NCBI GenBank assembly: GCA_029570205.1
Contig: JAKQSI010000020.1
Span: forward strand, 1 to 5,719
Length of the DNA stretch: 5,719 nt
Direction: 5' to 3'
Origin: Candidatus Omnitrophota bacterium
Lineage (GTDB): Bacteria > Hinthialibacterota > Hinthialibacteria > Hinthialibacterales > JAKPRU01
Within the stretch, counting starts at the first letter, position 1, and the number at the start of each line of letters is the position of its first letter. The notes under the pieces are model-generated. The model saw only the letters and a list, made by a program, of their open reading frames with translations, ran no database searches and was not told where the DNA came from. The translations under genes were made by a program, and so were the position numbers. Positions 1 through 5,719 of the stretch are shown piece after piece.

Positions 1-1
1 A

Positions 2-175
2 GACAGGTGGATCGAAATCTACCGAGCCGTCCGGGAGCAATGGCCGGGGTGGTCTCAAGCGGACGTGATAGCAGAAACGATCAAACGAGTACACAAGGGG
101 CAGGGTAAACATATTGGGATCTCGGAATCGACACTCCGAGAGTGGTTCAGGCGGCGCGGGATCAAGATGAAATAA
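2..175 (+). CDS. C-terminal fragment of a probable helix-turn-helix DNA-binding protein (5' end outside window)
   Basis: The reading frame is open from the window edge to TAA at 173-175 and gives 57 residues, so only the C-terminus is visible. The last third, GISESTLREWFRRRGIK (about fragment residues 39-55), reads like the second and third helices of a helix-turn-helix: a serine-rich turn, then a basic recognition helix. The part before it is amphipathic and rich in Trp, Arg and Ile. A DNA-binding role in regulation or transposition is an inference from this pattern only; I do not recognise the family. It lies 31 bp upstream of the 77-residue gene and is probably in the same transcript, which ends at the terminator near 474-520. 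Confidence 0.6.
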   Translation, partial: DRWIEIYRAVREQWPGWSQADVIAETIKRVHKGQGKHIGISESTLREWFRRRGIKMK

Positions 176-206
176 TTCCCGGCGGGGACAACGCAAAGGT
201 GAAAAT

Positions 207-440
207 ATGAAACATAATCCGGTGGCAATTTGTTACGAGGATCTCGAAAACAGGCTAATTCGGGATGACGGACCGGCGGTTGATGAGCCTGAAAACAAGG
301 CTCAGGCATTTTATGTGGTTTTGTGGCCGGAGCATGTTTTGACGCCAAGGTATAACGGCGATTGTGATATCCATGGACCGATGACCCGAGAGGACGCGGC
401 GGTTTATCGCGACGGAGTCCGTTTCTATCATGGATATTGA
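207..440 (+). CDS. Hypothetical 77-residue protein
   Basis: I do not recognise this protein. It starts at ATG 207, with AAAGGTG (195-201) five bases upstream as ribosome binding site, and ends at TGA 438-440. It is a small soluble acidic protein with many aromatic residues (for example FYVVLWPEH near residues 35-43 and the ending RFYHGY). It has no signal peptide, membrane segment or cysteine cluster. An intrinsic terminator begins about 34 bp after its stop, so it is the last gene of the transcript arriving from the left. The binding site and downstream terminator favour this gene over the long antisense frame covering the same bases. Small proteins like this are typical phage accessory genes, but no function can be assigned. 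Confidence 0.65.
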   Translation: MKHNPVAICYEDLENRLIRDDGPAVDEPENKAQAFYVVLWPEHVLTPRYNGDCDIHGPMTREDAAVYRDGVRFYHGY

Positions 441-473
441 CCGTGGATCTCCCAGGCGACCTGTTTTTCTGAC

Positions 474-520
474 ATGACCGTCCGGTTTGTACCAGGGCGG
501 CATTTTTCTTTGTTTTTTCT
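474..520 (+). terminator. Intrinsic (rho-independent) terminator
   Basis: CCGTCCGGT (478-486) pairs with ACC (491-493) and GGGCGG (495-500) around a TTGT loop, with one bulged A at 494 and one G-U pair. The stem can be extended outward by ATG (474-476) with CAT (501-503). A T-rich tract follows directly (five Ts at 503-507 and six at 513-518). This is a convincing terminator for the 207-440 gene, and it separates the left transcript from the replication operon. Confidence 0.8.
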
Positions 521-612
521 TCCTTCCCGGACCGTAAGTCCAGGCAATTCAAAATACTCCACCCGAAAATAATTTCAAAAACGCTTTGGATATCTAGTTA
601 TCTGAAACGGCT

Positions 613-654
613 AACGTGCGAACGTGTTGCATTCGCGGAAAAAATCCGTATGTT
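613..654 (+). promoter_or_regulatory. Candidate promoter and operator region of the replication operon
   Basis: The gap after the terminator is AT-rich and must contain the promoter of the gene at 687 if the terminator is efficient. A weak sigma70-like pair is TTGCAT (627-632) and TATGTT (649-654) with a 16-bp spacer; the hexamers match consensus at 3 and 4 of 6 positions. The spacer holds a short dyad, CGGA (636-639) and TCCG (645-648). Just upstream is a direct repeat of AACGTG (613-618 and 621-626), spaced 8 bp apart. These could be operator half-sites. The boxes are poor, so this is only a candidate. Confidence 0.3.
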
Positions 655-686
655 GTGGTTAGATGATAGTTCAAGGAGGTCCGAAA

Positions 687-905
687 ATGAGAATGGAACG
701 CAACGTGACGGATGATGATCGACTACTGAGGGAAAGGGATGCAGCGAGCTTTATCGGAGTCTCGCGGCGGACCCTACAAGGATGGCGGCTGACCGGGCGC
801 GGTCCACAATATCACAAAATCTCGGAACGCTGCATCCGCTACTCGCGGGAACTGCTTGAGGACTGGCTTGCGAGTACCGTCCGAAATTCTACATCAGACC
901 AGTGA
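687..905 (+). CDS. AlpA/excisionase-like winged helix-turn-helix protein
   Basis: This 72-residue protein is one small DNA-binding domain of the MerR-like HTH_17 / AlpA / Xis type. Residues 13-32 (LLRERDAASFIGVSRRTLQG) form the expected helix-turn-helix, W33 starts the wing, and the stretch up to LLEDWLAS (about residue 63) matches the usual family ending. Start ATG 687 is chosen over ATG 663 because a near-perfect ribosome binding site, AGGAGGT (674-680), sits six bases before it; starting at 663 would put that site inside the gene. The stop lies 15 bp before the primase-helicase, so the two are co-transcribed. In phages and satellites such proteins direct excision or activate integrase or replication genes (AlpA in P4-type elements and Gram-negative PICIs). 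Which of these applies here cannot be told from sequence. Confidence 0.85.
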   Translation: MRMERNVTDDDRLLRERDAASFIGVSRRTLQGWRLTGRGPQYHKISERCIRYSRELLEDWLASTVRNSTSDQ

Positions 906-910
906 GAGTA

Positions 911-915
911 GGAGG
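911..915 (+). promoter_or_regulatory. Ribosome binding site of the primase-helicase gene
   Basis: GGAGG, five bases before ATG 921. It is strong and fixes the start of the 613-residue protein. Confidence 0.8.
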
Positions 916-920
916 AAATT

Positions 921-2762
921 ATGCTGACATCGGAAATCGACTTGGCGGCGCTCCGGCAGGACTTGCTGCTGATGCAACAGACCATCGGGCAGGATATTCC
1001 GATGGGGAAGAAATTCCATTGTGTTGATCGGAGACACGGGGACGAAAACGCATCCGCGAATCTGTACGAAAAGGACGGCGCAATTCGGTATCGTTGTTTC
1101 GGCTGTGGACTAGATCAGGACGTAATCGGCATGAGGATGCTACTTGCCGAGGAAACATTTCCGCAGGCGGTGGCGTATTTGAGCAACGGTAACGGAGGGA
1201 CGCCGCAGGAGCCACGATCCGTTTTACCTGATGGAAACCCTTGCCCGAAGCCTGATCGTTCGACTACAGGCACGACCGGGACTGGATTTTCGAGCCTGGA
1301 AGAATTATCGGCGGCGGTGGCCAAGTCCGGCGCGATTGAATCTGTCTATCATTACAATTCCGAATCCGCAGACCATCTCATTGTCTTTCGAGTCAAACAG
1401 AAATTCAGCAAGACATTCCGGCAGTGTCGGCGCGAGGGTGGCCGTTATTATTTCGGCGCACCAATGAAACCTTACTCTATCTATCGGCGCGATCTCATTT
1501 CCACAGCGGAAACCGTTATCGTGTGCGAGGGTGAAAAGTGCGCGGACGCAATCAACGGCTTGCAGATTCCGGGCATTGCGGCGACTACGTCACCCGGCGG
1601 CGCGAAAAATGCCAAAGGTGCAGACTGGTCTGTTCTGTCTGGCAAGAAACTGATTCTCTGGCCGGATAATGACGAGCCGGGGCAGGGATACGTCCGGGAC
1701 GTCTTGGATTGCCTGAGAGCGTTGCCGACACCGCCGCGTGAAATCCTGGAAATCGACCCAGCGGCGCTAGCGCTGAGTGAAAAAGAGGACGTATACGATT
1801 ACCTGCAATCGGGCCGGAGCTTGGAGGACGCCTTGGCGGTTGCGGAACCGATACAGGAGCCGGCGAAGGAACCGGGGTTGAAAGTCTACACGCTTCACGA
1901 GTACATAAAGCTGGAACTCCCACCAAAGGAAAAAATACTTGACCCTATTCTTGACCGGGCAAGCCTTTCGATGGTTCACGCTTGGCGCGGTATCGGGAAA
2001 ACTTTTTTTGCGATGTCTTTGGCGCATTCTGTTTCCGTAGGGGAGCCGTTCCTGTGTTGGAACGTTCCGAAAGCACGCAGAACGCTTTATTTTGAGTCCG
2101 AAATGAAGGGCGGCGACATTCAGGAGCGACTTTGTCATATTGCTTATGCAAGCGACAAAACAACGCGGGATAATTTCCTCATTCTTCCAGGTGACCAGCA
2201 AGATGGGCCGTTGCCGAACCTTGCGGACCGGAAGGGGCAACAGGCCATTGACCAACACTTGGATGGGGTCGAATTCTTTGTGATTGATAACCTCTCCACC
2301 CTGTCACGCGGCGGGCCGGAAAACGATTCGGAATCCTGGAACGAAATCGGCGGATGGCTTCTCAGTTTGAGAAAACGGGGTATTGCCGTCATGCTGATCC
2401 ACCATAGTGGCAAGGCCGGACTGCAACGGGGGACAAGCAAGCGAGAGGACACCCTTGACGTTGTAATCAACCTTCAACGACCGAAAGAATACCGACCAGA
2501 ACACGGCTGTAAGTTTGAGGTTGTGTTCGAGAAATGCAGGTCAATTTCCGGCGCGGACGCGGGGGGTATTGAGGCAACATTGGAGATCGACCAGGGCCGG
2601 GCTTTGTGGACTTGGCGAACCCTCACAAGCCGGTTGATCGACCAGGTGCGGGAGCTGGACGAGGAAGGGCTTACGCAGCGGCAAATTCAAAAGGAACTTC
2701 GGATCGGCCTTGGCACAGTCAACCGATATTTGAAACTGGTAAAGGGTAAGGACACAGAATGA
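921..2762 (+). CDS. Primase-helicase (zinc finger, Toprim, RecA-fold ATPase, C-terminal HTH)
   Basis: This 613-residue replication protein should make RNA primers and unwind the element's origin. Domains in order: a CHC2-like zinc finger with C34, H39, C59 and C62 in the context RYRCFGCG; a Toprim catalytic fold with E203 in VCEGEKCADA and D249/D251 in WPDNDEPG; a proline-rich linker near 308-318; then a RecA/AAA_25 (RepA-type) ATPase. The ATPase has Walker A AWRGIGKT (354-361, K360), Walker B FFVIDN (452-457, D456), an LIHHSGK motif (492-498) and RGTSKREDTLD (503-513). Residues 583-609 (LTQRQIQKELRIGLGTVNRY and what follows) form a helix-turn-helix that may bind the origin. The first Walker A glycine is Ala, which I believe is common in this family. 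All key residues are present, so it looks intact. The heptamer array begins 7 bp after its stop. The domain architecture is secure; origin binding by the HTH is an inference. Confidence 0.93.
   Translation: MLTSEIDLAALRQDLLLMQQTIGQDIPMGKKFHCVDRRHGDENASANLYEKDGAIRYRCFGCGLDQDVIGMRMLLAEETFPQAVAYLSNGNGGTPQEPRSVLPDGNPCPKPDRSTTGTTGTGFSSLEELSAAVAKSGAIESVYHYNSESADHLIVFRVKQKFSKTFRQCRREGGRYYFGAPMKPYSIYRRDLISTAETVIVCEGEKCADAINGLQIPGIAATTSPGGAKNAKGADWSVLSGKKLILWPDNDEPGQGYVRDVLDCLRALPTPPREILEIDPAALALSEKEDVYDYLQSGRSLEDALAVAEPIQEPAKEPGLKVYTLHEYIKLELPPKEKILDPILDRASLSMVHAWRGIGKTFFAMSLAHSVSVGEPFLCWNVPKARRTLYFESEMKGGDIQERLCHIAYASDKTTRDNFLILPGDQQDGPLPNLADRKGQQAIDQHLDGVEFFVIDNLSTLSRGGPENDSESWNEIGGWLLSLRKRGIAVMLIHHSGKAGLQRGTSKREDTLDVVINLQRPKEYRPEHGCKFEVVFEKCRSISGADAGGIEATLEIDQGRALWTWRTLTSRLIDQVRELDEEGLTQRQIQKELRIGLGTVNRYLKLVKGKDTE
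2059..2068. repeat. Palindrome GGAACGTTCC inside the primase-helicase gene
   Basis: This exact 10-bp palindrome also occurs at 2831-2840 within the main array. Here it encodes part of WNVP. It may be a distant extra site for the array-binding protein or a chance match. Confidence 0.35.
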
Positions 2763-2788
2763 AAAATTCATGTTCCACCCGTTCAACG

Positions 2789-2828
2789 TGTTCCATGTTC
2801 CATTTTAAGGAAATGGAACATTGGAACA
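2789..2828. repeat. 40-bp dyad built from four heptamers
   Basis: TGTTCCATTT (2796-2805) and AAATGGAACA (2811-2820) are perfect reverse complements around the 5-base loop TAAGG. A further TGTTCCA (2789-2795) and TGGAACA (2822-2828) extend each arm to 17 pairs with a single unpaired T at 2821. No T tract follows, so it is not a normal terminator. It could extrude as a cruciform or serve as paired protein-binding sites. Confidence 0.75.
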
Positions 2829-2830
2829 CA

Positions 2831-2849
2831 GGAACGTTCCGGTGGAACG
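2831..2849. repeat. Nested palindromes GGAACGTTCC and CGTTCC-GGT-GGAACG
   Basis: A perfect 10-bp palindrome (2831-2840) shares its right half with a second dyad, CGTTCC (2835-2840) and GGAACG (2844-2849). The two folds are mutually exclusive. The element lies immediately right of the 40-bp dyad and is part of the same array. Confidence 0.65.
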
Positions 2850-2864
2850 GAACATGGAACAGAC

Positions 2865-3410
2865 ATGGAACAGACCTTACTTAAGTCATTGGTATTACAG
2901 AAGTTAGAGCGGAACAACGATTGGAACACGGGTGGAACGCAAGCCGAAGATCCGTGTTCCATTGACCCTCAAAAAAATGAGGGGGGTGGAACACCCGTTT
3001 TTGACCGTTCCGGGACCCCAAAACCGAACCATTCCGACCCCGTTTCCGGGCCGATTGCGGAACCCTCTCCGAGCGGGGCGGTTCCCACGGTTCCAAGCGA
3101 TCCAGTCCGTGAGTCCATTGCGCGGCTGGTCGAATATGCGGCGCGGATCGGCGCGGGGCCGGTGGGCGAATTTCTTGAACGACACCCGCAGCAGTGGGCG
3201 GCTGTCGCCTTCGAGTATGACGGCATGGTGGCGCAACTTTCGGAAACCAAACCGGACGCGGATCGGGGCTTTGTCTCGGACTTGGCGGCGGAAAGTGTCT
3301 GCCTGTGGGTCCGGTTGGACTTCCTTCGGGAGATCGAAGGCGACACCTACCGGGCGAAAATGCACGGTCCGGGCGGGGTGTGGGATCGGTTGCGGAAGGG
3401 GGCGCGATAA
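2865..3410 (+). CDS. Hypothetical protein, first of two paralogous genes (origin-overlapping N-terminus)
   Basis: This 181-residue protein has two unlike halves. Residues 1-80 overlap the heptamer array and are low-complexity, rich in Pro, Gly, Asn and Ser, so probably disordered. Residues 84-177 form a helical domain (ARLVEYAARIGAGPVGEFLE, a PDADR motif at 130-134, then a Trp-containing helix) that is homologous to residues 73-163 of the next gene. I do not recognise the family. The start is uncertain: ATG 2865 has only a weak GGAAC upstream (2856-2860), and no other ATG occurs before the conserved domain. The frame is the same as that of the primase-helicase, and only the TGA at 2760 interrupts it. 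Its stop TAATG overlaps the next start, so the pair should be translationally coupled. Its place beside the origin suggests a replication-linked role, but that is a guess. Confidence 0.7.
   Translation: MEQTLLKSLVLQKLERNNDWNTGGTQAEDPCSIDPQKNEGGGTPVFDRSGTPKPNHSDPVSGPIAEPSPSGAVPTVPSDPVRESIARLVEYAARIGAGPVGEFLERHPQQWAAVAFEYDGMVAQLSETKPDADRGFVSDLAAESVCLWVRLDFLREIEGDTYRAKMHGPGGVWDRLRKGAR
2873..2909. other. AT-rich gap between heptamer triplets, candidate DNA unwinding element
   Basis: By hand count 24 of 37 bases are A or T in an otherwise GC-rich neighbourhood, and no heptamer falls here. It is flanked on the left by sites at 2843, 2855 and 2866 and on the right by sites at 2910, 2922 and 2933, all in one orientation and with the same 12- and 11-bp spacing. 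An AT-rich stretch bracketed by binding sites is what an origin melting region looks like. It also encodes residues 4-15 of the downstream gene if that gene starts at 2865. Confidence 0.45.
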
Positions 3411-3913
3411 TGGGCGAACTCAAGGACTGGGCGGTCAAGGTGTTGGAGAACGATCCCACTTGGGGCGCGGCAACGTCCACCCGTCCAGCGGCGCAACCTT
3501 CGACCCGTTCGACCCGGCGGAAACCGGCGGGGCCGGATGTGGATCAAATATGGGCGACTGCGCTGGACAGTCCACCCGTCCGGCAGGAACCGGCGGGATT
3601 CGATTACAGGCCGACACAGATGACCGTCATTCAACGGCTGATCGAAGCGGCGCACCAGTGGGGTGACCGGGCTGTCTCTGAATTCCTGGACAGGAACCCG
3701 GACCGTTGGCCGGTGGTCTGGCAGCAACTCCGGGAGACCGAGCGGCTGATAACCGATTGCCACCCGGACGCGGATCGGGCAAGGGTCACGGCGGCGGCGC
3801 GGCTGGCGACTATCGCATGGATTGAATTTCGGCTACTTGAGAAAACGACCATTACCGAATTCCGGGCAAGGCTGGCACAGGCTTGGAAACGACTACAGGA
3901 AAGTGAGGAATAA
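3410..3913 (+). CDS. Hypothetical protein, second of two paralogous genes
   Basis: This 167-residue protein starts at ATG 3410, overlapping the previous stop by one base (TAATG), with AAGGGGG (3396-3402) seven bases before it. A longer frame from 3305 exists but has no matching binding site and would overlap the preceding gene deeply. Residues 1-20 are helical. Residues 21-70 are a Pro/Arg/Thr-rich linker. Residues 73-163 are the domain shared with the upstream gene: VIQRLIEAAHQWGDRAVSEF, HPDADR at 118-123, and a terminal helix with AWKRL. Over 51 ungapped positions (upstream 84-134 against 73-123 here) I count 19 identities. A 16-bp stretch is identical in both genes (3252-3267 and 3764-3779). 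The family is not recognised; the stop is two bases before the ParB-domain gene, so it belongs to the same operon. Confidence 0.8.
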   Translation: MGELKDWAVKVLENDPTWGAATSTRPAAQPSTRSTRRKPAGPDVDQIWATALDSPPVRQEPAGFDYRPTQMTVIQRLIEAAHQWGDRAVSEFLDRNPDRWPVVWQQLRETERLITDCHPDADRARVTAAARLATIAWIEFRLLEKTTITEFRARLAQAWKRLQESEE

Positions 3914-3915
3914 CC

Positions 3916-4278
3916 ATGGCCACGATCAAAATTGAACCTTTACCCGAAGGAATGCCAATTCACCCGGCGTGTCTAATGTTTCCCATGCTCACCTTGACGC
4001 GGTATGCCGAATTTGTTGAAAACGTCCGGCAGTACGGGCAGATAGAACCTATCACCTTGTACGAGGGGCAGATCCTGGACGGCAAGATCCGCTACAAGGC
4101 GTGTGTTGACTTGGGGATCGAACCGATATTTCGAGTATATTCCGGCGACCCGTGGGCGTATGCTTGGAGCATGAACGGGGTGCGCGGCGATTTGACGGGC
4201 GAAGAGGAACAGCGGTATTTCATTCGAAAATACTTGGAAGAAAAACGCGCGGCGCAGGTAGCGCAGGAAAGACCATGA
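3916..4278 (+). CDS. ParB/sulfiredoxin-like N-terminal domain protein
   Basis: This 120-residue protein is almost only a ParB N-terminal (ParBc) domain of the phage type. Residues 15-23 (IHPACLMFP) match the usual opening, the middle carries a helix and GQIEPITLY, and the core motif ILDGKIRYKAC (53-63) matches the family's LDGRxR pattern with D55, G56 and R59. GDPWAYAWSMN (78-88) and GDLT (91-94) follow as expected. There is no helix-turn-helix DNA-binding domain of classic partition ParB, and no ParA is visible. Such stand-alone domains may bind or hydrolyse CTP or act as nucleases; which applies here is unknown. ATG 3916 has GAGG (3905-3908) seven bases upstream. Its stop overlaps the next start in ATGA. 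Confidence 0.82.
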   Translation: MATIKIEPLPEGMPIHPACLMFPMLTLTRYAEFVENVRQYGQIEPITLYEGQILDGKIRYKACVDLGIEPIFRVYSGDPWAYAWSMNGVRGDLTGEEEQRYFIRKYLEEKRAAQVAQERP

Positions 4279-4508
4279 ACGCGGCTAACAAGATTCCCAT
4301 ATTCAACTTTGAGCGTTCTGAAACCGAGCAAGTCCGGGGGACTGCCTGGCGGCACAGGGGGCGCAAATATCTGGACTGTCGGTTATTTGTTCGCAAGGGC
4401 GACAGGTGGATCGCCACGCGGGAGGGAATTACGTTTCGGGAACACGAGATCCAACGGCTACAAACGGCGGCGGAATTGGCGATAGCACTTCCCGTCAAGA
4501 TCGACTGA
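4275..4508 (+). CDS. PC4/p15-like protein, candidate single-stranded DNA binder
   Basis: This 77-residue protein starts at ATG 4275, overlapping the ParB-domain stop (ATGA), with GGAAAG (4266-4271) as binding site. Longer in-frame starts such as 4152 lie inside the previous gene. Residues 20-70 follow the PC4/p15 coactivator pattern: a strand with W25, then RKYLDCRLF (30-38) like the family's KYVDIR, then DRWIATREGITF (43-54) like the strand ending in KKGISL, then a helix HEIQRLQTAAELA (57-69). The usual Lys before Gly-Ile is Glu here (E50). PC4-fold proteins bind single-stranded DNA as dimers and act in transcription, repair or replication; a replication accessory role fits the operon. The match was made by eye over a short protein, so the family call is moderate. 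Confidence 0.6.
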   Translation: MNAANKIPIFNFERSETEQVRGTAWRHRGRKYLDCRLFVRKGDRWIATREGITFREHEIQRLQTAAELAIALPVKID

Positions 4509-4540
4509 CGGTTACTCATAAGAAACTAGAGGTAACGACC

Positions 4541-4666
4541 ATGGACGAAACTCTTACTCTTGCGAAACTGATCGCGGACGCAAAGGAATTGCGACTTGCG
4601 ATCTCGGAACTGATTGAACGGCTGGAAGAACTACAGGCATTCCAAGAATGCCGGGACACAAACTAA
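4541..4666 (+). CDS. Small helical (coiled-coil) 41-residue protein
   Basis: It starts at ATG 4541 with AGAGGT (4528-4533) seven bases before it; a longer in-frame start at 4406 lies within the PC4-like gene and is less likely. Nearly the whole chain (residues 5-36) is a predicted amphipathic helix with Leu/Ile at heptad-like positions, as in LRLAISELIERLEELQAF. It could be a dimerising peptide or a small regulator. It is too short for a family assignment. It lies in a run of same-strand genes with short gaps, so it is co-transcribed. Confidence 0.65.
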   Translation: MDETLTLAKLIADAKELRLAISELIERLEELQAFQECRDTN

Positions 4667-4690
4667 CGAAACGAAAGGTGGTCCACGAAA

Positions 4691-4978
4691 ATGGCTACAC
4701 GGCAAGATGATTCTTTGGTGCGGCGGTTGAATGAGTTTGACCGGCGAGAGCGTATCCTCACCATCGAGCAAAGGTTACTCGAATCGGAAAAGCGCGAATT
4801 GATCCTGGCAACCGATGGCGAATTGCGGCGGTACGAGCTGTCTGCGCTGGAACGGCGGGCGAATGCTCCGGTGGCGGTAACCAGTCCTCACGAGGACGCA
4901 CGGGTGGAACTCCGGCGGTTGAATGCGGGAAGGCGCGAACGAGAATTACGACTAACTTCTACAGGCGAAAGGCGGTGA
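4691..4978 (+). CDS. Hypothetical charged helical 95-residue protein
   Basis: The protein is very rich in Arg, Glu and Leu. Residues 8-57 look like one long charged helix able to form a coiled coil (RRLNEFDRRERILTIEQRLL and onward). A short Pro/Val break follows (about 59-66), then a second basic helix (about 69-88). The 13-bp sequence CGGCGGTTGAATG occurs at 4721-4733 and again at 4913-4925, each time encoding RRLN, which hints at an internal duplication. AAAGGTGG (4674-4681) lies nine bases before ATG 4691. No family is recognised. Its end is close to the next gene: its TGA (4976-4978) is five bases before ATG 4984. Confidence 0.65.
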   Translation: MATRQDDSLVRRLNEFDRRERILTIEQRLLESEKRELILATDGELRRYELSALERRANAPVAVTSPHEDARVELRRLNAGRRERELRLTSTGERR

Positions 4979-4983
4979 CGGCA

Positions 4984-5517
4984 ATGAACGACTATCTTCA
5001 TCCGAATCGGATCGCAGCTGAATACAACGCAACCCACATTAACTTGAAGACGATGAACCCGATTATTCCGATGTTGTCTGAATGCCTGGAACTGCTACAG
5101 GGACCAAGGCCGGCACGAAAACCCGGCGATCCCGATCCGAAAACGTTGCGGCGCATGAGCGAAATTAGCCGGACAACGACGTTGCGGTCTCAGATCGAAG
5201 CCGAACGCGATCCGCAGAAACGCTACAAGTTGGAAATGGAGCTATTCGACCTGGAGACCGGCATCGGCATGAACGTTAAAAAACCGATTCCGCCCACGAC
5301 CGATCCGCTTATGTCGGGCACGACCGTTCAGGTGAAAACCGTTGACGGAAGGCCGGTAGTCGAGGTTTGTTTGATGGCGGAGGTATCCGGGAAGGCGCAA
5401 CCTGCAAGGGTCTTGCTTGATAGCCGAACGATTGTCGAACTCCTGAAGGCCGGGCGACAGGCGTTGCGCTTGCACGGGGAACAGACCGGGGATCAGGAAT
5501 GCGCCAAGTGGCTTTGA
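4984..5517 (+). CDS. Hypothetical 177-residue protein upstream of the terminase
   Basis: I do not recognise this protein. ATG 4984 is chosen because AGGCGG (4970-4975) lies eight bases upstream; the alternative GTG 4975 has its purine-rich site only two bases away. Residues 22-40 form a helix (PIIPMLSECLELL). Residues 41-55 are Pro/Lys/Asp-rich. Residues 56-92 are a charged helical stretch. Residues 113-147 look like a beta-rich unit (TTVQVKTVDGRPVVEVCLMA), followed by a final helix (SRTIVELLKAGRQALRLHG, 148-166). It has no membrane segment or clear catalytic motif. It is the last gene before a 110-bp gap, directly ahead of the terminase small subunit, so it may belong to the late replication or early packaging module. 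Confidence 0.75.
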   Translation: MNDYLHPNRIAAEYNATHINLKTMNPIIPMLSECLELLQGPRPARKPGDPDPKTLRRMSEISRTTTLRSQIEAERDPQKRYKLEMELFDLETGIGMNVKKPIPPTTDPLMSGTTVQVKTVDGRPVVEVCLMAEVSGKAQPARVLLDSRTIVELLKAGRQALRLHGEQTGDQECAKWL

Positions 5518-5519
5518 CC

Positions 5520-5539
5520 GGGCCGGTAGGGGGGGTGGG
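5520..5539 (+). other. G-quadruplex-type motif
   Basis: Four runs of three Gs occur with loops of 6, 1 and 1 bases (GGG at 5520, 5529, 5533 and 5537), which meets the usual G3 N1-7 rule. It starts three bases after the stop of the 177-residue gene and lies in the transcribed-sense strand. Whether it folds is unknown. Confidence 0.4.
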
Positions 5540-5552
5540 CACTTTTCTGGAA

Positions 5553-5568
5553 GTTCTGTCAGCAGAAC
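5553..5568 (+). repeat. Short hairpin before the terminase gene
   Basis: GTTCTG (5553-5558) and CAGAAC (5563-5568) form a perfect 6-bp stem around a TCAG loop. No T run follows directly (the next is at 5611-5616), so it is a weak terminator at best and may be an RNA or protein-binding structure. Confidence 0.4.
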
Positions 5569-5571
5569 CGT

Positions 5572-5601
5572 TTGACCGCCAACTTTGCGTACCGTCAAAA
5601 T
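5572..5601 (+). promoter_or_regulatory. Candidate promoter for the terminase gene
   Basis: TTGACC (5572-5577) matches the -35 consensus at 5 of 6 bases, and CAAAAT (5596-5601) matches -10 at 4 of 6, with an 18-bp spacer. A dyad TTTGAC (5571-5576) and GTCAAA (5594-5599) covers both boxes and could be an operator. This would let packaging genes be switched separately from replication. It was found by eye and is uncertain. Confidence 0.3.
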
Positions 5602-5627
5602 TCTGAAACCTTTTTTCGAGGTAGATC

Positions 5628-5719
5628 ATGGCAAGACCGAAAACACCGTCGAACGTCTTGAAACTCAGGGGCACGTATCGCCGGGATCGGGATTCCGGCG
5701 GCAAGATCGAACCGGAACC
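5628..5719 (+). CDS. Phage terminase small subunit, P27-like (N-terminal fragment)
   Basis: The first 30 codons are visible before the window ends. The opening MARPKTPSNVLKLRGTYRRD is characteristic of P27-type phage terminase small subunits and their relatives, which begin with a basic Pro/Thr segment and an LRGT or LRGN motif followed by a charged, Pro-rich stretch (KIEPEP here). The protein recognises phage DNA and hands it to the large terminase for packaging. GAGGT (5618-5622) lies five bases upstream of ATG 5628. The gene follows a 110-bp gap with a possible own promoter. The rest of the protein and any large subunit lie outside the window. Confidence 0.72.
   Translation, partial: MARPKTPSNVLKLRGTYRRDRDSGGKIEPE

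Follow-up and report, generated by a model that had tools for sequence, protein, structure and literature searches.

A heptamer array behind a RecA-fold primase-helicase gene as the probable self-addressed replication origin of a phage-like element

The analysed stretch of DNA (the window) comprises an entire contig of 5,719 bp from a 4.39 Mb genome of 131 contigs, which belongs to a small phylum. It contains a dense array of TGGAACA/TGTTCCA heptamers at 2771-2993, and we consider it very probable that a phage or phage-like element starts its replication at this array, which would be read by the C-terminal helix-turn-helix (HTH) of the primase-helicase encoded upstream, gene and array together forming a self-addressed cassette. 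We infer the origin function because of the precedent of PICI, SaPI and P4 elements, the arrangement of the array in two clusters and the AT-rich gap between them. The preliminary description of this DNA had already proposed an origin made of iterons and bound by the HTH of the adjacent gene product, and the proposal gained strong comparative support from the recurrence of arrays behind homologous genes and from the co-variation of the array word with the HTH.

Exact heptamers occur ten times, all of them at 2771-2993 and none in the rest of the window when both strands are counted. The copies start at 2771, 2789, 2796 and 2955 on the minus strand and at 2814, 2822, 2855, 2866, 2922 and 2987 on the plus strand. 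This reproduces the ten copies in 225 bp reported before, and the chance expectation of about 0.03 matches given at that time agrees with 200 dinucleotide-shuffled versions of the full window, which contained a mean of 0.90 and a maximum of 4 exact TGGAACA words, equivalent to about 0.035 per 225 bp. The former count of at least five variants was reached only in part: at least four one-mismatch heptamers lie within the array (2843, 2848, 2910 and 2933), and a fifth is obtained only by counting AGGAACG at about 2831, which has two mismatches to TGGAACA. The word TGGAACA had been picked post hoc, and our control therefore let any six-letter word count. The best count in shuffled 400-bp regions was 3.25 on average and 7 at maximum (n=920 shuffles), and in the window GGAACA occurs 12 times within 300 bp. 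Chance or coding bias as the source of the array was ruled out by the shuffles together with the other gene ends analysed below.

The array begins with three minus-strand copies, followed by plus-strand copies, an AT-rich gap and a second cluster. The left cluster (2771-2872) includes the arrangement TGTTCCATGTTCCA-11 nt-TGGAACATTGGAACA and is similar to the layout of the TGGGACA copies in a homologous locus (L017), and the right cluster (2910-2993) contains further heptamers and variants. The gap of 37 bp between them (2873-2909) has an AT content of 63%, compared to 41% in the flanks, and is a candidate melting site. From 2865 onward the array overlaps the beginning of an ORF (2865-3410), and the gap also encodes the N-terminus of this ORF if its start is assigned correctly. 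Across the arrays, gaps were AT-richer by 9 points, with 46 of 61 exceeding their flanks (p=1.3e-6), which could also reflect ordinary intergenic composition. The window presents many short repeats of one word beside a putative initiator gene, as in iteron origins, and its 37-bp gap with 63% AT, which may be intergenic composition, stands at the place of an AT-rich unwinding element.

The gene in front of the array (921-2762, plus strand) codes for a protein of 613 aa with a weak CHC2-like Zn ribbon, a Toprim domain, a RecA-fold ATPase (AAA_25) and a C-terminal HTH. It matched Pfam AAA_25 with 1.6e-27 and PHROG 239 ("DNA primase/helicase") with 4.5e-27. The closest replicative helicases among solved proteins, as identified with the family profile, were RSF1010 RepA (9e-20) and the T7 gp4 primase-helicase (4e-13), and the fold of an AlphaFold2 model matched those of T7 gp4, Twinkle and RepA. 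The Toprim primase domain (residues ~198-266; 1512-1718, plus strand) gave a weak Pfam Toprim match besides PHROG 239, and its EGE and DND motifs are invariant across the family; the RecA-fold helicase ATPase domain (residues 330-500; 1908-2420, plus strand) was recognised by Pfam, profile and fold matches. Because a Toprim and a RecA-fold hexameric-helicase domain are both present, the protein fits the RecA-fold (AAA_25/RepA/T7 gp4-like) phage primase-helicases. As previously stated, the array adjoins a primase-helicase with a C-terminal HTH: the model contains a three-helix HTH at residues 569-609 (2625-2747, plus strand), with helices at residues 569-581, 586-593 and 597-609 and pLDDT values of 72-91 in this block, and we propose it as the reader of the array.

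Relatives of the protein were found using alignments of two to three sequences as queries. These were needed because a single protein, scanned against viral and genome collections, yielded no relatives; an alignment of eight sequences was too diverse. In a first set of 46 distinct viral homologues, an array was defined as a six-letter word present at least six times in the 400 bp that follow the gene. Arrays were present in 19 of the 46, and 14 reached at least eight copies. At the threshold of six copies, the controls gave one of 41 upstream regions, one of 91 other gene ends in the same contigs and four of 920 shuffles, and none of these controls reached eight. The recurrence of arrays behind homologous genes, which had been suggested as a check, was confirmed in an enlarged set, where 56 of 109 distinct viral homologues had a six-letter word repeated at least six times in the 350 bp downstream, with words that differed between them. 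Array starts lay at a median of 12 bp beyond the stop codon. Array-bearing named phages include Rhizobium RHph_X2_25 (CGTGACA, 16 copies), Idiomarinaceae 1N2-2 (GGTACA, 11 copies), Roseobacter CRP-821 and CRP-811, Wolbachia WOVitB, Salicola CGphi29 and Microbacterium OneinaGillian. The remaining 53 homologues, among them those of Caulobacter RW, Arthrobacter Tank, Mycobacterium Saguaro, Microcystis Mae-JY30 and BFK20, showed no array by the exact-word criterion, which speaks against the origin reading; some of them may be degenerate or truncated or may use another initiator.

All four of the closest homologues examined were followed by an array, and the word varied by lineage from the TGGAACA of the window. 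Behind the closest viral homologue (L253), TGAAAC(A) is repeated about ten times, and L173 (GTGAATCA) contains 15 copies of GAATCA in the context GTGAATCAA. A homologue in another phylum (L162) is followed by a CGGGACA array. The homologue L017 from a same-genus genome (G001:C291) carries TGTCCCA/TGGGACA directly 3' of the gene; inverted copies are followed by a short loop and a pair of direct copies, an arrangement similar to that of the window. Inspected by eye, the L017 element consists of an integrase, the primase-helicase, the array and then large PLD/helicase-like and methyltransferase-like genes, which look like defence cargo. Plasmid 2 of Nitrobacter hamburgensis (NC_007960; L170, 4019-4468) also contains what remains of an L017-type helicase, a C-terminal piece that includes the HTH and is 50% identical over 138 aa; it is flanked by CBASS genes on one side and a DNA methyltransferase gene on the other.

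The TGGAACA word by itself is not diagnostic. Searching for it alone retrieved many viral arrays, some beside other primase-helicases (DUF5906, VapE, AEP-TOTE) and some beside non-helicase genes. Some of these arrays (L022, L042, L059, L065, L024, L043, L023, L077, L080 and L084; 8-13 copies) have a different gene context, neighbouring either non-helicase proteins of about 200 aa or a terminase-sized ORF (~560 aa) 1-2 kb away. By eye and repeat scan, we further noticed primase-like genes of another type, which we take to be DUF3987-like, followed by an ACGAAAT/TTTCGT array in L016 (~2100-2265, minus strand) and by a GCCATAA/ATTAATGGC array in L163 (~1100-1400).

The relation between word and reader was analysed in two tight subfamilies by comparing word similarity with the identity of the recognition-helix segment while core identity was held constant. 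Partial Mantel correlations were r=0.51 (p=2e-4, n=15 proteins) for the first and r=0.56 (p=0.0016, n=10 proteins) for the second subfamily, values that come from small samples and do not amount to a full phylogenetic test. Core identity had no residual effect on the word in either subfamily once the HTH was known. In a sliding control over 44 and 48 protein segments, the median lay close to zero, and the top four predictors of the word all fell within the C-terminal domain; this was so for either family. Individual pairs illustrate the same pattern: the cores of L363 and L350 are only 41% identical, yet both share an SSNNAV helix and the word ATTCTC, and L333 and L342 have an NTSI-type helix and CGATAC in common, whereas L332, with a core 72% identical to that of L333, has a different helix and the word GCCACC. 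Shared coding does not explain the link between HTH and word, because the arrays typically start behind the stop codon. The co-variation of the word with the C-terminal HTH in homologues supports residues 570-613 as the putative array reader; the window's own protein lies outside both subfamilies, and its link between HTH and word is drawn by homology.

A natural swap was found in four cultured Roseobacter phages, whose helicase cores are at least 98.8% identical. CRP-821 and CRP-831 share one type of C-terminal domain and have GTATAAA arrays, while CRP-811 and CRP-823 have another type and CTACAAA arrays, the two domain types being 67-68% identical to each other. The positions of the sites match between both kinds of array and the sites are altered in concert, with a constant central AACCCTTTAGGGTT palindrome. 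CRP-823 is a mosaic with a CRP-821-like N-terminus (97%) and a C-terminus and array of the CRP-811 type; therefore, the C-terminal domain and the array move as a cassette. Linkage of the neighbouring HTH and array accounts for part of this co-segregation, but the concerted change of about ten sites would be harder to account for without a reader.

Inverted heptamers might also act as RNA or single-stranded DNA hairpins, such as a terminator, a processing site or a stem-loop origin of the pRN1 type, rather than as words read by a protein. The DNA strand indeed folds strongly (z -6.4), and in pRN1 a stem-loop located 3' of the primase-helicase gene serves as the origin (PMC4234260). Several homologous arrays (L213, L205, L173, L190 and L180), however, are almost one-directional and allow little pairing, which led us to set the RNA-hairpin idea aside; since there are also no Rfam matches and the word co-varies with the HTH, we regard hairpins as a barely credible explanation. 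A terminator-like hairpin (GGGTGGAACACCC plus GTTTTT; 2984-2996, plus strand) is formed around the last heptamer, a weak signal with two such hairpins found vs. 1.4 expected by shuffling. A palindrome of CCCTC-8 nt-GAGGG is located inside the array at 2966-2983 and is a possible counterpart of CCCC-n-GGGG palindromes elsewhere. Such C-rich/G-rich palindromes, often CCCCTTTAGGGG, occur within many arrays regardless of their word and were seen downstream of L177, L227, L270, L282, L327, L333, L342, L388 and L396; they were counted in 15 of 56 arrays, four of 53 array-less homologues and one of 97 upstream regions, and may be either terminators or an additional element of the origin, as a priming site or a hairpin. 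The cumulative GC skew, which had been recommended as a further check, lent no support within the window, where no switch was seen. Its signs were mixed among 13 long contigs, analysed over 15-20 kb each; in two of them (L370, L336) an extremum fell about 200 bp or less from the array.

At the proposed origin, the primase-helicase would bind the heptamers through its own C-terminal HTH, as suggested by the co-variation, and would assemble on the two clusters into one hexamer or two, as judged from SaPI Rep. The assembled protein may then melt the AT-rich gap and load itself as the replicative helicase, after which the Toprim domain would lay primers and the host polymerase would take over. HTH and array sites of such a self-addressed cassette of gene and origin would change together over evolution. 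An unlikely alternative is a purely regulatory role, in which the array, bound by the primase-helicase or by a partner protein, serves as an autoregulatory operator or silencer that controls the following gene, or as a locus for copy number or incompatibility, while replication starts elsewhere. Iterons often serve both as origin and in regulation, so both readings are compatible. The overlap of the array with the start of the ORF at 2865-3410 and the terminator-like hairpin fit regulation, and the co-variation of HTH and word indicates a reader at most, not an origin. Against regulation alone, the arrays sit behind the helicase gene and not in front of it, the genes after them differ between elements, and PICIs have a proven origin of this layout (PMC6092414).

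The ORF starting within the array (2865-3410, plus strand) codes for a small protein of 181 aa with no Pfam or PHROG matches, and similar-looking small ORFs come after arrays in elements of genome G001. Further downstream, a small protein (4275-4505) contains a PC4-like domain (E 5e-4, below the Pfam cut-off) and is possibly a single-stranded DNA-binding protein near the replication gene. A ParB-like protein encoded at 3916-4278, about 1 kb downstream, matches PHROG partition proteins (E 0.01-0.04), and 7-mer arrays could act as centromeres; the array might thus be a partition (parS-like) or packaging site for this or another protein of the element. We consider this highly unlikely, because the word follows the helicase's own HTH in homologues and because no ParB-like gene was noticed by eye near the array of the L017 element. 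At the end of the window (5628-5719), a truncated ORF of 30 aa begins with MARPKTPSNVLKLRGTYRRDR and has no family matches; we take it to resemble a P27-type terminase small subunit, and if it is one, the element would be a phage.

Self-loading helicases with an origin behind their own gene are already known from PICIs, SaPIs, SCC elements and P4. The literature searched, which covered few subscription papers, contained no description of the present origin class with a RecA-fold Toprim protein or of the co-diversification of HTH and word. Judging from sequence comparisons, the design appears to be widespread among phages, with differing words that are each matched to the HTH of their own motor. 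There is a reasonable likelihood of a large, mostly unrecognised class of phage replicons in which the RecA-fold primase-helicase is its own initiator, and HTH and array form a swappable address cassette with dozens of words. If so, these phages would offer a natural code table between recognition-helix residues and DNA words, and possibly an incompatibility system which keeps co-infecting phages apart. The origins of most phages, above all of uncultured ones, are not yet located, and an over-represented 6-8-mer behind a Toprim-AAA_25-HTH gene would point to the origin in a large fraction of them. This would carry the origin plan of PICIs and SaPIs over to a motor that is not homologous to theirs, and the naturally occurring combinations of HTH and DNA word would provide material for learning how HTH specificity shifts. 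Cultured pairs such as Roseobacter CRP-821 and CRP-823 make the idea directly testable.

PICI and SaPI origins are located immediately 3' of rep, contain two sets of iterons with an AT-rich stretch between them and can sustain the replication of a plasmid (PMC6092414), and SaPI Rep contacts the iterons through its C-terminal domain (PMC7581432). The SaPI/PICI rep-ori modules (SaPIbov1 Rep, SaPI5 Rep, EcCICFT073; SCCmec Cch2) share with the window the short iterons 3' of an initiator-helicase gene and the AT-rich stretch, and their reader is the C-terminal DNA-binding domain of the helicase, the same role as proposed for the HTH of the window. Their Rep helicases are of the DUF927 or D5 type, whereas that of the window has the AAA_25 fold of RSF1010 RepA and T7 gp4 and is joined to a Toprim primase. 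Because the helicase superfamily differs, we rejected a general membership in the SaPI/P4 group; no integrase was seen in the 5,719-bp contig. P4 alpha contains a Toprim-type primase and binds origin repeats by a winged helix, followed by unwinding and priming (PMC4234260). As proposed here, a single protein thus primes, unwinds and reads repeats, those of ori1/crr, with a winged helix at its C-terminus. The helicase of P4 alpha belongs to SF3, in contrast to the RecA-fold enzyme of the window, and repeat word and layout are also unlike: ori1/crr contains GGTGAACA iterons, which have GAACA in common with TGGAACA. RSF1010 oriV is relevant in that RepA is the closest solved helicase to the protein of the window, and RSF1010 likewise employs iterons and a dedicated primase. 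Iteron binding, helicase and primase functions are distributed there over three proteins (RepA, RepB' and RepC), whereas one protein apparently combines them in the window; a likeness to the RSF1010 system has also been remarked in PMC4234260. The primase-helicases of pRN1 (ORF904) and Bordetella phage BIP-1 likewise carry a C-terminal winged helix and have an essential region directly 3' of the gene, but they consist of an AEP primase and an SF3 helicase and use a stem-loop origin without iterons. The best reading of the module is an anatomy like that of the PICI/SaPI and P4 origins, but with a different, RecA-fold motor.
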